A stretch of 64,000 nt of DNA from Kitasatospora atroaurantiaca (GTDB taxonomy: Bacteria > Actinomycetota > Actinomycetes > Streptomycetales > Streptomycetaceae), in the NCBI RefSeq assembly GCF_007828955.1, contig NZ_VIVR01000001.1, positions 2,294,001 to 2,358,000 on the forward strand. Direction: 5' to 3'. Shown piece by piece: positions 1 through 64,000 of the stretch. The notes under the pieces were generated by a model. The model did not search any database. It was not told where the DNA came from and saw only the letters and a list, made by a program, of their open reading frames with translations. Each line of letters starts with the position of its first letter. Position 1 is the first letter of the stretch. Both the position numbers and the translations under genes were made by a program.

Positions 1-6
1 GAGGAA

Positions 7-46
7 TCTCTGCAGAGACCTCTATGCAGAGAGTCCTCTGCACTCT
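7..46. promoter_or_regulatory. Candidate operator/promoter of the ArsR-MFS pair
   Basis: A perfect 12-bp palindrome TCTCTGCAGAGA lies at 7-18. It is followed by two imperfect repeats of the same half-sites (CTCT..GCAGAG at 20-31, and CTCTGCACTCT at 36-46). A -10-like TAGGGT sits at 46-51, only six bases before the ATG at 58, so the transcript may be nearly leaderless. ArsR-type regulators usually bind such palindromes over their own promoter. Autoregulation here is inference. Confidence 0.45.
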
Positions 47-57
47 AGGGTGAAGCC

Positions 58-654
58 ATGAACGAACCCGAAGCCCAGCGCCGGATCGACGCCGGCAGCC
101 TGCGGGGGCTGGCCCACCCGCTGCGCATGCGCATCCTGGAGGCGCTCAACGGCGGCGGCCCGGCCACCTCGGCCCGGCTCTCCGAGCGCCTCGGCGAGAG
201 CACCGGCACCATCAGCTGGCACCTGCGCCACCTCGCCGAGCACGGCTTCATCGAGGAGGAGGTGGGCCGCGGCACCAAGCGGGAGCGCTGGTGGCGAGTG
301 GTCCGCCGGAAGAACGTGCTCCACACCACGGACTTCGCCGAGGACGCGGAGTCGCGCGGGGCGCTCTCGGTCTATCTGCAGGAGATGCTCCAGCTCCAGT
401 TCCAGCGGGTCTCCGACTCGCTGGCCGCCGAGTGGGAGGGCGAGTGGCGAGGCGCCGGCACGATCTCCGACTGGAACAACCTGCGCCTGACGCCCGCTCA
501 GCTGCGCGCGCTCAACGACGAGCTGATGGCCGTCGTCACCCGCCACACCCCGGACCCGGACGCCGAGCCCGACCCGGACGCCCGGCCCGTCATCGTCCAG
601 ATCCACGCCCTGCCCCGAGCGGGCGCCACTCCGGAAGGAACCGAGACAGCATGA
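58..654 (+). CDS. ArsR-family winged-helix transcriptional regulator
   Basis: This is a 198-residue putative DNA-binding repressor. The N-terminal ~90 residues form an ArsR-type winged helix: the motif LAHPLRMRILEAL (residues ~17-29) is followed by the recognition-helix stretch TGTISWHLRHLAEHGFIEE. The C-terminal half resembles the extension of regulators paired with exporters. The ATG at 58 follows a palindrome-rich promoter. The stop overlaps the next start (ATGA, 651-654), so it is translationally coupled to the MFS transporter and probably controls it. The ligand cannot be predicted, and no ArsR metal-binding ELCVCDL motif is seen. Confidence 0.85.
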   Translation: MNEPEAQRRIDAGSLRGLAHPLRMRILEALNGGGPATSARLSERLGESTGTISWHLRHLAEHGFIEEEVGRGTKRERWWRVVRRKNVLHTTDFAEDAESRGALSVYLQEMLQLQFQRVSDSLAAEWEGEWRGAGTISDWNNLRLTPAQLRALNDELMAVVTRHTPDPDAEPDPDARPVIVQIHALPRAGATPEGTETA

Positions 655-1964
655 GCGACGCACTCACCCACGGCCTGCTCCGCCGCCACCGCGACTTCCG
701 TCTGCTGTGGCTCGGCGAGACCGCCAACAAGTTCGGCTCCGCCGTCACGGGCCTGGCCATGCCGCTGATCGCCGTCGCCACGCTGCACGCCTCCACCTTC
801 CAGGTGAGTCTGCTCAGCGCCGCCGGCTGGCTGCCCTGGCTGATCATCGGCCTGCCGGTCGGGGTCTGGGTGGACCGGATGAGATCCCGGCCGATCATGC
901 TCGCCGCCACGGCCGCCTCGCTCTTAACCCTCGCCGGCGTTCCGATCGCCGCCCACGCCGGCCTCCTGACGATGACCCAGCTGATCGTCGTCGCGCTGGC
1001 CACCGGAGCCGCCGGGGTCTTCTTCCAGACCGCGTACACCGCCTATCTGCCCACCCTGCTGGAGCCCGCCGACCGCGCCGAGGGCAACGCCAAGCTGCAC
1101 GGCAGCGCCTCCGCCGCCGGGATCGTCGGGCTGGGCTCGGGCGGCCTGATCGCCCAGCTGGCCGGACCGGTGAACGGGCTGCTCGCGAACACCTGCACCT
1201 TCCTGCTCTCGCTCTGGTGCACCGGGCGGATCCGGCACCGCGAGCCGGTCCGCGAGCGGGGCGACGGGCCGCGTCGGTCGCTGCGCAAGGAGGTCGGCGA
1301 GGGCCTGCGGCTGGTGGCCGGCGATGTGTGGTTCCGTACGTTCACCCTGTTCGGCGCCTCCGCCAACCTGGCGCTGACGGGATACCAGTCGATCCTGGTG
1401 GTCTTCCTGATCCGCGAGGTCGGGCTGGAGTCGGGGGCGGTGGGCGTCCTGGTGGCCGTCGCCTCGACCGGCGGCATCGTCGGCGCGATGCTGGCCCGAC
1501 GGGTGGCCGCCCGGATGGGGACGGCACGGGCCATGCTCTTCTTCGAGTTCGTGCTGCCGCTGCTCACCCTGCTCATCCCGCTCACCACCGACGGCGCGGG
1601 GCTGCTGCTCTACGTGCTCGGCGGGTTCGGGGTCTCGGCCGGGGTGGTGGCCGGAAATATCATCAAGTCGACCTTCCAGCAGCGCTACTGCCCGCCCGAC
1701 CTGCTCGGCCGGCTCTCCGCCAGCAGCGCGGTGCTCAACTTCGGCAGCATCCCGGTGGGCGCGCTGCTCGGCGGCCTGCTCGGCACCGAGCTCGGCCTCC
1801 GCCCGGCGATGTGGCTGATGACGGCCGCGGTTCCGCTGGCCGCCCTGATCCTGTGGTTCTCCCCGGTCCGGCGCTGCCGGGACCTCCCGGACGAGCAGAT
1901 GCCGACGAGCGGACCGGCGGACGGCCCGGAGCCGGTCAGGCGGCCCGTGGCACAAGCCTGCTGA
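651..1964 (+). CDS. MFS transporter (macrolide-efflux type)
   Basis: A 437-residue integral membrane protein of the major facilitator superfamily. The N-terminus (RDFRLLWLGETANKFGSAV) and the D-x3-R-R/S loop after TM2 (VWVDRMRSRP) match the MefA-like/enterobactin-exporter branch used for drug or metabolite efflux by proton antiport. About twelve hydrophobic segments are visible. The start is the ATG overlapping the stop of the upstream ArsR gene, so the pair forms a regulator-exporter operon. Its 3' end overlaps the convergent chelatase gene by 29 bases. The substrate is unknown. Confidence 0.85.
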   Translation: MSDALTHGLLRRHRDFRLLWLGETANKFGSAVTGLAMPLIAVATLHASTFQVSLLSAAGWLPWLIIGLPVGVWVDRMRSRPIMLAATAASLLTLAGVPIAAHAGLLTMTQLIVVALATGAAGVFFQTAYTAYLPTLLEPADRAEGNAKLHGSASAAGIVGLGSGGLIAQLAGPVNGLLANTCTFLLSLWCTGRIRHREPVRERGDGPRRSLRKEVGEGLRLVAGDVWFRTFTLFGASANLALTGYQSILVVFLIREVGLESGAVGVLVAVASTGGIVGAMLARRVAARMGTARAMLFFEFVLPLLTLLIPLTTDGAGLLLYVLGGFGVSAGVVAGNIIKSTFQQRYCPPDLLGRLSASSAVLNFGSIPVGALLGGLLGTELGLRPAMWLMTAAVPLAALILWFSPVRRCRDLPDEQMPTSGPADGPEPVRRPVAQAC

Positions 1965-2703
1965 CCGACGCGGTGTAGCGGTCGAGGACCAGCCGGACCA
2001 TCGCCCGATGGGCGCCCAGCGGGGCGGCGGTCAGCCAGTCGCCCGCTGCGGCGCCCAGCCGCGCGAAGTCCCCCGGAGCGGTGAAGTAGCCCGCAACGGC
2101 AACGCGCCGGTGGCCCTCGGCACCGAGCCGGGCCACCGCCTCCGCGACGCTAGGGCCGCCCGCCGCGACATAGCCGGGCAGTACGGGTACGCCGAGGCGG
2201 GCGGCGAGCAGCCGGGCCTGGGCCTCGGTGTCGGCGGCCGCGTCCCGGTCCCGAGAGCCGGAGGCGGCGAGGACGACGGCATCGCCCCGGCCTGCGGCCC
2301 CGCCCCAGCCGGCCTCGGCGAGCCGGCCGTGCAGTGCCTCGGTGAGCAGCGGATCCGGCCCCAGCGGGGCCGCGATCACACCGCTGACCTGCGGCGCCGC
2401 GGACAGCGCGGCGGGGATGTCGACCTTGACGTGGTAGCCCCGGCTGAGCAGCAGCGGCACCAGGACGGCGGGCCCGCTCAGCCCGTCCAGCACCTCGGGG
2501 AGCAGCGGCGCGTTGAGCCCGAGGTGGGCCAGGCGGACATCGAGCTCGGGCCGGGCGGCGCGGAGCAGCGCGAGCAGCCGGCGGATCTCGGCGAGCGCGG
2601 CCGGGTCGCGCGAGCCGTGCGCGACCAGGACCAGGGCCGGGCGCCGGGCGGCGTGCAGCACCCGCAGCGGGGCGGCGGTGGCGGGCGGGAGGGTCGGCGT
2701 CAT
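1936..2703 (-). CDS. Sirohydrochlorin chelatase (CbiX/SirB type)
   Basis: A 255-residue cytoplasmic class II chelatase. The N-terminal motif LVLVAHGSRDPAALAEI (~residues 22-38) contains the HGSR metal-coordinating histidine typical of CbiX/SirB. A second half-domain begins at ~residue 125 (VVLAASGSRD), where the histidine is replaced by serine, as in fused chelatases with one active half. It most likely inserts iron into sirohydrochlorin to make siroheme, the cofactor of the nirB product encoded 4 kb away. The ATG at 2703 was chosen because an upstream extension would run into the divergent nitrate-reductase promoter. Cobalt insertion for cobalamin is an alternative. Confidence 0.8.
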   Translation of the reverse strand: MTPTLPPATAAPLRVLHAARRPALVLVAHGSRDPAALAEIRRLLALLRAARPELDVRLAHLGLNAPLLPEVLDGLSGPAVLVPLLLSRGYHVKVDIPAALSAAPQVSGVIAAPLGPDPLLTEALHGRLAEAGWGGAAGRGDAVVLAASGSRDRDAAADTEAQARLLAARLGVPVLPGYVAAGGPSVAEAVARLGAEGHRRVAVAGYFTAPGDFARLGAAAGDWLTAAPLGAHRAMVRLVLDRYTASVSRLVPRAA

Positions 2704-2726
2704 GACAGCAAGCGTCGCCGAGCGCT

Positions 2727-2753
2727 GTTTCCCTGCCGTTGCTCCACCGTCAC
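2727..2753. promoter_or_regulatory. Candidate GlnR box in divergent nitrogen promoter
   Basis: Read on the plus strand, 5-mers GTTTC, GTTGC and GTCAC are each separated by six bases (2727-2731, 2738-2742, 2749-2753). This gives the 11-base periodicity of the streptomycete GlnR site (GTnAC-n6-GAAAC repeats, read on either strand). It lies between the chelatase gene and the nitrate-reductase gene, both fitting GlnR control. One mismatch in the middle element lowers confidence. Confidence 0.45.
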
Positions 2754-2899
2754 GACTGGTTTCCCCGGCCTCACGGGAGCGTGTCCGGGCCCGTGAGCCG
2801 GCTGCCTCACAGCCGCCGAAGGCCGAGGTGAGGGCGGTGTGCGGGGCCCGTAACGTCCGGGCCGCCGCGGCGAAACAGCGTCGTAGCAAGCTGGGCGCC

Positions 2900-4966
2900 A
2901 TGAACGATGCCACCGACACCCACTGCCCCTACTGCGCGCTGCAGTGCGGGATGGGCCTGCGCCGCACCGAGGGCCCGGTCCCGGTCTCGGTGGTGGAGCG
3001 CCCCGGCTTCCCGGTGAACCAGGGCGCGCTCTGCGGCAAGGGCTCCAACGCCGCCGCGGTGCTGGGCCCCGGCGCCCGGCTGACCACGCCGCTGATCCGG
3101 CGGGACGGCGAGCTGCGCCCGGCGAGCTGGCCGGAGGCGCTGGACCGGATCGCCGCCGAGGTGTCGGGCACCGCCGCCTCGTACGGCCGCGACGCCGTCG
3201 GGGTGTTCGGCGGCGGCGGGCTGACCAACGAGAAGGCGTACCTGCTGGGCAAGTTCGCCCGGGTGGTGCTGGGCACCTCGGCGATCGACTACAACGGCCG
3301 GTTCTGCATGTCCTCCGCGGCGGCGGCCGGGATCCGGGCGTTCGGGGTGGACCGGGGGCTGCCCTTCCCGCTGGAGGACATTCCGCGGGCCGGCTGCGTG
3401 ATCCTGGTCGGCGGCAACCCGGCGGAGACCATGCCGCCGTTCGTCCGCTATCTGCGCGAGCTCCAGGAGAACGGCGGCAGGCTGATCGTCGTCGACCCGC
3501 GCCGCACCCGTACGGCCGAGCTGGCCGACCTGCACCTGGCCCCGCGCCCGGGCACCGATCTCGCCCTCGCGCTGGGCATGCTGCACCTGGTGGTCGCGGA
3601 CGGCCGGACGGACGAGGCGTTCATCGCCGAGCGCACCACCGGCTGGGCCGAGACCCGGGCGGCCGCGATGGCCCACTGGCCGGAGCACGTGGAGTCGGTG
3701 ACGGGTGTCCCGCTCCCCCAGCTCCGCGATGCCGTCCGGATGTTCTGCGACGCCGGGTCGGCGATGGTGCTCACCGCGCGCGGCCCCGAGCAGCAGGCCA
3801 AGGGCACCGACACGGTCAGCGCCTGGATCAACCTCTGCCTGGCCACCGGCAACGCGGGCCGCCCGAACGCCGGCTACGGCTGCCTCACCGGCCAGGGCAA
3901 CGGCCAGGGCGGCCGCGAGCACGGCCAGAAGGCCGACCAGCTGCCGGGCTACCGCAAGTTGGACGACCCGGCGGCCCGCGCCCACGTCGCCGCGGTCTGG
4001 GGCGTCGACCCGGACGCGCTCCCCGGCCCCGGGCGGAGCGCGTACGAGCTGCTGGACTCGCTCGGGACGGACGTGAAGGCGCTGCTGCTGATGGGCTCCA
4101 ACCCGGTGGTCTCGGCGCCGCGCGCCGCGCACATCGCGGACCGGCTGCGGTCGCTGGACTTCCTGGCCGTCAGCGACGTGGTGCTCTCCGAGACGGCGGC
4201 ACTCGCCGACGTCGTCCTGCCGGTCACCCAGTGGGCCGAGGAGACCGGCACCATGACCAATCTGGAGGGCAGGGTCATCCTCCGCCGCAAGGCAGTTGAC
4301 GCGCCGGGGGGCGTGCGCAGCGATCTGGAGGTGCTGCACGAGCTGGCCGGGCGGCTGGGCCACGGCGAGGGCTTCCCGACCGAGGCGGAGAAGGTCTTCG
4401 ACGAGCTGCGCCGGGCGTCGAGCGGCGGGCCCGCCGACTACGCGGGCATCAGCTACGAGCGGATCGCCGCCGAGGACGGGGTGTTCTGGCCCTGCCCGTC
4501 GCAGGAGCACCCGGGCACTCCCCGGCTCTTCCTGGACCGCTTCGCGACGCCGGACGGGCGGGCCCGGTTCACCGCCGTCCAGCACCGGCCGGCGGCCGAG
4601 GAGCCGGATGCCGAGTACCCGGTACGGCTGACCACCGGCCGTGTCCTGGCCCAGTACCAGTCGGGCGCGCAGACCCGCCGGGTGGACGCGCTCAACGCCG
4701 CCGCCCCCGGCCCGTTCGTCGAGCTGCACCCGCAGCTCGCCGAGCGGCTGGGAGTGCGGGACGGGGACCGGGTCGCCGTGGTGAGCCGGCGCGGGCGGAC
4801 CGTCACCCCCGCGCGCGTCACCACCGCGATCCGGCCCGACACCGTCTTCATGCCGTTCCACTGGCCGGGCGAGGGCAGCGCCAACCTGCTCACCAACCCC
4901 GCCCTCGACCCGGTCTCGCGGATGCCGGAGTTCAAGGCCTGCGCGGTCCGGCTCGAGCGGGCCTGA
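2900..4966 (+). CDS. nasA: Assimilatory nitrate reductase, molybdopterin subunit
   Basis: A 688-residue cytoplasmic molybdopterin oxidoreductase predicted to reduce nitrate to nitrite. The N-terminus carries the [4Fe-4S] ligands C9, C12, C16 and C45 (CPYCALQC ... GALCGKG). It is followed by the Mo-bis-MGD catalytic domain (GGGGLTNEKAYLLGKFARV; GNAGRPNAGYGCLTGQGN) and a C-terminal dinucleotide-binding domain (~570-688, LTTGRVLAQYQSGAQTRR). No Tat signal is present, as expected for an assimilatory enzyme. The neighbouring flavoprotein, nirB and nirD supply electrons and the next step, nitrite to ammonia. A formate-dehydrogenase-like role is the main alternative, but the context argues for nitrate. 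Confidence 0.85.
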   Translation: MNDATDTHCPYCALQCGMGLRRTEGPVPVSVVERPGFPVNQGALCGKGSNAAAVLGPGARLTTPLIRRDGELRPASWPEALDRIAAEVSGTAASYGRDAVGVFGGGGLTNEKAYLLGKFARVVLGTSAIDYNGRFCMSSAAAAGIRAFGVDRGLPFPLEDIPRAGCVILVGGNPAETMPPFVRYLRELQENGGRLIVVDPRRTRTAELADLHLAPRPGTDLALALGMLHLVVADGRTDEAFIAERTTGWAETRAAAMAHWPEHVESVTGVPLPQLRDAVRMFCDAGSAMVLTARGPEQQAKGTDTVSAWINLCLATGNAGRPNAGYGCLTGQGNGQGGREHGQKADQLPGYRKLDDPAARAHVAAVWGVDPDALPGPGRSAYELLDSLGTDVKALLLMGSNPVVSAPRAAHIADRLRSLDFLAVSDVVLSETAALADVVLPVTQWAEETGTMTNLEGRVILRRKAVDAPGGVRSDLEVLHELAGRLGHGEGFPTEAEKVFDELRRASSGGPADYAGISYERIAAEDGVFWPCPSQEHPGTPRLFLDRFATPDGRARFTAVQHRPAAEEPDAEYPVRLTTGRVLAQYQSGAQTRRVDALNAAAPGPFVELHPQLAERLGVRDGDRVAVVSRRGRTVTPARVTTAIRPDTVFMPFHWPGEGSANLLTNPALDPVSRMPEFKACAVRLERA

Positions 4967-5310
4967 GCATGTCGGCACCCTTCTGGAACTTGAGGGTGAT
5001 CGACGAGATCTCGGTGATTCCCGGGGGATTGACGCAGGCAGCTGAACGTCCCGGTCCCCTCCGTGACCTGCAGCATGAAATCCGTCCGCCACTCATTGAT
5101 GGCCGCCCGGCTCTCCGGTAGGTAACCGGCCGCCCGGGCGAACGGGATTTCCTCCTGCGTATCCGGAACACTCTCGAAATCGCACACGAAGATATGCCGA
5201 GCCCTCGCTTTCCGGCTCACATCCGCGCCCCGCCTCCGCTGAGGCCGAAGTTCCGCCCGCGAAACAGCACCGCACCGGCCGGGTAACACCGCGGACTCAT
5301 GCTCAGAGGC
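4967..5310. other. Gap between nasA and flavoprotein gene
   Basis: About 340 bases with lower GC than the flanking genes. No gene is recognised. One minus-strand frame is open from about 5220 down past 4970 and reads protein-like at its start (HIFVCDFESVPDTQEEIPFA), but it has no homology I recognise and no good ribosome site. The 3' part holds a candidate GlnR box and the promoter of the flavoprotein-nirB-nirD operon. Confidence 0.5.
5250..5287. promoter_or_regulatory. Candidate GlnR box upstream of nitrite operon
   Basis: GTTCC (5250), GAAAC (5261), GCACC (5272) and GTAAC (5283) are spaced exactly 11 bases apart. This matches the GTnAC-n6-GAAAC-n6-GTnAC-n6-GAAAC GlnR arrangement with a few mismatches. 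The centre is about 43 bases before the ATG at 5311, a position compatible with activation of a leaderless transcript starting there. Confidence 0.45.
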
Positions 5311-6612
5311 ATGACAGCGACCGACATCCCCGCAGCGCACCGCACCGTGGTGGTCGGCGGCGGCATGGCCGGCCACCGGCTCGCGCAGCAGCTGACCTCG
5401 CTCGGCGAGCACGAGGTGCTCCTGCTCGCCGAGGAGGAGCACCCGCCGTACAACAGGGTGCTGCTCGCCGAGGTGCTGGCCGGCCGGTACGCCCCCGAGA
5501 TCGCGGCGCTCGCCGCACTGCCCGCGCAGGTGGACAGGCGGCAGGCCCGGGTGGTGCGGATCGATCCGGAGCAGCGCCGGGTGCTGTGCGACGACGGCTC
5601 CGAGCTCGCGTACGACCGGCTGGTGCTCGCCACCGGCAGCAACCCGGTACTGCCGCCGCTGCGCGGGCTCTTCGACGACTCCCTCACCGGCCGTGAGAGG
5701 CACGAGCTCCCCGCCGGGGTCTTCGCGTTCCGCACGATGGCCGACTGCGCCGACATCGACGCCTACCTGCCGGGTGTCCGGCAGGCCGTGGTGGTAGGCG
5801 GCGGGCTGCTCGGCGTGAGCGCCGCCCGGGCGCTGGCCTCGCGGGGTGTCCAGGTCGTCCTGGCCCACCAGGGCGAGTACCTGATGGAGCGTCATCTCGA
5901 CTTCCAGGCAAGTGAACTGCTCCGCACCCACCTGTCCGAACTCGGCGTCGAGGTGCACACCGAGTGCCGTGTCCGGTCCGTCCTGACCGAGGACGCCCCC
6001 GGCCCGCGCAGGGTCACCGGCGTCGAACTCGCCGACGTATTCCGGCTCGACGCGGACCTGCTGGTGATCGCGGTCGGCGTCCGCCCGCGCACCGGACTCG
6101 CCCAGGCGGCCGGGCTGACGATCCGTCAGGGCATCGTGGTGGACGACCGGCTGCGGACCAGCGACCCGTACATCCACGCCCTCGGCGACTGCGCCGAGCA
6201 CGACGGAGTGCTCTACGGCCTGGCCGGCCCCGCGCAGGAGCAGGCGGACGTACTGGCCCGCATCCTCAGCGGCCAGGACACCGCCTACCGGGGCAGCCGG
6301 CTGCTCACCCGGCTCACCCTGGCCACCCCGGACCACGACCCGCTCGACATCGCCGCCTTCGGCGCGACCGAGCCCGCAGGCCCCGAGGACCGCGTGGTCC
6401 GCCTCTCCGACGCCGGCCGCGGCACCTACCGCAAGGTGATCGTCCGCCGCGACGAGCAGGGCGGCGACCGCCTGGTCGGCGGCGTCCTGCTCGGCGACCT
6501 CGACACCGTCGGCACCCTGGCCCACACCTGGGAGGGCGACGAGGCCCTGTCAGCACACCCGCTCCACCTGCTCACCACCCAGAGCACCATCTCCGGAGGG
6601 ACTTCCCGATGA
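5311..6612 (+). CDS. FAD/NAD(P)H-dependent oxidoreductase of nitrate/nitrite assimilation
   Basis: A 433-residue flavoprotein of the pyridine-nucleotide-disulfide oxidoreductase family. It has an N-terminal FAD-binding motif (VVVGGGMAGHRLAQQL), a central NAD(P)H motif (VVVGGGLLGVSAARAL) and the late FAD motif IHALGDCAEH. It resembles the N-terminal half of NirB downstream (compare PYNRVLLAEVLAGR with AYDRVALTSYFSGK), but lacks the siroheme and iron-sulfur domains. It probably passes electrons from NAD(P)H to the nitrate reductase encoded upstream (NasB-like). The ATG at 5311 is preferred over 5299 because its sequence starts the conserved domain cleanly, but neither has a good ribosome site. 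The stop overlaps nirB (ATGA). Confidence 0.8.
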   Translation: MTATDIPAAHRTVVVGGGMAGHRLAQQLTSLGEHEVLLLAEEEHPPYNRVLLAEVLAGRYAPEIAALAALPAQVDRRQARVVRIDPEQRRVLCDDGSELAYDRLVLATGSNPVLPPLRGLFDDSLTGRERHELPAGVFAFRTMADCADIDAYLPGVRQAVVVGGGLLGVSAARALASRGVQVVLAHQGEYLMERHLDFQASELLRTHLSELGVEVHTECRVRSVLTEDAPGPRRVTGVELADVFRLDADLLVIAVGVRPRTGLAQAAGLTIRQGIVVDDRLRTSDPYIHALGDCAEHDGVLYGLAGPAQEQADVLARILSGQDTAYRGSRLLTRLTLATPDHDPLDIAAFGATEPAGPEDRVVRLSDAGRGTYRKVIVRRDEQGGDRLVGGVLLGDLDTVGTLAHTWEGDEALSAHPLHLLTTQSTISGGTSR

Positions 6613-9215
6613 CCACCACCAAGCCGACCGTCGTCCTGGTCGGGTACGGCATGGTCGGCCACCGCTTCCTGGAAGCCCTGGCCGACGCCGGCGCCGCCGA
6701 CCGCTACCGCGTCGTCGTACTCGCCGAGGAACCCCGGCACGCCTACGACCGGGTCGCCCTGACCTCGTACTTCTCCGGGAAGACCCCCGAGGACCTGCTC
6801 CTCGCCGAGGAGGGCTTCACCGACCTGCACGGTTACGAGGTCCACCTCTCCTCCCCCGCCACCGCGATCGACCGCGCGGCGAAGACCGTCACCACCGCCG
6901 CCGGGCACGTGATCGCCTACGACACACTGGTACTGGCCACCGGCTCGTACCCGTTCGTCCCGCCGGTGGACGGCAAGGACGCCGAGGGCTGCTTCGTCTA
7001 CCGCACCATCGAGGACCTGCACGCCATCGAGGCGTACGCGGCCGACGCCCGCGTCGGCGCGGTGGTCGGCGGCGGACTGCTCGGCCTGGAGGCGGCGGGC
7101 GCACTCAAGGGGCTCGGCCTGGAGACCCACGTGGTCGAGTTCGCCCCCCGGCTGATGCCGGTCCAGGTGGACGAGGGCGGCGGCGAGGCGCTGCGCCGCA
7201 CCATCGAGGAGATGGGCGTGGTGGTGCACACCGGCGTCGGCACCAACGCCGTCATGGTCTCCCCCGAGGGCCGCGCCACCGGCATGACCTTCACCAACGG
7301 GCAGAAGCTCGATGTCGACATGGTCGTCTTCTCGGCCGGCGTCCGCCCGCGCGACCAGCTGGCCCGCGACTGCGGCCTGACGGTCGGCGAGCGCGGCGGC
7401 ATCGCCGTGGACGGGCTCTGCCGGACCTCCGACCCGGACGTCTTCGCCATCGGCGAGTGCGCCCTCGCCGTCGACGGCCGGGTCTACGGCCTGGTCGCGC
7501 CCGGCTACGAGATGGCCGCCACCGTCGCCGGGCAGCTGGCCGGGCAGGCCGCGAAGGAGTTCACCGGCGCCGACCTCTCCACCAAGCTCAAGCTGCTCGG
7601 CGTGGACGTGGCCAGCTTCGGCGACGCCTTCGGGACCACCCCCGGCGCGCTCGACGTCGTCTACTCCGACTCCCGCTCCGGCGTCTACAAGAAGCTGGTG
7701 GTCACCCCCGAGGGAGCCCTGCTCGGCGGCATCCTGGTCGGCGATGCCGAGGTGTACGCCTCGCTGCGTCCGCTGGCCGGCACCGGAAACCCGCTGCCCG
7801 TCCCGGCCGAGTCGCTGGTCCTGCCCGCCGGACTGGCCGCGCCGGTCTCGCTGGGCGGCTCGGCGCTGCCGGACGACGCGGTGGTCTGCAACTGCCACAA
7901 CGTCACCAAGGGGACCGTCCGGGAGGCCGTCACCGAGCACAGCTGCACCACCGTCCCCGAGGTCAAGAAGTGCACCAAGGCCGGTACCGGCTGCGGCTCC
8001 TGCATCAAGCTGCTCTCGACCATCGTCGCGGAGGAGCTGGAGGCGGGCGGCGTCGAGGTCGACAAGGGGCTCTGCCCCTGCTTCGCGCACACCCGCGCCG
8101 AGCTCTACGAGATCGTCCGGGTCAAGCGGATCTCCACCCACCGGCAGCTGCTGGCCGAGCACGGCCGTCTCCAGGGGGAGGGCTGTGAGGTCTGCAAGCC
8201 GACGGTGGGCTCCATCATCGCCTCGCTCGCCCCTGAGCTCGAGGCCTCCGGGCACATCCTGGACGGCGAGCAGGCCGCCCTGCAGGACACCAACGACCAC
8301 TTCCTCGCCAACATGCAGAAGAACGGCTCGTACTCGGTCGTCCCCCGCATCCCCGGCGGCGAGATCACCCCGGACAAGCTGATCGTGATCGGCGAGGTGG
8401 CCCGCGACTTCGGCCTCTACACCAAGATCACCGGCGGTCAGCGGATCGACCTCTTCGGCGCCCGGGTGGACCAGCTCCCGCTGATCTGGTCCCGGCTGGT
8501 CGAGGCCGGCTTCGAGTCCGGGCACGCGTACGGGAAGTCGCTGCGCACCGTGAAGTCCTGCGTGGGCTCGACCTGGTGCCGGTACGGCGTCCAGGACTCG
8601 GTGGCCATGGCGATCCACCTGGAGCTGCGCTACCGGGGGCTGCGCAGCCCTCACAAGCTCAAGTCGGCCGTCTCCGGCTGTGCGAGGGAGTGCGCGGAGG
8701 CCCGGGGCAAGGACTTCGGCGTGATCGCCACCTCCAACGGCTGGAACCTCTACGTCGGCGGCAACGGCGGTGCCACCCCGCGCCACGCCGACCTGCTTGC
8801 CCAGGACCTGAGCGACGAGGAGCTGATCAGGCTCATCGACCGGTTCCTGATGTTCTACATCCGCACCGCCGACCGGCTGGAGCGCACCTCCACCTGGCTG
8901 GAGCGGATAGACGGCGGCCTCGACCACGTCCGCGACGTGGTCGTCCACGACTCCCTCGGCCTGGCCGCCGACCTGGAGGCCCTGATGGCCCACCACGTCT
9001 CGGACTACCAGGACGAGTGGGCGGCCACCCTGGCCGACCCGGAGCGGCTGCGCCGCTTCGTCTCCTTCGTCAACGCCCCCGGCGTCGCCGACCCGAGCAT
9101 CCGCTTCACCCCCGAACGCGACCAGGTCAAGCCGGACCTGACCCTGCTCGCCACCGAGGAAGAACTGCTCGCCGCCCTCGACCCCGACAACTCGCCGCTT
9201 CTGGAGACCCGATGA
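6609..9215 (+). CDS. nirB: Nitrite reductase (NAD(P)H) large subunit
   Basis: An 868-residue cytoplasmic enzyme that reduces nitrite to ammonia with six electrons. Domain order: FAD and NAD(P)H Rossmann domains (1-~400; VLVGYGMVGHRFLEAL, VVGGGLLGLEAAGAL), then a BFD-like [2Fe-2S] domain with C427, C429, C462 and C465. A ferredoxin-like half-domain and the siroheme/[4Fe-4S] domain follow, with C651, C657, C691 and C695 in the patterns CVGSTWC and CARECAE. Length is normal for the family. It starts at an ATG overlapping the flavoprotein stop and ends overlapping nirD, so the three genes form one operon. Siroheme could come from the chelatase at 1936-2703. Confidence 0.95.
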   Translation: MTTTKPTVVLVGYGMVGHRFLEALADAGAADRYRVVVLAEEPRHAYDRVALTSYFSGKTPEDLLLAEEGFTDLHGYEVHLSSPATAIDRAAKTVTTAAGHVIAYDTLVLATGSYPFVPPVDGKDAEGCFVYRTIEDLHAIEAYAADARVGAVVGGGLLGLEAAGALKGLGLETHVVEFAPRLMPVQVDEGGGEALRRTIEEMGVVVHTGVGTNAVMVSPEGRATGMTFTNGQKLDVDMVVFSAGVRPRDQLARDCGLTVGERGGIAVDGLCRTSDPDVFAIGECALAVDGRVYGLVAPGYEMAATVAGQLAGQAAKEFTGADLSTKLKLLGVDVASFGDAFGTTPGALDVVYSDSRSGVYKKLVVTPEGALLGGILVGDAEVYASLRPLAGTGNPLPVPAESLVLPAGLAAPVSLGGSALPDDAVVCNCHNVTKGTVREAVTEHSCTTVPEVKKCTKAGTGCGSCIKLLSTIVAEELEAGGVEVDKGLCPCFAHTRAELYEIVRVKRISTHRQLLAEHGRLQGEGCEVCKPTVGSIIASLAPELEASGHILDGEQAALQDTNDHFLANMQKNGSYSVVPRIPGGEITPDKLIVIGEVARDFGLYTKITGGQRIDLFGARVDQLPLIWSRLVEAGFESGHAYGKSLRTVKSCVGSTWCRYGVQDSVAMAIHLELRYRGLRSPHKLKSAVSGCARECAEARGKDFGVIATSNGWNLYVGGNGGATPRHADLLAQDLSDEELIRLIDRFLMFYIRTADRLERTSTWLERIDGGLDHVRDVVVHDSLGLAADLEALMAHHVSDYQDEWAATLADPERLRRFVSFVNAPGVADPSIRFTPERDQVKPDLTLLATEEELLAALDPDNSPLLETR

Positions 9216-9565
9216 CCACCGTTGCGATCTCGACCCGCGTCGAGCTGCTCACCGGCCGTTCCTGGACCCCGGTCTGCGACTGGGAGCAGCTCACCCCCGG
9301 CCGCGGCGTCGCCGTCCTGCTGCCGGACGGCCAGCAGGCCGCCGTCTTCCGCGACCACCAGGACGAGGTGTACGCCGTCGCCAACCGGGACCCGTTCACC
9401 GGGGCGTACGTGCTCTCGCGGGGCCTGGTCGGCTCCACCCCCGACGGCCGGGTCTACGTCGCCTCGCCCCTGCTCAAGCAGCGCTTCGACCTGGCGACCG
9501 GGGAGTGCCTGGACGACGAGTCGGTACGGATCCCCGTGCACGCCGTCCGGCTGAACCGCGGGTAG
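9212..9565 (+). CDS. nirD: Nitrite reductase (NAD(P)H) small subunit
   Basis: A 117-residue Rieske-fold subunit of assimilatory nitrite reductase. Sequence features are the N-terminal WTPVCDWEQLTPGRGVAVLL, a middle VYAVANRDPFTGAYVLSRG and the end VASPLLKQRFDLATGECLDD. As is usual for NirD, the Cys-His pairs of true Rieske proteins are absent, so no cluster is bound. It is translationally coupled to nirB by a 4-base overlap and followed by a strong hairpin terminator. Confidence 0.92.
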   Translation: MTTVAISTRVELLTGRSWTPVCDWEQLTPGRGVAVLLPDGQQAAVFRDHQDEVYAVANRDPFTGAYVLSRGLVGSTPDGRVYVASPLLKQRFDLATGECLDDESVRIPVHAVRLNRG

Positions 9566-9578
9566 CACCTCCGAGTCT

Positions 9579-9626
9579 CCGGTGGCCGTCCGTAGCCCAA
9601 TGCCCTGATCTACGGACGGCCACCGG
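9579..9626. terminator. Bidirectional terminator after nirD
   Basis: A perfect 17-base inverted repeat: CCGGTGGCCGTCCGTAG at 9579-9595 and its complement at 9610-9626, with a 14-base loop. It lies 14 bases after the nirD stop. The TAG stop of the convergent SGNH hydrolase gene is inside the right arm, so both transcripts can end here. Confidence 0.85.
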
Positions 9627-10575
9627 CCCCGAGCGTCCGGAGAACCGCCGCCGCCATCCCCTGCTGCCCACGGGCGTTGGGGTGCACCGGCGCCAGCCCG
9701 GCGGCCGGGAACGGCGGCTCGACCCAGCGGGTGGACTCACCCGCGCACATGTCGTGCCCGGCCGAGGCGGCGAAGGTGTCGACGTAGCCGACGCCGGCCG
9801 CCTCGGCCCGCTGCCTGAGCATCGCGTTGAGCTGACGTTCCTTCTCCACCAGGAAGGCGATGTCGCCGGCCGGCACGCTCCGCCCGAGCGTCGCGGTACA
9901 GGCCGCCGCGTCCGCCGGCAGCAGTGCCGGGTACCCGACCACGTACACCTTGGCCTGCGGGGCCCGCCGCCTGACCTCCCGCAGCGCGTCCGCGAGCCGC
10001 TCGCCCGCGGCGTCGACCTTGCGCTGCACCTGGTCCTGGCCGTTCTCGGCGGTGTAGTAGGTGCGGCAGGGCGACTCCGCCGCCGGGGTCCGGGTGAGGT
10101 CGGCGAGCAGGGTCTGCTTGACGCTCTCCTTGGCGCACTGCCCGATCACGTCGATGAACCCGGCGTCGTTGCCGCCGATCCCGAGCGTCACCAGCCGGAT
10201 GGCCGGGGCGAGCGCGTCCAGCTGCGGTGCGTTGGTGCCGCCGTCCGTCCGCTGGGCACCCGTCAGATCACGTGTCCTGGCCCCGCTGCAGCTGGCGTCG
10301 GTGAAGGCGCCACCGGCCAGGCCCAGTGCCTTCGCCACCAGCGACGGGTAGTTGACCCCCGAGCGGGCACACCCCGGCGGAGTGCCGACCTGCGGCTCGA
10401 TCTGCAGGCCCGAGGTGTACGAGTCCCCGAGCGCCACATAGGGGCCCGCCGGCGGGGCTGCCGAGGCCGTGGCGGCCGTGCCGGACGGCGCCGGGCTCGG
10501 CGGATGGGTGGTCGCCGCACCGCAGCCGACGGTCAACAGCAGCCCTAGCAGCACTCCCGCACGCCTGACGTCCAC
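9610..10575 (-). CDS. SGNH/GDSL-family hydrolase, putative lipoprotein
   Basis: A 321-residue secreted esterase/lipase-like protein. The GTG at 10575 is preferred because a GGGGGAG ribosome site precedes it. The mature start would follow a lipobox-like LLLTVGC (residues ~11-17), suggesting lipid anchoring. A Pro/Ala/Ser-rich linker leads to the SGNH blocks: VALGDSYTSG (catalytic Ser), ASCSGARTRDLT, GIGGNDAGF, and near the end VHPNARGQQ with the catalytic His. Several cysteines suggest disulfides, as in Streptomyces SGNH lipases. Substrate unknown. Confidence 0.82.
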   Translation of the reverse strand: MDVRRAGVLLGLLLTVGCGAATTHPPSPAPSGTAATASAAPPAGPYVALGDSYTSGLQIEPQVGTPPGCARSGVNYPSLVAKALGLAGGAFTDASCSGARTRDLTGAQRTDGGTNAPQLDALAPAIRLVTLGIGGNDAGFIDVIGQCAKESVKQTLLADLTRTPAAESPCRTYYTAENGQDQVQRKVDAAGERLADALREVRRRAPQAKVYVVGYPALLPADAAACTATLGRSVPAGDIAFLVEKERQLNAMLRQRAEAAGVGYVDTFAASAGHDMCAGESTRWVEPPFPAAGLAPVHPNARGQQGMAAAVLRTLGAGGRP

Positions 10576-10617
10576 ACACTCCCCCTGCGTCGGCCGGATC
10601 GACTCCAGCATGAGCCG

Positions 10618-11562
10618 TCAGTCGGCGTCGCGCTCGTGCTCCGCCAGGAACTCCTCGAAGCGCCGGCCCAGCTCCTCCGCCGAGGGCAGGTCGGTCGCCT
10701 GGGCCAGCAGGCTCTCCCGGCCGTCCGCGCCCGCCACCGCGTCGTACTGGCCCTCCATGCCCCGGATCGCCGAGCGCAGCTCGCCGTCGCCCTGCGCCAG
10801 CTGCTCCTCGATGTCCGCGTACACCTCGCCGACCTTGTCCCGCAGCTCGGTGCCGGGCAGCACCAGGCCGCTGGCCGACTGGACGGCCTCCAGGATCACC
10901 ACGGCGGCGGCCGGGTAGGCCGAGCGGGCGACGTAGTGCGGCACGTGCACGGCGAAGCCCAGCACGTCGTGGCCGGCCTCGGCCAGCCGGTGCTCCAGCA
11001 GGGCCTGGGCGCTGCCGGGCACCTGGGCCTGGTCGAACCACCGCGGGTAGCCGGGCGCGAGATCCAGCCGGTTCCCGTGCGGGGTGAGGCCGACCGGGCG
11101 GGTGTGCGGGACCCCCATCGGGATGCCGTGGAAGTCCGCCGACAACCGGACGTCGAAGCGCTCGACCAGCTCGCGGACGGCGGCCGCGAACAGCTCCCAC
11201 TCGGTGTCCGGCTCCGGGCCGGTGAGCACCAGGAAGGGCGTACCGACGGAGTCGTGCGCCAGCTGGAGCAGGATCTCCGGCGGGTCGTAGGACGTCCAGC
11301 GGTCGCGGTCGAAGGTCATCGCAGGGCGGCGGGCGCGGTAGTCGACCAGCCGGTCGTGATCGAAGCGGGCCACCACCCGGGGTGCGCCGTGCTCCAGCAG
11401 GTGCGCCATCACCTGGCCGCCGGCCTCGCCGGCGTCCATGAAGCCCTCGAAGTGGTAGAGCAGTACCAGGCCGGCGGCGTCGGGCCCGGCGGCCGCGGAC
11501 GCCTCGGCCAGCGCGTCCACGCCCTGCTGCTCCAGCTGATACAGCTCCTTGGGATCACGCAC
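10618..11562 (-). CDS. PAC2-family protein
   Basis: A 314-residue cytoplasmic protein of the PAC2 (proteasome assembly chaperone 2-like) family. It has the typical [19 protein letters not shown] near residue 35, [16 protein letters not shown] near 90, and [20 protein letters not shown] near 145. The C-terminal ~60 residues are acidic and helical ([17 protein letters not shown]). Actinobacterial members are widespread and have been discussed in connection with the proteasome, but their role is unsettled. The gene is upstream of the SGNH hydrolase gene on the same strand with a short gap. Confidence 0.8.
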
Positions 11563-12250
11563 CGCGCACCCAGCCCCGTTCCGTCTCGTCGGTCGTCTAG
11601 TCGGTCTGACCCGGCCTGCCCCGGCCCGGCCGTCCGTTCAGTCCAGCGTGCCGGACGCCGTCGGCATTCCCACCTGCCGGAGCTGTCCCCACCCTGGTCG
11701 GAACCCCGGTGGGAGAATCATCGCACCCCGGTACGAATGCCCAGGTGGGAGCCCTGCCCAGGGGCTCGCGCCGCCGTCGCGGGGTTCTTGACGGCGTACG
11801 TCGGAGAGCTGTGCGCCCCCGATGGCGCGCCGCGAGGTGACGCACCGCCTTCTGGCGGGTATCGTCCTCTCGCTGCCTCGCATCGCCGCGTCGTCGTCAC
11901 GTCGTCTGTCACGCCGTGCTCCACGTCCCGGCCCGGTGTGCGGCCAGCCACTCTCACCGCACCTTGCCTTCACCTGGCCGCCTGCTTCCCTTCGCGCTCT
12001 CGTTCCTCATTCGGCCATCTCGCGGACGCACACTGTCCCCTCGCTCATCCCGCCGGACCGGTCCGTCGACCCGGATCCCGTTCCGGCACCGCGCTGCCCG
12101 CCTCCGGGTTGCCGCCCCCAGCCGTACGACCGGGCCTCCGGCGTACGCGCAACCGGGCGCGGCAGGCTCCGGGCCGGGGCGAAAGACCACCACCCCCGTG
12201 CCGTACCCCGGTGCGAGGGTCCCTCCGACCGCCGAAGGACCGAAGGATCC
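11563..12250. other. Long gap between divergent PAC2 and GNAT genes
   Basis: Nearly 690 bases separate the divergent genes. Open frames exist on both strands (for example an ATG at 11822), but their codon use and amino-acid composition (Arg/Ser/Pro-rich) look like shadow frames, and none has a recognisable domain. No tRNA or perfect long hairpin was found. The stretch must hold the two divergent promoters and could encode a small RNA. Confidence 0.4.
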
Positions 12251-12970
12251 GTGCCCGTACCCGTAACCCTCATCGGCCGCACCGCGCGGCTGGAGCCCCT
12301 GGCCGAGCACCACGCCGAGGCTCTCGCCCAAGCCGGCGCCGAGGACCGTACGACCTACGCCTTCACTCCCGTCCCGCACGGCCTGGAAGCGGCCCGGGAC
12401 TACATCCGGCGTGCCCTGGCGGACCAGGCGGCGGGCCGGTCCCTGCCCTTCGCCACGGTGAGCGTGGCGGACAACCGGGTGGTCGGCTCCACCCGGTTCC
12501 TGGAACTCGACTACTGGCAGGGTCCGCTGGTCTGGCCGCCGGTCCCCGGCGTGCCCTTCGGTGACCCGCGGGACGCCGTGCCGGACGCCGCCGAGATCGG
12601 GAACACCTGGCTCTCCCCGCGCGCCCAGGGCACCGGCATCAACACCGAGGCGAAGCTGCTGATGCTCCGGTACGCCTTCGAGACCTGGGGGGTCCAGCGG
12701 ATCTCGCTGCGCGCCGACGCCCGCAACCTGCGCTCCCGCACCGCGATCGAGCGGCTCGGCGCCACCAGCGAGGGCGTCCGGCGGGCCCACTCCCGCGGGC
12801 TGGACGGCGTGGTCCGCAGCACCGCCTTCTACTCCATCCTCGACGAGGAGTGGCCGGCCGTCCGGGACATCATCGAGCTCCGGATCGCCGCCGCGACCTC
12901 GCCGAGCGCCCCGGATCCCGCTCTCAACCAGGAGTGTCTTAGACACGGCGGCCCGCTGATCCACGCCTGA
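12251..12970 (+). CDS. GNAT-family N-acetyltransferase
   Basis: A 239-residue cytoplasmic acetyltransferase of the RimJ/RimL-like GNAT branch. The N-terminal VTLIGRTARLEPLAEHHAEAL is typical. The acetyl-CoA region contains WLSPRAQGTGINTEAKLLML (~residues 117-136, a Q/R-x-x-G-x-G/A variant) and the late helix VQRISLRADARNLRSRTAIERLGA. The GTG at 12251 was chosen because GAAGGA lies eight bases upstream; in-frame upstream codons look non-coding. The substrate (a protein N-terminus, an antibiotic or another small molecule) cannot be deduced. Confidence 0.82.
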   Translation: MPVPVTLIGRTARLEPLAEHHAEALAQAGAEDRTTYAFTPVPHGLEAARDYIRRALADQAAGRSLPFATVSVADNRVVGSTRFLELDYWQGPLVWPPVPGVPFGDPRDAVPDAAEIGNTWLSPRAQGTGINTEAKLLMLRYAFETWGVQRISLRADARNLRSRTAIERLGATSEGVRRAHSRGLDGVVRSTAFYSILDEEWPAVRDIIELRIAAATSPSAPDPALNQECLRHGGPLIHA

Positions 12971-13024
12971 CCGGCACGCGGCGGCGGCGGCGAGTCTCCG
13001 CCGCCGCTCTGCCGCTCCTCGGGT

Positions 13025-13638
13025 TCAGTCCTCCGCCGCGTACGGGGGCGTCGTTCCGGTGCGCCTGCGGGCGAGTTCGCGCACCTCGTCCGGGAGTTCG
13101 GCGATGTCGACCAGGCGGGGCAGCAGCCCGGCGTCCGTCGTCAGTGCCCGGAAGCACAGCTCGACGGTGACCTCGTGGGCCGGCCGGTGCTCGACGGTGA
13201 CGGTGTCGCCGGCCCGGATCTCACCGGGCTCCAGGATCCGCAGGTACGCACCCGGCAGCGCCCGGGCCGTGAAGCGCTTGACCCAGCGCTGCTCGGCCAG
13301 CCAGGCGGCGAAGGTGGAACAGGGGACGCGCGGCACGGCGACCTCCAGCAGCACCTGCTCGCCGATCCGCCAGCGCTCGCCGATCAGCGCGTGATCGACG
13401 TCGAGCCCGACGGTGGTGAGATTCTCGCCGAAGCTGCCCCCGGGCAGCTCCCGGCCGAGCTCCTGCTGCCAGAGGTCCAGGTTCTCCCGGGAGTACGCGG
13501 CCCGGTGCCCTTGGGCCCCGGCGCGCGGAGCTCGACCGGGTGGTCGACCGGCCTCTTGTCGATACCCGTCATACCGACGGAGGCCTTCGCCGAATTCGGG
13601 CGCGGGTGGGCGAGGTTGACGGAGAGTAGGTGAGCCAT
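13025..13638 (-). pseudogene. MOSC-domain protein disrupted by deletion/frameshift
   Basis: Two frames on the minus strand together make a MOSC protein. The first, from the ATG at 13638, reads AHLLSVNLAHPRPNSAKASV and continues to ELRAPGPKGTG. The second resumes near 13512 with AAYSRENLDLWQQELGRELP and ends at 13025 with the conserved GGSFGENLT and a Cys-containing VPRVPCSTF. The switch near 13503-13515 is not a simple one-base slip. The usual ~20-residue segment between them, including the HGG(D/P) motif expected in MOSC proteins, is absent. So a short deletion removed it and broke the frame. It is probably non-functional; an assembly error is the alternative. Confidence 0.7.
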
Positions 13639-13779
13639 CCGGGCAGCGTAGGCCTCGCCGGCCGCGCCAAGCACCGGGATATCGCGGGCGGGGGCCGGTG
13701 ATCACCGGACGGAGGGAGCGCATATCCTCTTGGGTCGGGGTCGGCAGGGCATGACAGGGGACAGCAGGGGGATCGCGCG

Positions 13780-14635
13780 GTGAGCTACCACCGGAACAAC
13801 TGGCGGCAGGCAGCCAACATCGCCGCACCCTTCATCCCCGGCGGACGGGCGATCATGCAGACCGTCAACGTCGTCCAGCGGCTGACCGACGACGTAAGCC
13901 GGAGCCGGCTCGACTACGTACCGGGCGGCCACCCGCAGGTCGAACTGCCCTGGCAGCCGCCGGGCCCGCCGCCGTACCCGCAGCGGGCAGACGCGGTGGG
14001 GCGGCAGGCCTGGGACCTGCTGTTCGCCGATGAGCACCGCTTCGGAGCACGGTCCCTCCTCGACCAGGTGGGCCACCTGCTGATGCCGCTGCCACCCGCC
14101 GAACTGGACATGGTGATCCGCCGGTTCGGCCCGCAGGGGCTGGAGCGCTGGGACGCGCTCACCCACGTCGGAGGCGGACGGCGAGCAGGCGTACGACCAC
14201 CGGCGCCAGCAGGAGATGTTCAACTGGCTGCTGCGCTCGGTGAGTCCGTACGCGGCGATGCTGATCGGCAGCGCGATGCCGTGCAGCCAGCCGGAGTTCG
14301 AGCACGACTGCGAGGACCACGGCTGGGTGCTGCCCAAGGGACCGTTCGCGCAGGTGGACGGGGCGTACTTCACCGAGAGCTGGAAGCGGGTCTCCGGTGC
14401 CACCGAGGCGATGTCCTGGCAGGACATGTCCCAGGGCCGCTTCGGGACGTGCTGGCTGCTGACCAGCATCCAGGCGGTGATCCAGGCCAACCCGCAGCAC
14501 GCCCCGCGCCACCTGCGCCTGGAGGCCAACGGCACCGTCACCTGCACGCTGTACCGGGCCGGCCGGCCGATCGACGTCACCGTGCCGGAGGTGCAGTACT
14601 ACCTGGAGTCGATGGACGCCGTCGACACCTGGTGA
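13780..14635 (+). pseudogene. Calpain-like (C2) cysteine peptidase fragment, frameshifted
   Basis: The GTG at 13780, with GGGGG about eight bases upstream, opens a frame that reads well to ~14160 (LLMPLPPAELDMVIRRFGPQ). The protein then continues one frame over (SEADGEQAYDHRRQQEMFNW). Removing one C from the CCC at 14164-14166 joins them. Near the end is MSQGRFGTCWLLTSIQAVIQ, matching the calpain catalytic-cysteine motif (QG-x-x-G-x-CW-x-L). The protein stops about 60 residues later at 14635, so the catalytic His and Asn of a full peptidase are absent. The gene is therefore both frameshifted and truncated against the convergent ADP-ribosylglycohydrolase gene. Confidence 0.6.
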
Positions 14636-14642
14636 CGCCGGA

Positions 14643-15884
14643 TCAGAGCGTCTTCAGCAGCCGGGCCAGCAGCTCGGCCGGCGCACCGTCGTCGAACCTG
14701 TCCGGCCGTGCCTCGGCCACCGCCGACACCGGACGCCGGCCGCCTCCCCGGACGGGCTCGACCCGGACCTCGAAGATGCCGTACCCGGTCCAGCTGCGGT
14801 GCAGATGAATCACGCCCTCGGCGGTGTACGACAGCCAGCGGTCGTCCATGTCCCGCTCCGGCAGGCCCTGCCGCACCCGCTGCCACTCCGCCTCCGTCCA
14901 GACCAGGTCGGGCACGGAGGTGGGGCGCGGCAGCTGGATCGGCTGCAGCAGGCCCGCCCTGTGCCGGATGCCGTCGGCCACGCTGCCCGGGTCCGGCGTC
15001 GCCCAGCCGGGCAGCGGCTCACGGGCGGCCAGCCAGGCGGCGGGAATGCCGGCCGTACCGGTGTGCGCGGCGACGATGCCGCCGACGATCGCGCCGGTGG
15101 TGTCGACGTCTCCACCCGCCCAGACCGTCTGCCAGAGCGCCGTCTCGAAGTCGGCGAGGTGACGGGCCGCCACCCAGAGCGCGAACGGAACGGTGTCCAC
15201 GGCGCTCACCCGGCTCCCGTTGCCCAGCACCTGCGCGGGCAGTCGGTGGTCCTGCTCCCCGAGCAGCCCGATCGCCTCGCCGATGCCCGCACGGACCGCT
15301 CCGTGCGGGGTGAGCCTCCGAACGGCGGTGAGGAAAGCCTCGGGCGTGGTCGGTTCGGTACGTGCCCGGACGGCGTACGCGGCCGCCACGGCGACGGCGA
15401 TCGCCCCGTCCACGGCCTGCGGATGGGTGTGGGTGATCACGGCCGTGTCGGCCGCGGGCCGGACGGCGGCCGCCGGGTCCTCGGCGAAGGCCGCGCCGAG
15501 CGGGGCGACCCTCATCGCGGCGCCGTTGCCGTACGAGCCCTGGCCGTCGAAGACCTCGGCGGCCAGCCGCCCGGCGTCCCCGCCCTCGCGGATCAGCCTT
15601 AGCAGGCGGTTGGCGGACGGGCCGTAGCCCCGGTCGAAGTCGTGGCGGTGGGCGAAGGCGTGCGTGAGGTCGAAGGTGTCGATGCCGCCGCGCTCGGTGT
15701 GGGCCGCGTACACCGAACAGGCCATCTCGGTGTCGTCCGTCCAGGGCCAGCGGCCGGGCGGGGCCTGCCGCCCGGTCAGGAACCCGCGGTTCTCGGGGAC
15801 GAAGAACTGGGCGCCGAACGCGTCGCCCACGGAGAGGCCCTGCAGGGAGTCGAAGGATGGATCGGTTTCTGTCATCACCGTCAT
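14643..15884 (-). CDS. ADP-ribosylglycohydrolase-family protein
   Basis: A 413-residue cytoplasmic DraG/ARH-type hydrolase predicted to remove ADP-ribose from proteins or small molecules. Mg-binding motifs are present: GDAFG (20-24), WTDDTEM with D50, D51 and E53, GNGAAMRVAPLG, and WAGGDVDTTGAIVGGI near residue 270. The C-terminal ~110 residues form a separate domain of unknown role (YTAEGVIHLHRSWTGYGIFE). The gene begins 12 bases after the stop of the secreted RNase gene on the same strand, so they may be co-transcribed. Confidence 0.85.
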   Translation of the reverse strand: MTVMTETDPSFDSLQGLSVGDAFGAQFFVPENRGFLTGRQAPPGRWPWTDDTEMACSVYAAHTERGGIDTFDLTHAFAHRHDFDRGYGPSANRLLRLIREGGDAGRLAAEVFDGQGSYGNGAAMRVAPLGAAFAEDPAAAVRPAADTAVITHTHPQAVDGAIAVAVAAAYAVRARTEPTTPEAFLTAVRRLTPHGAVRAGIGEAIGLLGEQDHRLPAQVLGNGSRVSAVDTVPFALWVAARHLADFETALWQTVWAGGDVDTTGAIVGGIVAAHTGTAGIPAAWLAAREPLPGWATPDPGSVADGIRHRAGLLQPIQLPRPTSVPDLVWTEAEWQRVRQGLPERDMDDRWLSYTAEGVIHLHRSWTGYGIFEVRVEPVRGGGRRPVSAVAEARPDRFDDGAPAELLARLLKTL

Positions 15885-15896
15885 CCAAGCAGATCC

Positions 15897-16352
15897 TCAG
15901 CAGCGGACGTCGATCTCCTGGAAGGTGTTGTAGTGGTCGGCCGTCCAGTACTCCTCGCCGACAGTGCCCGTGACGACCCGTCGGGTGCCGCGGTCCTCGG
16001 AGCCCGGGGTGACGACGGTGTACTCGTGGTAGTAGCCCTTGGGATGCCGGGGGAGGCGGCTCTCGCGGTTCTCGAAGACGACGCCGTCCGAGCGGTACGG
16101 GTACGGGCCGCCCTCGGCGATCAGCGTGAGGGTGTCGCGGGCCTGGCTGGGCAGCCTGCTGCGGCAGACGTCGGCCATGGCGGGGTCGGCGGGCAGCCAG
16201 GCTCCGGCGGCGGCCGTGGCCCGGGCCGTGGCGGAGGGCTTCACCGGGGTGGAGGCGGGTTTGCCGTTCCCGAGCAGCGCGTAGGCCGCTGCGGCGGCGA
16301 TGGCACAGACGAGGAGAACCGCGACGACGATCAGGCGATTTCGGCTGGTCAT
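15897..16352 (-). CDS. Secreted guanyl-specific ribonuclease (RNase Sa/barnase family)
   Basis: A 151-residue precursor of a small extracellular RNase that cleaves after guanosine. Residues 5-25 are a hydrophobic signal segment, followed by an Ala/Thr/Pro linker. The mature domain closely matches Streptomyces RNase Sa: DTLTLIAEGGPYPYRSDGVV, then GYYHEYTV with the general base E110, RGTRR with R125, and ADHY with H140. C63 and C151 would form the single disulfide. The start at 16352 is preferred over the ORF start because it sits directly before the signal sequence. No intracellular inhibitor (barstar-like) gene is adjacent. Confidence 0.9.
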   Translation of the reverse strand: MTSRNRLIVVAVLLVCAIAAAAAYALLGNGKPASTPVKPSATARATAAAGAWLPADPAMADVCRSRLPSQARDTLTLIAEGGPYPYRSDGVVFENRESRLPRHPKGYYHEYTVVTPGSEDRGTRRVVTGTVGEEYWTADHYNTFQEIDVRC

Positions 16353-16445
16353 GGGCTCCAGCTTGCCCGGTCCGCCGAAAGCCCTGGTCAACGGGGTTCG
16401 ACCCTCACCCGAATGGCGCAGAGCGCCCGGGGTGCGGACATGCCA

Positions 16446-16485
16446 CCGGGGCGGGAACGGACGCCATTGTCCGTTCCCGCCCCGG
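16446..16485. terminator. Terminator downstream of ppdK
   Basis: A perfect 17-base stem (CCGGGGCGGGAACGGAC at 16446-16462 and its complement at 16469-16485) with a six-base loop. It lies about 100 bases after the ppdK stop and before the RNase gene on the same strand. Confidence 0.8.
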
Positions 16486-16491
16486 CTCCTA

Positions 16492-16528
16492 CGTACGGCG
16501 GCTCTCCTGCGCCGAGCTCCGCCGTACG
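16492..16528. terminator. Second hairpin downstream of ppdK
   Basis: A 10-base inverted repeat, CGTACGGCGG at 16492-16501 and its complement at 16519-16528, is immediately next to the longer hairpin. It could be a tandem terminator or an RNA 3'-end stabiliser. Confidence 0.5.
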
Positions 16529-16590
16529 CCCCTCCCCTTCGGAGGGGGTGCGGTCAGCGATGGGACCGCGCTGTGACGGGTCAACCCCCG

Positions 16591-19299
<2,709 letters not shown>

Positions 19300-19780
19300 G
19301 GGTCGGTCTCCTCGCACACGGTGGCCCTGACGCCGGAGAACATACCCATTTCGAAGGCACTTTTGCGCCGCCAATAGGCCGTACGAGCCTCGGAACGGGC
19401 GACGACCCGACAGATCGAATGCCCGTCAGGGCGTTCACCTCTGTTGGCGAAATCGTCCGGCTGACGCTAGCAATGCTTCAAGTAGTGAACGCATGGAAAC
19501 ATGAAGATCACACGAACCGGACAGAGAGTAGTGGCGGACCATCCGCCGTGTTGCCCCGGCTTGATTTCCTGCAGTCAGCTGCGCCGATCCGCCTCAAAGC
19601 CCTTCGGGAAGCGATTTGCACTCTCGCACCCCTCCAGGCCCACCTGACCAGCCGTCAATCGCAACGATATGTGGCAAGCGTCACGGGCGCATCTCAGCCG
19701 TCGGGCGTAGGCGGACTCCACGCTTCGTCACCTTGCGTCGAGTCGTGAAATCTCCTGGTAACCGAAATCCGCCACAAAGG
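19300..19780. other. Gap upstream of ppdK
   Basis: About 480 bases of lower GC content. The open frame at 19419-19748 (+) has atypical codon use and no recognisable domain, so I treat it as non-coding. The stretch must contain the ppdK promoter on the minus strand. I did not find a convincing -35/-10 pair or any conserved RNA. Confidence 0.4.
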
Positions 19781-19811
19781 AGCCCTCTTGGCCAGGTTGT
19801 CCAAGAGGGCT
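19781..19811. terminator. Terminator downstream of dusB
   Basis: A perfect 11-base stem (AGCCCTCTTGG at 19781-19791 and its complement at 19801-19811) with a nine-base loop, 53 bases after the dusB stop. On the minus strand it is followed by a short T-rich stretch (CTCCTTTGT). Confidence 0.75.
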
Positions 19812-19863
19812 GGGCCGGTCCGGCAATGCGGACCGAAGGGCCTAATTGGCCACTGCGTCCAAA

Positions 19864-21042
19864 TCATCCACCCGAGGTGTCCGACTCGGCGTCAGCGCTG
19901 GGCAGGGCGCAGTCGTACGGATCGTCCAACCAGCCCTCGGGAAGTACAACACGGTTGTTTCCGCTGGTCCGGCCACGCGGACCGTCCGCGCCGGCCGGCC
20001 AGAGCTGCTCCTGCTCGACCTGGGCGAGGGTCTCCCCCAGTTCGACCAGTGAACTGGACATCGCCAGCTTCACCCGCAGCTCCGAACCGACCGAGAAGCC
20101 CTTGGTGTACCAGGCGACATGCTTGCGGAAGTCGACCACGCCGCGCCCTTCGTCGCCCATCCACTCCCCGAGCAGCTGCGCGTGCCGGACCATCGCCTTC
20201 GCCACATCGGCGAAGCTGGGGCGGGCGTGGTCGACATCGCCCTCGAAGATCGCGACCAGGTCCTTGAAGAGCCAAGGCCGGCCGAGGCAGCCGCGGCCGA
20301 CCACGACGCCGTCGCAGCCCGTCTCGCGCATCATCCGGACCGCGTCCTCGGCCGACCAGATGTCACCGTTGCCCAGGACCGGGATCTCGGCCGGGACGGA
20401 CTCCCGCAGCCGGGCGATGGCCGACCAGTCGGCGGTGCCGCCGTAGTGCTGGGCGGCCGTGCGGCCGTGCAGCGCGATGGCCGACACGCCCTCCTCGGCG
20501 CCGATCCGGCCCGCGTCCAGGTAGGTCAGATGGTCGTCGTCGATGCCCTTGCGCATCTTCATGGTGACCGGGAGACCGCCGGCGTTGCCGACCGCCTCAC
20601 GCAGGATCTCGCGCAGCAGGTTCCGCTTGTACGGCAGCGCGGAGCCGCCGCCCTTGCGGGTCACCTTGGGGACGGGGCAGCCGAAGTTGAGGTCGATGTG
20701 GTCCGCGAGGCCCTCGTCCGCGATCATCCGGGCCGCCTTGCCGACGGTCACCGGGTCGACCCCGTACAGCTGGATGGAGCGCGGCTTCTCGCTCGGGTCG
20801 AAGTGGATCAGCTGCATGGTCTTGGCATTGCGCTCGACCAGCGCCCGGGTCGTGATCATCTCGGAGACGTAGAGACCCTTGCCGCCGCTCTGCTCACGGC
20901 AGAGCGTCCGGAACGGGGCGTTGGTGATCCCCGCCATCGGCGCCAGGACGACGGGCGGCCACACCTGCATCGGTCCGATGTTCAGCGGCGCGAACTCGGG
21001 GGTGGCCGGGGCGGCCGGGGTGCCGGTGGGCGTGCTGGTCAT
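19864..21042 (-). CDS. dusB: tRNA-dihydrouridine synthase DusB
   Basis: A 392-residue FMN-dependent enzyme that reduces uridine in the D-loop of tRNA. The TIM-barrel signatures are clear: VVLAPMAGITNAPFRTLCRE at the N-terminus, DHIDLNFGCPVPKV with the catalytic C122, VTMKMRKGIDD, and ALHGRTAAQHYGG. The FMN-phosphate motif is GNGDIWS...GVVVGRGCLGRPW. The C-terminus carries the Dus helical domain (LGEWMGDEGRGVVDFRKHVAWY). A terminator hairpin follows. Confidence 0.93.
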   Translation of the reverse strand: MTSTPTGTPAAPATPEFAPLNIGPMQVWPPVVLAPMAGITNAPFRTLCREQSGGKGLYVSEMITTRALVERNAKTMQLIHFDPSEKPRSIQLYGVDPVTVGKAARMIADEGLADHIDLNFGCPVPKVTRKGGGSALPYKRNLLREILREAVGNAGGLPVTMKMRKGIDDDHLTYLDAGRIGAEEGVSAIALHGRTAAQHYGGTADWSAIARLRESVPAEIPVLGNGDIWSAEDAVRMMRETGCDGVVVGRGCLGRPWLFKDLVAIFEGDVDHARPSFADVAKAMVRHAQLLGEWMGDEGRGVVDFRKHVAWYTKGFSVGSELRVKLAMSSSLVELGETLAQVEQEQLWPAGADGPRGRTSGNNRVVLPEGWLDDPYDCALPSADAESDTSGG

Positions 21043-21147
21043 ACGGGCGGGTCCTCAACAGGAGAGCGGGCTCGGTGGGTGCGGGTCCAACGGCCTCTAT
21101 TCTCCCTCACCCGATCGGACGACCTGCTCGCTTGCTCGACGGGCCGG

Positions 21148-22449
21148 TCAGGCCTGCCCGCCGAGCAGCTTCCAGAGTGCCTCGTCCGGTGTCCCTCCCG
21201 GTGCTCCCGGTGCTCCCGCCGGCCCGCGGAGGCCGCGCACCCGGTGCGTGTCCGCCAGTGCCTGCACGCGTTCCGTGATCGCGGGCTTGGCCGTCCGGTA
21301 GCCCCCGGGATCGGCGACGAAGGCCAGCGCGGCCGCCTGCAGCAGGTTGTGCGGGGTGGCGGAGGCCGGGAGCAGCGCACCACCGTCGAGCAGGGCGGCC
21401 GCAGCGGATCGGGCGGCGCTGTCGGAGCGCGCCACCGGGAACAGGTCGGCCAGCCGGCTCCCGCCCAGCTCGGCCAGCGGCGTCGTGAGCACGGTCTCCG
21501 CGAAGCGCCGGACGTCCGGGGCCTCGCCGAAAGCCCGGAACTCGGTGCCCCACCGCGCCCTGACCCGGTCGGCCTCCCCCGGCAGCCCGAGGACGGTGAG
21601 CGCGTCGGCGGCCAGCGCCAGGCGTACGGCGGCCGGCGGGTAGCCCGGGGCCTCGGGCGCCTCGGGACGGACGGAGACGAAGTCGGCCAGCACCTGCGCA
21701 TAGGCCGGGCCCGCCGCCAGCGTCCCGTACAGATCGGCGAAGGCCTCGTGGAACCGGTCCAGCCACCACGCCGCCGGCTGCACCGGGTACTCGGCGGCGA
21801 CCAGGGCACGCAGTGCAGGGCCGAGGCCGAGCTCCTCCAGTACGCAGTGACCCACCTCGTGCGCGACCACCAGCACCTCCGGCAGATGGCCGAGCTGGAA
21901 CCACGGCACGCCCACCAGCGGCACCGGGAGCAGACCGAGCGCCGTCGCGAGACTCTCCCCCGGCAGGGGTGCGTCGGGCGCGGCGCTGAGCGTGCGGCCC
22001 CTGGTCCGGGTGAACGGGACGGCGTCGGCGGCGAGAAAGACCAGCGGCGGTTCGGCGGGCAGCGGCGGAAGGCCGAGGGCGGGACGAGCGCCCTGGGCGG
22101 CGTCGTGCGCGGGGGCGTAGCAGGCCCAGGCGAAGTCGTCGGCGAGCGCGAGGAACCGGCGGGTGGTGGGGAGCGTCCGCAGGGTGAGCTTGTCGCGGAC
22201 GAACCCCCAGAGCTGGTACAGCGCAGCCAGCCGCTGCTCGGTGTCGGCCCAGGCCTCGGGGTGCTCCTCGGCCTGCACGCGCAGGCGCTCCAGGTGGGGC
22301 GCCAGCGCGGCGGTGACCGCGCGGATCTGCGAGTGGTGCTCGGGGAGGTCGGCATCGGCCTCGCTCAGGTCCAGCCAGTGCCGCAGGTCGGCATCGAGGC
22401 TGTCGGCCTTGGCGAGCAGCGCGGTCACCCTGCGGGCGGCGGGGCTCAC
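21148..22449 (-). CDS. HEXXH-motif putative zinc metallopeptidase
   Basis: A 433-residue protein. The centre holds LVVAHEVGHCVLEELGLG with HEVGH at 197-201, and about 34 residues later RFHEAFADLYG, where E235 could be the third zinc ligand (gluzincin-like) and D239 a stabilising residue. The N-terminal ~110 residues are helical. No signal peptide is present, so it acts in the cytoplasm or at the inner membrane face. The GTG start overlaps the stop of the 1778-residue gene (GTGA), so it is the last gene of the four-gene CHAT unit. A similar HEXXH protein could also act as a peptide-modifying enzyme rather than a protease; the substrate is unknown. Confidence 0.65.
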   Translation of the reverse strand: MSPAARRVTALLAKADSLDADLRHWLDLSEADADLPEHHSQIRAVTAALAPHLERLRVQAEEHPEAWADTEQRLAALYQLWGFVRDKLTLRTLPTTRRFLALADDFAWACYAPAHDAAQGARPALGLPPLPAEPPLVFLAADAVPFTRTRGRTLSAAPDAPLPGESLATALGLLPVPLVGVPWFQLGHLPEVLVVAHEVGHCVLEELGLGPALRALVAAEYPVQPAAWWLDRFHEAFADLYGTLAAGPAYAQVLADFVSVRPEAPEAPGYPPAAVRLALAADALTVLGLPGEADRVRARWGTEFRAFGEAPDVRRFAETVLTTPLAELGGSRLADLFPVARSDSAARSAAAALLDGGALLPASATPHNLLQAAALAFVADPGGYRTAKPAITERVQALADTHRVRGLRGPAGAPGAPGGTPDEALWKLLGGQA

Positions 22450-25400
22450 AGGTCGGTGCCGACGGGCGGCAGGTCGGTGCCGACGGGCGGCAGGTCGGTG
22501 CCGACGGGCGGCAGGTCGGTGCCGAGGGGCAGCAGGCAGTCCATCGGCAGGTGGCTGAAGAGCGCCGGGAGAGCCAGCAGACCGACCACCACCACCCCTC
22601 GGCCGAACTGGCGAACCGTCGCCCGGGTGACCATGGCCGCCGCCTCGCCCGGCCTGCGGCCGTCCGCCAGGGCGTCGGCCAGCACTCGGCGATGCTCGCT
22701 CTGGTCCTGGAAGGGGCCCACCGCCAGCACGACCGGCAAGGTCCCCTGCTCGAGGACCTTGTGCGCGAACGCGTTGCGCAGCAGTACCTGCCGGGTCCAC
22801 TCGCTGGAGGACGCCGGCCGGAGGGCCTCCAGAACGAGCAGTGGCCACAGGGACTTCGGGGGGATGCGGGGGGCCAGCTCCTCGGGGAGCACCGGCGGGA
22901 GGCCGTCGTGGAGGTCCAGCGCGATGGCACCGCGGTACTCGACGAAGCTTCCCTGGACATGCAGGAGGTCGCGGTCGTGCGGCCGGTGCATGTCCGCTCT
23001 CGCCCCGATCTCGACGGAGTACCGGCCGGAGGAGGTGTAGGCCGTCTCCGGGAGATTCCGTTCGGACGAGGGGTTACGGCCCTTCTGGAGCGGCCGGAGC
23101 ATCACCACTCTCAGGGGTCGGTCAGACCTGGCCTCGGCTGCCTTCTCGGCCACGAGGCGAGCCAGGAGCCGTGGCTGGAGGGCGCGGTCCGGCGGACCCG
23201 AGCTGTCCCACACCCGACGCGAGAGGAGGGCGAGGTGCCGCTCACGCAGACGCTCGTCACCCGACCGGTAGAGCCGGCGCGGGGGCCGGTCGCCGAAGGG
23301 CGGCCGTACGCTCCAGATCCACTCCCACGGGACCGGCCAGAGTTCGGACGCGCTGAGGTCCAGGCGCACGTCGATCTGCTCCTCGCCCTCCAGGTCACCG
23401 GGGAGCCGGAGATCCTGGGGAGCCGCGAGGGTCCGCAGGAGCTCGCCGGCCTCCGTGGCCCACTCGAGCGGGCGGTTGACGGCTTCCTGCAGCAGCCCCA
23501 TGGGGAGCAGCTCCGTCTGTCCATCGGTCCAGAGCCAGCCCGGCAGCTCTGTGCCGATCGCGCGGGTGGCTCCCACGAACGACGGCGGACGCGCCGACAG
23601 GGTCAGTTCCAGGCGCTGCGAGCGGCCGTCGAGATCGAGTTCGGCCCGGATCTCCGGGACCGCGCGCGCCGGTCGTACGAATCGTCGTGCCGCCACCGGG
23701 GGCAGCCGGTACTGGAACGCCACCTCCCTGTTGGGCCCCCCGACGGCCGCGCCCGACCCGCCGAGCCCGATCGCCGGCCACCGGCTCACGGGTGAGGCGG
23801 GAAGGGCCAGCCCGAGCGCGATGAGGTGCTCCGAGAGGGCGTCGTCCGGATCCTCGACCGGGGCCGGGAGTCCACCGCGGTCTGCATCCTCGAGCCGGAC
23901 CAGCAGTTCGAGGCAGTCCACACTGAGCCGGTCGGCCACGGCATCCGCCGGGCCGCCCACCAACCGCCATGCCGAAGCCGCCAGCTCACGCGCCTCGCGG
24001 TACTGCCCCGAGGCGAAGCGGGCACGCGCGAGACCGATCGCGGCCTCGGCCCGGAGCGTCGGATAGGCGGCGTACTCCGCCGACAGCAGGCCGGGCACCC
24101 ACGGAGGTACCGGCGCCGGGCTGCCGAGTCGGCGCATGGCCCGGGCCCAGTGCAGCCATACGAACGGCTCGTGCGGCGCCAGCCGTTCCGAGCACGAGCG
24201 CAGCAGTGCCATCGCCTCGATCGGCCTGCCGAGCAGCCTGAGGAGCTCCACCAGGTGGAGTCCGAGCGCGGCGGACTGGTCACTGCTGCTCCACTCCGCC
24301 AGGTCGAGCGGGCCCTTCAGGCACTCCCGGAGGATGGCTGCCGCCTGGTCCTCCGGCAGGTCCCAGGGCCTGGCGCACCGGGTGAGGTCTCCCAGCCGGA
24401 TGAGCACCGATTCCCTGGTCGGGAACGCGGCCAGGACGGCGGGCAGGTCCTGCAGTACGAAGTCCGCGCCCGCCGGCGGATCGAGGATGGCCAGGCCGAT
24501 CAGCGTCCGCAACGCCAGGTCGGGGTCCTGAGCGGCGGCGAACTCCATGGCCTCGTAGAGATCGTCGAGCCCCGGCAGCCGCAGCCTCTGCATCTCCAGG
24601 TGCACCTGCCACCAGAGCAGCCGCCAGTCCGCGTTCTCCGCCGTCCACTCCTCGAAGCCGTTCCAGCCGCCCAAGCGGCCGGCCCGGTCCAGCAGCCGCT
24701 CGGCGTCGGTGAGCGAGCCCCCCGCGTGGACCAGCGCCCTGACCGCGCCCACAAGATGTGCCGCCAGCTCCTGGTCCGAGACCTCCTGGACCATCAGCGG
24801 GGCCCACTCCCCGAGCGCCGCCCCGGCATCGCGGAGCATCGCCTGCACCTCGGAGGTCACCGTGGTCCGAGCCACCTCCCAGGACCGGTCCGCCTCCCAT
24901 GTCTCCGACGAGCGGGATGTCTCCTCGTGCACGATGGCGGCCTCGGCGGCCGCGAGTGCCTGATGGGCCGCCACGGGCCGGTGCAGCGCGAGCAGCGACC
25001 GCGCCGCCGCCAGCGCGCTCCACGGATCGCGCGGGTCCCACCCATCGTCCAGCTGGTCGCCCGGGCGGCCGAGGGAGAGCAGCAGTCGGTCGTGCGTGCG
25101 GACCTGGTCCGTGCCGGCGCCGTCGTCGGCCTCGGTGATCTCCGGGAGCCAGCCTGCGGCCAGCCGGATCTGCCCGCTGTCCAGCAGGGCTTCGGCGGCC
25201 GTACCCGCGATCCCTGCCGCCGCCCTGCTGTCGGTACGGGCGAGGGCGTTGTACGCCGTCCTGAAGTCCTCCTCGGCTTCGTCCGGTCGACAGAGCCTGA
25301 GCAGCGAGGATGCCCGCCGCACCCGGATGGCGGCCTCCTCCTGCGGTCGCAGCCGCCCGGCGAACTGACGGAGTGCGGCGGTCGCCTCCTCCGCGGCGGC

Positions 25401-27782
25401 GGGGAGATCTCCCAGCCGCAGCAACACGTCGACGAGGGCGTTGGCCCATGCCGAGGTGTCGGCGCGGACCAGTTCGGCGAAGCCGCCCTCCACGGGTGCG
25501 ATTACCCTCTTGAGGCCGCCTCTGGCCCGTACGAGGCCCTGGTGCACCCTCACCCACTGCGAACTGCTGATGCCTGCCGGGTTGTCCAGGGCCGCCTGAG
25601 CCGTGAGCAGCTGTGCCTGAGCCCGCACCACCTCGGGCAGGACGCCGGTGGCATCCGCCCGGTCGGCCCGGTCCGCGTGCTCTGGCCGGTAGTCGGGACC
25701 GAGCAGGTCACGGGCGAGTTCCCCGAGTCGGTCGGGGCGGTCGGCGGACCGCTTCCTGGCGCCGTGCCAGGCCGCGATGCCTTCGTCCTCGCCCAGCTGG
25801 AAGCGGTGGTAGAGCTCCTCCGAGGTCCATCGCACCCACTCGGCGGGCTCGGTCTCGGCCAGCGCGCGGAAGTGGTCGGCGGCGTCCCGGTGCAGCAGCC
25901 GGTGCACCGGGTGCACGGCGAGCAGCCGGCGCAGCGGCGCCCGCACGTTGTGGTGGAAGATCAATTCCTCGGGGTGCAGGGGATCGACGGAGACCCACGA
26001 GGAGGACCCCGCGTAGGCGGTGAGCTCCCGCCAGAGGCTCTCGAGTTCCGTCCCCTCATCGCTCAGCCCCGGCCTGGCCTTCTGCAGGATGGGCTTGCGA
26101 AGCACCCGGCGGGCGTCCTGGTCCGGGTCGTCGGCGTCGCTCTCGCCACGGATTCCCCGGACGAGGTGGGGGTACATCACCTCGCGGACGAAGCGCAGGC
26201 TCAGCCGCCGCGGCAGTACGCCGTAGCGGAGCACCCAGCGCACCCGGTCGTCGTCGATCCGTTCCAGGACGCGGTCGATGGCGTACAACAGCTTCGGCCC
26301 GGGGGCTTCGCGGATCTGCTGGGGAGTCAGGGTGGTCGCGATGTCGGCGAACAGGGCCAGTGTGAAAGGAAGGCCACCGCTCACCGAGATCACGGCCCCG
26401 CGCAGCCGGTGGTCATGGATCCCGCGGGCGAGCAGGTAGCCGTCGGCCTCACAGGCGCTGAAGGGGGACACCTTCGCACGGGCGGCGTCCGGGAAGAGCC
26501 GAGCGAATCCGGGCAGGCGCTCGACGCCCGCGCCCGATGCCTCGGGGCTGTTGGGGCTCTCGGGCAGCGGCTCTGCCAGGTCGTAGCGCCCGGAGAACAC
26601 CAGCCGCAGCTCCGGGACCTCGCACTGGACCTGTTCCAGCAGCCGGGGCAGGGCGGCGCTGTCGGGCGCTGCCCGGAGGGTGAGCTCCTCGAAGGTGTCG
26701 AGCAGCAGCACGGCGGGCACGCCGAGCCCGGTGAGGGCCTCGGCCAGGGTGGCGGTGAAGCGCGCGGTGATGCGGCGGCCGAGGGACGCGGGATCGGCGA
26801 GGCCGTCGAGACGGTCAAGGCTGGACGGGCCCGCGTTGCGCGCCAGCGCGGGCGCGAGCGGACCGTACTCGAGCAGCAGGGTGGCGAACGGCTCGCCCGG
26901 AAGCTGACGGTCGAACTGGGTGGCGGCTTCCAGGAGCAGCAGCCAGGGGTGAGCGGCTGCGGTCAGCGGGTCGGCGGTGTCGAAGTCGATCCAGGCGCAC
27001 GGCACCGGAGTGTCCCGCTCCTGGCAGTGCCTGGCGGCGAACCAGCGCAGCAGGCTGGTCTTCCCCGCACCACCGGGCGCGTGCAGCTGAAGTACCTTCG
27101 CCCCGCTGTCCGTCAGCAGCGCCCGCAGCGGCTCCTCCGCCCTCGGGCGGGAGAAGTAGTGCGCGCTCTGCTGGTGCGCCGTCCGCCACAGCGCACGGGA
27201 CTGCAGTCGGACGCGCGCGGCCGTTCGCAGCTCCAGCAGAGCGGGGCTCGCCGCGCGGGAGGCGTGGGGATCGTCGAGGACGGCGAGCAGGTCCTGGCAC
27301 CGGGCGAGGTCCAGTGCGCGGTCGGCCCGGTCGAAGGCGGCCCGGAAGCAGCGCAGCGCCTCGGGCTCGTCGCAGCGCAGCAGCTGCCGGATCTCCTCGA
27401 CCTGGTCGGGCTCGCGGTCCCGGTAGTGGGCGGCGAGTTCGGCGGCGAACGCCCGCAGGGGCTCGGGGAACTCCGTCCCACGGTCGCCCGCCGGCCACCA
27501 GCTCTCCCAGCTCGGCCCGCGCAGATGGTCGGCGATGCGCAGGGTGCCGTCCTGCTGATCCTCCGTCAGTGCACCGCGCTGTTCGAGCGCGTGGAGGCCT
27601 GCGCCTCCCGGCACCTGGAGCAGGGCGTCGTAGAGCGCCCGGTTGAAGCGGGTGACGGCGGCGCACCGCCGTAAGGTCTCGCGGTCGGCCGGGGTGAAGC
27701 CGTCGAGCAGCAGCGATCCGAGGTCCGCGCCGTGCCGGAGGTCGTCGATGGCGCCGTGCAGCCAGTCGACCGGTGGTGTCAC
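22446..27782 (-). CDS. Giant STAND-like NTPase with TPR-like repeats and degenerate CHAT-like end
   Basis: A 1778-residue protein. Residues 1-~190 are helical and resemble effector-associated adaptor domains (WLHGAIDDLRHGADLGSLLL). An NTPase domain follows, with P-loop HAPGGAGKTS (234-243) and Walker B AVLLLDTFEEL (357-367), then a winged-helix-like part (YGVLPRRLSLRFVREVMYPH). A long helical region (~650-1300) has TPR-like spacing. The last ~350 residues look like a CHAT domain that keeps LLHVQG (H1608) but has LLVLEALRP where the catalytic cysteine motif NAC should be. The tail is four VGTDLPP repeats. GTG start overlaps the upstream CHAT gene stop; the stop overlaps the HEXXH gene. It could act as a sensor or assembly platform (inference). 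Confidence 0.7.
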   Translation of the reverse strand: MTPPVDWLHGAIDDLRHGADLGSLLLDGFTPADRETLRRCAAVTRFNRALYDALLQVPGGAGLHALEQRGALTEDQQDGTLRIADHLRGPSWESWWPAGDRGTEFPEPLRAFAAELAAHYRDREPDQVEEIRQLLRCDEPEALRCFRAAFDRADRALDLARCQDLLAVLDDPHASRAASPALLELRTAARVRLQSRALWRTAHQQSAHYFSRPRAEEPLRALLTDSGAKVLQLHAPGGAGKTSLLRWFAARHCQERDTPVPCAWIDFDTADPLTAAAHPWLLLLEAATQFDRQLPGEPFATLLLEYGPLAPALARNAGPSSLDRLDGLADPASLGRRITARFTATLAEALTGLGVPAVLLLDTFEELTLRAAPDSAALPRLLEQVQCEVPELRLVFSGRYDLAEPLPESPNSPEASGAGVERLPGFARLFPDAARAKVSPFSACEADGYLLARGIHDHRLRGAVISVSGGLPFTLALFADIATTLTPQQIREAPGPKLLYAIDRVLERIDDDRVRWVLRYGVLPRRLSLRFVREVMYPHLVRGIRGESDADDPDQDARRVLRKPILQKARPGLSDEGTELESLWRELTAYAGSSSWVSVDPLHPEELIFHHNVRAPLRRLLAVHPVHRLLHRDAADHFRALAETEPAEWVRWTSEELYHRFQLGEDEGIAAWHGARKRSADRPDRLGELARDLLGPDYRPEHADRADRADATGVLPEVVRAQAQLLTAQAALDNPAGISSSQWVRVHQGLVRARGGLKRVIAPVEGGFAELVRADTSAWANALVDVLLRLGDLPAAAEEATAALRQFAGRLRPQEEAAIRVRRASSLLRLCRPDEAEEDFRTAYNALARTDSRAAAGIAGTAAEALLDSGQIRLAAGWLPEITEADDGAGTDQVRTHDRLLLSLGRPGDQLDDGWDPRDPWSALAAARSLLALHRPVAAHQALAAAEAAIVHEETSRSSETWEADRSWEVARTTVTSEVQAMLRDAGAALGEWAPLMVQEVSDQELAAHLVGAVRALVHAGGSLTDAERLLDRAGRLGGWNGFEEWTAENADWRLLWWQVHLEMQRLRLPGLDDLYEAMEFAAAQDPDLALRTLIGLAILDPPAGADFVLQDLPAVLAAFPTRESVLIRLGDLTRCARPWDLPEDQAAAILRECLKGPLDLAEWSSSDQSAALGLHLVELLRLLGRPIEAMALLRSCSERLAPHEPFVWLHWARAMRRLGSPAPVPPWVPGLLSAEYAAYPTLRAEAAIGLARARFASGQYREARELAASAWRLVGGPADAVADRLSVDCLELLVRLEDADRGGLPAPVEDPDDALSEHLIALGLALPASPVSRWPAIGLGGSGAAVGGPNREVAFQYRLPPVAARRFVRPARAVPEIRAELDLDGRSQRLELTLSARPPSFVGATRAIGTELPGWLWTDGQTELLPMGLLQEAVNRPLEWATEAGELLRTLAAPQDLRLPGDLEGEEQIDVRLDLSASELWPVPWEWIWSVRPPFGDRPPRRLYRSGDERLRERHLALLSRRVWDSSGPPDRALQPRLLARLVAEKAAEARSDRPLRVVMLRPLQKGRNPSSERNLPETAYTSSGRYSVEIGARADMHRPHDRDLLHVQGSFVEYRGAIALDLHDGLPPVLPEELAPRIPPKSLWPLLVLEALRPASSSEWTRQVLLRNAFAHKVLEQGTLPVVLAVGPFQDQSEHRRVLADALADGRRPGEAAAMVTRATVRQFGRGVVVVGLLALPALFSHLPMDCLLPLGTDLPPVGTDLPPVGTDLPPVGTDL
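22451..22534. repeat. Four 21-bp in-frame tandem repeats
   Basis: The unit GGTCGGTGCCGACGGGCGGCA occurs at 22451, 22472 and 22493 without change and at 22514 with two substitutions. It encodes VGTDLPP four times at the C-terminus of the giant NTPase and abuts the start codon of the next gene. Confidence 0.95.
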
Positions 27783-29866
27783 TGCGGCCTCCCCCGAAAG
27801 AACTCCCGAGCCTGGATCAGGCTGATCGGACCGAATCCGCTCTGTCCGCCGCCGGCCCACGCGTTCACCAACTGGCGCCAGCGGTCCTCCACTTCGGCGG
27901 TGAAGCCGAGGGCGGATCCGTACTCGGCGAAGATGTCCTTGGCGTCCGCCGCGCTGAAGGGACCGACCCGTACGTGCGCGGCCTCCGCCGCGACGTCCCA
28001 CGGAAGTATCTGCCCGGGGTTGTCGGTTGCGGAACCGGTGATCAGGACGAACCGTACCCGGGTGTCCGGCCGCGCGAGGAGCGGTTTGAGCAGGTACGGC
28101 GCGAACAGGTCGTGGACCGCTCCCTCCTCGATCATCGACAGATCGTCGAGTGCGAGGACCAGACCGTGGCCCGCGCCCTGCTCGGCAAGGGTGTCCAGCG
28201 CCTGGCCGAACGTCCGGAACAGGCCTGCCGTCTGGTCCTCGCCGAGGCCCACGCTCTCGCCCAGGCCGGCGGGCAAGAGCTGGGAGAGGTGGTCGGCGAG
28301 CCGTGTGACGCCCGAGGCCTCGCTCCGCCACCGCCGGTCGAACTGCTGCAACGCGGCGTCGGCCTCGGCCGGGTAGGCCACCCGCAGGGCGTCGCCGATC
28401 ATGCCGAGCGCGTCCCGCCAGGCGATGCTGCGACCGCGGGCCCGCAGGTCGACCCGGACGGTCCCGGCGCCGTTGCGGTGCCAGATGTGCAGCGCGTGGC
28501 GGACCAGCGTGGTCTTGCCGATCTTCTCCGGTCCGGTCACCACGACGACCGGCCTGGCCGGTCCGTACGGGCCGAAGCCGTCGAGCAGCTGCCGACGCTC
28601 GGTGACGCGGTCGACCGTGAGCCTCATCGGCGCGCCGGGGTCCTCGAAACGCTTCTCGGCCGCATGGCGCGGGGTCAGCGCACGGCGGCCGAGGACGTGG
28701 GTGGGTGCGGTGGTCACGGTGAGGGACGGCAACGCCCAGTCGGGCCGGTCGAGGCCGTACTTGTCGGACAGCTTCCGGCGTGCTCGCCACACCGCGTCGT
28801 CCAGCGGCTGCTCGGCGGCGAGTTCGGTGTACAGGGTCTCGGCGAACAACCCGGCGCTCGGCGACTCCAGGTCACCCAACATGGTGACCAGGGCCGTCAC
28901 TCCGGCGTCCAGGAAGCCGTCGGCGGCCGACCTGAGGACTCCGGAACGCTCCTGGCCCGCGACGCTGACCGCCGGATCGAGGCTGATGGTCTTCCCTCGG
29001 CAGGCGTTCAACACCACCAGCTGTGGAGGGTGCTCGGCGAACCTGCCCGCGATCTCCGGGCCGGTCAGGTGCCATGGCTCGGCGCCGGGAGGGCGCAGCC
29101 GCAGCACCGCGCGGCCGAATCCGTCGTTGACGCAGTGCCCGGCGAAGTGCAGGACCTGGGGCCTGAGCTGGTCGTACGCCTGGAAGAACTCCTGCCGCGT
29201 GGGCGTGGTGAGCACCTCCATATGCCAGTCACCCACCGGACCACGCAGCGCCGTTCGGACGGCTTCGACCTCCGCGTCCATCCGCAGGCGCTTGTCGTCG
29301 TCCTCTCCGACCACGAGCAGGACCCGCAACGGAAGCGACAGCGCGCTCAGCGGCCTCGGCTGCCAACGTGCCCTGGCGAGGCGGTGCAGGTGGTGCTGGG
29401 CGATGTGCTGGTGACCGAGTTCGGGCGCGACGAGCAGCTCCCACGGCAGCTCGCGCAGAGCTGCGTCCCGTACGTCGAACAGCGTCAGCAGCGGGCGCCC
29501 GGCTCCGCTGGAGCGCTTGGCGTAGTCGCTCCAGACCTGCCAGACCTCGGACTCGTCGAGCATCCGCTGGGCGAGACCTCCGGCGGCGGCAGCCGTCCGG
29601 GCGTCGTAGGGGCCGTCGAGGAGGGAACAGGCTTCGGTCAGCTGCGAGGCGCTCCATGCCTGCTGGCCGTTGCCGGCCTCGCCCGGTGGGTGTAATCGGG
29701 GGATCCAGCCCTGGCGGTGCAGTTCGCCCGGGCCGCCTGGGCCGCCCGGGCCGCCTGGGCCGCCTGGCCAGGAGTCGAAGGGGTCCACGAAAACCGTGAC
29801 CGGGTAGCCGGGGCTGTCGGGGCGCAGCTCGTCGATGCGGATGAGGAGGGTGTGTACGGCGGTCAT
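27779..29866 (-). CDS. CHAT-domain caspase-like protease fused to NTPase
   Basis: A 695-residue protein. After an N-terminal segment with a GGP repeat (residues ~34-46), a CHAT (caspase HetF-associated with TPRs) domain spans ~120-390. It has VLHFAGHCVND (H240 and H244) and LVVLNACRG with the candidate nucleophile C289, an intact dyad. A P-loop NTPase domain follows: VVVTGPEKIGKTT (445-453 core) and Walker B LVLALDDLSMI (569-579). Domain order suggests a nucleotide-controlled protease. The start may instead be the GTG at 29875; neither has a strong ribosome site. The stop overlaps the giant NTPase start (GTGA). It is the likely effector of the cluster (inference). Confidence 0.8.
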   Translation of the reverse strand: MTAVHTLLIRIDELRPDSPGYPVTVFVDPFDSWPGGPGGPGGPGGPGELHRQGWIPRLHPPGEAGNGQQAWSASQLTEACSLLDGPYDARTAAAAGGLAQRMLDESEVWQVWSDYAKRSSGAGRPLLTLFDVRDAALRELPWELLVAPELGHQHIAQHHLHRLARARWQPRPLSALSLPLRVLLVVGEDDDKRLRMDAEVEAVRTALRGPVGDWHMEVLTTPTRQEFFQAYDQLRPQVLHFAGHCVNDGFGRAVLRLRPPGAEPWHLTGPEIAGRFAEHPPQLVVLNACRGKTISLDPAVSVAGQERSGVLRSAADGFLDAGVTALVTMLGDLESPSAGLFAETLYTELAAEQPLDDAVWRARRKLSDKYGLDRPDWALPSLTVTTAPTHVLGRRALTPRHAAEKRFEDPGAPMRLTVDRVTERRQLLDGFGPYGPARPVVVVTGPEKIGKTTLVRHALHIWHRNGAGTVRVDLRARGRSIAWRDALGMIGDALRVAYPAEADAALQQFDRRWRSEASGVTRLADHLSQLLPAGLGESVGLGEDQTAGLFRTFGQALDTLAEQGAGHGLVLALDDLSMIEEGAVHDLFAPYLLKPLLARPDTRVRFVLITGSATDNPGQILPWDVAAEAAHVRVGPFSAADAKDIFAEYGSALGFTAEVEDRWRQLVNAWAGGGQSGFGPISLIQAREFFRGRPQ

Positions 29867-29884
29867 CGGATACACGAGCCGCGA

Positions 29885-30700
29885 TCAGCCCCGGGTGCTG
29901 CGGATCGCCTGGACGATGCGGGCGAGTTCCGCGAGATCGGCGCTCGCCGCTGGGCTGTTGAGGGCGAGGCCGCGGGGGTCACGGGTGTGGGGGTCGCGGG
30001 TGTGGGGGTCACGGGTGTGGGGGTCGCGGCCGTAGGGGTCTGGGCTCGTCGGGTCCGGGCTCGTCGGGTCCGGGTTGGGGCGGCCGCCGAAGGTTCCGGC
30101 CGGGGGCTGTGACGCGTCGGCAGCGGGGTACCCGTTGGCGGCCGGGTATGCGTTGGGAGCCTGGTTACCGTTGGGAGCCGGGTATCCGTTGGGAGCCGGG
30201 CCGGCCGCCTTCGCCTCGATGATCGCGGACAGGGCGTTGAGGTGCTGGGCGTCCTGCGCGTTGCGAGCCGCGTCCTCCTTGGCTACAGCCGCCTCCTGGC
30301 GCGCGGCGTTCAGCTGGCTGCGCTGCACGGACGTGCCGAACACCATGCCGGCCGCCGCGAACACGATCGCTTCGAACCCGGAGAAGAGGTAGACCAGACG
30401 GTCCCAGTTCTCGTCACCTCGCTTGCTCACCAGGACGATCAGGAAGGCGATGTAACAGGCCATCACCAGACTCGCCAGTACGAGCTGCGGCTTCGACGGA
30501 CCCGCGGTTGCCCCGGGCTCCGCCGCGGACGTGGCGCCGGCGCTCGTGCCGCTGCCGGTGTCTGTGCCGGCGCCGGATCCTGCTATGCCGCCCTCGGCGG
30601 CCTGCGACCCGACTCCCACGGCTTCCCGGCTCTGCTCCCCCGCCACCCGACCGCTCCCCACTCGACGTACTGCTTCCGGCATCTGTTCATCCGTCAGCAT
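29885..30700 (-). CDS. Two-helix membrane protein with coiled coil and repeat-rich tail
   Basis: A 271-residue protein that opens the CHAT gene unit. Residues ~1-70 are Gly/Ala/Ser-rich and cytoplasmic. Two membrane segments follow (LVLASLVMACYIAFLIVLVS, then LVYLFSGFEAIVFAAAGMVF), separated by a short charged loop. A predicted coiled coil comes next (QLNAARQEAAVAKEDAARNA). The tail has NGYPA/NGNQA-type and DPHTR/DPTSP repeats and ends with a short helix (ADLAELARIVQAIRSTR). The sequence matches no family I know. Its stop is 18 bases before the CHAT gene ATG, so they are probably one transcript. It could tether the system to the membrane. Confidence 0.7.
   Translation of the reverse strand: MLTDEQMPEAVRRVGSGRVAGEQSREAVGVGSQAAEGGIAGSGAGTDTGSGTSAGATSAAEPGATAGPSKPQLVLASLVMACYIAFLIVLVSKRGDENWDRLVYLFSGFEAIVFAAAGMVFGTSVQRSQLNAARQEAAVAKEDAARNAQDAQHLNALSAIIEAKAAGPAPNGYPAPNGNQAPNAYPAANGYPAADASQPPAGTFGGRPNPDPTSPDPTSPDPYGRDPHTRDPHTRDPHTRDPRGLALNSPAASADLAELARIVQAIRSTRG
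29976..30080. repeat. Seven 15-bp in-frame tandem repeats
   Basis: Units of 15 bases, each beginning GGGTC, run without interruption: four of the GGGTCACGGGTGTGG type, then three of the GGGTCCGGGCTCGTC type. On the minus strand they encode DPTSP and DPHTR pentapeptides in the membrane protein tail. Confidence 0.9.
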
Positions 30701-30755
30701 CGCGAATCCGCCCTCTACTGAAGAGGGATGCTACCGAACAGTTACACGCAGTTGC

Positions 30756-31529
30756 TCACCTGGTCGCGTACATGACGCTGACCTGCCCTGACATGGTGGT
30801 GACGTCGATAGTGCGATCGGCGGCGCTGTCGAGCAGGCCTGGGTCGACATCCCAGGAGCCGGAGGTGGTGCGGCCGTCGACCCGGTACCGCGTCCGGTCC
30901 GCGGGGACGGAGACCGCCAGCGAGCCCGAGGTGGTGGTGGCTGTGACGGAATGGGGTGAGCGGGCGTAGGACAGGTCGACCCGACCGGATCCGGCGGCGG
31001 CCTGGACAACCTGGGAAGCCAGCTCCTTGCCGGTGATCTGCCCGGACGTCGCCCAGGCCCAGATCGGACCGCTCACGCCGTCCAGTCGCACCTGCCCGGA
31101 GGTGGTCCGGGCCCGGATCTCCCCGGAGACCCCACGGACCAGTGTGGTGCCGGAGCTGCCCTTGGCCCGGATCGCGGTCGCGGCCGGGACCTGGATGTCG
31201 AGGGTCACGCCGCAGCCCATCAGGCCGACCGGCGTGCGGCAGCTGACCGAGACCTTCAGGACGGAGCCCGTCACCGTCCGGGAGACGGACGGACGACGCA
31301 GCGCCCAGTCCAGATTCTCCGAGACCGTCACCCGGTCTGCGGCGCCTGCCTCGATCTTGACCATGGCACTGCCGGAATCCACCTCCACGGCGCTGATCGG
31401 CTGCCAGTACGTCTGATGGTCCGTGTCGCTCTGGCGTGCCAGCTGGCCCCAGGCAGCCGAACCGCCGGCAAGCACTGCCAGGCCCAGCACCAGTCCGCCC
31501 AGAAGCCGCCAGAGCCCGCGGGCACTCAC
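30756..31529 (-). CDS. DUF4097-type beta-repeat envelope protein
   Basis: A 257-residue protein with one N-terminal membrane segment (LLGGLVLGLAVLAGGSAAWG) that would place the rest outside the membrane. The body consists of repeated short strands such as GEIRARTTSGQVRLDGVSGP, GRVDLSYARSPHSVTATTTS and GSLAV, the pattern of DUF4097 right-handed beta-solenoids often linked to envelope-stress sensing. The GTG start overlaps the stop of the response-regulator gene (GTGA), so it is the third gene of a histidine kinase-regulator-DUF4097 operon and may be a target or modulator of that pair. Confidence 0.75.
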   Translation of the reverse strand: MSARGLWRLLGGLVLGLAVLAGGSAAWGQLARQSDTDHQTYWQPISAVEVDSGSAMVKIEAGAADRVTVSENLDWALRRPSVSRTVTGSVLKVSVSCRTPVGLMGCGVTLDIQVPAATAIRAKGSSGTTLVRGVSGEIRARTTSGQVRLDGVSGPIWAWATSGQITGKELASQVVQAAAGSGRVDLSYARSPHSVTATTTSGSLAVSVPADRTRYRVDGRTTSGSWDVDPGLLDSAADRTIDVTTMSGQVSVMYATR

Positions 31530-32173
31530 TGGCCCACCTCCAGGAAGCGGAGCACCGCCAGCACCCGGCGGTGCATGGCATCGGCGGGCGGCAGATCCAG
31601 CTTGGTGAAGATGCTGTTGATGTGCTTGGCCACCGCGCTGTCGCTGACCACCAGGGTCTCGGCGATGGCTGTGTTGGAGCGACCTTCCGCCATCAGTGCC
31701 AGGACATGCCGCTCGCGGGGTGTCAGCCGCTCCAACGGGTCCCGGTGCCGACGGAGCAGCAGTTGGGCGACCACCTCCGGATCCAGTGCCGTACCGCCTT
31801 CGGCGACCCGCTGCAGGGCGTCCACGAAGTCGTCCACGTTGGCCACCCGCTCCTTGAGCAGATAGCCGACGCCGCTGGTGTTGCCGGACAGCAGATCGGC
31901 GGCGTAGCGCTCCTCCACGTACTGGGAGAGCAGCAGCACCGCCGTCTCGGGCCACTGGCGACGGATCATCAGCGCGGCGCGGACGCCCTCGTCGGTGTAG
32001 CCGGGTGGCATCCGGACATCTGCCACCACGACCTGCGGTGCGTGCTGCTCGACGGCCGTGAGCAGCTGCTCGGCGTCGCCGACGGCGGCGGCGACCTCGT
32101 AGCCGACCGCCTCCAGGACCTTGACCAGGCCCACTCGCAGCAGGACCGAGTCCTCGGCGATCACAGCTCGCAC
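31526..32173 (-). CDS. NarL/LuxR-family response regulator
   Basis: A 215-residue two-component regulator. The receiver domain starts at once (RAVIAEDSVLLRVGLVKVLE) with acidic residues E7/D8 and phosphoacceptor D52 in VVVADVRMPPGYTDEG. The C-terminal LuxR-type helix-turn-helix is LTPRERHVLALMAEGRSNTA followed by the recognition helix DSAVAKHINSIFTKL. The GTG at 32173 gives the standard receiver N-terminus and overlaps the kinase gene by 13 bases, which implies translational coupling. A palindrome upstream of the kinase gene is a candidate binding site. Confidence 0.92.
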   Translation of the reverse strand: MRAVIAEDSVLLRVGLVKVLEAVGYEVAAAVGDAEQLLTAVEQHAPQVVVADVRMPPGYTDEGVRAALMIRRQWPETAVLLLSQYVEERYAADLLSGNTSGVGYLLKERVANVDDFVDALQRVAEGGTALDPEVVAQLLLRRHRDPLERLTPRERHVLALMAEGRSNTAIAETLVVSDSAVAKHINSIFTKLDLPPADAMHRRVLAVLRFLEVGQ

Positions 32174-33384
32174 GGCAACTCCACGGTGATGGTGGTCGGG
32201 CCCCCGAGGGGGCTGGTGATGGCCAGGGTGCCGTCCACCGAGGCGGCGCGTTTGCGCAGCCCGACGAGCCCGGTGCCCCTGGCGGGATCGGCGCCGCCGA
32301 CCCCGTCGTCGGTTATCACGATCCGCAGCTGCTCGGCCTGCTGACGTACCGACAGGTCGACCCGGGAGGCTCTGGCGTGTTTGGCCACATTGGCCAGGGC
32401 CTCGGAGACGGTGAAGTAGGCGACGGCCTCGATGGTGGGGGCGATGCGGGCGGGCAGGTCCACCTCGAGCCGCACGGGGACGGGCGCACGGGCGGCGATA
32501 CCGGAGAGAGCGGCATCCAGCCCGCGGTCCTCCAGGACCACGGGGTGCAGTCCTCGGACCAGGTCGCGCAACTCGACGATGGCGGCCTGGGCCTCCTCGT
32601 GCGCCTCCACGATGACCTGCATGGCTTCGGGTGGAACGTCTCCGAGAGTGCGGCGGGCCAGGCCGAGGTTCATGGCCAGCGAGACCAGGCGCTGCTGGGC
32701 GCCGTCGTGCAGATCCCGCTCGATGCGGCGGCGCTCCGCATCGGCGGCGTCCACCACCCCGGCTCGGCTCTCGGCGAGATCCTCGACCCGGCGCTCGAGC
32801 ACCTCGGCCCGGTTCGGACCGAGCAGGGTGCGCGCGGCCCGCTCGTCGAGCCCGGCCAACCAGGCGGCTGCCCATGGGACCGCCCAGAGCAGGGCGAGGC
32901 CGCCCACCGTGGCCACGGCGTCGTGAGTCGTCCAGCCCGGGCCGGAGCGCAGCGCGCTCGCGTGCGGCATGAGGAAGGCCCAACCGTAGACCGTCGCCAT
33001 CACCAGGCCCGCTCCCAAGGCGAGCAGGATCACGACGGCGGCGACGGAGAACACCGGCGCGGCGAGCACGTGGTAGGCGGCCTGCCGCCAGGTCAGCCCG
33101 GCGCGCAACCGGACGAGCCAGCCCGCATCGCCGGCCGGACGGCCGGGCACCTCGAAACCGCGCAAGGTCCGGAAGCGGCTGCGCTGAGCCGTCGTCAGCA
33201 GATCGAGGCAGACCACCACGAGTAGGAGGAGCCCGGCCGCCTTCGGCACGCTCAGCGACAGCAGGGTGGGCAGGCCCAGTGGCACCCCTGCTGCGATGAA
33301 CAGCGCGTCCCGCCGGGTGGCCGCTGCCCAGGGGGCGTGGGCGGCACCCCGGGCGAGCACGCGGCGGAGGGCTGAAGCTGACAT
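32161..33384 (-). CDS. Sensor histidine kinase (HisKA_3 family)
   Basis: A 407-residue membrane kinase partner of the adjoining NarL-type regulator. The N-terminal half has several hydrophobic segments (~28-62 and ~105-180) forming a short-loop membrane sensor domain. The HisKA_3 box RRIERDLHDGAQQRLVSLAM carries the phosphorylated H226. The ATPase domain has the N box TVSEALANVAKHARA, the G1 box DDGVGGADPARGTGLVGLRKR and ends near the stop. The ATG at 33384 was chosen over an in-frame GTG at 33405 because it starts the family-type N-terminus. The signal sensed is unknown. Confidence 0.9.
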   Translation of the reverse strand: MSASALRRVLARGAAHAPWAAATRRDALFIAAGVPLGLPTLLSLSVPKAAGLLLLVVVCLDLLTTAQRSRFRTLRGFEVPGRPAGDAGWLVRLRAGLTWRQAAYHVLAAPVFSVAAVVILLALGAGLVMATVYGWAFLMPHASALRSGPGWTTHDAVATVGGLALLWAVPWAAAWLAGLDERAARTLLGPNRAEVLERRVEDLAESRAGVVDAADAERRRIERDLHDGAQQRLVSLAMNLGLARRTLGDVPPEAMQVIVEAHEEAQAAIVELRDLVRGLHPVVLEDRGLDAALSGIAARAPVPVRLEVDLPARIAPTIEAVAYFTVSEALANVAKHARASRVDLSVRQQAEQLRIVITDDGVGGADPARGTGLVGLRKRAASVDGTLAITSPLGGPTTITVELPCEL

Positions 33385-33438
33385 GCCGGACAGCCTAGAG
33401 GGCACGAATCCGGCCCCACCATGAAGCAGGCTTCCGCT

Positions 33439-33466
33439 TTTGGGGTGTACCTAGGTACACCCCAAA
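33439..33466. promoter_or_regulatory. 28-bp perfect palindrome, candidate operator
   Basis: The arm TTTGGGGTGTACCT (33439-33452) is followed directly by its exact reverse complement (33453-33466). It lies between the divergent histidine-kinase gene (start 33384) and the unknown gene starting at 33520, 55-81 bases from the kinase start. A terminator would need a loop, and none exists, so a dimeric regulator site is more likely; the adjacent NarL-type regulator is the natural candidate (inference). Confidence 0.65.
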
Positions 33467-33519
33467 GACGGATGCGTACGCTACCGACTGGGCGTCCGAT
33501 CTTGGCCAGCCTTGAGGGC

Positions 33520-34017
33520 ATGACGAACACGGGGCGCGCAGAGCGCAGGGCAGAGCAGACCGCGGACCACACCGCAGACCACACCGCACAGCGCCACTCG
33601 GCGGCCGCGCTCGAGCCGCAGCAGTCGGGGCCGCTGTCGGGGCCACGGTCGGGCCCGTGGTCGGTCCGCACCACGCAGCCACGGCGGGGGCGGGTCGCCC
33701 TGGAGGTCTACGAGCACGGCGAGTTGCTGGACGTGATGGTCGCCTCCACGCTCAGTACCGCCTTACTGCGCGGTGCCCGACGCTGTATCAGAGGCGGTCG
33801 CCCGGCGGGCTTCGCCTGGGGGCGGCTGCCGGCCGACGGGTCACTGCCCGTGGTGGCCTTCACCGGCGGGTGGCTGGGCCGGTCCCGTCAGTCGGCTCGG
33901 GTGGTCCCGCTGGCAGACGCGTTCTGGCTGGCCTGGGCTGATGAGCCGTGCGGTGGTGTGCTGGTGCAGCACGGCGACGAGCCACCGACCCGCCTACGGG
34001 CGGGGAGGGCGTCATGA
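33520..34017 (+). CDS. Hypothetical protein
   Basis: A 165-residue protein without a recognised family. The ATG at 33520 follows a GAGGG ribosome site; an in-frame ATG at 33421 would place the upstream palindrome inside the gene and is less likely. The first ~45 residues are polar and Arg/Ala/His-rich (AEQTADHTADHTAQRH). The rest is compact and hydrophobic/polar mixed (VALEVYEHGELLDVMVASTL; FAWGRLPADGSLPVVAFTGG). No signal peptide or membrane helix is seen. The stop overlaps the next start (ATGA), so it is co-translated with the small membrane protein. Confidence 0.6.
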   Translation: MTNTGRAERRAEQTADHTADHTAQRHSAAALEPQQSGPLSGPRSGPWSVRTTQPRRGRVALEVYEHGELLDVMVASTLSTALLRGARRCIRGGRPAGFAWGRLPADGSLPVVAFTGGWLGRSRQSARVVPLADAFWLAWADEPCGGVLVQHGDEPPTRLRAGRAS

Positions 34018-34415
34018 CCGCGGAGCGGCTGCTGATCGCATGCGGGGTCCTGCTGCTGCCGTGGGTGGCGCTGCTGGCGGCCGCGCCGGGCGGTGCCGGG
34101 TGGGCCGTGCTCGACTCGGCGGAAGCCGCCGCGCTGATCGTCACCGGGGTCGTGCTGCGCCGGGGCGGCGATGAGCACCGGTCGGCGGCAGCGCTCGCCA
34201 CAGCCCTGCTGCTGGGTGACGCCTGGTACGACGTACGGACTGCCGCGCCCGGTGCCGAGCTGGCAGCCGCCCTGATGATGGCGCTGTGCGCGGAGTTCCC
34301 GCTGGCATGGCTCTGCGGGTCACTGGCCCTCGGCCGGCCGGCCCATCCGTCGACGGTCTCCGGCCGACCGGCTCCTCGGCTGACGGTCCGCCAGGGCGTC
34401 CGTCCACTCACCGGC
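34014..34415 (+). CDS. Small membrane protein, 3' end not determined
   Basis: Starting at the ATG overlapping the previous stop, the protein has three to four hydrophobic helices (LLIACGVLLLPWVALLAA; DSAEAAALIVTGVVL; ALATALLLGDAWYDV; LMMALCAEFPLAWLCGSLA) within ~105 residues, a pattern seen in small streptomycete membrane proteins of unknown role. No stop codon follows in this frame: it stays open through the antisense XRE gene and into the DHA2 transporter gene, to 36884. The end given here is only the limit of the antisense gene, so the true C-terminus is unknown. A lost stop or a sequence error is possible. Confidence 0.45.
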
Positions 34416-35258
34416 TCAGCCTTCCGCGGCCAACTGCTCCAGCCGGCCGCGGGTCTCCTCGTCCAGTGGGGTGTAGACCGTAAGCCTGGTGCTCGGCCGT
34501 GGGCCGAGCCAGAGGTTGGTGTACTCGACCCGGAGGAGCCCGACACCGGGCAGCAGGAAGCGCTTGAGCCCGTTGCCAAGACCCTCCACCTCGTGCCGCT
34601 CCCACATCGCCTCGAAGTCCGGAGAGGCCTGACGCATCCGCTGCAGCAGGCACTTCCAGGCCGGCTCGGCACCATGATCGGCCATCGAGGCACGGAACCG
34701 GGCGACGACGGCCGCGCGCGCCGATTCCCGGTCGACGAGCACCGAGGCGAAGTAGGAGTCGGTGAAGGCGAGCCACATGACGTTCCGGTCCTCGAAGGGC
34801 AGCGCGTCGAGATCACCGAGGATCCGGGTGTACGCCCGGTTGAACGCCAGGATGTCGTAACGGCTGTTGAGCACCGCGGCAGGAAGCGGCTCAAGTTGGT
34901 CGAGCAGCGTCCGGACGGCCGGCGTGACGGTCGGGCAGTCGACGACCGGGGCGGGGTCCTCGGCGCCGGCCAGCACGAAGAGGTGCGCCCGCTCGGTCGG
35001 GTCGAGTTGCAGCGTCCGGGCAACGGAGTCCAGGACTTGGCTCGACACCTGGATATCCCGGCCCTGCTCGAGCCAGGTGTACCAGGTGACCCCGACGGCG
35101 GCCAGGTGCGCGACTTCCTCGCGGCGCAGCCCCGGCGTCCGGCGACGCCCGGTCAACGGCAGGCCGACCTGCTCCGGCGAGATCCGCTCGCGGCGGCTGC
35201 GCAGGAAGGCGGCCAACTCCTGGCGGCGGGTGGCGGCGGGCGCGGTGCTGGTCGTCAT
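34416..35258 (-). CDS. XRE-family regulator with MmyB-like ligand-binding domain
   Basis: A 280-residue transcription factor. The N-terminal helix-turn-helix is RREEVAHLAAVGVTWYTWLE, preceded by ELAAFLRSRRERISPEQVGL. The C-terminal ~170 residues match the MmyB-like fold (PAAVLNSRYDILAFNRAYTR; MWLAFTDSYFASVLVDRESA). The ATG at 35258 is used because the family pattern starts there. It is divergent from the DHA2 exporter gene with ~100 bases between starts, a common arrangement in which the regulator controls a small-molecule exporter. Confidence 0.88.
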   Translation of the reverse strand: MTTSTAPAATRRQELAAFLRSRRERISPEQVGLPLTGRRRTPGLRREEVAHLAAVGVTWYTWLEQGRDIQVSSQVLDSVARTLQLDPTERAHLFVLAGAEDPAPVVDCPTVTPAVRTLLDQLEPLPAAVLNSRYDILAFNRAYTRILGDLDALPFEDRNVMWLAFTDSYFASVLVDRESARAAVVARFRASMADHGAEPAWKCLLQRMRQASPDFEAMWERHEVEGLGNGLKRFLLPGVGLLRVEYTNLWLGPRPSTRLTVYTPLDEETRGRLEQLAAEG

Positions 35259-35360
35259 GGACTCAAGCATGCGGCACTTCGGAGCCTGTTGCCAGGTAGT
35301 CGTTATACCTGGATAAACACTCTCTGGTACCAGGGTGAGCGGGCCCCGATCGTAGTAGTC

Positions 35361-36884
35361 GTGACCCAGCAACTAGCGCTCCCCAAGACCACACCCCTGG
35401 CGCGACCCGCCACCTCCACCCCTGGTACGGCGGGCCCCGTCACGGCGGGCCCCGTCACGGCCGACCCCGTCACGGCCAGCCCCGGTACGGCAGGCCTCGG
35501 TCCGGCCGGCCTCGGTCCGGCCGGCCTCGTCACGGTGCTGCTCGGCGCCTTCCTGCCGATGCTCGACTTCTTCATCGTCAACGTCGCGCTCCCCACCATC
35601 GACCACGACCTGGCCGCCGGGCCCGCCGTCCTCGAGCTGGTGGCAGCCGGGTACGGCATCGCCTTCGCGGTGCTGCTGGTGCTCGGTGGAAGGCTGGGCG
35701 ACACCTTCGGCCGACGACGGCTCTTCATCGCGGGCGCCGCCGCCTTCGCCCTGACCTCACTGGCCTGCGGCATCGCGCCCACGGCCTGGACCCTCGTCGC
35801 GGCCCGAGCGGCGCAGGGCGCGTCGGCGGCCCTGCTGCTCCCCCAGGTGCTGGCGACCATAACTGCCGCCAGCAGCGGTGCTCAGCGCGCCCGCGCGCTC
35901 AGCATCTACGGCGCTGTCGGCGGGATCTCCGTGGTCATCGGCCAGGTGCTGGGCGGGATGCTGGTCTCCGCTGATCTGTTCGGCACGGGCTGGCGCGCGG
36001 TCTTCCTCCTCAACGTGCCGTTCGCACTGGTCACTGCGGTGCTGGCAGTCCGGTACGTGCCGGAGAGCCGCGCACCGCAAGCGGCCAGGGTCGACCTGCC
36101 GGGCACCGTACTCCTGACGGCGGCGCTGCTCGCGCTGTTCGTCCCGTTGATGGAGGGGCGCGCAGCAGGTTGGCCGCTCTGGTCCTGGCTGCTGCTCAGC
36201 GCCTTCCCCTTCCTTGCCGCCGCGTTCCTGCTCGTGGAGCGGCGCACGGAGCGGTCGGGCGGGACTCCGCTGGTGCCGCTCTCCCTTCTGCGCATCCCCG
36301 AGATGCGGCGCGGACTCGGTGTCGCGGTCCCCTACTTCACCGGCTTCGGCGGCTTCATGTTCGTGGTGGCCGTCATGCTGCAGCAGGGGCTGCAGCTGGG
36401 CCCGGTGGCCGCCGGCTGGGCACTGGTGCCGATGGCCGTCGGCTACTTCTTCGCCTCGCTCAGCGGTCCACGGCTGATCGGCCGGTTCGGCAGCAGGGTG
36501 ATCACCGCCGGGGCCGTCGTGCAGGGGCTGGGCCTGGCCACCCTCATCACCACCGTGCTGACGGACTGGGCACACTTCTCCTCACTGCGCATGCTGCCGG
36601 GCGTGGCGCTGGCGGGCATCGGCCAGGGCCTGATCGGCACGCCGCTCTTCCGAGTGGTGCTGTCCAAGATTCCCCTGGACAGGGCGGGTGTCGGGAGCGG
36701 CGTCCTGGCGACCACTCAGCAGTCCAGCCTGGCGCTGGGCGTGGCCACGCTGGGAACGCTCTTCCTCGCACTCTCTCCCTCCCTGGGCATCGCCCACACC
36801 CTGGCTCTGGTGCTAGGGGTCCAGCTGACCGGATCGGTGGTCATCTTCTGCCTCAGCACCCGACTCCCCCGATCCGTCGGCTGA
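35361..36884 (+). CDS. DHA2-family drug exporter (EmrB/QacA-type MFS)
   Basis: A 507-residue proton antiporter with ~14 membrane helices. Motifs: LPMLDFFIVNVALPTIDHDL at TM1 (motif D1), GGRLGDTFGRRR (motif A) after TM2, and GGISVVIGQVLGGMLVS (motif C). The N-terminal ~55 residues before TM1 are a low-complexity Pro/Val/Thr/Gly tract encoded by 15-bp tandem repeats, which is unusual for the family. The GTG at 35361 was chosen, but a start inside the repeat tract is possible. The divergent XRE regulator probably controls it. A short hairpin follows the stop. Confidence 0.88.
   Translation: MTQQLALPKTTPLARPATSTPGTAGPVTAGPVTADPVTASPGTAGLGPAGLGPAGLVTVLLGAFLPMLDFFIVNVALPTIDHDLAAGPAVLELVAAGYGIAFAVLLVLGGRLGDTFGRRRLFIAGAAAFALTSLACGIAPTAWTLVAARAAQGASAALLLPQVLATITAASSGAQRARALSIYGAVGGISVVIGQVLGGMLVSADLFGTGWRAVFLLNVPFALVTAVLAVRYVPESRAPQAARVDLPGTVLLTAALLALFVPLMEGRAAGWPLWSWLLLSAFPFLAAAFLLVERRTERSGGTPLVPLSLLRIPEMRRGLGVAVPYFTGFGGFMFVVAVMLQQGLQLGPVAAGWALVPMAVGYFFASLSGPRLIGRFGSRVITAGAVVQGLGLATLITTVLTDWAHFSSLRMLPGVALAGIGQGLIGTPLFRVVLSKIPLDRAGVGSGVLATTQQSSLALGVATLGTLFLALSPSLGIAHTLALVLGVQLTGSVVIFCLSTRLPRSVG
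35424..35528. repeat. Seven 15-bp tandem repeats in exporter N-terminus
   Basis: Units such as GTCACGGCGGGCCCC and GGTCCGGCCGGCCTC follow each other without gaps from 35424 to 35528. They encode five-residue repeats (TAGPV, LGPAG type) before the first membrane helix of the DHA2 exporter. Confidence 0.85.
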
Positions 36885-36902
36885 GCCAGGTCCAGTCGGT
36901 CA

Positions 36903-36927
36903 GCTCGGCCCGGCGAAAAGGCCGAGC
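36903..36927. terminator. Hairpin after exporter gene
   Basis: An eight-base stem, GCTCGGCC at 36903-36910 and its complement at 36920-36927, with a nine-base loop containing AAAA. It lies 19 bases after the exporter stop and before the NADAR gene on the same strand. Confidence 0.5.
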
Positions 36928-36959
36928 CCCTTGTCAGCCCCGGATGTCAGGATGGCGGT

Positions 36960-37538
36960 ATGACGACGACCCAGCCGCTCACTCCCGCCGACACCCGTAC
37001 CCGCGAGGAGCTCAGTGCCCTGGTGGCGGCAGGTGCACAGCCCAAGTACCTGCTCTTCTGGGGCCACCGGCCGGAGCGTGACGGCCGGGTCGGTCCGGGG
37101 TCACTGAGCCAGTGGTGGCCGTCCGAGTTCACGATCGACGGAGTCACGTACTCCACGGCGGAGCACTGGATGATGGCGGGCAAGGCCCGGCTCTTCGGGG
37201 ACGCGGAGGTGCTTCCCCGGATCCTGAAGGCCCGGACTCCGGCCGAGGCCAAGAAGCTGGGCCGACTGGTCCAGGGCTTCGACGAACAGCGCTGGTCCGC
37301 CGCGCGGTTCGAGCTGGTGGTCGAGGGCAATGTGGCCAAGTTCGGCCAGGACGAGGCCCTCCGCGAGTACCTCCTCGGCACCAGGCAGCGGGTGCTGGTG
37401 GAGGCCAGCCCAATGGACCGACTCTGGGGCATCGGGCTGGCGGCCGACAACGACCGGGCGACCAAGCCTCAGGAGTGGCGCGGCCTCAACCTGCTGGGAT
37501 TCGCACTGATGGAGGCCCGGGCCCGGCTGGCAGGCTGA
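36960..37538 (+). CDS. NADAR-family protein (YbiA-like N-glycosidase)
   Basis: A 192-residue cytoplasmic protein of the NADAR/YbiA fold. Motifs: FWGHRPERDGRVGPGSLSQW, then WPSEFTIDGVTYSTAEHWMM (E and W of the active pocket), KFGQDEALREYLLGTRQRVL, and DRLWGIGLAADNDRA. Family members hydrolyse N-glycosidic bonds in riboflavin intermediates, and others act on ADP-ribosylated nucleic acid. The ATG at 36960 follows GGATGG. No toxin or ADP-ribosyltransferase gene is adjacent, so a housekeeping role is more likely than a toxin-antitoxin role. Confidence 0.85.
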   Translation: MTTTQPLTPADTRTREELSALVAAGAQPKYLLFWGHRPERDGRVGPGSLSQWWPSEFTIDGVTYSTAEHWMMAGKARLFGDAEVLPRILKARTPAEAKKLGRLVQGFDEQRWSAARFELVVEGNVAKFGQDEALREYLLGTRQRVLVEASPMDRLWGIGLAADNDRATKPQEWRGLNLLGFALMEARARLAG

Positions 37539-37738
37539 TTGGTGCAGCACCGCTTGCGCGGTTCCTGACGCCCGTCCGACCCCCAACCGACCCCGACCGC
37601 CCGAGCAGCAGACCGAAAAAGGCCGGACTCACTCCCGTAACACGACTGCCGTATCACCCCGCCAGGATGGCCCGAGGTCATGACCGGAGGGGTGCGTATC
37701 AGGGACGCCCCCGGAGGCGGACAAGTCGGGACGGTGCG

Positions 37739-39079
37739 ATGGCGGTGCAGGAGCTCAACCCACAAGCAGCAGACATCCAGGCGCTTCGGACGGAACTGGA
37801 CGAGCTGCTACGCGCCCGTCAGTACGCGGCGCAGCGCGAGCGCCGGCTCAACGAGGAGCTCCGTACCGCGTCCGGCGGCCCGGAGGGCGTCCGTGGCTAC
37901 GCGGCCGCGCAGCAGCGGCCGGACCCGGAGCTGCTGCGGCAGTTGGCCCAGGTGCAGACCCTGCGGGACGGATTGGGTGCCCGTTGTCTGGAGCTGAGCG
38001 AACGCCTCCTGGCCATGGAGGACCAGCAGCGGCAGTCGGCCGAACCTGAACCGCCGGCCGCGAAGCGGCCGACCGGTGCCCGGTTCGGCGGCGCATACCA
38101 GGAGAGCCCGGTCCCACAACCGACCGTTCCGACGGTCGCAGCGGCACCTATGACCGGAGCCCGGTTCGGCGGCGCCAAGCCTGCGGCGGCGAAACGAAAG
38201 CCGGAGTCACCAGCATCACCGCGCGATGCCCACCCCAGGCAGGTCCCTGACGTCCAAGCCGCAGCCCAATCCCCCACCACCCAACCCCCCACCACCCAAC
38301 CCCCCGCCGCCCAGCCCCCTGCCCCGACCCCGCAGTTGCGCACCGCCGCCGAGCTCACCGCACTCTCGGCACGGATCACCTCCCTGCACCAGCACGGCTC
38401 AGCCAACGAGTCCGCCGCCGTGGCCGCCCAGGCCGCCGTGATGCTCGCGCCCGCCGATGTGGCCCGGCTGGTGGCGATGCTGCGCGCGGGCGGCCCGGCA
38501 GGCGCTGCGGCCTATGTCGCCCGTACGACCGCGCACGGCGCCGCCGCCCAGGCGGCCGGCACGCTGGCCGAGCTGCGCCGGACCGGGCTGACGGACGAGG
38601 CCGCCGAGCTGTTCCACGCGCTCTGGGGCTACCCGGCTTCCGCTCTGCCCGCCCTGCTCGGTGCGCTGGAGAGCACCGGCCTGGCGGCGGACGGTCTGAC
38701 CCTGCTCTGGGAGTGGGGTTCGGCCCCACCTGCCGAACTGGCTGCCCTCGCCGCCCTGCTGCGCGACTCGGGCCGCCCCGAGGACGCCCGCAGCCTTCTG
38801 CACCAGGCAGCCGGCCGCCAGATCGGCGAACTCGCCGTGCTGGCCCTGGAGCTGGACCAGTCGCTGGCTCTCACCCTCATCAGTGAGGTGTCAAGGCTGC
38901 GCTCGGCCTCCGACCTGGCCCTGTTCGGCGGCGGCCTGGTCCACCGGCCCGCCCTCTACGAGATGCTGCTCGCCGCCGTGACCGCTCTGGACGAGAGCCG
39001 CCAGCGCAGCGCCCTTGCGGCGCTCCGTTCAGCAAGCCTGCCCACCGCACCGAGCCCACGCCCCCGAAGCCGCCGCTGA
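37739..39079 (+). CDS. Hypothetical protein with coiled coil and helical repeat domain
   Basis: A 446-residue protein of unknown function. Residues ~5-100 are helical and coiled-coil-like (QALRTELDELLRARQYAAQR; ELLRQLAQVQTLRDGLGARC). The middle holds two copies of GARFGGA and a low-complexity QPPTTQPP/AQPPA tract. From ~residue 205 a continuous helical repeat-like domain runs to near the end (AAAYVARTTAHGAAAQAAGT; LTDEAAELFHALWGYPASAL). No signal peptide or membrane helix. An in-frame ATG about 75 bases earlier would add an Arg-rich extension and is less likely. Monocistronic as far as can be seen. Confidence 0.6.
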   Translation: MAVQELNPQAADIQALRTELDELLRARQYAAQRERRLNEELRTASGGPEGVRGYAAAQQRPDPELLRQLAQVQTLRDGLGARCLELSERLLAMEDQQRQSAEPEPPAAKRPTGARFGGAYQESPVPQPTVPTVAAAPMTGARFGGAKPAAAKRKPESPASPRDAHPRQVPDVQAAAQSPTTQPPTTQPPAAQPPAPTPQLRTAAELTALSARITSLHQHGSANESAAVAAQAAVMLAPADVARLVAMLRAGGPAGAAAYVARTTAHGAAAQAAGTLAELRRTGLTDEAAELFHALWGYPASALPALLGALESTGLAADGLTLLWEWGSAPPAELAALAALLRDSGRPEDARSLLHQAAGRQIGELAVLALELDQSLALTLISEVSRLRSASDLALFGGGLVHRPALYEMLLAAVTALDESRQRSALAALRSASLPTAPSPRPRSRR

Positions 39080-39164
39080 GCTCCCTCAGCCTCCGCCCTC
39101 GGCCTCAACCCTCAGCCTCCACCGCCGCAGACAGACGCAAAACGCAGCACCGGAGCACACACGT

Positions 39165-39197
39165 CGGCCCCCCACGGAATGTCTCCGTGAGGGGCCG
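39165..39197. terminator. Bidirectional terminator before glyS end
   Basis: A 14-base stem with one mismatch, CGGCCCCCCACGGA at 39165-39178 and TCCGTGAGGGGCCG at 39184-39197, with a five-base loop. It lies between the convergent 446-residue gene and glyS. Confidence 0.75.
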
Positions 39198-39198
39198 G

Positions 39199-39245
39199 AC
39201 GAGGCACACGTGGGCGAGGCACACGAGGGCGAGGCGTACGAGGGC
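39199..39245. repeat. Three imperfect 15-bp tandem repeats
   Basis: Units of the type GCGAGGCACACGAGG run from 39199 to 39245 between the terminator hairpin and the glyS stop. They are non-coding, and I see no function. Confidence 0.7.
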
Positions 39246-39250
39246 GGGCG

Positions 39251-40633
39251 TCAGCAGCCGATCAGGCGCGCCGCGAGGTAGGACTTCACCTGGTCGAGGG
39301 AGACGCGCTCCTGCGCCATGGTGTCACGCTCACGGATGGTGACCGCGTTGTCCTCAAGGGTGTCGAAGTCGACCGTCACGCAGAACGGCGTACCGATCTC
39401 GTCCTGGCGGCGGTAGCGCTTGCCGATCGCGCCGGCGTCGTCGAACTCGACGTTCCAGGCCGTCCGCAGGTCCGCGGCCAGGCCGCGCGCCTTCGGCGAG
39501 AGGTCGGCGTTGCGCGACAGCGGCAGCACGGCCACCTTCACCGGCGCGAGGCGCGGGTCGAGCCGCATGCCGACGCGCTTCTCCATGACGCCCTTGGCGT
39601 TGGGCGCCTCGTCCTCGAAGTAGGCGTCGATCAGGAAGGCCAGCATGGCGCGGTTGAGACCCGCTGCCGGCTCGATGACGAACGGGAAGTACCGCTCGCC
39701 GGACTCCTGGTCGAAGTACTTGAGGTCCTGGCCGGAGTGCTCGCTGTGGACCGTGAGGTCGTAGTCGGTCCGGTTGGCGATGCCCTCCAGCTCGGAGAAC
39801 TCGGTGCCGCCGAAGTTGAAGCGGTACTCGATGTCCACCGTGCGCTTGGCGTAGTGGGAGAGCTTCTCCTTCGGGTGCTCGAAGAAGCGCATGTTCTCCG
39901 TGCGCAGGCCGAGGCCGACGTACCAGTCCCAGCGCTGCTGCAGCCAGTACTCGTGCCAGGTCTCGTCGTCGCCCGGCTTGACGAAGAACTCCATCTCCAT
40001 CTGCTCGAACTCGCGGGTCCGGAAGATGAAGTTGCCGGGGGTGATCTCGTTGCGGAAGCTCTTACCGACCTGGGCGATGCCGAACGGCGGCTTCTTGCGC
40101 GAAGTGGTCTGCACGGCCTTGAAGTTGGTGAAGATGCCCTGGGCCGTCTCGGGGCGCAGGTAGGCCAGGCCGCCCGCGTCCTCGGTGACGCCGAGGTGCG
40201 TCTTCAGCATGCCCGAGAACTCCTTGGGCTCCGTGAAGGCGCCCTTGTTGCCGCAGTTCGGGCAGTTGATGTCGGCGAGGCCGTTGGCCGGCAGCTTGCC
40301 GTGCTTGGCCTCGTACGCCTCCTCCAGGTGGTCCGCGCGGAACCGCTTGTGGCAGGAGAGACACTCGGTCAGCGGGTCGTTGAAGGTGGCGACGTGGCCG
40401 GAGGCCTCCCAGACCTCGCGGGCCAGGATCACCGACGAGTCGATCCCGACGACGTCCTCCCGAGCGGTGACCATCGCACGCCACCACTGGCGCTTGATGT
40501 TCTCCTTGAGCTCCACGCCCAGTGGCCCGTAGTCCCAGGCGGCACGGGTACCGCCGTAGATCTCGCTGCAGGGGTAGACGAAGCCACGGCGCTTGCTCAG
40601 GCTGACAATCGTGTCGATCTTGTCGGCGGCCAC
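39251..40633 (-). CDS. glyS: Glycyl-tRNA synthetase (alpha2 type)
   Basis: A 460-residue class II aminoacyl-tRNA synthetase that charges tRNA-Gly. The N-terminus [20 protein letters not shown] is typical. Motif 2 region [20 protein letters not shown] is intact. The zinc-binding CLSCHKRF ... [10 protein letters not shown] segment (~residues 90-135), motif 3 ([20 protein letters not shown]) and the C-terminal anticodon-binding domain ([20 protein letters not shown]) all follow. The organism uses the single-chain eukaryote-like form, as expected for actinobacteria. Confidence 0.95.
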
Positions 40634-40787
40634 AGTGCTCTCTTCAGTACGACGTCAGTACGACGGCATGGTCAAGGCGCGGCTGGTTGCGCGCACCCGA
40701 ATACCTCAGGTTACCGGGCACGCGGGTAGGGGGTTCAAATCGGTATTCACCGAGAATCCTGTCCTTCGATCGGCCAAGCAGGTGAGT

Positions 40788-40824
40788 TGACAATCATTTC
40801 CACCTAAGTTGAGAATGGTTGTCA
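40788..40824. promoter_or_regulatory. Tandem Zur boxes upstream of znuA
   Basis: Two 15-base elements, TGACAATCATTTCCA (40788-40802) and TGAGAATGGTTGTCA (40810-40824), closely match the actinobacterial Zur box TGAAAATGATTTTCA. They are 22 bases apart, on the same helix face, and abut the znuA start, so zinc-bound Zur encoded by the last gene of the unit should repress here. Confidence 0.8.
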
Positions 40825-41774
40825 TGATGCTGCGACGCCTTCCCACCTCCATAGCCCTGACCGCCACTGCCGTCGTCGGCGCCCTCGTCCTGTCCGCCTG
40901 CGGCGGTACGAGCAGTGCCAAGACCAGTGACGGGAAGCTGAGCGTGGTGGCGTCCTTCTACCCGATGGAGTTCCTCGCCTCGCAGATCGGCGGCGACCAC
41001 GTGAAGGTCACCGACCTGACCGCCGCCGGTGTCGAGCCGCACGACCTCGAACTCACCGCCAAGCAGGTCGCCTCCGTCCAGCAGGCGGGCCTGGTGGTCT
41101 ACCTGAAGGGCCTGCAGCCCACCGTCGACCAGGCGGTCGGCCAGTCCGACTCCAAGCACGTCGTCGACGCCACCGCCGCCTCCCCCCTGGTCGACCACCA
41201 CATCGACGAGGGCACAGAGGCGGCGAAGAGCGGCGAAGGTGCCAAGGGCCCGGCCGGCGACCCGCACATCTGGCTCGACCCCACCCGCTACGCGGCGGTC
41301 GCCAAGAGCGTCGGCGCCGAGCTGGCCAAGGCCGACCCGGACCACGCCGCGGACTACCAGAAGAACACCGACGAGCTGGTCACCAAGCTGACGGCCCTGG
41401 ACACGGACTTCCAGGCCGGGGTGAAGACCACCAAGTCCAAGACCTTCGTCACCAGCCACGCCGCCTTCGGCTACCTCGCCGACCACTACGGCCTGAACCA
41501 GATCGCGATCAACGGCGTGGACCCGGAGGCCGAGCCCACCCCGGCCCGCCTCGCCGAGATCCAGAAGGCCGCCAAGGACAACGGCGTGACCACCATCTTC
41601 TTCGAGACCCTGGTCAGCCCCAAGCTGGCCGACACCGTCGCCAAGGACCTCGGCCTGAAGACCGCGGTGCTCGACCCGATCGAGGGCGTCCAGGCCTCCT
41701 CCCACGACGACTACTTCTCGATCATGAAGCGCAATCTCACCAACCTGCAGGCCGCGCTCGGCGCCACCAGCTGA
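40824..41774 (+). CDS. znuA: Zinc ABC transporter substrate-binding lipoprotein
   Basis: A 316-residue extracytoplasmic zinc-binding protein of cluster A-I. The lipobox LVLSAC is near residue 26. Zinc ligands in the family pattern are seen in AAGVEPHDLEL, GDPHIWLDPTRY, TSHAAFGYLADHYGL and the late FFETLVSPKLADTVAKDLG. The His-rich loop is short (LVDHHIDEGTEA). The start is uncertain between the ATGs at 40824 and 40827 and the upstream TTG; the Zur boxes abut 40824, favouring a start there or just after. It delivers zinc to the ABC permease encoded downstream. Confidence 0.92.
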   Translation: MMLRRLPTSIALTATAVVGALVLSACGGTSSAKTSDGKLSVVASFYPMEFLASQIGGDHVKVTDLTAAGVEPHDLELTAKQVASVQQAGLVVYLKGLQPTVDQAVGQSDSKHVVDATAASPLVDHHIDEGTEAAKSGEGAKGPAGDPHIWLDPTRYAAVAKSVGAELAKADPDHAADYQKNTDELVTKLTALDTDFQAGVKTTKSKTFVTSHAAFGYLADHYGLNQIAINGVDPEAEPTPARLAEIQKAAKDNGVTTIFFETLVSPKLADTVAKDLGLKTAVLDPIEGVQASSHDDYFSIMKRNLTNLQAALGATS

Positions 41775-41791
41775 CGGGACACCCCACACCC

Positions 41792-42634
41792 ATGAGCTCT
41801 GTCATACCCACGACTGCGACAGCAGCGACGACGGACTCCGACCAGGCGCGGCACCCCCTCTCGGTGGGTGCCGCGCCCGCGGCCGTCTGTCTCTGCGACG
41901 CCGTCGCCTCCCTCGGCGGCCGCCCCGTCCTGCGCGGCATCGACCTCAAGGTGCAGCGCGGCGAGGTGGTCGCCCTGCTCGGGGCCAACGGCTCCGGCAA
42001 GTCCACCACCGTCAAGACCGTGATCGGCTCCGTCCCGCTGGACCGCGGCGGCCTGGAGCTGTTCGGCACCCCGTACGCCAAGTTCAAGGACTGGCACCGG
42101 ATCGGGTACGTGCCGCAGCGCACCACCGCCGCCAGCGGCGTACCGGCGACGGTCCGCGAGGTGGTCTCCACCGGGCGGCTCCCGCAGCACCGGCTGCTGC
42201 CGTTCCGCCGCAAGGACCGGGACGCCGTGGACCGCGCGCTGGCGGCCGTCGGCATGCTGGACCGGGCGGACGACGGCGTCGCCGACCTCTCCGGCGGGCA
42301 GCACCAGCGCGTACTGATCGCCCGCGCGCTGGTCGGTGCACCGGACCTCCTGATCATGGACGAGCCGATGGCGGGCGTGGACGTGGCCAGCCAGCAGGTG
42401 CTCGCCGACACCCTGCGCCGCGAGGTCGAGCGCGGCGCGGCCGTCCTGCTCGTGCTGCACGAACTCGGCCCGCTGGAGCCGCTGATCGACCGGGCCGTGG
42501 TGCTGCGCGACGGCTGCGTGGCCCACGACGGGCCGCCACTCCCCAACACCGGGCAGCACGCCCTGCCCGGCCATGACCACGTCCACCCGCACGCGGACGA
42601 CCACCACACCACCACCCCTGGACTGCTGGCATGA
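41792..42634 (+). CDS. znuC: Zinc ABC transporter ATP-binding protein
   Basis: A 280-residue ATPase subunit. Walker A is LLGANGSGKST, the Q-loop YVPQR, the signature LSGGQHQRVLIARAL and Walker B LLIMDEP, with the H-loop VLHELG. The C-terminus carries a histidine-rich tail (GHDHVHPHADDHH) that could buffer zinc. It lies 17 bases after znuA, and its stop overlaps znuB (ATGA). Its N-terminal ~25 residues are Thr/Ala-rich and poorly conserved; a later start is possible. Confidence 0.93.
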   Translation: MSSVIPTTATAATTDSDQARHPLSVGAAPAAVCLCDAVASLGGRPVLRGIDLKVQRGEVVALLGANGSGKSTTVKTVIGSVPLDRGGLELFGTPYAKFKDWHRIGYVPQRTTAASGVPATVREVVSTGRLPQHRLLPFRRKDRDAVDRALAAVGMLDRADDGVADLSGGQHQRVLIARALVGAPDLLIMDEPMAGVDVASQQVLADTLRREVERGAAVLLVLHELGPLEPLIDRAVVLRDGCVAHDGPPLPNTGQHALPGHDHVHPHADDHHTTTPGLLA

Positions 42635-43623
42635 CCGAGATGCTCAGTTACGACTTCATGCAGCGGGCGCTGCTCGCCGCCGTACTGGTCGGCATCACCG
42701 CGCCCGCCGTCGGCATCTACCTGGTGCAGCGACGCCAGGCCCTGATGGGCGACGGCATCGGGCACGTCGCGCTGACCGGTGTGGGCCTCGGCTTCATCTT
42801 CCAGACCAGTCCGGTCTGGATGGCCGTACTGGTCTGCGTGCTCGGCGCCATCGTCATGGAGTTGGTCCGCTCGCGCGGCAACAACCGGGGCGACATCGCC
42901 CTGGCGATGCTCTTCTACGGCGGTATGGCCTGCGGAAAGCTGCTGGTCAGCATGAGCGCCCAGGCCGGCAGCGGCAGCCTGGAGAGCTACCTCTGGGGAT
43001 CCATCCTCACCGTCTCCGCCACTGGCCTGGCCACCATCGCGGTACTCGCCGCCGTCGTCATCGCCGTCACCATCGGCCTGCGCCGCCAGCTCTTCGCGAT
43101 CTGCCAGGACGAGGAGTTCGCCCGGGTCACCGGCATCCCGGTCCGTCTGCTCAACCTGCTGCTCGCCGTGATGGCGGCCGTCACCGTGACGGTGGCCATG
43201 CGGGTGGTCGGCCTGCTGCTGGTCAGCGCGCTGATGGTGGTCCCGGTCGCCGCCGCCCAGCAGCTCACCCGGTCCTTCGCCGCGACCCAGGCGGCCGCCA
43301 TCGCGCTCGGGATCACCGTCGCCGTGGCCGGGGTGAGCGGCTCGTACCAGGCCGACGTGCCATCAGGCCCGGCGATCGTGCTGCTCGCCATCGCGGTCTT
43401 CGCCCTGTTCAGCGCGATCGCCGCACCACTGGCCAGGCGGCGGCACCGCACCGCGGCCGACACCGGGCCCGAGGTGTGCGAGGTCGCCCTGCCCGGCCAG
43501 AACACAGGCCAGAACACAGGGCAGAACGCAGGCCAGAACACAGGCCTGAGCGCAGGGCCGACCGGAGGCCGGAGCGCAGGCCGGGAGAGCGACACGGCGG
43601 CAAGTCAGGGGCTGGCACAATGA
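42631..43623 (+). CDS. znuB: Zinc ABC transporter permease
   Basis: A 330-residue ABC-3 family membrane protein with about nine helices. Characteristic stretches are FMQRALLAAVLVGITAPAVG, RRQALMGDGIGHVALTGVGL and RVVGLLLVSALMVVPVAAAQ. The C-terminal ~60 residues are an unusual hydrophilic tail dominated by GQNT/GQNA repeats encoded by 12-bp tandem units, beyond the normal family end (~residue 275). It starts at the ATG overlapping the znuC stop. Confidence 0.93.
   Translation: MTEMLSYDFMQRALLAAVLVGITAPAVGIYLVQRRQALMGDGIGHVALTGVGLGFIFQTSPVWMAVLVCVLGAIVMELVRSRGNNRGDIALAMLFYGGMACGKLLVSMSAQAGSGSLESYLWGSILTVSATGLATIAVLAAVVIAVTIGLRRQLFAICQDEEFARVTGIPVRLLNLLLAVMAAVTVTVAMRVVGLLLVSALMVVPVAAAQQLTRSFAATQAAAIALGITVAVAGVSGSYQADVPSGPAIVLLAIAVFALFSAIAAPLARRRHRTAADTGPEVCEVALPGQNTGQNTGQNAGQNTGLSAGPTGGRSAGRESDTAASQGLAQ
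43495..43578. repeat. Seven 12-bp in-frame tandem repeats in znuB
   Basis: Units of the type GGCCAGAACACA run from 43495 to 43578, with increasing divergence toward the 3' end. They encode GQNT-like tetrapeptides in the ZnuB tail. Confidence 0.85.
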
Positions 43624-43658
43624 GGTGCGAGACACCCCCACCCCCAGGAGGACCCACG

Positions 43659-44072
43659 GTGACCACCGCAGGCCCGTCGCCGCGCGCCCGATCCACTCGG
43701 CAGCGAGCCGCCGTCTCGGCGGCCCTGGACGAGATCGAGGACTTCCGCAGCGCGCAGGAACTGCACGACATGCTCAAGCACCGGGGCGACTCGGTCGGGC
43801 TGACCACCGTCTACCGCACCCTGCAGTCGCTCGCCGACGCGGGCGAGGTGGACGTGCTGCGCACCGCCGACGGTGAGGCCGTCTACCGTCGCTGCAGCAG
43901 CGGGCACCACCACCACCTGGTCTGCCGTCACTGCGGGAGCACCGTCGAGGTGGAGGGTCCGGCGGTCGAGCGCTGGGCCAACGCGGTCGCCGCCGAGCAC
44001 GGCTTCAGTGACATCGCCCACACCCTGGAGATCTTCGGGACCTGCGCGGAGTGCGCGGCCAAGCAGGGCTGA
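43659..44072 (+). CDS. zur: Zinc uptake regulator Zur (Fur family)
   Basis: A 137-residue zinc-sensing repressor. The N-terminal winged helix is QRAAVSAALDEIEDFRSAQE with recognition part SVGLTTVYRTLQSLADAGEV. The metal domain has SSGHHHHLVCRHCG and TCAECAAKQG, giving two CxxC pairs for the structural zinc and histidines for the sensory sites. The GTG at 43659 follows AGGAGGA at ideal spacing. It is the last gene of the zinc unit, so it would be autorepressed through the znuA boxes if co-transcribed. Confidence 0.93.
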   Translation: MTTAGPSPRARSTRQRAAVSAALDEIEDFRSAQELHDMLKHRGDSVGLTTVYRTLQSLADAGEVDVLRTADGEAVYRRCSSGHHHHLVCRHCGSTVEVEGPAVERWANAVAAEHGFSDIAHTLEIFGTCAECAAKQG

Positions 44073-44111
44073 GCAGAGCTGAGCAGGACTGAGCAGGGCT
44101 GGACGGCAGGT

Positions 44112-44154
44112 GCGCGAGAAGGGCCCGGGAGAGATCCCGGGCCCTTCTTCGCGC
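44112..44154. terminator. Bidirectional terminator zur/uppS
   Basis: A 19/20-base stem with one bulge, GCGCGAGAAGGGCCCGGGA at 44112-44130 pairing with 44135-44154 around a GAGA tetraloop. It separates the convergent zur and uppS genes. Confidence 0.88.
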
Positions 44155-44165
44155 AAGGAAGCGGG

Positions 44166-44996
44166 TCAGCGCTGGTTCGGCACCTCGGCCGTGACCTCGT
44201 TGGGGATGGCGCCGCCGAAACGGCGGTCCCGCATCGCGAACTGCTCGCAGGCCCTCCAGAGGTCCCGGCGGTCGAAGTCCGGCCAGAGCACGTCCTGGAA
44301 CACGAACTCGGCGTAAGCACTCTGCCAGAGCAGGAAGTTGGAGGTGCGCTGCTCGCCACTGGGGCGCAGGAACAGGTCCACGTCCGGCATGTCGGGGTGG
44401 TACAGGTACTTGGCGATGGTCTTCTCGGAGACCTTCTTCGGGTCCAGCTTCCCCGACGCGACGTCGGCCGCGATGGCCGCCGCGGCGTCCGCGATCTCGG
44501 CCCGGCCACCGTAGTTGACGCACATGTAGAGGGTGACGGCGTCATTGGCCTTGGTCTGCTCCTCGGCGACCTGGAGCTCCTGGACGACGCTCTTCCACAG
44601 CTTCGGCATCCGGCCGGCCCAGCGGATCCGGACGCCCATCGCGTCCATCTCGTCGCGGCGGCGGCGGATGACGTCCCGGTTGAAGTTCATCAGGAACTTC
44701 ACCTCGTCCGGCGAGCGCTTCCAGTTCTCGGTGGAGAAGGCGTACAGCGAGATGTTCTTCACGCCGAGCTCGATGGCGCCCTTGAGGACGTCGAGGACGA
44801 CCGACTCGCCGATCTTGTGGCCCTCGGTGCGGGGCAGCCCGCGCTCCTTGGCCCAGCGGCCGTTGCCGTCCATCACGATCGCGACGTGGTTGGGGACGAG
44901 CTCGCCGGGGAGCTTCGGCGGCTTGGCACCGCTCGGGTGCGGGGTCGGGGGAACGTACTCCCTCTGCTTGCTGCCGAAGAGCCGTCGCGCTGCCAT
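44166..44996 (-). CDS. uppS: Isoprenyl (undecaprenyl-type) diphosphate synthase
   Basis: A 276-residue cis-prenyltransferase making the long polyprenyl carrier lipid for cell-wall synthesis. The signature [20 protein letters not shown] holds the catalytic Asp and the diphosphate-binding residues. Other blocks are [29 protein letters not shown], and near the C-terminus [20 protein letters not shown] plus VLWPDF. The ATG at 44996 follows a GGAGAAG ribosome site located within the end of recO, so the two genes are coupled. Confidence 0.93.
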
Positions 44997-44998
44997 GC

Positions 44999-45745
44999 TC
45001 ACTTCTCCACGTATCTCATCGAGCGGATTCCCCGCTCCAGGTGCCACTGCAGATAGGCGGCCACCAGCCCGCTGCCCTCCCGCCAGTACCGGGGCTCGCA
45101 GTTGTCCGCCGTCTGCCAGTCCCCTGACAGCAGCGCGCCGAGCAGTACCAGTGTCTCAGGGGAGGGTACGGCACTGCCAGGTACCCGGCAGTCCGAGCAG
45201 AGCACCCCGCCCGCCTGGAGCGAGAAGAAGCGGTTCGGGCCCTCGAGACCGCATTTGGCGCAGTCGGTGAAGCTCGCGCCGTACCCGTTGACCGCGAGCG
45301 AGCGGAGCAGGAAGGCGTCCAGCACCAGGTGCGACTCGTGCAGCCCGGCGGCCAGCGTCCGCAGTCCGCCGACCAGCAGCAGGTACTGCTGGACGGCCGG
45401 TTCGCCCTCGTTCTCGGCGAATCGTTCCGCCGTCTCGAGCATGGCCGTGCCTGCGGTGTAGCGGCCGTAGTCGGTGACGATGGTGCCGCCGTACGGCGCG
45501 ATGGTCTCCACCTGGGTGCAGAGCGGGAGCGTGCGGCCGACGAGGTCGCTGCCCCGGCTGTAGAACTGCACGTCGACGTGGGAGAACGGCTCCAGGCGGG
45601 CGCCGAACTTCGACTTGGTCTTGCGGACGCCCCGGGCCACCGCCCGGACCTTGCCGTGCTGCCGGGTGAGCAGGGTGATGATCCGGTCGGCCTCGCCCAG
45701 CTTCTGGGTGCGCAGGACCACGCCGTCGTCACGGAACAGACTCAT
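44999..45745 (-). CDS. recO: DNA repair protein RecO
   Basis: A 248-residue recombination mediator that helps RecR load RecA onto SSB-coated DNA. The N-terminal OB-fold is [20 protein letters not shown] followed by [20 protein letters not shown]. The C-terminal domain has a zinc finger with CAKC and CSDC pairs (~residues 160-183). The ATG at 45745 is used because the OB-fold starts at once. Its stop is two bases before uppS. Confidence 0.93.
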
Positions 45746-45901
45746 GCGGGTGCCCCGACTCGAGAGTTCATCCGACCATTCTCCCGCACCTGGGCAGTGC
45801 GCCGGGCAGCCGTGTGCCCGCACCCGGGTCCGTGGGGGGACACCCGCGGGTGCGGGTCACGGCGGGCCCGGAGGGGGGAGTCGGGCCCGGCCTGTGGGGG
45901 C

Positions 45902-46567
45902 TCAGTGCGGCGCGATGGTGGCCGCCTCCAGGAGTTCGTCGACCCGGCCTTCGGCGAGCTTCAGGCAGCGGCCGACTGCGGCCAGTGCGGCGCGCTCCTG
46001 CGGGAGGTAGCGCCCGTCGGCCAGTGCGACCCAGGCACCCTGGAGCACCAGGCGCTCGCGGCCCTGCTGGGCGAGATGCGGGGAGAGGGGTTCGAGCGCT
46101 GCGTGCAGTTCGATGGTCAGACCGCTGCCGAGGCCGTCGACGTCCATCGGCCCGCCGTCGCCGACGCCGGAGAGTGCGGCCAGCGCGGCGAGCACCTGGG
46201 CCTCGCCGCAGTCCTCGAAGCCGGCCTCGCGGATGACCGTGCAGGCGGCGTCCCTGGCGGCCCGGCCGCCGGTGCCGCCGGCCGCGAGCACCGCCAGCGC
46301 CACCGTGTACTGGGCGTCGCGCAGCATCGCCGCCAGGCGGACGCTGGTGAGCTGGTCCAGGGTCTCGACGCCGTACCGGCCGTGGCAGGTGGTGCACTGC
46401 ACGCTGCCGATCACCGGGCCGAGGGGCAGGAGAGGGGTGCCGAGCAACCGCAGCCACCGACGACCGTGCTGCCGACGGTAGTTGCGGTCCCCGCCACAGC
46501 CCGGACAGAAGAAATCACCGAGGACGTCCGTCCGCCAGCGAGGGCGAACACCCCACAACCCTGTCAC
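45902..46567 (-). CDS. TerB-family protein with N-terminal zinc ribbon
   Basis: A 221-residue cytoplasmic protein. Residues ~18-62 form a zinc-ribbon-like segment with CPGC and CTTC pairs (DVLGDFFCPGCGGDRNYRRQ ... VQCTTCHGRYGVETL). The rest is an all-helical TerB-like domain (LAAMLRDAQYTVALAVLAAG; DGRYLPQERAALAAVGRCLK) with acidic residues at helix ends. TerB domains are linked to membrane-associated stress responses and tellurite resistance, but no other ter gene is nearby. The GTG at 46567 is the earliest start. Confidence 0.72.
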   Translation of the reverse strand: MTGLWGVRPRWRTDVLGDFFCPGCGGDRNYRRQHGRRWLRLLGTPLLPLGPVIGSVQCTTCHGRYGVETLDQLTSVRLAAMLRDAQYTVALAVLAAGGTGGRAARDAACTVIREAGFEDCGEAQVLAALAALSGVGDGGPMDVDGLGSGLTIELHAALEPLSPHLAQQGRERLVLQGAWVALADGRYLPQERAALAAVGRCLKLAEGRVDELLEAATIAPH

Positions 46568-46737
46568 GGCGCCACTCCCCAGACATGGCAGGCGGCCTGC
46601 ACTTCAATGGGCAGGTCACGCGACCGGACTCCAACAGCCGTCCCACCGACCCTGGTTCCGGTGGATCGATGTTGCCACGGTTACGGGAATGTGTCAGCAC
46701 CCCGAACGGGTAAAAATGTGGCGTGGGACACATGCAA

Positions 46738-46765
46738 AGGGGGCCACCCGTTTGGGTGGCCCCCT
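46738..46765. terminator. leuA terminator
   Basis: A perfect 12-base stem, AGGGGGCCACCC at 46738-46749 and its complement at 46754-46765, with a GTTT loop. On the minus strand it is followed by TTTGC. It lies nine bases after the leuA stop. Confidence 0.9.
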
Positions 46766-46773
46766 CGTACGAA

Positions 46774-48621
<1,848 letters not shown>

Positions 48622-48677
48622 CTACTGCGCCGCATCGAACTGCATCGCTTGCGCGATACATGGGCACAGCACGATCC

Positions 48678-48724
48678 CCGCGGCGAGGGAGCCGGCCTAC
48701 GTGGTCTACAGGCCCTCGCCGCGG
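48678..48724 (-). promoter_or_regulatory. leuA attenuator hairpin
   Basis: A perfect 12-base inverted repeat, CCGCGGCGAGGG at 48678-48689 and its complement at 48713-48724, overlaps the end of the leader peptide gene. A nested GGCCT/AGGCC pair lies in its loop. A ribosome stalled at the leucine codons would cover or release these arms, as in leader-peptide attenuation. The alternative antiterminator pairing was not resolved by eye. Confidence 0.65.
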
Positions 48725-48753
48725 CAGCTAAGAAGAAGCAGCCCGTAACGCAT
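48706..48753 (-). CDS. leuA leader peptide
   Basis: A 15-codon reading frame encodes MRYGLLLLSCRGEGL. Four leucine codons in a row are CTG, CTT, CTT, CTT. CTT is rare in this high-GC genome, so the run should stall ribosomes when charged leucine tRNA is low. It lies about 150 bases before leuA on the same strand and overlaps a perfect 12-base hairpin. Leucine leader peptides upstream of leuA are established for streptomycetes. It is too short for standard gene finders. Confidence 0.82.
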   Translation of the reverse strand: MRYGLLLLSCRGEGL

Positions 48754-48870
48754 GATGTTGTCGAGCGTAACCCAGGTCACCGGCCGGACACAGTGAACCC
48801 CGCCACGATTCCACTCCTTGAGACGAACGGCATCGTGACAAGCGGTCATCAATGCCTCACCCTGGGCGAC

Positions 48871-49890
48871 ATGACACCAGCAGCCCAGTTCTGCACGATC
48901 ATTCCGCCGTACGTACTCGACCGGCTCGCCGAGCAGGGCCACGAGGCCGCCCAGCGCTCGCTGGCCCTGGACGTCGTCCACCGCGAGGCCCGCCTGAGCG
49001 CGGTCGCGCCCAAGGTCCCGGCGCAACGGCTGAGCCGCACCATCGGCGACGCCCACCACGCCCAGCGCGCACCCGGCAAGCCGGTGCGCCTCGAGGGCCA
49101 GCCGCCGGTCAAGGACGCCCCCGTCAACCGTGCTTACGACGGCCTCGGGGCCACCTTCGCGCTCTACGAGGAGATCTACGGCCGCCACTCCATCGACGGC
49201 AGCTGGCTGCCGCTCGACGCCACCGTCCACTACGGGCGGGACTACGACAACGCCTTCTGGGACGGCGCCCGGATGGTGTTCGGGGACGGCGACGGCGTGA
49301 TCTTCAACGACTTCACCATCTCCCAGGACGTCATCGGCCACGAACTCACCCACGGCGTCACCCAGTACACCGCCGGCCTGGACTACCGCGGCCAGTCCGG
49401 CGCGCTCAACGAGTCCGTCTCGGACGTCTTCGGCTCCCTGGTCAAGCAGTACGCTCTGCGGCAGCCGGCCGCCGAGGCGGACTGGCTGATCGGCGCGGGC
49501 CTGCTGGCGCCCGGGGTGCACGGCGTCGCGCTGCGCTCGATGAAGGCCCCCGGCACGGCGTACGACGACGAGCGGCTCGGCAAGGACCCGCAGCCCGCCC
49601 ATCTGCGGGACTACGTCGACACCGCCGAGGACCAGGGCGGGGTGCACATCAACTCCGGCATCCCCAACCACGCCTTCTACCAGCTGGCCACCGCCCTCGG
49701 CGGCAACGCCTGGGAGCGCGCCGGGCAGATCTGGTACGACACCCTGACCGGTGGCGGGCTGGCCCACGACTCCGACTTCACCGCCTTCGCCCGGGCCACC
49801 GTGGCCGCCGCCCGGGCCAGGTACGAGGACGAGGCGGTGGCGAACACGGTCGTGGCGGCCTGGTCCCAGGTCGGCGTCAGCACGACCTGA
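48871..49890 (+). CDS. Thermolysin-family (M4) metallopeptidase, protealysin-like
   Basis: A 339-residue zinc protease. The N-terminal ~55 residues (CTIIPPYVLDRLAEQGHEAA) match the short protealysin-type propeptide, not a signal peptide, so the enzyme is probably cytoplasmic or exported by an unusual route. The catalytic core has DVIGHELTHGVTQYTAGL (zinc ligands H157 and H161, base E158), third ligand E181 in GALNESVSDVFG, and the late active-site segment GGVHINSGIPNHAFYQLATA. The next gene encodes an emfourin-like inhibitor. The ATG at 48871 begins the propeptide exactly. Confidence 0.9.
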   Translation: MTPAAQFCTIIPPYVLDRLAEQGHEAAQRSLALDVVHREARLSAVAPKVPAQRLSRTIGDAHHAQRAPGKPVRLEGQPPVKDAPVNRAYDGLGATFALYEEIYGRHSIDGSWLPLDATVHYGRDYDNAFWDGARMVFGDGDGVIFNDFTISQDVIGHELTHGVTQYTAGLDYRGQSGALNESVSDVFGSLVKQYALRQPAAEADWLIGAGLLAPGVHGVALRSMKAPGTAYDDERLGKDPQPAHLRDYVDTAEDQGGVHINSGIPNHAFYQLATALGGNAWERAGQIWYDTLTGGGLAHDSDFTAFARATVAAARARYEDEAVANTVVAAWSQVGVSTT

Positions 49891-49969
49891 GTACAGCAGC
49901 CGCGCAGTGCGCGGGGGCAACTCTGTAAAAACTCTGCAAATCCCACCACTGCGTAGCACACTGACAACC

Positions 49970-50269
49970 ATGCGTATCCAGGTGACCCGGACCGGCGGCC
50001 TGGCCGGCCTCGCCCACCGTGCGGAGCTGGACACCGCCGAACGCCACGACGCGCCGCACGTCCACGCCCTCGCCCGCGAGGCCGTGGCGGGGGGCCTTCG
50101 CGCCCCCTCGTACGGCGTGCCGGACGGCTTCCACTACGAGATCACCGTGGACGGCCGGACGGTCTACTGCGCCGACCCGAAGCTGAGCGAGTCCCAGCGC
50201 GAGCTGATCTCGCTGGTCCTGCGCGAGGGCGTCCAGCTGTCGGCTCAGCCGAAGCGGCCGTTGACGTAG
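49970..50269 (+). CDS. Emfourin-like inhibitor of the adjacent M4 protease
   Basis: A 99-residue protein beginning [20 protein letters not shown], the N-terminal pattern of emfourin (protealysin inhibitor, M4in). It continues with [20 protein letters not shown] and ends in a helical [17 protein letters not shown]. It lies 79 bases after the protealysin-like gene on the same strand, as in characterised protealysin-emfourin pairs. It presumably keeps the protease inactive inside the cell. The last 25 bases overlap the convergent pstB gene end. Confidence 0.82.
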
Positions 50270-51066
50270 TCGGAGGTGCGCGGGTCGGCCGGGGTGGTGA
50301 ACATCGCCTCGGTCGGGCCGTGTTCGACGATCCCGCCCGGGGTCCCGTGCTCGGCGAGGAAGAAGGCGCACCGGTCGGAGACCCGGTGCGCCTGCTGCAT
50401 GTTGTGGGTGACGATCACGATGGTGACCTCGTGCACCAGCTCCCGGATGGTCTGCTCGATCCGGCGGGTGGAGGTCGGGTCGAGGGCGGAGCAGGGCTCG
50501 TCCATGAGCAGCACCTTGGGGCGGACGGCCAGCGAGCGGGCGATGCACAGGCGCTGCTGCTGGCCGCCGGAGAGCGCCCCGCCGGGCTGGCGCAGCCGGT
50601 CCTGGACCTCGCGCCAGAGGCCGGCCTTGGTCAGGCACTCCTCGACCAGGTGGTCCTTCTCGGCCCGGGAGGCCCGGATCCCCGTGAGCTTGAGGCCGGC
50701 CACCACGTTGTCGTAGATGGACATCGCGGGGAAGGGATTGGGCTTCTGGAAGACCATGCCGATGTCGCGGCGGGCGCTGGTGAGGCGGCGCTCGGGTGCG
50801 TAGATGTCGGAGCCTTCGAGCAGTACCTCTCCCGCGAGGGCGGCGCCCGGGATCAGCTCGTGCATCCGGTTGAGGATCCGCAGGAAGGTGGACTTGCCGC
50901 AGCCGGACGGGCCGATCAGCGCGGTGACCTGCCCGGCGGGCATCGTCAGCGAGACCTGATCGAGGACCTTGCGGTCGCCGAACCAGGCCGAGACGGCGCG
51001 GGCGTCCAGGCTGCCCGCGGTGGTCCGCGGGCCGGGCAGCACGACCGTGCTGTCGATGCTGGTCAT
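50245..51066 (-). CDS. pstB: Phosphate-type ABC transporter ATP-binding protein
   Basis: A 273-residue ATPase of the PstB family. Walker A is [20 protein letters not shown], followed by the Q-loop [20 protein letters not shown] (a PstB hallmark), the signature [16 protein letters not shown], Walker [14 protein letters not shown] and the switch VTHNMQQA. It is the last gene of the Pst/WxL-like locus, 31 bases after the sortase-like gene, and would energise the PstC and PstA subunits encoded at the other end of the unit. Confidence 0.92.
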
Positions 51067-51097
51067 ACGGCGATCCCCTTCGTTCTGTGACGGTATG

Positions 51098-52021
51098 TCA
51101 GATCAGGTTGGGCAGCAGGCGGGCGACCTCGTCGGCGACCGAGAGCGCGAGCGCGCTCAGGACCGGGACGCCGACGATCCACGCCTGCAGCCGCCCCCAG
51201 CGCGACCAGGCCAGGGCCAGCGCGACGGCGGCGAGCAGCAGCGACTCGCCCCAGAGCACCAGCGGGATCCAGGCGTCGCCGTCGGTGCCCATCACCCGCT
51301 CGGCGGGTGGCAGCGCGTCGGCCGTGAGCGGGCGGGCGTTGGCGGGCTTCACCTCGGAGACCAGGTCGGCGTCGACCAGCAGCGTGCCGGACGGCGCGTA
51401 CCGGGGCCCGTCCCCGGTGACCAGGACCAGCCGGCCCGAGCCGTTCTTCAGGGCGGCGGGCACCGGGTCGCCGGCCCGGCGGACGTCCAGGACCCGGTAG
51501 GTGTGGGTGCCCTGGCCGGTGGTGACGGTGAAGGTCTCGGTCGCCCGCAGGCTGCCCAGCGCGCCGAACGGCCCGCCGAACCCGGCCTGGCGGCCGAGCA
51601 GGACGCTGGTGCCAGCCTGGCCCGGCATCGGGGTGTCCCGGCGGTGACCGGGCCCGGCCTCCAGCACGGCGCCGGTGGTCCCCTCCCGCACCACCTCGCG
51701 CAGGCCCAGCTCCGGGATCTCCAACAGGGCCACAGGCGTGCCGAGTTCGACGAGTCTCCCGTCCTTGGCGCGCTGGCCGATCGGGGTGGTGCCCATGGCG
51801 AGGCTCTCGCGCAGTTCGGCGTAGCCGGTCTCGTGGTCGCGCAGGTGGCGCAGGCCGCCGAGCGGGCCGAGGTCGAGGAGCAGCCCCAGCAGCAGGGCGG
51901 CCACGATCGCCAGTGCGGCACCGACCAACTGCGGCCCGTCCGGGCGCATTCGAGTCCGGCCCACCGGCGGAGCGACGCACGGATCGGCGACGGGCGCGGG
52001 TGGCAGATCGGTCACGGTCAT
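51098..52021 (-). CDS. Sortase-fold membrane protein lacking catalytic residues
   Basis: A 307-residue protein with an N-terminal helix ([20 protein letters not shown]), an extracellular domain and a C-terminal pair of helices. The domain aligns with class E sortases: [40 protein letters not shown], then [10 protein letters not shown], where active enzymes have GHR. R144 therefore replaces the catalytic His. [10 protein letters not shown] at 198-207 replaces the usual TLTTC segment, so the catalytic Cys is gone too. It is probably a scaffold rather than a transpeptidase. ATG overlaps the stop of the WxL-interacting-type gene. Confidence 0.75.
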
Positions 52022-53703
52022 TCGGCGGCCTCGCCCCTGTCGCGCCCGGCGCGCAGGCGGCGCGCGTACGGCAGCCCGATCCAGCCGAGCAGCAGGATCC
52101 CGGCGCCGGTCGCCACCCAGGAAGCCACCGGCGCGCCCTGCGGCTTCGGGGCGGCGGCGGCCTCGGGCGCGGCCTGCGGCGTGCTCGCCATGGTCACCGG
52201 GTCGGCCCCGGCACCGTGGAGCACGCCCTCCGGAGCGACGGTGACGGCCTGCCAGGTGCTCGGGGTGGTGAAGGTCAGCACGCCGGTGAAGTCCCGTCGC
52301 GAGGCCGGGTTGACCTTGCCTCGGCAGCTCGCGGTGATGGTGTACGCGCCGTGCAGCGGCCCGGAACCGTTCCGGGTGGCGACCACGCGGAGGGTGTTGC
52401 TGAGCGGCAGCACGTACCCGCCGTTGGAGGCGAGCCGGTACACCGAGGCGGCGACCGTCCCGGTGAGCGGCGCGCCTTCGGCGGGGAAGCCGGAGCCGGC
52501 GATCCGTACGGCGAGGTAGTCGGCGGCCGGGTCGGGGCACTGCCCGGAGGTGAGCAGATCGATGGCGTCGTCGTCGTGCCCCGTCGCGTAGTCGAAGGCG
52601 AGTGTTCCGGTGTCCGCGGCCGATGCCTTGGGCGCCAGCGGGAGTTGGACGAGCAGCAGGCCCGCCACGAGCAGCGCTCCGACCGCGACCGGCGCCGGGA
52701 CGGCGGGAGGGGCCGGGCGGCGGCGCCGCTGCCACCACCGGCCGCCGAACAGGGCCAGGGGGAGCACGACTGCCAGCAGCGCCCACGGGATGCTGGCGAA
52801 CCGCTGCTTGGAGACACTGCTGGAGAGTTTCGGGTCCCGGTCGCCGCCGATCGCGAGCGGGTCGATGGTGATCCCGGCGGTGGCCCAGAGGGTGGGGTAG
52901 GCCCCGGCCACGTCCAGACGGTAGGTGACGACGTTCCCCGGCAGCAGTTCCTGGAGATCGGCGGGCGCGTTGCCGGTGGCGATCGAGCCGAGGAGGTTGC
53001 TCACCCGGACGGCCTGCCTGCCGCCGAGCCGCACGTTGCCGGTGTTGCGCACCGAGTAGCTGATGGTGGTGTGCCCGGCGGCGAGAGGGTTGAGGCTCGG
53101 GTGGTACACCGCCCGGGCGTTCTCGACCCTGAGTTCGGCACGGAGCTCGCCCGAGACCCGGACGTGCACCCGGGCGCCGACCCGCTGGTCCACGGTCACC
53201 GCGTTGCCCTTGGCGTCCTTGCTCTCGCGGCGCAGCGAGGCGACGATGCCGGCGGCGTGGTCACCGGGCGAGGCGGCGGCCGGGACGGCGAGGGTGAAGG
53301 GCACGATCTGCCGGCTGCGGGCCGGCAGGGTCAGCGAGTCGGCGGCGGTCTTGAGCCACGTGCCCGCCTGGGTCGAGGGTCTGCCCTCGGGCAGCACGTC
53401 GTAGCCGCCGGAGTCGGTGTTGAACGCGTCGGCCGGGTAGAGGCGCAGGGTGAGCGGCTGGTCACTGTAGTTCCAGACCGCGACGTGGTCCTTGACCACG
53501 GCACCGGGCGTCGCGGCATAGGAGAAGGTGCCGCGGCTGTCCGGCTCCGTGGCGCTCGCGGGCTGGATGCCGAAGGTCTGCGCGGCGCCGGCGGGCGGGC
53601 TTCCGGCGGGCTGGTCGTCGGCGTGCGCCGGTCCGCCGCCGAGCAGCAGGACCAGCAGGGCTGGGGCGAGTACCAGGAGCCATCTGCGCATCGGCGGTGT
53701 CAT
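52018..53703 (-). CDS. WxL-interacting-type (DUF916-like) surface protein with extra domain
   Basis: A 561-residue membrane-anchored protein. After a signal peptide (RWLLVLAPALLVLLLGGGPA), residues ~35-160 resemble the peptidoglycan-binding WxL-interacting domain (FSYAATPGAVVKDHVAVWNY; RLYPADAFNTDSGGYDVL), and ~160-310 its second beta domain. A membrane helix follows (WALLAVVLPLALFGGRWW), then a second hydrophobic segment. A ~120-residue extracellular domain comes next (ATGHDDDAIDLLTSGQCPDP ... FTGVLTFTTPSTW) that is homologous to the N-terminal domain of the WxL-like protein encoded upstream. A final helix and basic tail end the chain. ATG at 53691 is an alternative start. Confidence 0.7.
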   Translation of the reverse strand: MTPPMRRWLLVLAPALLVLLLGGGPAHADDQPAGSPPAGAAQTFGIQPASATEPDSRGTFSYAATPGAVVKDHVAVWNYSDQPLTLRLYPADAFNTDSGGYDVLPEGRPSTQAGTWLKTAADSLTLPARSRQIVPFTLAVPAAASPGDHAAGIVASLRRESKDAKGNAVTVDQRVGARVHVRVSGELRAELRVENARAVYHPSLNPLAAGHTTISYSVRNTGNVRLGGRQAVRVSNLLGSIATGNAPADLQELLPGNVVTYRLDVAGAYPTLWATAGITIDPLAIGGDRDPKLSSSVSKQRFASIPWALLAVVLPLALFGGRWWQRRRRPAPPAVPAPVAVGALLVAGLLLVQLPLAPKASAADTGTLAFDYATGHDDDAIDLLTSGQCPDPAADYLAVRIAGSGFPAEGAPLTGTVAASVYRLASNGGYVLPLSNTLRVVATRNGSGPLHGAYTITASCRGKVNPASRRDFTGVLTFTTPSTWQAVTVAPEGVLHGAGADPVTMASTPQAAPEAAAAPKPQGAPVASWVATGAGILLLGWIGLPYARRLRAGRDRGEAAE

Positions 53704-53811
53704 CCTCGGGTGCGGTACGGACAGTTCAGGGGGCCGTCCTGGCGGTACGGGGACCACCAGGACGGCCACTGTGTGACGGGATCCGTGGGACGGGATCTGT
53801 GCGACGGATCG

Positions 53812-55404
53812 TCAGATCGCGGTCAGCGTGAGCACGCCCTGGTACGTCCCGGCCAGGGTGGAGGTCGGGGCGAGCAGGGTGAGGTCGGCGCCGAACTTGG
53901 CGGTGCCGAGGCCGGTGGCGGTGGCCAGCGTCCGGGCGGACTTCAGGCCGAGCACACCGGTGTCGTTGGCCTCGACGGCGTTGGCCGGGTTGACCTGGCC
54001 GCCGAGGGTGACCTTGAGGCTGTCGCCCTTGGAGACCAGGTTCGGGGCCCAGCCGAGGTTCTGCGCGTTGATGGCGTTGGCGCCCGAACTGAACTGCGCG
54101 ACCTGGCCGCTGACCGACCAGCCCGGCGCACCGGCCCGGGTGTCGGTGACGGTGACGGTCTGGATCGGGCCGGTGGTGGAGAAGAGGGTGCTGGTGCTGT
54201 TCAGCGTGAGCGGCGGCAGGGTGACGTTGCTGCCGGCCACGCTGATCACCAGGGCGCCGGGGGCGACCGTGGTGGTGATGGTCTCGGAGACCGGGGCCGG
54301 CGGGGTCGAACCGGACGGCGGCGGGGTGACCACGGGGGTGACGGTGAAGGCCACGGCGGCGGAGGCCGAGGCGGCGAACTTGGCCGGGTCGGCCGGGGTG
54401 AAGGCGGCGGTGAAGGAGTGGTCGCCCTCGGCCAGGCTGCTGGTGGAGAGCTGGGCCGTGCCGCCGCTGACCGCCTGGCTGCCGATGACGGTGCCGTTGT
54501 CCTTGAAGTCGACGGTGCCCTCGGCGCCCGCGGTGACGGTGGCGCTCAGCTGCACCGGGGTGCCCTTGGCCGCCGAGCCCGCCGGGGAGACGGCCAGCGC
54601 GGTGGTGGTGGCCGCCGCGCCCTTGGGGCTGATGGTGTACGAGGTGGCGGCGGAGGTCGAGCCGAGGAAGGCGGCGTCCGTCGAGGTGAAGACGGCCGAG
54701 AGGCTGTGCGCGCCCTCGGTGAGGGCGTTGGAGGTGAGCGAGGCCTGGCCGGACGTCACGGCGACCGGCGAACCGATCGCGGTGGTGCCGTCCAGGAACT
54801 GCACGGTGCCGGAGGCGGCCGGGGAGACGGTGGCGCTCAGCGTGACGTCGCTGCCGACGGTGGCCGATCCGTTCGGGGTGACCGTGAGCGCGGTGGTGGT
54901 CGCGGTGGCGGCCGGTGCGTTCGGGTCGGTGGAGGTGTAGGCGGTGGGGCTGGTGAACCAGATCGCGCCGACGAAGTCACCGAAGTACGTCGTCCCGATC
55001 TTGGCGCGGCAGCGCAGGTGGAACTCGTACTTGCCGCTCAGCGTGGTGAAGCCGTTCTTCTGCGCGAAGCTGCGCATGGTGTCGTTGAGCGGGACGGTGA
55101 GGCGGCCCTGGGCGTCCGGCGGGAAGACGGACTGTGCCTGGTTGAGCGAGACGCCGTAGCCGTCGACCGGGAAGCCCTGCCCGAAGACCAGGGTCTGCAG
55201 GTTGGTGCCGCCGGGGCAGGAGCCCGAGGAGACCACGCTCATCAGCTCGTCGTCGGCACCGGTGGCCGGGTTGACGGCCAGGGTGCCGATGGTCGGGCTG
55301 GGGCTGTCGGCGTAGGCGGCGACCGAGCCGATCATGCTGATGCTGCCGGCGGCCAGGACGGTGGCCGCGCCGAGCGCTACGGAGCGCGGAATGCGGATGC
55401 TCAC
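53812..55404 (-). CDS. Secreted Ig-like protein with WxL-like C-terminal domain
   Basis: A 530-residue exported protein. A signal peptide (VALGAATVLAAGSISMIGSV) is followed by a ~120-residue domain shared with the neighbouring WxL-interacting-type protein (ATGADDELMSVVSSGSCPGG ... CRAKIGTTYFGDFVGAIWFT). Two bacterial Ig-like repeats come next (TVGSDVTLSATVSPAASGTV; KGTPVQLSATVTAGAEGTVD). The ~190-residue C-terminal domain is WxL-like (TDTRAGAPGWSVSGQVAQFS; INAQNLGWAPNL; TYQGVLTLTAI), although the strict second WxL motif is degenerate. GTG start with GAAAGG upstream. It is likely held at the wall by its partner. Confidence 0.7.
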   Translation of the reverse strand: MSIRIPRSVALGAATVLAAGSISMIGSVAAYADSPSPTIGTLAVNPATGADDELMSVVSSGSCPGGTNLQTLVFGQGFPVDGYGVSLNQAQSVFPPDAQGRLTVPLNDTMRSFAQKNGFTTLSGKYEFHLRCRAKIGTTYFGDFVGAIWFTSPTAYTSTDPNAPAATATTTALTVTPNGSATVGSDVTLSATVSPAASGTVQFLDGTTAIGSPVAVTSGQASLTSNALTEGAHSLSAVFTSTDAAFLGSTSAATSYTISPKGAAATTTALAVSPAGSAAKGTPVQLSATVTAGAEGTVDFKDNGTVIGSQAVSGGTAQLSTSSLAEGDHSFTAAFTPADPAKFAASASAAVAFTVTPVVTPPPSGSTPPAPVSETITTTVAPGALVISVAGSNVTLPPLTLNSTSTLFSTTGPIQTVTVTDTRAGAPGWSVSGQVAQFSSGANAINAQNLGWAPNLVSKGDSLKVTLGGQVNPANAVEANDTGVLGLKSARTLATATGLGTAKFGADLTLLAPTSTLAGTYQGVLTLTAI

Positions 55405-55457
55405 GGTGATTCGTGCCTTTCTGGCAGTGGAGTTCACGCAGTGGAGGTGACGGTGCG

Positions 55458-56459
55458 TCAGCCGGTGGTACGGGAGGTGTCGCCGCAGTTGGCATTGGTG
55501 CCGAAGCCGTACTGCTTGATGACGGCGGACTGCTGGCAGATCTGCGAGTTGGCGCCGACGAAGACGTCGCTCCACGGGCTGGTGCCGACCTTGCCGGTCG
55601 GGATGACGTTGTAGACGTCGCGGGTGGCCGCGGCGCTGGTGTTCAGCAGCACCGAGGGCACGCCGTTGACGTTGCCCAGCTGGGCGGTGCCGCGCAGGTC
55701 GGCGAGGGTGCCGGAGCTCTGCGCGATGTACTGGGCGATCGAGAAGGGCACCAGCGAGTTGGCGTCGAGGACGCGGCCGTCGTGCTCCTCGATCTTCTTG
55801 CCGCCCTTGGTGTCGCTGAGGCAGGGGTACTTGTTGGCGGCGACATCGGCCTCGGTGATGCCGACGGTGGCCTCCCAGAAGCTCCGGGTGCCCGAGCCGG
55901 CCTGCGGCAGCAGCGGGTGGATGCTGTAGTTCGGCGCGGTCCCGACGTAGCCCGGGTCGCAGCTGTAGATGGCGTGCAGGTCGGCGGTGGACAGGTCGAG
56001 CGGCAGCGAGCTGCCCGCGCTGACGGCGTACGTCACGCCGTCCACGGCGAACGGCACATAGGTCAGGCCGGGGGTGGCGGCCGACAGGTTGAGGCTGGAG
56101 GAGCGGGAGAACTGCAGGCAGTTGTTGCCCTTGTTGAGCTCGTTGAGCAGCGCGGTGCGGCCGGCACCGGAGCCGTTCGGCCGGTTGAGGCCCTGGCAGG
56201 CGGCGGCCGCCTGGGTGTTGATGGTGGCCGAGCCGACCGCGTCGTACGAGCCGATCACCTTCTGGCCGCCGACGGTGATGGTGTTGGCGAGCGCGTTCAT
56301 CACGCCCTGGGTGGTGTCCGAGCCGACGCCGGCGAGCTGCCGGTACGTCGGGGCGCCGGACGGGTCGGCCTGGGCAGAGCCCGTCCCCGCCACCACCAGG
56401 CCGAGGCCGGCCGCGACGGTGACGCACTTGGCGAGGTGGCTCTTGGTGAGACTCTTCAC
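55458..56459 (-). CDS. PstS-like periplasmic-type substrate-binding protein
   Basis: A 333-residue secreted protein with signal peptide (CVTVAAGLGLVVAGTGSAQA, no lipobox cysteine). The mature part matches phosphate-type (PBP_like_2) binding proteins: LAGVGSDTTQGVMNALANTI at the N-terminus, YVPFAVDGVTYAVSAGSSLP, IHPLLPQAGSGTRSFWEATV (the S-G-T-R anion-binding motif), and LVPFSIAQYIAQSSG. Four or more cysteines suggest disulfides. It lacks a membrane anchor, unlike the other two binding-type proteins of this locus. The ligand may be phosphate or another oxyanion/phosphorylated compound. Confidence 0.78.
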   Translation of the reverse strand: MKSLTKSHLAKCVTVAAGLGLVVAGTGSAQADPSGAPTYRQLAGVGSDTTQGVMNALANTITVGGQKVIGSYDAVGSATINTQAAAACQGLNRPNGSGAGRTALLNELNKGNNCLQFSRSSSLNLSAATPGLTYVPFAVDGVTYAVSAGSSLPLDLSTADLHAIYSCDPGYVGTAPNYSIHPLLPQAGSGTRSFWEATVGITEADVAANKYPCLSDTKGGKKIEEHDGRVLDANSLVPFSIAQYIAQSSGTLADLRGTAQLGNVNGVPSVLLNTSAAATRDVYNVIPTGKVGTSPWSDVFVGANSQICQQSAVIKQYGFGTNANCGDTSRTTG

Positions 56460-56561
56460 GGTGTTCTTTCCTCACAAGGGCTGTTTTCGGGCACGGCGGA
56501 AGGGCTCTTCCGCCGGGTGGCGCACGTACGTCGGCGGTGGTCGGGGTAGAGGTGGTCGGGG

Positions 56562-59168
56562 TCAGCGGCTCCGCTTGCGCAGCAGCCGCGGGACGAGGAG
56601 CCCGGCAGCGCCCGCGAGCAGCCCGGCGATCAGCGCGCCGAGCAGCAGGTAGCGGAGACCGCCGACCTCGGTTCGGGCGGTACGGGCGACCGGCGCGGCC
56701 GGTACCGTCGGGGCGAGCGTGGTCGGGGTGTGGGAGGACGGAGCCGGCGAGGCGGGCTGGGCGGGCGCGTCCTGCGCGTCCCGGGCCGCCTGGCCGGGCG
56801 GCGCCTCCTCGGGTGGTTGGGGCGCGAGCGGGCCGCTGGGCCGAGGGGCGGGGACAGCCGGCGCCGTCACGGTCTCCGGTACGCCGGCCCGGTCCTCGAT
56901 CAGCTTGGCCGCCGACCTGGTCCGCTCCCGCATCGCCTCGGGCAGCGGTGCGTAGCCCTCGGCGAGCTGCCCGGCCGCGACGCCCGGCGTCTGGCCGTCG
57001 CCCATCGCGTAACGCAGCAGCGCGGCATAGGATTTGCCGCTCTCCCGGTCGAGCGCGGAGGGCACCGTGGCGGCGTAGGTGATGCTGGTCAGCGGGTAGC
57101 CGCCCTTCGCCTTCGAGGCCGGGTCAGCGAGCATCACGTCGGCGACCCCGCTGGGCACGGCCGCTGCGGCCGAGGTGAGCAGTGCGGCGTTGGTGGGCGC
57201 GACGAACTCGCCTGCGGAGTTGCGCAGTCGGGCGGTGCTCAGACCGTACCTGGCCGCCTGCGCGGTGGTGGTCACGGCCATCACGCCACGCAGCCCCTGG
57301 GCCTGCGGCGGGCCCTTCTTGAGTGAGCCGGGCGTGGTGGTGGCGTCCCAGACCGACTTCGCCAGGGTGTCCCCGCGGGCGGCGGCCCTGGCCGCCTCAC
57401 GCATGGTGTTGGAGAGCGGGTGCGAGTCGAGGTTGCACCAGTCCGGGCGGCCGGTGGGATCGTCGGGGAACTTCTGGCAGTAGTCGTCCGGCTTGGGGTA
57501 GTTGGCGTGCAGCCCCTGGAGGCCGTCCCGCAGGAAGGCCGGGTTGACCGAGTCGTGCCACTTCGGGCTCACCGCGCCCTTGAGGAAAGCGGCGGCGTCC
57601 GGGTCGCTCAGCAGCCAGATCCAGACCAGCAGCGCGGCGTCGCTGTCGCCAGTCGGCAGCAGCAGGTCGGGGATTCTGGACGGGAAGTAGAGATCCTTGA
57701 ACTGCGGGTTCAGCTCCAGGAATTCGGGGTCGGAGGTGAGGTCGAGCGGGTTTGCCGCGGGAACATCGGGATCACCCGGGTTGACGGCGTACCGGTAGCT
57801 CTGGGTGAGCAGCTTGGCCACCAGGCGGGGCGTCAGGTTCATGTCCGGGATCCGCTGGCCGTCCTTCTGCCGGATCTCCGGCGGGGTCCGGGAGTAGGAC
57901 TGGCTCTCGATGTCGAAGGCGATGGTGAGCCCGGAGACCGCGAGCGGCGCGTAGACCGGGGTCCGGCCGCGCGCCTGGTACTTCTGGGCCAGCGGGAAGC
58001 CGAGGTAGACCAGCCCCGGGTCGCTGCGTACCAGGCGGGTGCGGGCCAGGGTGTCGGTCGTCTGGGTGTAGCTGAAGATCCCGCCGGCCTGCCGGCAGAG
58101 CACCGGCTGCCAGCGCCAGATCGTCTCGGCGGCCAACTCGCTGCCGGCGGTGGGCCGTTCGATACTGCCGATCGGGCAGGAGAGGCCGACCGGCTCGAAG
58201 TGCAGCGGGACGACCAGGCGCCGGCTCCAGTTGGTGGCGCTGAGCGGCGAGGACTGCAGCTTGGCGGAGTCCCCGGTGGGTGCCTGGCCGTCCACCTCGT
58301 GCTCACCGCGCGGCACGATCACCAGCCAGCAGCGGCGGCCCTCGGCGAACGGGCCCGGCGCGCCCTTGGGCGTCTGGCCGCAGCCCAGGCCGGGAGCCTC
58401 CATACCGGTCTGGATCTCGAAGAACAGCTGCCCGGTGCCGTCCGCGCGGGTCGGCGCGAAGGGCACCTCGTTGGTGGACTGCACGTCGTAGAACTGGCTG
58501 GTGCCGTCGGTCTCCGCCGGGGCGCCGGTGGCGGGCCGGAAGGGGGCGTAGACGTTCTGGTTCTCCCCGGTCGGCTTCCGGGTCTCGGCCGGATCCACCA
58601 GCGTACGGCCGTAGTTGAGCTGCCTGCTGGGCACGTACGCGCCGCCGCGGCTGTCACCCTTGGTCGCACCGTACTGGCACTGCTCGCGGTCCGGCCCGGT
58701 GCCATCGTCGCCCCAGCACTGCATGAACTCGAGGTAGTTCTGGCCGAAGGACATCGGACTGGGCCAGGTCGGCCTGCCGCCCTTCCAGGTGATCCCGACC
58801 ACCTGGTTGACCAGGTGGGTGGTCTGGCCGACGGTCACCTCGAGGCCGGCGAACTCGCCCTGGCCCCGGACGGTGACCGGCTCCGGGCTGACCGCGGCGG
58901 GCCGGACGGCGGTCGCCCCCGCCTCGGGCTGCGCGGCTCCGGGCCGGGCCGCCGGGGCGGGGGCTGGGGCAGGGGCCGCATCGATCGGGGCCGGGGCGCC
59001 GGTGATCGGGTCGACCGGGATCTGCGGGCTCGCCTCGGACGCCGCGGCGACCCCGGCCGGGGGCCCGCCCGGGTCGGCGGAGAGCGCCGCGCCGCCGGCC
59101 GTGGCCAGCACCAGGGTGAGCGCACCGGCCGTACGCAGCGCCCGCCGGACCGTCCCGGACCGTCTCAT
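56562..59168 (-). CDS. 868-residue membrane-anchored surface protein with PstS-like features
   Basis: A signal peptide (RTAGALTLVLATAGGAALSA) and a Pro/Ala-rich linker lead to a large extracellular region with many cysteines (FMQCWGDDGTGPDREQCQYG; WCNLDSHPLSNTMREAARAA). Stretches such as LRGVMAVTTTAQAARYGLST and GGYPLTSITYAATVPSALDR resemble PstS-family segments, but the protein is more than twice their size. A Pro-rich stalk and a C-terminal helix (YLLLGALIAGLLAGAAGLLV) with an Arg/Lys tail anchor it. It overlaps the upstream pstA-pstS frame by four bases (ATGA). I do not recognise the family; a large accessory receptor for the importer is an inference. Confidence 0.65.
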   Translation of the reverse strand: MRRSGTVRRALRTAGALTLVLATAGGAALSADPGGPPAGVAAASEASPQIPVDPITGAPAPIDAAPAPAPAPAARPGAAQPEAGATAVRPAAVSPEPVTVRGQGEFAGLEVTVGQTTHLVNQVVGITWKGGRPTWPSPMSFGQNYLEFMQCWGDDGTGPDREQCQYGATKGDSRGGAYVPSRQLNYGRTLVDPAETRKPTGENQNVYAPFRPATGAPAETDGTSQFYDVQSTNEVPFAPTRADGTGQLFFEIQTGMEAPGLGCGQTPKGAPGPFAEGRRCWLVIVPRGEHEVDGQAPTGDSAKLQSSPLSATNWSRRLVVPLHFEPVGLSCPIGSIERPTAGSELAAETIWRWQPVLCRQAGGIFSYTQTTDTLARTRLVRSDPGLVYLGFPLAQKYQARGRTPVYAPLAVSGLTIAFDIESQSYSRTPPEIRQKDGQRIPDMNLTPRLVAKLLTQSYRYAVNPGDPDVPAANPLDLTSDPEFLELNPQFKDLYFPSRIPDLLLPTGDSDAALLVWIWLLSDPDAAAFLKGAVSPKWHDSVNPAFLRDGLQGLHANYPKPDDYCQKFPDDPTGRPDWCNLDSHPLSNTMREAARAAARGDTLAKSVWDATTTPGSLKKGPPQAQGLRGVMAVTTTAQAARYGLSTARLRNSAGEFVAPTNAALLTSAAAAVPSGVADVMLADPASKAKGGYPLTSITYAATVPSALDRESGKSYAALLRYAMGDGQTPGVAAGQLAEGYAPLPEAMRERTRSAAKLIEDRAGVPETVTAPAVPAPRPSGPLAPQPPEEAPPGQAARDAQDAPAQPASPAPSSHTPTTLAPTVPAAPVARTARTEVGGLRYLLLGALIAGLLAGAAGLLVPRLLRKRSR

Positions 59169-61948
59169 CGCCGCTCCTCCCGGCTCCGGGCCGCACGGCC
59201 CGCGACCAGCGGCGGCAGCACGATGACCCCGCCCAGCAGCGCGCCCGCGATCAGCATCAGCGCGTGCCGCAGACCGCTGCCGGCCGTCGCGGAGATGGCC
59301 ACGGAGTCCGCGCTGACCTGCTGGCCGCCGCCCGCCGCTCCCCCGTCGCCACCGCCACCGGTCAGCGCCGGGTCACCGCCGGCCGCCGACCCCCCGGCCG
59401 CGCCGCCCGTACCGCCTGCGGCCCCTGCCCCACCCGCACCGCCGGAGCCGGCCGCGCCGCCGGAGGCCGAGCCCGCGCCACCGCCCGAGCCGGTGCCCAC
59501 CGGCGTGGTCTGCTTCGCGCCGCCCGTACCCGTCCCGCACTGGGTGGCCGAGCCCTTCCGGTCGCAGTCCTGCGGCGGATCGGCGCTCTCCGCGTACGGG
59601 TTGTGCCCGCCCGGGCCGAAGGTCGGGTTGGTGCACTTCGAGGCGTCGAAGGCGCGTGCCTCGCTGCCGGGGACCTTGGCGAACTGCTCGAAGGCGGACT
59701 TGACCAGCTGCGGCGTCAGCGGCGAGTAGCCCAGCCCGTCGGCCTGCTTCTGGCCCTCGCAGAGGAAGTAGTAGCCGAAGGCGGCCAGCGTCCGCCCCTT
59801 GTCCCTGCTGAAGGTGCCGACCTCGGAGGTGTGCACCGCCATGTAGCTGTAGCTGGAGAGCGGGTACGCGCTGCGCTCCGTGCTGTCGTACACGCCGTCG
59901 AGCTGCTGGGTCAGGTCGGACGGGTTGATCGCGGCGCTCTTGAGCGCCACGGAGACGTTCCTGCCGTTGGGCTCGACGTAGTAGCCGGACCGGTTCAGCA
60001 TCTTGACGACCGGGAAGTTGCTGTTCAGCGCATACGAGTACTCGACGTAGGTGATGGCGCCGACGTTGGACTCGTTGGCGACGGCGTTGGCGACGGCCAC
60101 CGAGGTGCCCAGCGCCTGCCAGGTGCTGCCGTTCAGCAGCGGGAAGAACGAGGTCGTCCCGCACGGGGTGTGCCGCGGGGTGCTGCGGCAGTAGTCGTCC
60201 CAGATGTTCTGCTGCCGCTTGCTCATCCAGGTGGTGAGCTGCGCCGTGGTGCCCGAGCCGTCCGAGCGGACCACCGGGCGGACGGCCACGTCGGGCATCT
60301 TCAGGCCGGGGTTGTCGGCCTGCACCGCGGGGTCGTTCCAGCGGGTGATCCTGCCCGTGAAGATCTTGGCGATGACGTCCCCGGAGAGCCGCAGGTTGGT
60401 GACCCGCTGCCCGCCGATCTTCAGGTTGTACATGAACGAGGTGCCGCCGGCGACGATCGGCAGATAGGCCATCGGCCAGGGCGGCGGAGCGTCGAACTGC
60501 CCGCCGTCGGTGAGCCCGTACGGGATCTCGGAGACCGCGAAGTCCGTCGCCCCGTTCTTGAACTGGTTGCGCCCGTACGAGGAACCCTGCGCGTCGAAGT
60601 CGATGGTCATGCCGTACTGCCGGACGTTGCTGATCCAGGAGTCCATCGCGTTGCTGCTCCAGGTGGAGCCCGCGCCGCTGATCCGGCGGTAGTCCTCGGC
60701 CGCCGCCCGGGGTGCCGCACCGAGCAGCAGCGAGGAGCAGATCAGTGCCAGCGCGGCCAGCACGGTGACGGTACGGGAGATCACGGGTTCCTTCCGGGAG
60801 GGTCGGGCTGTCGCCATCCGCCGCACGTCCTCGGCCGAACGGCGGGCGCGGCGGAGTTGCTGACGTCTCGTCAGCTCGCCGGGGCCTCGGCCGCCGAGGG
60901 TCCGGGCGACGAGGAAGAGCAGCAGCACCAGGGTCAGCAGCACCGCCGCCGCGCCGAAGGCGCGCGAGACCTGCAGCTGGGAGGGGAACTTGACCAGCGT
61001 GAAGGCCATCAAGGGCAGCGAGGCCTGCGGGTCGTGCAGCGGGTCGAGGTTGAGGTTCTTGGTGTAGCCGGAGCAGAGCAGCACCGGCGAGGTCTCGCCG
61101 ATCCCGCGGGCCGCGCCCAGGATCACCGCGGTGGCCAGCCCGGAGCGGGCGCTGGGAAGCGTCACCGTCCAGACCGTGCGCCAGCGGCTCGAACCCAGGG
61201 CGTACGAGGCCTCCTTGAGCGAGGCGGGGACAAGGCGCAGCACCACGTCGGTGGCCCGGATCAGGATCGGCAGCATCATCACCGAGAGCGCCACGCCCGC
61301 CGCCAGGCCGGAGCGCGAGAAGCCGAGGGCGAGCACCAGGACGGCGTAGATGAAGAGCCCGGCCAGGATCGACGGCAGCGCCGTCATCGCCTCCACCAAG
61401 GTGCGGACCAAGCGGCTGAAGCGGCCGGGGACTTCGCTCAGGAAGACGGCGCAGCTGATCCCGAGCGGGATGGTGATCAGCAGGGAGATGGTGATCTGGG
61501 TGAGCGTGCCGATCAGGGCGTGCAGCGCGCCGCCCTTGGTCAGCGGGTCGGCGGGGCCGGCCTCGGAGAGGTCCTGGGTGTAGAAGTTGGTGTGCCGCAG
61601 CGCGTCGAAGCCGTGCAGGAAGACATAGCCGACCGTCCAGACCAGCACCCCCAGCAGCAGCGCCGCGATGCTGTGCACCACGGCCGAGGCCAGCCGGTCG
61701 CGTACGGCGAGCGCGCTCTCGTCCCGGGAGACCAGCAGCGCGTAGAAGCCCAGGAAGGCCAGCCAGGTGCAGACCGCGAAGCCGACGCCGCCGCTGAACG
61801 GGGCGAACCGCTGGAACAGCAGCGAGCTGAAGGCGAGCGCGCCGGCCAGGCTCCACAGGAAGGCGTAGCGGTCACTTGCCCGGCGGGCGCCGGTCCGGCG
61901 GCGGGGCTGCTCCACGGCGGGGGCCGGGCCGGGGACGACGGTCGTCAT
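59165..61948 (-). CDS. PstA permease fused in frame to PstS-like binding protein
   Basis: One open frame of 927 codons. Residues ~1-365 are a PstA permease: helices from AFLWSLAGALAFSSLLF, and the ABC loop SYALGSSRWRTVWTVTLPSA with LGAARGIGETSPVLL. It runs without a stop through GGRGPGELTRRQQLRRARRS into a second hydrophobic helix (TVTVLAALALICSSLLLGAA, ~390-410). A phosphate-binding domain follows (ISGAGSTWSSNAMDSW; RSDGSGTTAQLTTWM). After a Gly/Ala-rich linker a C-terminal helix ends it. The topology is consistent with a tethered binding protein. A strong internal ribosome site before the GTG at 60784 may also yield separate PstS (539 residues). The start overlaps the pstC stop. Confidence 0.8.
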   Translation of the reverse strand: MTTVVPGPAPAVEQPRRRTGARRASDRYAFLWSLAGALAFSSLLFQRFAPFSGGVGFAVCTWLAFLGFYALLVSRDESALAVRDRLASAVVHSIAALLLGVLVWTVGYVFLHGFDALRHTNFYTQDLSEAGPADPLTKGGALHALIGTLTQITISLLITIPLGISCAVFLSEVPGRFSRLVRTLVEAMTALPSILAGLFIYAVLVLALGFSRSGLAAGVALSVMMLPILIRATDVVLRLVPASLKEASYALGSSRWRTVWTVTLPSARSGLATAVILGAARGIGETSPVLLCSGYTKNLNLDPLHDPQASLPLMAFTLVKFPSQLQVSRAFGAAAVLLTLVLLLFLVARTLGGRGPGELTRRQQLRRARRSAEDVRRMATARPSRKEPVISRTVTVLAALALICSSLLLGAAPRAAAEDYRRISGAGSTWSSNAMDSWISNVRQYGMTIDFDAQGSSYGRNQFKNGATDFAVSEIPYGLTDGGQFDAPPPWPMAYLPIVAGGTSFMYNLKIGGQRVTNLRLSGDVIAKIFTGRITRWNDPAVQADNPGLKMPDVAVRPVVRSDGSGTTAQLTTWMSKRQQNIWDDYCRSTPRHTPCGTTSFFPLLNGSTWQALGTSVAVANAVANESNVGAITYVEYSYALNSNFPVVKMLNRSGYYVEPNGRNVSVALKSAAINPSDLTQQLDGVYDSTERSAYPLSSYSYMAVHTSEVGTFSRDKGRTLAAFGYYFLCEGQKQADGLGYSPLTPQLVKSAFEQFAKVPGSEARAFDASKCTNPTFGPGGHNPYAESADPPQDCDRKGSATQCGTGTGGAKQTTPVGTGSGGGAGSASGGAAGSGGAGGAGAAGGTGGAAGGSAAGGDPALTGGGGDGGAAGGGQQVSADSVAISATAGSGLRHALMLIAGALLGGVIVLPPLVAGRAARSREERR
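60782..60795 (-). promoter_or_regulatory. Internal ribosome site and GTG within pstA-pstS frame
   Basis: On the minus strand GGAAGGAA (60788-60795) precedes a GTG at 60784 at good spacing, directly before the signal-like helix of the PstS part. It is in the same frame as pstA. It therefore could restart translation to make free PstS in addition to the fusion. Confidence 0.6.
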
Positions 61949-62925
61949 GAGCTGGCCCCCGAGCGGCTGCGGGCGACCACGGCGGCCGCGGCGAAGTTGA
62001 CCACCAGCGTGAGCAGGAAGAGCGTCAGCCCCGCGGCCATCAGCGCGGAGATGGAGAAGTCCGTCGAGTCGCCGTACCGCAGCGCGATCAGCGGGGCGAC
62101 GGCACTGCCGCCGGTCTGCAGGATGTGCGGCTGGATCTCGAAGTGCATGGAGAGGATCAGGTACACGGTGATCGTCTCGCCGAGGGCCCGGCCGAGGCCG
62201 AGCATCGTCCCGCCGATGATCCCGCCGCGCCCGAACGGCAGCACCACCGCGCGGATCATCCCCCAGCGGGTGCTGCCCAGGGCGTACGCGCCCTCGCGCT
62301 CGCCCGCCGGGGCCTGGTCGAACACCTCGCGCATGATCGAGCACATGATGGGCGTGATCATGAAGGCGACCACGGTGCCCGCCATCAGGCTGGACGCGGT
62401 GTAGATCAGCGGCGGGTTCAGCGGGTCGTCCACGTCCACACCGTTGACGTGCAGCAGCGGGATCCAGCCGAGGTAGGTGGAGAGCCAGCGGGCGGTGCCG
62501 GCCAGCTTGTACTGCAGCAGCACGAAGCCCCACACGCCGTAGACCACGCTGGGCACGGCCGCCATCAGGTCGACCATCCCGATCAGGGTGCGCTTGAGCC
62601 GCCGGGGCGCGTACTCGCTGATGTACAGCGCGCTGCCGAGCGCCAGCGGTACGGCCAGGCAGACGGCGATGCCGCCGATCAGCACCGTGCCGACCAGTAC
62701 GGCGGCGATGCCGAACTGGCCGTGGCCGCCGTCCGGGTTCCAGGCCTCGGTGGTCAGGAAGGAGAGACCGGCGGTGCGCAGCGCGGTGCTCGCACGGACG
62801 GCGAGGTAGCCGCCCACCCCGAGCATCACCAGCAGGACGAGAGCGCCGCTGCCACGGGCCCAGGCCAGGAAGATGCGGTCCGGCAAGCCCGGGTCGGCCG
62901 TCAGCGCACGCGGGGAGTCCGTCAC
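61945..62925 (-). CDS. pstC: Phosphate-type ABC transporter permease
   Basis: A 326-residue membrane subunit with about six helices. Family blocks include LVGTVLIGGIAVCLAVPLAL, the loop REGAYALGSTRWGMIRAVVL with LGLGRALGETITVYLI (EAA-type contact to PstB), and MAAVPSVVYGVWGFVLLQY. The GTG at 62925 overlaps the stop of the upstream small gene (GTGA) and starts just before conserved sequence. It pairs with PstA encoded immediately downstream. Confidence 0.9.
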   Translation of the reverse strand: MTDSPRALTADPGLPDRIFLAWARGSGALVLLVMLGVGGYLAVRASTALRTAGLSFLTTEAWNPDGGHGQFGIAAVLVGTVLIGGIAVCLAVPLALGSALYISEYAPRRLKRTLIGMVDLMAAVPSVVYGVWGFVLLQYKLAGTARWLSTYLGWIPLLHVNGVDVDDPLNPPLIYTASSLMAGTVVAFMITPIMCSIMREVFDQAPAGEREGAYALGSTRWGMIRAVVLPFGRGGIIGGTMLGLGRALGETITVYLILSMHFEIQPHILQTGGSAVAPLIALRYGDSTDFSISALMAAGLTLFLLTLVVNFAAAAVVARSRSGASS

Positions 62926-63278
62926 GCGTTGCTCCCCGGCTCCGCGCTGCGGGCCCCGGCCAGGAAGCGGGCGAGGTTGTACTGGCACTCGCGCTGGCGC
63001 CGGTAGCCGCGCGCCGAACAGGCCACCGTCCGGCCGTCCAGCTCGATCCGCCAGCGCCAGAGCTGACCGCGGTCGACGGCGCCGATGGTGGCCCGGCCCT
63101 GGTCCAGCCGCTGCTGCAGCTGCTCGATGGCCGCCCGGCAGGACGGTACGTCCCGGAAGGTCTCCTCGCTCTGCCCGAGGTGCCGGTTGTTCGCACCGAG
63201 CAGCCGCCACACCGTCCCGCCGGGCGCCACGTCGGGGCGCGGCGGTCTGCTGACGATCAGAAATCTGGAATGCCCCAT
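62922..63278 (-). CDS. Small protein, DUF1508/YegP-like
   Basis: A 118-residue protein opening the Pst/WxL-like gene unit. The sequence has the form of two YegP-like (UPF0339) halves: TVWRLLGANNRHLGQSEETF followed by a helix (CRAAIEQLQQRLDQG), then a second strand-rich half LWRWRIELDGRTVACSARGY with a final helix (CQYNLARFLAG). No signal peptide. The ATG at 63278 is used; an upstream extension looks non-coding. Function unknown. The coupled overlap with pstC suggests a regulatory or structural role in the locus. Confidence 0.55.
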   Translation of the reverse strand: MGHSRFLIVSRPPRPDVAPGGTVWRLLGANNRHLGQSEETFRDVPSCRAAIEQLQQRLDQGRATIGAVDRGQLWRWRIELDGRTVACSARGYRRQRECQYNLARFLAGARSAEPGSNA

Positions 63279-63352
63279 GCCGCTGTTCGCCTTCCGCAAG
63301 CGCTCCGTGGCCGGAACAGACCGTCTCGGCTCAGGAGGGCTTCTCAGGTGCG

Positions 63353-63385
63353 GAACAGTGAACGCCGGACACGCGACGCCTGAAC
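63353..63385 (-). promoter_or_regulatory. Candidate PhoP (PHO-box) repeats
   Basis: Read on the minus strand, GTTCAGGCGTC (63375-63385) and GTTCACTGTTC (63353-63363) are exactly 22 bases apart, two 11-base units of the streptomycete PHO box (GTTCACC core). The middle unit does not match. The site is 75-107 bases upstream of the first gene of the Pst-type locus, where PhoP control would be expected. Confidence 0.4.
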
Positions 63386-63390
63386 GAACG

Positions 63391-63418
63391 GTGCGCGACT
63401 CCTGCACGAGTCGCACAC
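63391..63418. terminator. Hairpin after GH3 gene
   Basis: An 11-base stem with one mismatch, GTGCGCGACTC at 63391-63401 and GAGTCGCACAC at 63408-63418, with a six-base loop. It follows the glycosidase stop on the minus strand by about 25 bases. Confidence 0.55.
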
Positions 63419-63442
63419 CGCACGTACGAATCTGACGATCCG

Positions 63443-64000
63443 TCAACCGGCCGAGACGTCCAGGGCAAGAGTCAGCGGACGATCGGCCGCGCTGCGACCG
63501 GCCTCCACCGTGTACACCCCGGGACGGGTGCGCCAGGCCCGCGCCTCGGAGTCCCAGGTCTGCACCGCGCGCCGCGGGATGCTCACCCGGGCCGTGGCGT
63601 ACTCGCCCGGCGCGGCCTCCACCACGGCGAAGGCGGCCAGCTGCAGATCCGGCCGGCTGCGGTCGACGCCGTCCGGCGCCAGGTACACCTGCACCACCTC
63701 GCGGCCGGTGCGCCGGCCGGTGTTGCGGACCCGGACGGACACCTCCGCCAAGGTGTCGGCCTCACCGCTCAGCCGCGCCTCCAGCCCCTCGTACGACCAC
63801 TCGGTGTACCCGCGCCCCTCGCCGAACCAGTACGCGGGCTGCGCCTCTCCCCTGCGCTGCCAGGCGCGGTAGCCGATGAACAGGCCTTCGTCGTAGGTCA
63901 GCCGGCCGTCGGCCGGGGTGACCTCCCAGACCGGGCAGTCCGCCTCCTCGGCCGGCCAGGTGGTGGGCAGCCGGCCGGCCGGCTCGGCGGCGCCGAGCAG
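63443..64000 (-). CDS. Glycoside hydrolase family 3 enzyme (C-terminal part)
   Basis: The last 185 codons of a gene that enters from beyond the window edge. Reading begins in frame at 64000 with LLGAAEPAGRLPTTWP, the end of a GH3 C-terminal domain. It continues with YDEGLFIGYRAWQRRGEAQP and YWFGEGRGYTEWSY, a BglX-type signature, and ends in a fibronectin type III-like domain (VRVRNTGRRTGREVVQVYLA; LAAFAVVEAAPGEYATARVS). It is predicted to be a beta-glucosidase or related beta-glycosidase. The catalytic domain is outside the window. Confidence 0.85.
   Translation of the reverse strand: MLGAAEPAGRLPTTWPAEEADCPVWEVTPADGRLTYDEGLFIGYRAWQRRGEAQPAYWFGEGRGYTEWSYEGLEARLSGEADTLAEVSVRVRNTGRRTGREVVQVYLAPDGVDRSRPDLQLAAFAVVEAAPGEYATARVSIPRRAVQTWDSEARAWRTRPGVYTVEAGRSAADRPLTLALDVSAG

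Follow-up and report, generated by a model that had tools for sequence, protein, structure and literature searches.

A second Pst cluster with pstA and pstS in one frame

The 64,000-nucleotide stretch of the Kitasatospora atroaurantiaca genome analysed here (contig NZ_VIVR01000001.1, positions 2,294,001 to 2,358,000; the window) carries a second Pst system in addition to the canonical one, which lies at 4.29 Mb. Read along the minus strand, the cluster begins with a PHO-box-like repeat, a small conserved protein, pstC, a pstA–pstS fusion and an 868-aa surface protein, and continues with PBP_like_2, Ig-like, WxL-interacting-protein-like and sortase-domain proteins before reaching pstB. Its features are as follows, in window coordinates:

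63359..63385, minus strand: PHO-box-like repeat GTTCA-N17-GTTCA; one match in the window against 0.06 expected
61945..62925, minus strand: pstC; TIGR02138 240 bits (cut-off 196); ATGA overlap with pstA
59165..61948, minus strand: fused pstA–pstS gene; 927 aa in one open frame; 11 fused orthologues
60896..61696, minus strand: PstA permease core, aa 85–351; TIGR00974 218 bits (NCBI cut-off 193)
60785..60895, minus strand: basic linker, aa 352–388, the former pstA C-terminal tail, predicted to be cytoplasmic
60782..60795, minus strand: old pstS start with its internal ribosome site, both retained; GGAAGGA at 60795–60789, GTG at 60784–60782
60713..60769, minus strand: former signal sequence and putative internal export helix, aa 394–412, from hydropathy
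60698..60706, minus strand: AxA signal-peptidase-like site, aa 415–417; present in 11/11 fused sequences
59759..60706, minus strand: PstS phosphate-binding domain, aa 415–730; PF12849 (PBP_like_2) 137 bits (cut-off 27); TMt 0.88 to 8ods
59204..59260, minus strand: C-terminal membrane helix, aa 897–915, after a Gly-rich stretch, from hydropathy; also found in split PstS relatives
56562..59168, minus strand: 868-aa surface protein; TIGR00975 E 1.4e-13 at aa 625–757; ATGA overlap with the fusion
50245..51066, minus strand: pstB ATPase of the cluster; TIGR00972 340.4 bits, slightly below the cut-off of 343.2; PF00005

An earlier note on this DNA had described PstA and PstS in one open frame at 59165–61948 with no stop between them. 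The frame and its extent held, and the strand, which the note did not give, is minus: translation runs from ATG 61948 to TGA 59165 without an internal stop and yields, in order, PstA, the basic linker, the former signal sequence, the PstS domain, a Gly/Ala-rich stretch, the C-terminal membrane helix and a basic tail. The PstC and PstA permeases were identified at equivalog level, with TIGR02138 and TIGR00974 both above their cut-offs; the PstS equivalog model, TIGR00975, scored slightly below its cut-off on the fused protein (191.8 against 205 bits). A structure model was built from 39 window and locus sequences. The PstS domain was mostly modelled at pLDDT > 90, the linker and internal helix at about 36–63, and the Gly-rich part also at low confidence. 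Searches with the model gave as best matches a solved PstS (8ods, E 2.5e-19, TMt 0.88) and a solved PstA (9k3x_A, E 3e-11).

Six core permease helices are expected, of which five were called from hydropathy and the sixth is assumed from known PstA structures. Because two additional hydrophobic helices lie N-terminal to the core, the permease should have about eight helices, with its C-terminal end in the cytoplasm. The linker that follows is basic (12 K/R versus 4 D/E in 37 aa), in keeping with the earlier description of a basic cytoplasmic linker. According to the same note, the former signal sequence can act as a seventh helix that places the binding domain outside; the helix stands, but would rather be about the ninth, and PstS has a C-terminal anchor as well. 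As split relatives share that anchor, PstS does not owe its place at the membrane to the fusion.

For the substrate, we took the phosphate contacts of E. coli PstS to be T10, F11, S38, D56, R135, S139, G140 and T141. Alignment to these residues showed that six of the eight are kept (T10, S38, R135, S139, G140 and T141), with F11 replaced by W and D56 by E. We infer phosphate as the likely substrate and hold it at that grade because two contacts differ from E. coli.

Around the fusion, the genes are tightly packed. The pstC/pstA junction and that between the fusion and the 868-aa gene are ATGA overlaps, and among the tight junctions from the small first gene to the 868-aa gene only pstA/pstS lacks a stop. 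The pstC gene presumably starts at a GTG overlapping the preceding gene, its open frame extending to 63210. That preceding gene, the first after the box (~63277–62922, minus strand), encodes a small conserved protein of ~118 aa, which we take to resemble a YegP/DUF1508-type domain, and shows an apparent GTGA overlap with pstC. The 868-aa protein has a signal sequence, a C-terminal helix and no Pfam match, and its similarity to PstS is limited to aa 625–757; in Saccharothrix (L012), as in K. indigofera (L008), the pst genes are followed by related proteins. Further along, the catalytic His and Cys of sortases seem to be missing from the sortase-domain protein (52786–51063, minus strand), which reads LLGR and LVTG where their motifs are expected; beside the WxL-interacting-protein-like gene, it is a possible pseudo-sortase. 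A missing ATPase was suspected because no pstB adjoins the fusion, and was ruled out by the pstB gene at the end of the cluster, where the TIGR00972 match spans 50248–51009.

The PHO-box-like repeat was present in all eight orthologous loci, two of which have one changed base (GTTAA in the first unit). Streptomyces PHO boxes consist of 11-nt repeats whose most conserved core is GTTCACC (PMC6283541), and PhoP may bind the repeat in the window.

Conservation and origin of the fusion

Because the genome is GC-rich, an open frame by itself would count for little as evidence of a fusion, and it is conservation of the frame that makes the case. An orthologue was found in 8 of 70 Kitasatospora genomes, including that of the window, and was fused in every case; PstA in the other seven is 76–88% identical to the window's. 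Linkers in these eight vary from 36 to 63 codons, in frame every time and without a stop. Linker pN/pS was ~0.3–0.4 in the closest pairs with the window, most of the linker being old pstA tail. A search across the order, covering 392 genomes, found the fusion in three more, all from one other genus of the family; relatives from the family's largest genus, probably Streptomyces, had split pstA and pstS, as did those in Saccharothrix and two actinobacterial metagenome-assembled genomes. Elsewhere in the phylum, the search of 396 genomes yielded no fusion besides that of the window, with a close-enough relative in only nine; no plasmid record matched 80% of the query at any one place.

A tree of 80 PstA+PstS sequences placed 11 of the 12 fused rows in one clade (SH-aLRT 99), so that these eleven are essentially one event; separate origins in the two genera were considered and are unneeded. 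The 12 fused rows together need two changes. The twelfth (L070) stands apart at a paralogous, type-2 locus that is 50% identical; this separate pstA–pstS fusion (2085–4982 in genome G009, a single draft genome) has GGAGG-N7-ATG inside.

That the genes are really separate and joined only by a sequencing error or a chance open frame is hardly credible, for although distant relatives are split, 11 independent assemblies from two genera run through the junction without a stop, in frame despite changes in linker length, which excludes a hidden stop or indel as the cause. The earlier note had regarded orthologues that are always split as a second ground for doubt; in fact every close orthologue is fused, and split genes appear only at greater distance. 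As judged from these genomes, the window holds a genuine, old, inherited pstA–pstS fusion in a second Pst importer.

The split loci point to how it arose. In nearly all of them, a GTGA, ATGA or TGATG overlap sets pstS in the −1 frame with respect to pstA. At the junction, the window reads CGG AAG GAA CCC GTG ATC, in which the old GTGA persists but is now read as Val-Ile in the pstA frame. In the ancestor, pstA and pstS would have been translationally coupled, the pstA stop overlapping the pstS start; in a common ancestor of Kitasatospora and the sister genus, the pstA frame would then have been shifted close to its end into that of pstS, bypassing the pstA stop (TGA) and turning the pstS start codon into an internal codon. 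Because split relatives have pstS in the −1 frame, an indel that shifted the frame past the TGA would most simply account for the fusion. The series from coupled pair to fused gene is thus visible in living genomes: split relatives with overlaps, fused genes that keep the old start, and a sister genus in which it has been erased.

Other layouts were also encountered. One type-2 locus (L086, genome G025) has pstS in the +1 frame and a pstA frame open for 526 aa across pstS, owing to a frameshift or an assembly error. At another locus (L130, genome G198), pstS and pstA share a frame and are kept apart by one TGA, a step short of fusion. A related pstA–pstS locus, ~50% identical, occurs in 43 of 70 Kitasatospora genomes besides the canonical pst operon and is mostly split by TGATG or ATGA overlaps; four genomes carry both this locus and the fused one.

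Products and processing of the fused chain

The internal ribosome site at 60784, which the earlier note had suggested could give both fused and free forms, was found as GGAAGGA followed by GTG 60784–60782. Translation from this GTG would give 539 aa and 55 kDa, matching the smaller of the two products forecast at ~95 and ~55 kDa; the fused chain was computed at 96.6 kDa. An AAGG-N5-GTG element lies at the old pstS start in 8/8 Kitasatospora orthologues, amid sequence that varies in content and length, and it is plausible that this genus makes both a fused chain and a free 55-kDa PstS, the retained site probably adding the separate protein. In the three sister-genus genomes, no start codon with a convincing SD was found between permease and helix, and in one of them the first start codon comes no earlier than mid-helix, but the PstS domain is intact. 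Lacking a recognisable internal site, the sister genus must obtain its PstS from the fused chain, on which it would rely since losing the site; to the extent that genomes can tell, no other observation speaks as strongly for a working fused product.

We infer the topology, export and phosphate transport of the fused chain along the following lines. A single chain would comprise the permease, a basic cytoplasmic tail, the former signal sequence as an internal export helix and a PstS domain outside the cell, the last additionally held by its own C-terminal helix. PstS would thus be made in cis, 1:1 with the permease, and would pass phosphate on to PstC/PstA, with PstB of the cluster supplying the energy. 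The account as a whole (a genuine inherited fusion in a second Pst phosphate importer, derived by frameshift and made as one chain) is one that we regard as highly probable.

The chain may be cut after export, because the AxA signal-peptidase-like site, which reads AAA in the window, is retained, a possibility that the earlier note did not raise. The chances are about even that at least part of the fused chain is cut in this way. Signal peptidase acting after AxA would divide the chain into a permease of 44 kDa that carries one additional helix and a PstS of 52 kDa beginning at EDY, which would remain anchored because the PstS of split relatives has a C-terminal membrane helix; the fusion would then merely fix stoichiometry and otherwise be nearly neutral. 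Such processing could equally well be right or wrong. The AxA-like motif occurs in 11/11 fused sequences, including the genus without an internal start, the hydrophobicity of the helix resembles that of signal sequences in split relatives (fused versus split, KD p 0.37), and PstS brings its own C-terminal anchor. AxA is, however, cheap in Ala-rich sequence, the hydrophobic stretch of ~18–19 residues is long for a signal, and fused helices are slightly more membrane-like on an insertion-energy scale (p 0.011, uncorrected, including for kinship). Between them, the two scales give no clear proof from helix hydrophobicity that the anchor stays uncut. The cytochrome b/c1 polyprotein fbcH of Bradyrhizobium is a known parallel to such a cut chain; a literature search on bacterial polyproteins cut by signal peptidase turned up no paper.

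About as likely, and only a little short of an even chance, is a permanently uncut fusion, which is also how the earlier note read it. The former signal sequence would stay in the membrane as a helix, and the permease would be served by its own tethered PstS, whose local concentration would be very high. The same plan is seen in OpuA, whose SBD comes after a hydrophobic anchor and a linker of 11 aa (PMC11065425), and both the length of the hydrophobic helix and the fused-only sister genus fit it; retention of the AxA motif in all sequences and the tether that the C-terminal anchor already provides do not. More tentatively, PstS may have an anchor at each end and a permanent tether to PstA in cis, while the internal ribosome site sets a second, free pool of PstS. 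If so, the clade would offer a natural comparison of tethered with free phosphate capture, and of how Pst transport couples to Pho signalling, the free form having been kept in one genus and lost in its sister. Because both the cut and the uncut route leave a membrane-held PstS next to the permease, the fusion may be nearly neutral.

It is unlikely that in Kitasatospora working PstS comes almost solely from the internal start, with fused read-through chains as a minor by-product: the start element is kept in all eight orthologues despite the variable linker, but, because no stop exists, every ribosome that completes pstA continues into pstS, and the sister genus has an intact PstS without such a site.

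Relation to known importers

SBD–permease fusions are already known in other ABC families, and the earlier view that a PstA–PstS fusion is unusual for Pst agrees with our literature search, which found no description of one, although such absence is weak evidence. A Pst importer with its binding domain in cis would be a tool for studying the effects of tethering on phosphate uptake and Pho signalling, and lets one ask whether signal peptidase undoes such fusions. It also carries a warning for annotation, as a pstS contained within pstA may go missing from the list of genes.

The cluster resembles the PstSCAB systems of E. coli (9k3s/9k3x) and Streptomyces (pstSCAB) in its PstC, PstA, PstS and PstB families, the PstS fold, most phosphate contacts and the PHO-box-like repeat upstream. 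It differs in that PstA and PstS form one gene, two ligand residues are changed, PstS carries a C-terminal membrane helix and is not periplasmic or a lipoprotein, and the order is pstC–pstA/S–…–pstB with extra surface proteins between.

With OpuA of Lactococcus lactis and related SBD-fused importers, it shares an SBD placed C-terminal to a type I permease, from which a short linker and a hydrophobic helix separate it; the single frame for both is conserved throughout the 11-sequence clade. The permease and SBD families differ, however. The 7ahc chain, which we take to be OpuA, matched only the generic permease region (E 6e-4), and membership of the OpuA family was rejected, since PstA and PstS fit far better than any other family. 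The OpuA homodimer has two SBDs, but here there would be one SBD per importer because PstA pairs with PstC; the second, C-terminal anchor, the internal ribosome site and the AxA motif also set the fusion apart. GlnPQ likewise links SBDs to the permease, but belongs to an amino-acid family and carries tandem SBDs on the permease's N-terminal side. Also comparable are the frame transitions catalogued by GeneTack, which include translationally coupled ABC-transporter gene pairs whose homologues can be fused in another genome (PMC3711429). A frame transition between adjacent coupled genes resembles the stop/start overlap of the split relatives, whereas in the window a single frame has taken the place of the overlap.
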